15,108 nucleotides of DNA, from the NCBI GenBank assembly GCA_021731205.1, contig JAKFXV010000196.1, forward strand, positions 1 through 15,108. Reading direction: 5' to 3'. A program made the translations under genes and the position numbers. Below are positions 1 through 15,108 of this stretch, piece after piece. The stretch's first letter is position 1. Each line of letters starts with the position of its first letter. Origin of the DNA: Nocardioides sp. (GTDB lineage: Bacteria > Actinomycetota > Actinomycetes > Propionibacteriales > Nocardioidaceae). Under the pieces are notes generated by a model. That model was not told the DNA's origin and searched no databases. It was given only the letters and a program-made list of their open reading frames with translations.

Positions 1-38
1 CGACGCTAGCAGCGGCCGCGCCGGGGCCATCGGCTGGC

Positions 39-794
39 ATGCTGGGTGTCATGCGACGAGCTGCGGCGGCACTGTTGTCGTCCCTGCTGCTGGCCGGTTG
101 CGGGGCGGCGCCGGAGCAGATCCAGTCGAGCGGCATCGACGAACTGGTCATTCCGCTGGATCGTCCGCGTGCCGACGATTTCGTCGACGAGATCGACAAT
201 CCCTTCCTGCCGCTGACCCCCGGCAACGCGTGGGTCTATACGTCCTCGGCTCCCCCAACGGGTGCCGGCGTCGAGCTGCTGGCCACCGTGACGGTCTCCG
301 ATGAGACTGCGGTGATCGAAGGGATCAACACCACGCTGGTGCGTGAGTCGGTGGGATCTCGCAACGGCGACCGGGTCGGTCGGGTCTTCGCGAAGGTGGA
401 GCGGTGGTTCGCCCAGGATCGCCGCGGCAACGTCTGGTTGTTCGGCGAGACCATCACGCCGTACGACGGCGGGTTCGTCATCGCACGGAGCTGGCGTGCG
501 GGCGTGAACGGAGCTCGCGCCGGGCTCGCGATGGCAGCGGTGCCGCGGGTCGGTGATGGTTACCTGCGCAGCGCCGCGCCCGGCGTCGTCGAGGAACGCG
601 TGAGGGTGCTCGGCCTGGAGGGGACCGCAGCGGTACCTTTCGGCGACTACACCGACCTCGTCGAGCTCGAGCTGGACTCGCAGTCTGAGCCGGCAGACAG
701 CCGAGTGGTGCGGTACGCCCGTGGTGTCGGCCCCGTGCAGACGGCGTACGCCGACGGACGGTCGCTGGGGCTGGTCTCGTTCACCACGTCGTGA
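39..794 (+). CDS. Putative secreted lipoprotein of unknown function
   Basis: This encodes a 251-residue protein with a short basic start, a hydrophobic stretch and a lipobox (L-A-G-C, Cys21), so it is probably exported and lipid-anchored to the outer face of the membrane. A second in-frame ATG at position 51 gives a more typical signal peptide (MRR then hydrophobic residues, Cys17) and may be the real start; neither start has a clear ribosome-binding site. The mature part contains motifs I associate with a widespread uncharacterised actinobacterial family: 'DNPFLPLTPG' near residues 53-62, 'WFAQDRRGNVWLFGE' around residues 123-137, a 'SW.AGV' element and a C-terminal 'ARGVGPVQT' element. The composition suggests a beta-rich domain. 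No catalytic residues are recognisable. It sits 44 bp upstream of icd on the same strand, but icd appears to have its own promoter, so co-function is not implied. Confidence 0.75.
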   Translation: MLGVMRRAAAALLSSLLLAGCGAAPEQIQSSGIDELVIPLDRPRADDFVDEIDNPFLPLTPGNAWVYTSSAPPTGAGVELLATVTVSDETAVIEGINTTLVRESVGSRNGDRVGRVFAKVERWFAQDRRGNVWLFGETITPYDGGFVIARSWRAGVNGARAGLAMAAVPRVGDGYLRSAAPGVVEERVRVLGLEGTAAVPFGDYTDLVELELDSQSEPADSRVVRYARGVGPVQTAYADGRSLGLVSFTTS

Positions 795-803
795 GGTGAG
801 GGT

Positions 804-832
804 TTGCCCTGGTCGGGTCGGACTACTACGGT
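804..832 (+). promoter_or_regulatory. Candidate leaderless promoter of icd
   Basis: A TTGCCC box at 804-809 (4 of 6 bases of TTGACA) is followed after exactly 17 bp by TACGGT at 827-832, which fits the actinobacterial TANNNT -10 pattern. Only six bases separate it from the GTG at 839, so transcription would begin at or next to the start codon. Leaderless transcripts are common in actinobacteria. No Shine-Dalgarno sequence precedes the GTG, which agrees. A CCTGG/CCAGG inverted repeat (808-812 and 833-837) flanks the -10 box. Prediction by eye only. Confidence 0.5.
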
Positions 833-838
833 CCAGGC

Positions 839-4148
<3,310 letters not shown>

Positions 4149-4157
4149 GCTCCGAAG

Positions 4158-4691
4158 GTGCCCACTATCGGCGTTGCTCTGGCCATCCCGGAGCCCTGGG
4201 CCACCCAACTTCAGGACTACCGCACGGCCATCGGCGACCTGACCGCCCAAGAGATACCGACCCACATCACGCTGGTGCCGCCACTGCCGGTCGAGCACGC
4301 AGCTCTCGGGGCGATCGAGGCGCACCTCGAGCAGGTGGCCAGGCAGGTGCAAGCCTTTCCGGTCCACCTTCGAGGCACCGGGTCGTTCCGGCCGGTGTCG
4401 CCGGTGATCTTCGTGGCGCTGGCCGAGGGCATCTCTGCCTGCGAGGCGCTCGCCGATGCCGTCCGCCAGGGACCGCTCGCCCACGACCTGGCGTTCCCGT
4501 ACCACCCGCACGTCACGGTCGCTCATCACCTCGACGACGCGCTCCTGGACCAAGCATTCGAGGAGCTCGCGAGCTTCGAGTGCGAGTTCTTGGTCTCGGG
4601 TTTCCATCTCTATTGCCACGAGCATGGAGCCGGTTGGAAGCCGACCAGGGGGTTCACGCTCGCTGCCCAAGCAGGAGTGGGCCAGCCATGA
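4158..4691 (+). CDS. 2H phosphoesterase, 2'-5' RNA ligase family
   Basis: This 177-residue protein has the two H-x-T/S-x motifs that define the 2H phosphoesterase superfamily: HITL at residues 36-39 and HVTV at residues 118-121, about 80 residues apart as expected. The four His/Thr side chains would line a central cleft that acts on cyclic phosphates or 2'-5' linkages in RNA or nucleotides. The family includes ThpR and LigT, whose true cellular substrates are uncertain, so I give no gene symbol. GTG at 4158 is chosen because the family begins a few residues before the first beta strand, here 'PTIGVALAIPEPW'. The gene lies 9 bp behind trpS, suggesting a tRNA- or RNA-related role. Family assignment is secure; substrate is not. 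Confidence 0.88.
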   Translation: MPTIGVALAIPEPWATQLQDYRTAIGDLTAQEIPTHITLVPPLPVEHAALGAIEAHLEQVARQVQAFPVHLRGTGSFRPVSPVIFVALAEGISACEALADAVRQGPLAHDLAFPYHPHVTVAHHLDDALLDQAFEELASFECEFLVSGFHLYCHEHGAGWKPTRGFTLAAQAGVGQP

Positions 4692-4813
4692 GCGCTGTGG
4701 GCCGCCGGGCGTGTGACAAATGTCGCGTCAGGGGGGTCTGGCTGTTCATTGCCGCCTCAACGCGCCAGAATTCGTGACTGGCTCTGGACGTGACCACACC
4801 ACGGAGGTAACAC
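4692..4813. other. Intergenic leader of the sdh operon
   Basis: No gene is visible in these 122 bp. Two small inverted repeats stand out: GACA-AA-TGTC at 4715-4724, and GCCAG-9 bp-CTGGC at 4764-4782. Either could be an operator or part of a hairpin in the sdhC leader. GTGACA at 4713-4718 resembles a -35 box, but no TANNNT lies at the right distance, so I do not mark a promoter. Confidence 0.5.
4803..4808 (+). promoter_or_regulatory. Strong ribosome-binding site of sdhC
   Basis: GGAGGT lies five bases before the ATG at 4814. It is the best Shine-Dalgarno match in the window and fixes the start of sdhC. It contrasts with the apparently leaderless starts of icd and mutA. Confidence 0.85.
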
Positions 4814-5623
4814 ATGGCGTCAACGGACGCGGGAGTGCACTCAGGAGTCAATGGCCCGACCCGGGCGTCGATCCCTGAGAAGACCCTGCGGACCGACCGT
4901 TGGTGGCTGGCACCGCTGGCGACCTTCGTCGTATTCGTGACGTTCATCATCTACTCCAGCTGGCGGGCGTTCTCGGGCGACGACTACTACGCCTCTCCCT
5001 ACCTGTCGCCGTTCTACTCGCCGTGTCTGACCGACTCGTGCGTCGAAGGCTCTTCCGACTTCGGCACACCGTTCAGCTGGTGGCAGCTGTCGCCAGCGCT
5101 GGTCATCTTGATCTTCCCGCTGGGCTTCCGGTTCACCTGTTACTACTACCGCAAGGCCTACTACCGGGCGTTCTGGCTTTCGCCGCCGGCCTGCGCGGTG
5201 GCCGAGCCGCACTCGTCGTACTCCGGGGAAGCGAAGTTCCCGCTGCTGCTGCAGAACATCCACCGCTACTTCTGGTACGCCGCCGTGGTCGTCGCTGTGG
5301 TCTTGACCTTCGATGCCGTCTTGGCGTTCCGCGACGAGCACCACGAGTGGGGCCACATGGGCCTGGGCACGGTGCTGATGTGGATCAACGTCATCTTGAT
5401 CTGGCTCTACACGCTCTCGTGCCACTCCTGCCGCAACATCGTCGGTGGCAGGCTGCGGCACTTCTCCAAGCACCCGGTTCGCTACAAGCTGTGGACCTGG
5501 GTCTCGCGGCTCAACCCCTATCACGCCAAGTTCGCTTGGTACTCCCTGTTCTCCGTCGCGTTGGTCGACCTCTACGTCTACCTGCTGGCGACGGGCGTCA
5601 TCACCGACCCGAGGTTCTTCTAG
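4814..5623 (+). CDS. sdhC: Succinate dehydrogenase membrane subunit, Sdh1/type F
   Basis: This 269-residue integral membrane protein should anchor SdhAB and pass electrons to quinone. Five hydrophobic segments can be seen, roughly at residues 31-50, 92-112, 152-172, 183-203 and 240-263. It does not resemble classic SdhC/SdhD or the cytochrome b558 type. It resembles the single-anchor subunit of mycobacterial Sdh1 (Rv0249c type), a recently defined type F complex II with a membrane-embedded Rieske-type [2Fe-2S] cluster bound by Cys and His. Candidate ligands here are C203, H204 and C206 in 'CHSC' at the end of segment 4, and His150, His176, His177 and His181; I cannot say which are used. C71 and C76 lie in the loop after segment 1. 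sdhA begins at the base after its stop codon. Confidence 0.88.
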   Translation: MASTDAGVHSGVNGPTRASIPEKTLRTDRWWLAPLATFVVFVTFIIYSSWRAFSGDDYYASPYLSPFYSPCLTDSCVEGSSDFGTPFSWWQLSPALVILIFPLGFRFTCYYYRKAYYRAFWLSPPACAVAEPHSSYSGEAKFPLLLQNIHRYFWYAAVVVAVVLTFDAVLAFRDEHHEWGHMGLGTVLMWINVILIWLYTLSCHSCRNIVGGRLRHFSKHPVRYKLWTWVSRLNPYHAKFAWYSLFSVALVDLYVYLLATGVITDPRFF

Positions 5624-7537
5624 ATGAGTCAGACCGACGACCGGCACCCGATGACCGGAAACCGGATGTCCAGCGACGAGGCCGCCGGAACTGCGCCGGA
5701 CCGTTTCGGGGGCATCGAGCAGCATTCCTACGACGTGATCGTGATCGGTGCCGGCGGTGCCGGGCTGCGGGCAGCGATCGCGGCGCACGACGCAGGCGCT
5801 CGGACCGCGGTCATCACCAAGTCGCTGCTCGGCAAGGCCCACACCGTGATGGCCGAAGGTGGCATCGCCGCGGCGATGGGCAACCGCTGGAAGGAGGACA
5901 ACTGGGAGGTCCACTTCCGCGACACCATGCGTGGCGGCAAGATGCTCAACAACTGGCGGATGGCGCAGTTGCACGCTCAGGAGGCACCCGAGCGGGTGCT
6001 CGAGCTTGAGGACTGGGGAGCACTGTTCGACCGGACCGAGGACGGCCTGATCTCCCAGCGCGACTTCGGCGGTCACCGCTACGCCCGGCTGGCCCACGTC
6101 GGTGACCGCACCGGCCTGGAGATGATCCGAACCCTGCAGCAACGCCTCGTCGAGCTCGGCATCGACGTCTTCATGGAGTGCACGATCACCGAGCTCTTCA
6201 AGACCCCGGCCACCGCGGAACCCAGCCGGATCTCCGGCGCCTTCGGCTACTGGCGCGAGACCGGCCGCTTCATCACCTTCGAGGCGCCGAGCGTGATCTT
6301 GGCGACCGGCGGGATCGGTAAGTCGTTCAAGGTGACCTCCAACTCATGGGAGTACACCGGAGACGGTCACGCTCTCGCCTTGCGGGCGGGGGCCTCGTTG
6401 CTCAACATGGAGTTCGTCCAGTTCCACCCCACGGGCATGGTCTGGCCACCCTCGGTCAAGGGGATTCTGGTCACGGAGTCGGTGCGCGGCGACGGCGGCA
6501 TCTTGAAGAACTCCGAGGGCAAGCGGTTCATGTTCGACTACATCCCGGAGTTCTTCAAGGCCGAGACGGCCGACACCGAGGCCGAGGCCGACCGGTGGTA
6601 CGACGACAAGATCAACAACCGGCGCCCGCCCGAGTTGCTGCCCCGTGACGAGGTCGCCCGGGCGATCAACTCCGAGATCAAGGCCGGCCGCGGCTCCGAG
6701 CACGGTGGCATCTACCTCGACATCGCATCACGTCGTACCCCGGAGTTCATCCGCAAGCGGCTGCCGTCGATGTACCACCAGTTCAAGGAGCTCGCGGACG
6801 TCGACATCACCGCGGAGCCGATGGAGATCGGGCCTACCTGCCACTACGTGATGGGCGGGGTCGAGGTCGACGCGGACACCCAGGCGTCGCCGGCCGTCCC
6901 GGGCCTGTACGCCGCAGGCGAGGTCTCCGGGGGGATGCACGGATCCAACCGGCTCGGCGGCAACTCGTTGTCCGACCTGTTGGTCTTCGGCAAGCGCGCC
7001 GGGGAGCACGCCGCGTCGTACGCCGCAGAGGTGGCGGACTCGCGCACTGGGCTCGACCCGGCCGAGGTCAAGGCGGCCGAGGCGTTCGCGCTCGCGCCGT
7101 TCGAGCTCGACGGGGGAGAGAACCCCTACACGATCCAGCACGACCTCCAGCTCAACATGAACGATCTGGTCGGCATCATCCGCGACGGCGCGGAGCTGCA
7201 GGCCGCGTTGGAAGGCATCGAGGGCTTCAAGGAGCGGGCCAAGCGCCTGTCGGTCGAGGGGCATCGGCAGTACAACCCCGGCTGGCACCTCGCGCTCGAT
7301 CTGCGCAACATGCTCATCGTCTCCGAATGCATCGCCAAGGCGGCTCTCGAGCGCGAGGAGTCGCGCGGCGGCCACACCCGCAACGACTTCCCGGGGCCGA
7401 ATCCCGAATGGGGAACGATCAACTTGGTGCTCACCATCAACGAGGCGGGCGACGGGGTCACCTTGACCCGCCAGCCGCTGCCCGTGATGCCCGAGGACCT
7501 CAAGACCCTGTTCGACACGACGGGAGCGGCGAAGTGA
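5624..7537 (+). CDS. sdhA: Succinate dehydrogenase flavoprotein subunit
   Basis: This 637-residue subunit oxidises succinate to fumarate on a covalently bound FAD at the inner face of the membrane. The dinucleotide fold 'VIVIGAGGAG' is at residues 38-47. His73 in 'KAHTVMAEGG' is the expected covalent FAD attachment site. Active-site residues by family alignment are His268 in 'FHPTGM', Arg288 in 'ESVRGDGG', His407 in 'CHYVMGGV' and Arg443 in 'SNRLGGNS'. The N-terminus carries about 35 residues before the Rossmann strand, a little long but typical of Sdh1-type proteins. The ATG directly follows the TAG of sdhC, with GAGG nine bases upstream, and the stop overlaps the sdhB start by four bases, so the three genes are translated as one operon. 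Confidence 0.97.
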   Translation: MSQTDDRHPMTGNRMSSDEAAGTAPDRFGGIEQHSYDVIVIGAGGAGLRAAIAAHDAGARTAVITKSLLGKAHTVMAEGGIAAAMGNRWKEDNWEVHFRDTMRGGKMLNNWRMAQLHAQEAPERVLELEDWGALFDRTEDGLISQRDFGGHRYARLAHVGDRTGLEMIRTLQQRLVELGIDVFMECTITELFKTPATAEPSRISGAFGYWRETGRFITFEAPSVILATGGIGKSFKVTSNSWEYTGDGHALALRAGASLLNMEFVQFHPTGMVWPPSVKGILVTESVRGDGGILKNSEGKRFMFDYIPEFFKAETADTEAEADRWYDDKINNRRPPELLPRDEVARAINSEIKAGRGSEHGGIYLDIASRRTPEFIRKRLPSMYHQFKELADVDITAEPMEIGPTCHYVMGGVEVDADTQASPAVPGLYAAGEVSGGMHGSNRLGGNSLSDLLVFGKRAGEHAASYAAEVADSRTGLDPAEVKAAEAFALAPFELDGGENPYTIQHDLQLNMNDLVGIIRDGAELQAALEGIEGFKERAKRLSVEGHRQYNPGWHLALDLRNMLIVSECIAKAALEREESRGGHTRNDFPGPNPEWGTINLVLTINEAGDGVTLTRQPLPVMPEDLKTLFDTTGAAK

Positions 7538-8310
7538 GCTATCGACTGAAGATGCGGCTGTGGCGCGGCGACCGGTCAGGCGGGGAGCTCAAGGACTATC
7601 AGGTCGAGGTGTCCGAGGGTGAGGTCGTCTTGGACGCGATTCACCGGGTGCAGGCCACCGAAGCCGGCGATCTGGCCGTGCGGTGGAACTGCAAGGCCGG
7701 CAAGTGCGGTTCCTGCAGCGCCGAGATCAACGGCAAGCCGCGGCTGATGTGCATGTGTCGGCTCTCCGACTTCGAGCCGGAGGAGACCATCACGGTCACG
7801 CCCATGCGGAGCTTCCCGGTGATCCGCGATCTGGTCACCGACGTCTCGTTCAACTACGAGAAGGCCAAGCAGCTGCCCTCGTTCAAGCCCGGCCCTCGTG
7901 ACGCCGACGGCAAGCGGCGGATGGCGCAGATCGACGTCGAGCGGGGCCAGGAGTTCCGCAAGTGCATCGAGTGCTTCCTGTGCCAGAACACCTGTCACGT
8001 GGTGCGCGACCACGAGGAGAACAAGCCGGCCTTCGCCGGGCCGCGGTTCTTCCTGCGGTACGCCGAGCTCGACATGCATCCGCTCGACACCCACGACCGG
8101 GTCGAGCTGGCCCAGGGTGCGGCGGGCCTCGGGATGTGCAACATCACCAAGTGCTGCACCGAGGTCTGCCCGGAGCACATCAAGATCACCGACAACGCGA
8201 TCATCCCGCTCAAGGAGCGGGTCGTGGACAAGAAGTACGACCCATTGATCTGGCTCGGTAACAAGATCGGCATCCGCAATAAGGACAACGACGGCCGCAC
8301 GACGGCCTGA
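7534..8310 (+). CDS. sdhB: Succinate dehydrogenase iron-sulfur subunit
   Basis: This 258-residue subunit relays electrons from FAD to the membrane subunit. I place the start at GTG 7534, which overlaps the sdhA stop as GTGA and has GGGAG seven bases upstream; the open frame extends further upstream to 7327, but that part is sdhA in another frame. The [2Fe-2S] ligands are C53, C58, C61 and C73 in a plant-ferredoxin-like domain. The second domain has C144, C147, C150, C154, and then C202, C207 or C208, and C212, enough for the [4Fe-4S] and [3Fe-4S] centres. The order sdhC-sdhA-sdhB matches the mycobacterial Sdh1 operon. Confidence 0.96.
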   Translation: MSYRLKMRLWRGDRSGGELKDYQVEVSEGEVVLDAIHRVQATEAGDLAVRWNCKAGKCGSCSAEINGKPRLMCMCRLSDFEPEETITVTPMRSFPVIRDLVTDVSFNYEKAKQLPSFKPGPRDADGKRRMAQIDVERGQEFRKCIECFLCQNTCHVVRDHEENKPAFAGPRFFLRYAELDMHPLDTHDRVELAQGAAGLGMCNITKCCTEVCPEHIKITDNAIIPLKERVVDKKYDPLIWLGNKIGIRNKDNDGRTTA

Positions 8311-8369
8311 CTGCTCCAACGCGCTCCGCGCGGCTCTGCACACGGGTGGACGGGTGGCAGGCTTACCCG
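8311..8369. other. Convergent gap between sdhB and the racemase gene
   Basis: The two flanking genes end tail to tail here. The gap holds a short CGCG-CTC-CGCG hairpin (8320-8330) and an exact 8-bp tandem repeat, ACGGGTGG twice (8342-8357). A further GGCCG/CGGCC hairpin (8293-8307) lies within the last codons of sdhB. None is followed by a T-run on either strand, so no intrinsic terminator is claimed. Confidence 0.5.
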
Positions 8370-9494
8370 CTAGGTCCGTCTGCGTGTAGGTGCGCCTGCA
8401 TCCGTCCTTGGCTGCGCTAGCCCAGTGGTCTCGACAGCGACGTACGGTGAGGTCATGGCCCGCAGCAGGCCTGCGTACCCTAGCCCAAATCGTAGTTCGG
8501 ATCCCGGCGCTAGCCGCGCCGGCGTCTCGAGCACGAGGTGGTCGCTGCTGGCGCCAAGCACGGTGATTCCGGGCGATGGGGTGAGCCCCGCGAGTTCGAC
8601 GTCTTGGCGCCCAAGGCTCACGATCGTCTGCACGATCTGGCCCCGATCGCCCACTGTGGGCACGCTACCGAAGCTGTCGAATCCACGCGTCCCCCAGGGC
8701 ATGCTCGGCTTCTCAAGCGACTCGATCACTGAGCCCACCAGAGTGAACGCGTCGGTGTGCAGGCCGTCGATCGGTGCGCCGCGCACAGGGTCGGTCCCCA
8801 GCAGGATGGCCTCGCCGATCCGGAGGTCGGTGACCGGCGACGGCGTGGGTTCGCGGCGATCCGCGTCGAGCGCCCAGGTCAGATTCGCGGAGTTTCCTCC
8901 GGAGATCAGTGGCAACGCCAGGCCGAGCTCAACTCTGACCAACTGCGCCAGGACCGCCAGTTCGGCCATTTGGTTCGGCCCGGGTTCGACGCCGTTGCGG
9001 CAGGCCAGGTTCGTGCCCAAGCCGACCAGCCGTACGCCGGGGAGGGTCGCCGCGAACCGAGCCAGTGGCAGGAGATCGGCAGCCAGCACGCCTTCTCGTA
9101 GGTCACCGAGTTCGACCATCACAACGACGTCGTGCACCAGACCGCATTGACGGGACGCGGTTGACAACGCGGCAACAACGCTGGGTTCACTCACCAGACT
9201 GATAGAAGCAATTGTCACCGCTCGATCGGCCTCGTCGGGAGTGGGAGAGCGGATCAGCATCATCGGTGTCTGGATGCCGGCCGACCGCAGACGGGCCAGG
9301 TTCGCCACCCGAGAGTCACCAAGCCGCGTGACGCCGCCGAGCAGCATCGCCGCTGCGACCGAGGGCAGACCCAACACCGCCTTGGTCACTCCAGTGACGT
9401 CGATCCTCAGTGGCGCCAGACGTTCCACGAGGCACCGCGCATTGTCCGCGATCTTCCCTAGGTCGATCTCAATGCGCGGGCTCGGAGAACTCAC
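8370..9494 (-). CDS. PLP-dependent amino-acid racemase, ornithine/alanine racemase family
   Basis: This 374-residue protein is a fold-type III PLP enzyme. K38 in 'GVTKAVLG' is the likely Schiff-base lysine. Other blocks match what I recall of the ornithine racemase group: 'LGDSRVANL' (59-66), 'GLGTNLAC' (158-165), 'SGGNSANL' (198-205, cofactor phosphate site), 'RIGEAILLG' (225-233), 'VLGASSDHLVLE' (312-323) and 'AMTSPYV' (346-352). It should interconvert L and D forms of an amino acid in the cytosol. The substrate cannot be read from sequence; ornithine, alanine or glutamate are possible. It starts with GTG overlapping the stop of the DUF1611 gene (GTGA), so the two are translationally coupled and probably act in one pathway. 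The last ~20 residues look like an unconserved tail. Confidence 0.85.
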   Translation of the reverse strand: MSSPSPRIEIDLGKIADNARCLVERLAPLRIDVTGVTKAVLGLPSVAAAMLLGGVTRLGDSRVANLARLRSAGIQTPMMLIRSPTPDEADRAVTIASISLVSEPSVVAALSTASRQCGLVHDVVVMVELGDLREGVLAADLLPLARFAATLPGVRLVGLGTNLACRNGVEPGPNQMAELAVLAQLVRVELGLALPLISGGNSANLTWALDADRREPTPSPVTDLRIGEAILLGTDPVRGAPIDGLHTDAFTLVGSVIESLEKPSMPWGTRGFDSFGSVPTVGDRGQIVQTIVSLGRQDVELAGLTPSPGITVLGASSDHLVLETPARLAPGSELRFGLGYAGLLRAMTSPYVAVETTGLAQPRTDAGAPTRRRT

Positions 9495-10636
9495 GCGACG
9501 ACGCGGTGGGCCGGCTTGAGTAGCTCGGGAAAGGCGCCGGTCACCATTTCGACGAGTTCACGGGGTTCGCGCCACAGGGGATCCGTAGCGGGCAGGCCCA
9601 GCGTCTGGGCATGCTCCGCCTGGGATGCGCTGACCTCGGCGTCACTCATGTTCTCGTGGTTGATCGTGATGCCGATCACCCGGGTCTTGCCGAACTGTTC
9701 GATCAGATCGCGCTCACTCTCGGCCGATGGCATCGCCACCGTCGGGTAGTCGCTGAGCATCACCCGGGCGGGTGCGTGCTGCAAGATGACCGCGTGCGGG
9801 CGGCTGGCCCGCAGCACGACCGTTGAACTCAGGTACGCCGGATGGCTGAGCGCGCCTTGACCTTCAATGACGATCACTGCCGGGTGCTCGCCCTGCCAGG
9901 CCTTGACCACGGCGCCTTCTAGCTCTCCAACGCCGAACTGGGCAGGGATGGCGTCCAATGCGACGCCATATGCCGCTCCCTGCATGAGACCGGTTTGTCC
10001 CGTGCCGACCATCACCGCGTGGATGCCGGCATCGTTGAGGCTCTTGGTGAGGATGGTGGCGGTGGTGCGCTTGCCGATCGCGCCGTCGGTGCCGAGCACG
10101 GCGATCCGCACGCAATCCACCGAGTCGATGGCGCCGTCGAACATGCGCAGATCCTTGGTCGGCCGCGGCCGGCGTACGTCGAGCAGCGTGACGTTGCGGC
10201 TCTGGGCTGCAGCCGAGATCTCTGGGTCGTCATTGAGGAACTCGTGCAGTCCGGACACGATGTCGAGCCCGGCCAGCACCGCCTCGAGCACTGCTGCACG
10301 TTCGGAGCGCGACATCAACCCGGACAGGGGCGCCAAGCCGAAAATGAACAGCTGCGGGATGGTCCCGGTCGCCTGGATGACCTGAGCAAGTGAGCCGACG
10401 ATCGGGATGCCTGCGTCCGCGCCGTCGAGGACCTGCCCCGCGTCCTTGCCGGCGTGAGCGCTGTCGATTACGGCGACGATGCGGTAGCGCTCGCTACTTC
10501 GCACCAGCCCGTTTGCGGTCTTCCCGTCGATACCGGCGAAGTTGCCCTCGCAGTAGACGACGGCGGAGGGGCGTACGTCTGGTGTGGTGTTCCTGACGCG
10601 CGGGGTGGCGTGTGGTGCTGGGCCGTTGATCGGCAT
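9491..10636 (-). CDS. DUF1611 family P-loop protein, DgcN-like
   Basis: This 381-residue protein has a Rossmann-like N-terminal part (about residues 24-165) and a C-terminal P-loop domain with Walker A 'GTDGAIGKRT' (182-191) and an acidic 'IEGQGALSHPAY' block (257-268) resembling the Mg-binding region of related NTPases. This is the DUF1611 architecture. Family members named DgcN are reported to act on D-glutamate as N-acyltransferases in a catabolic pathway, usually beside an enolase-superfamily epimerase, DgcA; I state this from memory. Here the partner is a PLP racemase instead. The ATG at 10636 has AAAGGA (minus strand of 10647-10652) ten bases upstream. It lies 92 bp downstream of the glycosyltransferase gene. 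The exact reaction is unknown. Confidence 0.85.
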   Translation of the reverse strand: MPINGPAPHATPRVRNTTPDVRPSAVVYCEGNFAGIDGKTANGLVRSSERYRIVAVIDSAHAGKDAGQVLDGADAGIPIVGSLAQVIQATGTIPQLFIFGLAPLSGLMSRSERAAVLEAVLAGLDIVSGLHEFLNDDPEISAAAQSRNVTLLDVRRPRPTKDLRMFDGAIDSVDCVRIAVLGTDGAIGKRTTATILTKSLNDAGIHAVMVGTGQTGLMQGAAYGVALDAIPAQFGVGELEGAVVKAWQGEHPAVIVIEGQGALSHPAYLSSTVVLRASRPHAVILQHAPARVMLSDYPTVAMPSAESERDLIEQFGKTRVIGITINHENMSDAEVSASQAEHAQTLGLPATDPLWREPRELVEMVTGAFPELLKPAHRVVA

Positions 10637-10728
10637 GCCGAATTAGTCCTTTGAGTTGAGCTCAGAGGAGGCGACGGCTTTCGGGTCGGCCCGGCGAGGG
10701 TGCGGCCGATATCAACAAGAGGTCCCCA
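10637..10728. other. Gap between GT-like gene and DUF1611 gene
   Basis: This 92-bp minus-strand spacer carries the AAAGGA ribosome-binding site for the DUF1611 gene (10647-10652), an 8-bp palindrome TGAGCTCA (10657-10664) and a GATATC palindrome. It could hold a promoter for the DUF1611-racemase pair, but I see no clear -35/-10 pair. Confidence 0.4.
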
Positions 10729-11844
10729 CTAAGGGCGAACTGTTGACTCGACCCTACCTCGCGCCCGGTCAACCAGATCGATTCCCAGCCCAGGGCCCTG
10801 TGCACCAGGCATCAGGTGGTCGTGCAGCAGCTCGTCGCCGGCGAGTGACCATGGCCGGCGCTGCGCCTGATTGTGGGCGTGCGCGCCGAGTTCAGCCCGA
10901 AGTTCTGGATCGGTGAGCCGGCGTACGGCGGCCGCGAGCCCTCCCTCCACGGGATCGAACAGCAGCCCGTCGACGCCGTGCTTGACGATCTCGGCTGCCG
11001 CGCCGTGGCGGGCGACCACGACGGGGACCCCACCGGCCCGCGCGGCGCGCACCGCGTGGCCGCAGGTGAGCTGATCTCCTGGGTAGACCAGCACGTCCAA
11101 GGACGCGATCGCGGTGCCCAGGGCGCCGGTTGACATCGGGTCGAGGAACGTTGCCTCCGGCAGGCGGTCACCCAGCCAGCCCGCCTGGGTGCCGCTGCCG
11201 ATCATCACCGGCCGCACCCGATCCAGGTCGGCGAGTTCGGTCAGCCGTCGTACGCCGTGTCGCTTGCGCAACTCACCCACGTAACCGACCACCAGGCTTG
11301 GTCCACCCGGTTGGCCCGACCTGGCCCAATGATCGTGGCGCGCTTGATCACGCAGCCGGGGGTGGAAGGCCTCGAGGTCGTGCCCCGGGACCCACACGCG
11401 CGGCTGCAGCCCGCGTTCGCCAAGGTGGCCGGCAACCCATTGCGACGTCACCAGGAAACGGCTGGCTCGGGCGATCACCTGCTCGACGTACGACGCGGGG
11501 AGGTAGCCAGTCAGCGGACGCTGCTCGATGACGATCGTCTTCAGACTGGACCGAACGGCCCGCTTCAGCGCCTTGCTACCAAACTCCTCCGGCGTGATCG
11601 CGAGCATCACGTCTGGTCCGAAGTCGGCGAGGGCTTCGGTGATGCGGGCGCCGCGTTGACGCGATCCTACGATCCGACGCACCGGCGCCCCACGGTACGA
11701 CGCCGTGCCCGACGACGCGGTGATCACGTGCACGGGCACCTGGGCGTCGATGAGCGCATCGACCACGTGCCGAGCGGTGACCGTCCGGTCGTCCCGGGTG
11801 GGTAGGAAGGTGTCGGAAACGACACTCACACGCGCGTGGGCCAC
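10729..11844 (-). CDS. Glycosyltransferase family 4-like protein with degenerate E-x7-E motif
   Basis: With the GTG start at 11844 this is a 371-residue protein, the usual size for GT4 enzymes (GT-B fold). The N-terminus 'RVSVVSDTFLPTRDD' matches the first strand and loop of mannosyltransferases related to MgtA/PimB. Later blocks are 'VPGHDLEAFHP' (152-162), 'VVGYVGELRKRHG' (185-197) and 'GVPVVVARHGAAAEIVKHG' (272-290). The open frame runs on to 12129, but the added 95 residues are low-quality sequence with no family similarity. GTG codons at 11853 and 11829 are alternative starts. The usual donor-binding E-x7-E appears to be lost: L259 and A267 stand at those positions, and there is no Glu between D257 and E285. 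It may be an inactive, auxiliary or donor-shifted GT. No gene beside it tells its acceptor. Confidence 0.8.
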   Translation of the reverse strand: MAHARVSVVSDTFLPTRDDRTVTARHVVDALIDAQVPVHVITASSGTASYRGAPVRRIVGSRQRGARITEALADFGPDVMLAITPEEFGSKALKRAVRSSLKTIVIEQRPLTGYLPASYVEQVIARASRFLVTSQWVAGHLGERGLQPRVWVPGHDLEAFHPRLRDQARHDHWARSGQPGGPSLVVGYVGELRKRHGVRRLTELADLDRVRPVMIGSGTQAGWLGDRLPEATFLDPMSTGALGTAIASLDVLVYPGDQLTCGHAVRAARAGGVPVVVARHGAAAEIVKHGVDGLLFDPVEGGLAAAVRRLTDPELRAELGAHAHNQAQRRPWSLAGDELLHDHLMPGAQGPGLGIDLVDRARGRVESTVRP

Positions 11845-12129
11845 GGAACCCACCCTGCACAGACTCGCTGACCGAACGGAGTCGTCTCGGCCAACGCCAG
11901 AGGTCGGTCCGGTGAACGTCGCAACGATGGGAGAACGCCTGATCCCCAGAAGGCGAGTGGTGAACGCTCCAGCATCGCCTGGTCCTTGGCGAGCAGCCGG
12001 CTCTCGGCCGTCGAGAACGACGTCGGTCACCGAGCGAGATCCGGGCTCCACTCGCCCGACGTGCGTCTCCGCGTCGGAAACCTCACATCTTGTGGCTGTG
12101 GTGTCCACCGCCTCCCTATCCTGCGTCAC
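11845..12129. other. Divergent intergenic region between GT-like gene and mutA
   Basis: These 285 bp lie between the minus-strand GT-like gene and mutA. Both strands stay open in one frame across much of it, but the translated segments look like noise. It should carry the promoters of both genes. A likely -10 for mutA lies at its right end. No long inverted repeat, riboswitch-like element or small ORF with a ribosome-binding site was found. Confidence 0.55.
12117..12122 (+). promoter_or_regulatory. Candidate -10 box of mutA (leaderless start)
   Basis: TATCCT fits TANNNT and ends seven bases before the ATG at 12130, which has no Shine-Dalgarno sequence. Transcription would start at or one base before the start codon. 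TTGTGG at 12090-12095 is too far (21 bp) for a good -35. Confidence 0.45.
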
Positions 12130-13833
12130 ATGCGTGTTAACGCCGTGTCGCAGAGCGACTGGGAGGCAGCGGCCGGCGCCGTGCTGCGCAAGCAGCGACT
12201 CCTCGCGAGCGAGGACCCCGATTCCCTGGTCTGGGAGCGACTGCAGCGACGCACTGTCGAGGGCATCGCTCTCACCCCGCTGGGCGTCCCCGAAGACCTC
12301 GGCGAGGTGCCGTCAACCCGGCGCAATCTCAAGCGCGGTCCCTGGGACATCCGAGTTCGTACGACGGGCGGAGCGGCCGCGCTCGACGAACTCGAGAACG
12401 GCGCCAACTCGCTGTGGCTCTCGCTCCCTGGCGCTGCAACGGTCACCGACATCGCGAGCCGCTTGGACGGCGTACTGACCGATCTCGCGCCTGTCGTGCT
12501 CGACACGACCGAGCCCACTGCCAGACGCCCCTTCTGCGAGTGGCTGGGCTCGACGGGGGTGCGACCCGCGCAGGGCACCGGGCTAGGGGCAGACCCGATC
12601 GGGCATTCGTTCTCCCGGGGTTTCGACACGGTTCCTGAGGAGGCGCGCGAGCGCCGTCTCGAAGGGCAACCACCGGAGGTGGGGGAGATCGCGGAGCTGG
12701 CCCTCGCCGCCGGCATCCTCGGGTTCACGGTCGACGGCACCACCGTCCACGATCGCGGCGCCGGCGACGCCCAAGAGGTGGGCTACACGTTGGCGTCCGG
12801 CGTCGCCTACCTCCGCGAGATCGCCGCCACCGGAGTCGCCATCGACGACGCGTTCGGGCTCATCGAGTTCCGGTACGCCGCCACGGACGAGCAGTTCGTC
12901 ACGATCGCCAAGCTCCGCGCCGCGCGCCAACTGTGGGCGCGAGTCGCCGAACTCTGCGACGCCGACCCGGCTTCGGGACGCCAACGGCAGCACGCTGTGA
13001 CGAGCCGCCCGATGATGACGCGCTACGACCCCTGGGTGAACATGCTCCGTACGACCGTAGCGGCCTTCGCGGCCGGCGTTGCGGGAGCCGACGCGATCAC
13101 GGTGACCCCGTTCGACGCGGCCCTGGGGGAGTCCGACGACTTCGCGCGACGGATCGCCCGGAACACCTCCTCGCTGCTGATCGAGGAGTCCCATGCGGCC
13201 AAGGCGGCCGATCCGGTGGCCGGTGCCTACGCCGTCGAGCGACTCACGTCCGATCTGGCAACGGCGGCCTGGGCCGAGTTCGGCCGGATCGAGGCGGCCG
13301 GCGGGGTCCGTGCCGCGATCGCCGACGGATCACTGGCCCGGCGCGTTGCCGAGACCGCCACTCGGCGCAGGGATCAGGTGGCGAGGCGACAGCGCCCGGT
13401 CACGGGGGTCTCGCAGTTCCCCAAGCTGCACGAGACCCTGCCCGAGCGCGCACCCCACCCGAACGGCACGTGGTTGGTCGACTCCTACGCCGCCGACTTC
13501 GAGGCGCTCCGGGACTTACCCGTCGCGCACGTCGGCCTCGTGACGATGGGTCCCCGAGACGAGCACCATGCTCGCGAGACCTTCGCCACGAACCTCTTCC
13601 AAGCCGGCGGCTTCGCGATCGGCGAGGCCGACCCCCCACAGGTCGTCTGCCTGGTCGGCACCGACGCGGCGTACGCCGAGTCCGGGGCCGAGGTCATCGC
13701 CGGCCTGCGGGCCGCCGGCGCCCGACATGTGGTGCTCATGGGGCGACCCGGTGACCTGGCTGTGGACGACTCGTTCGCCCTCGGTGACGACGCGGTGGCC
13801 TTCCTGCGCCGGACGAGGCAGGCGTCGCGATGA
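12130..13833 (+). CDS. mutA: Methylmalonyl-CoA mutase small subunit
   Basis: This 567-residue protein is the non-catalytic beta subunit of the heterodimeric B12 enzyme that interconverts methylmalonyl-CoA and succinyl-CoA. It has the N-terminal dimer region, a mutase-type barrel with '[21 protein letters not shown]' and '[25 protein letters not shown]' elements, and a C-terminal cobalamin-domain relic from about residue 458. In that relic the catalytic D-x-H-x-x-G is replaced by D477-E-H-H-A-R482, as expected for small subunits. The open frame extends to 11986, but ATG 12130 is preferred because the family N-terminus '[14 protein letters not shown]' follows at once and a TANNNT box sits just upstream; GTG 12145 is an alternative. 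Residues 163-182 are encoded by a repeat-like stretch. Leu463 uses the rare TTA codon. The stop overlaps the mutB start (ATGA). Confidence 0.94.
12617..12676 (+). repeat. Possible decayed copy of the mutB repeat inside mutA
   Basis: The stretch opens with GGGGTTTCGACAC and closes with CAACCACCGG, the same edges as the repeat in mutB and in the same reading frame (Gly-Phe-Asp-Thr ... Gln-Pro-Pro). Its centre reads like the element in the opposite orientation (TGAGGAG ... CGTCTCGAA) and contains a GGCGC-GCGA-GCGCC hairpin (12642-12655). It encodes residues 163-182. Because GAG/GCG/CGC codons for a helix could produce this by chance, confidence is limited. Confidence 0.4.
13516..13518 (+). other. 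Rare TTA leucine codon in mutA
   Basis: Codon 463 of mutA is TTA. In high-GC actinomycetes this codon is scarce and in streptomycetes makes translation depend on the bldA tRNA. I did not tabulate codons for the whole window. Confidence 0.9.
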
Positions 13834-15108
13834 CCATTCCCGAGTCCTTCGCGAACCTGCCGATCTCCGGGGGTTTCGAGACGCTCGCTTCGCTCGCTCC
13901 TCAACCACCGGGGGGGTGGCACTCCCCGGAGGGGATCGAGATCAAGTCGAGCTACGCGCCGGCGGACTTGGAGTCGGTCGACCACCTCGGCACCTGGCCC
14001 GGCTTCGCGCCCTACCTCCGCGGCCCCTATCCGACGATGTTCACCACCCAGCCGTGGACGATCCGTCAGTACGCCGGGTTCTCCACCGCCGAGGAGTCCA
14101 ACGCCTTCTATCGAGCCAACCTGGCGGCCGGGCAGAAGGGGCTCAGCGTCGCCTTCGACCTCGCCACACACCGGGGCTACGACTCCGACCACCCGCGGGT
14201 GCGCGGTGACGTCGGGATGGCGGGTGTCGCGATCGACTCGATCCTCGACGCCCGGACCCTGTTCGACGGGATCCCACTGGACCAGATGAGCGTCTCGATG
14301 ACGATGAACGGCGCCGTCCTACCGATCATGGCGCTCTACATCGTCGCCGCGGAGGAGCAGGGAGTCGCCCCCGAGCAGCTCACCGGGACCATCCAGAACG
14401 ACATCCTCAAGGAGTTCATGGTCCGCAACACCTACATCTACCCCCCGAGCCCCAGCATGCGGATCGTGTCCGACATCTTCGCCTACACCGCCGCGCACAT
14501 GCCCAAGTTCAACTCGATCTCCATCTCCGGGTATCACATCCAGGAGGCGGGAGCGACGGCCGACCTGGAGCTCGCCTACACACTGGCTGACGGCGTCGAA
14601 TACCTCCGAGCCGGCGTGGCCGCCGGCCTCGATATCGATCGGTTCGCCCCCCGACTGAGCTTCTTCTTCGGCATCGGCATGAACTTCTTCATGGAGGTCG
14701 CCAAGCTTCGCGCCGCGCGGTTGCTCTGGACCCGTCTCGTGCAGGAGTTCGGCCCGACCAACCCGCGGAGCCTGAGCCTGCGCACGCACTGCCAGACCAG
14801 CGGCTGGTCACTCACCGCACAAGACGTCTACAACAACGTGCAGCGCACCTGCATCGAGGCGATGGCGGCGACCCAGGGGCTGACCCAGAGCCTGCACACC
14901 AACGCCCTCGACGAAGCCATCGCGCTGCCGAGCGAGTTCTCGGCCCGGATCGCCCGCAACACCCAACTCCTGCTCCAGCAGGAGAGCGGCACCACCGAGA
15001 TCATCGACCCCTGGGGCGGGTCGTACTACGTCGAGCGGCTCACCCATGACCTGGCCGAACGCGCGTGGAGCCACATCCGCGAGGTCGAGGACGCCGGCGG
15101 GACTGTCT
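13830..15108 (+). CDS. mutB: Methylmalonyl-CoA mutase large subunit (3' truncated by window)
   Basis: This is the catalytic alpha subunit, open to the window end: 426 residues of about 730 are visible, covering the N-terminal arm and most of the substrate barrel; the C-terminal B12 domain lies outside. Key residues fit the Propionibacterium enzyme at a constant offset of 8: Y81 in 'WTIRQYAGF', R199 in '[11 protein letters not shown]' and H236 in '[11 protein letters not shown]'. The Tyr/Arg pair indicates methylmalonyl-CoA, not isobutyryl-CoA, as substrate. H320 and Q322 near the cofactor are kept, with Cys at 321 where Ser is usual, and Leu351 replaces His in 'TQGHTQSLHTN'. The ATG overlaps the mutA stop (ATGA), with GAGG at 13815-13818 as a ribosome-binding site. 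Residues 15-27 are encoded by an inserted repeat. Confidence 0.97.
13872..13906 (+). repeat. Dispersed palindromic-type repeat inserted in mutB coding sequence
   Basis: A 35-bp stretch begins GGTTTCGAGACG and ends CTCCTCAACC, with CGCTCGCTTCGCTCGCTC between them (a near-perfect 9-bp direct duplication). Its ends are complementary (GGTT/AACC, GAG/CTC). I recall this pattern as a very abundant intergenic element in Nocardioides genomes. Here it is in frame near codon 15 of mutB and encodes '[13 protein letters not shown]', unlike the N-terminal linker of other MutB proteins. The 5' edge has G where the usual form has T before GGTTTC. Confidence 0.7.

Follow-up and report, generated by a model that had tools for sequence, protein, structure and literature searches.

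How did a copy of a dispersed repeat come to lie in frame within the large subunit of methylmalonyl-CoA mutase (MutB) of a Nocardioides, and has the enzyme adopted it? The window, i.e., the whole stretch of 15,108 nucleotides analysed here, ends within mutB, whose product scored 732 bits against TIGR00641 (cut-off 303.8) and 829.8 bits against the full-length model NF006944 (cut-off 876), a shortfall as expected for a truncated protein. The mutB ATG at 13830 overlaps the stop codon of a mutA-like gene (ATGA). The mutA-like product reached 370.5 bits against a TIGR00642 cut-off of 617.25, and it is either divergent or its start is mis-set. Codons 15-26 of mutB are encoded by the repeat, and these 12 residues lie upstream of WHSPEGIEI with the reading frame open throughout. 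The repeat is bordered by CCGGG and ACCGG and scored 80 against a repeat library that includes its own A subtype, taken from dispersed copies of the host, with a codon-shuffle maximum of 30. The sequence-only reading was right that the copy is in frame and fully open, and that it occupies a variable linker. The start segment upstream of it is conserved far beyond the genus. The features are listed in Table 1.

Table 1. Positions of the repeat, its host gene and the neighbouring gene in the window
Feature	Position	Strand	Evidence
mutA-like small subunit gene	11986..13833	+	TIGR00642; start putative
mutB, methylmalonyl-CoA mutase large subunit, repeat host gene, runs off the window	13830..15108	+	TIGR00641
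MutB conserved N-terminal segment, 14 residues, 5' of the repeat	13830..13871	+	conservation in relatives
Extent over which other genomic copies match, with the CCGGG/ACCGG flanks	13867..13911	+	copies on C233, C134
A-subtype dispersed palindromic repeat GGTTTCGAGACGCTCGCTTCGCTCGCTCCTCAACC, in frame in mutB	13872-13906	+	genomic matches, library score
Rest of MutB variable linker, ahead of conserved WHSPEGIEI	13907..13916	+	

Far from being single-copy, the motif belongs to a dispersed family, as had been proposed. A 101-base query matched 25 places on 16 contigs of the host genome, the window's own included (E <= 1e-3), in a draft assembly of 2.09 Mb and 350 contigs that is 84% complete. The seven best other host copies were 96-100% identical over 41-46 bases. 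A strict consensus, GGTTTCGAGAC-N6..30-CTCAACCACCG, had 13 matches in the host genome and was found in 72 of 215 genomes of the genus, with a maximum of 230 copies per genome, and the reversed pattern gave no match in the same 215 genomes. Across the order, 36 of 293 genomes in an even draw matched, from 4 of 37 genera. Further subtypes were recovered by pattern searches. The sister subtype GGTCTCGTGAC...CTCGACCA was present in four of nine genomes searched (G022, 74 copies; G012, 45; G019, 42; G007, 3), the sister subtype TCGAYACG...CTCRACCAGCG in 9 of 12, and the form GGTTTCGAGGCTCGC...ACCTCAACCACCG matched in G012 (17), G007 (16), G021 (17) and G152 (79); the same search showed subtype D to be dispersed. 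Of 321 fetched loci, 4 contained the exact string of the short type, GGTCTCGACARGCTCGACCA, each time within mutA or mutB; since mutAB loci make up most of those fetched from the genus, this count is no measure of its spread. Repeats also formed arrays in which some neighbours were oppositely oriented (G022:C4:1016645-1016894; G152:C10:104033-104538; G152:C16:1805-2179). Members of the family occur dispersed between genes in Nocardioides and some related actinobacteria.

The contexts of the copies were counted in one genome, G022, where 78 copies in 45 fetched regions were classed by codon scoring. Sixty were intergenic, 13 lay at the edges of genes and 5 within them, in line with the earlier view of a normally intergenic element. 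Under a stricter in-gene test, which misses the MutB copy because it is too close to the gene start, 5 of the 78 copies were in genes, compared with 1004 of 1800 positions drawn at random from these regions, and genes are therefore strongly avoided.

Those copies that do lie within genes were in frame in proteins of unrelated function. The five in G022 fell in a HelR/HelD-like protein below family cut-offs, an allantoate amidohydrolase (579.6 bits vs 372), RecF (268.7 bits vs 172), a biotin carboxylase with strong Pfam and family matches that did not reach NCBIfam equivalog cut-offs, and an unassigned protein. The insert in the biotin carboxylase coincides with a 12-residue gap of the homologue PDB 9yx0. 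An RlmD-like methyltransferase of G022, just under its family cut-off, contains three units and was scored as an edge, like the MutB copy. Two further copies scored as edges (L260, 3253-3286; L266, 3286-3319) encode GLVTGLRPSSTNE close to the C-terminal tails of two proteins that resemble each other. In the host, a RACo/AcsV-like corrinoid activase (L011, G000:C49) carries the in-frame copy GGFETVADAPSSTTG at 1501-1558, within PF14574, and an ABC-F ATPase (L010, G000:C217) carries from 1501 an in-frame array of partial units in which APQPPAEFAAR is repeated; both rest on family matches and were uncalled by the codon test, which was trained on G022. The short string was found in the MutB linker of G133, in another loop of MutB in G095 and also, in frame, in the mutA-like genes of G025 (L045, 2861-2880, AGVSTSSTTD) and G060 (L138, 562-581, SGVSTGSTTA).

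Two of these proteins could be compared among relatives. The HelR-like insert of G022 is 39 nt long, and its site was empty in 7 relatives, G101 among them (the site could be displayed for 8 of 16 genomes, one of them G022). The gene match in G022 exceeded those of 14 of the 15 relatives by 39-42 nt and that of G101 by 27 nt; the other 8 of the 16 genomes, judged from match lengths alone, were 39-42 nt shorter. By eye, no clear target-site duplication was seen at this site when the one filled site was set against the 7 empty ones. In RecF, a single loop held family members in 4 of 24 scored genomes, the host not among them (scores >=45, range 45-64; next 28), in reverse orientation in G022, G074 and G087 and forward in G091. 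The RecF copy of G012, degenerate by eye, scored 25 and was uncounted.

The linker of MutB itself proved to be a recurrent site. We compared linkers from 144 of 215 congeneric genomes (90 as loci and 54 as strings) and scored them against 19 repeat strings, which included a subtype D string taken from a MutB linker and two strings of the short (E) type. A linker was taken as occupied at a score of >=41. Thirty-three of the 90 locus linkers reached this value (range 41-90), the next real linker scored 31, and 450 codon shuffles of linkers reached at most 30; none of the other 54 scored above 25. With G024 added, 34 of the 144 linkers were occupied. The linker of G024 (L038), which had scored 26 when cut inside its array, was added on inspection of the full array and consists of GGTCTCGACTCCGCTCGACCACCGG followed by tandem 18-bp units (DALDHR), in frame. 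As a second control, 3905 windows from the MutB body gave a top score of 48, in two overlapping windows of G095, and otherwise <=37, which exceeds the shuffle maximum and leaves a thin margin below 41. The top windows of G095 are themselves a second in-frame copy in MutB. This copy (L183, 2034-2053), AVSTGSTTG, is of the short kind and sits in a variable loop about 480 residues past the linker tryptophan. Linkers that looked decayed but scored below 41 were left uncounted (G034, 31; G138, 30; G084, 29; G092, 25). For G025, a row from a different mutase was dropped from the count and its MutB (L045) was used instead. The nearest named loci identify the genus as Nocardioides, and the linker of N. 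baculatus (L057) is the same as that of G070.

Several subtypes, in both orientations, occupied this one linker, with reverse inserts in three genomes (G154, G225 and G026). In the closely examined genomes, inserts generally matched copies dispersed in their own genome. The MutB insert of G022 was identical to other copies in its genome, and those of G087 and G017 differed by one base from another copy in their own genomes. Some carriers were weaker cases, with few or no other copies by pattern (G134, 0; G113, 1; G009, 2; G190, 1), and the short type, carried by G133, G126 and G024, is known from fetched loci. Occupied linkers were longer (median 28 vs 24 codons; 33 vs 56 linkers, kinship uncorrected). 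Beyond the genus sample, none of the 78 scorable loci among 80 named MutB loci reached 41, so that the encoded residues were not seen in distant MutB proteins; the best score, 30 (next 28), belonged to Nocardioides marmorisolisilvae, in which a short relative, GGTTTCGACAGGCTCAACCA, can be recognised by eye.

A MutB tree from which the linker had been left out required 18 changes between presence and absence of the repeat, of which at least 6 were forced by starred (well-supported) branches; the tree was built quickly from one gene, 28 of its 86 inner branches are open, the host row is truncated and long, its loci were picked to include linkers that seemed occupied, and the count takes G024 as a carrier and leaves out G197, a fragment. 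Setting aside three short-type carriers gave 16 changes (at least 5 forced), and removing the long row of the host again gave 18 (at least 6 forced). G022 and G012, sisters with a support of 98, differ in subtype, and so do the host, G024 and G026, which group together. Presence switches repeatedly from species to species, so tolerance fits better than an adopted function, and the term domesticated, which the sequence-only reading had used, finds no support.

The frames in which copies are read were also uneven. Among 30 scored forward MutB inserts, GGT was read as a codon in 24; five used another frame (G009, G134, G133, G126 and G190), and the insert of G115 could not be assigned to a frame. 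In G022, six reverse copies within genes all encode LVEEGA.RPSRD or a near variant. For each subtype, the frame mostly used had the lowest or tied lowest net charge among the open frames of that strand, with ties for B forward, C, D and the short type. Selection probably acts on the encoded peptide.

We consider it highly probable that the repeat belongs to a REP-like family whose copies arrive in the genome, are mostly purged when they land in genes, and are kept in loops and linkers when in frame and of low charge. According to this proposal, short REP-like copies of Nocardioides and some relatives would keep arriving, with no RAYT found in the 16 genomes searched. Most copies landing in genes would be purged, in-frame ones in permissive loops or linkers would survive, and frames of low net charge would be favoured among those kept. 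The MutB linker between 'IP.F' and 'W..PEGI' would be one such permissive site, repeatedly hit or overwritten by different subtypes. Movement may be by transposition or recombination, with selection presumably acting as a filter and the effect on the MutB enzyme probably being near-neutral. We found neither a transposase nor a target-site duplication nor an excision, and infer mobility from the distribution of the copies. A broader version, which we hold only tentatively and place somewhat short of an even prospect, is that the palindromes serve as a recurrent generator of loops without RAYT, the MutB linker and the RecF loop being reseeded by whichever subtype is active. With similar reserve, this version would take in tandem growth (as in MutB of G024 and the host ABC-F) and decay, and much of the linker might be fossil repeat.

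A serious rival for MutB, which we nevertheless regard as unlikely, is a single insertion into the ancestral linker, early in the genus, that was homogenised by gene conversion with the dispersed copies of each species and decayed away in many lineages. The same short site is used throughout, G087 and G091 are tree neighbours that both carry subtype C, some linkers resemble decayed elements, and the match between inserts and the subtypes of their own genomes is what conversion would give. Conversion, however, does not easily invert a sequence, and the MutB copies of G154, G225 and G026 are reversed. Nor does it sit well with the two orientations in one RecF loop or with the HelR-like insert of G022 that 7 relatives with a printed site do not have. 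Insertion with purging is favoured because of the differing orientations and the empty sites seen in relatives.

Very improbable is the alternative that the repeat is an untranslated 5' regulatory hairpin of mutB, with the true start downstream. REPs near annotated N-termini often point to misannotated starts, according to a passage in PMC3733652, but the MutB proteins that conserve the 'IP.F' segment upstream of the repeat include those of Streptomyces and Bradyrhizobium, and a start motif precedes the linker in 84 of 90 mutB genes of the genus. On these two grounds the repeat is placed inside the coding region of mutB, where it is probably translated. Furthermore, there is no in-frame ATG, GTG or TTG between the repeat and WHSPEG, and a 5' hairpin cannot account for copies lying inside the genes for RecF, biotin carboxylase and the HelR-like protein. 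Chance convergence of a low-complexity, GC-rich linker on the repeat can practically be set aside. The linker does vary, with many G, A, P and T residues, and the short E-type strings are less firmly countered, but shuffles stayed at <=30 against 41-90 observed, and the near-identity of the host copy to other genomic copies refutes convergence for that copy.

With insertion and purging as the preferred reading, the family can be set beside known systems. Palindromic elements of Rickettsia (RPE) were reportedly described by Ogata et al. in 2000 and 2002. The repeat appears to work like these elements, and the parallel drawn from the sequence is apt, with in-frame copies in several unrelated conserved genes, i.e., those for MutB, RecF, the HelR-like protein, biotin carboxylase, allantoate amidohydrolase, the RlmD-like protein, RACo and ABC-F. 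According to passages of the review PMC10969869, RPEs are palindromic repeats that sit in frame in numerous unrelated genes and seem to be tolerated there. Unlike RPEs, the present copies are from another phylum, are about 35-45 bp long compared with about 150 bp for the first RPEs, were mostly intergenic where counted in G022, and include several subtypes in one loop.

In-gene REPs, including Rickettsia RPE-4 and RPE-6, are described in sections of PMC3733652, as are REPs at the same site of recB in two Xanthomonas species (Di Nocera et al. 2013, PMC3733652). The GTAG/CGTC REPs covered there resemble the present family in forming hairpins with compensatory stem changes and in having in-gene copies, many in DNA-repair genes, and the CGTC class is described as lacking a dedicated transposase. 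The CGTC repeats reported in that account, however, come from 5 phyla, Actinobacteria not among them, and the words Actinobacteria, Streptomyces and Mycobacterium are absent from its main text. CGTC REPs are given there an 8-9 bp stem, compared with a 5-6 bp core stem and no constant CGTC tag here; by eye, the AGGAC/GTCCT form has no CGTC next to its core, which places it outside the CGTC superfamily (8-9 bp stem, 4-5 nt loop, an unpaired CGTC at one end). PARCELs, as outlined in parts of PMC2996958, are also palindromic DNA coding for protein segments and are thought to be mobile, but they are 25-residue amphipathic tandem domains in unassigned ORFs, whereas the copies here are single inserts in housekeeping proteins.

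The family shares with REP/RAYT systems (REPtrons) short dispersed palindromes that occur singly, in pairs and in arrays. Nevertheless, Y1_Tnp (RAYT, PF01797) was unmatched in all 16 genomes searched, with control matches in 5 of 14 named genomes, and a canonical REPtron is therefore unlikely; mobilisation by a RAYT was rejected for these genomes. In comparison with a MITE, terminal inverted repeats are here the GGTT/AACC arms alone. Mycobacterial interspersed repetitive units are short actinobacterial repeats at gene junctions, as units placed where start and stop codons overlap, whereas the present copies lie within linkers and loops of conserved proteins. A pattern for a repeat of the alphaproteobacterial type had no match in 305 fetched loci, which are short and give this result little weight. 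Among open-licence papers we found none on such repeats in Nocardioides or Actinobacteria; PMC2965389, in the passage concerned, names Nocardioides merely for terminator counts.

Rickettsia offers the best-known in-frame palindromes, and a few other bacteria have also been described as carrying them. The present case is an actinobacterial genus whose housekeeping proteins seem to go on gaining small pieces from repetitive DNA. With more than 200 Nocardioides genomes and the same protein loops occupied repeatedly, the growth of loops from mobile DNA becomes testable, as do the questions of which frames selection passes and what moves REP-like repeats where no RAYT is found.

The description of the window copy as palindromic holds in part. 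Its outer GGTT/AACC arms pair. The core is only weakly palindromic and not a good hairpin, the predicted RNA fold of the copy being no better than that of shuffles (z -0.93, not significant). Among the host copies, 11 of 18 had a core stem of <=2 bp. In G022, a perfect core stem of 5-6 bp was present in 74 of 78 copies, with many different arm pairs.
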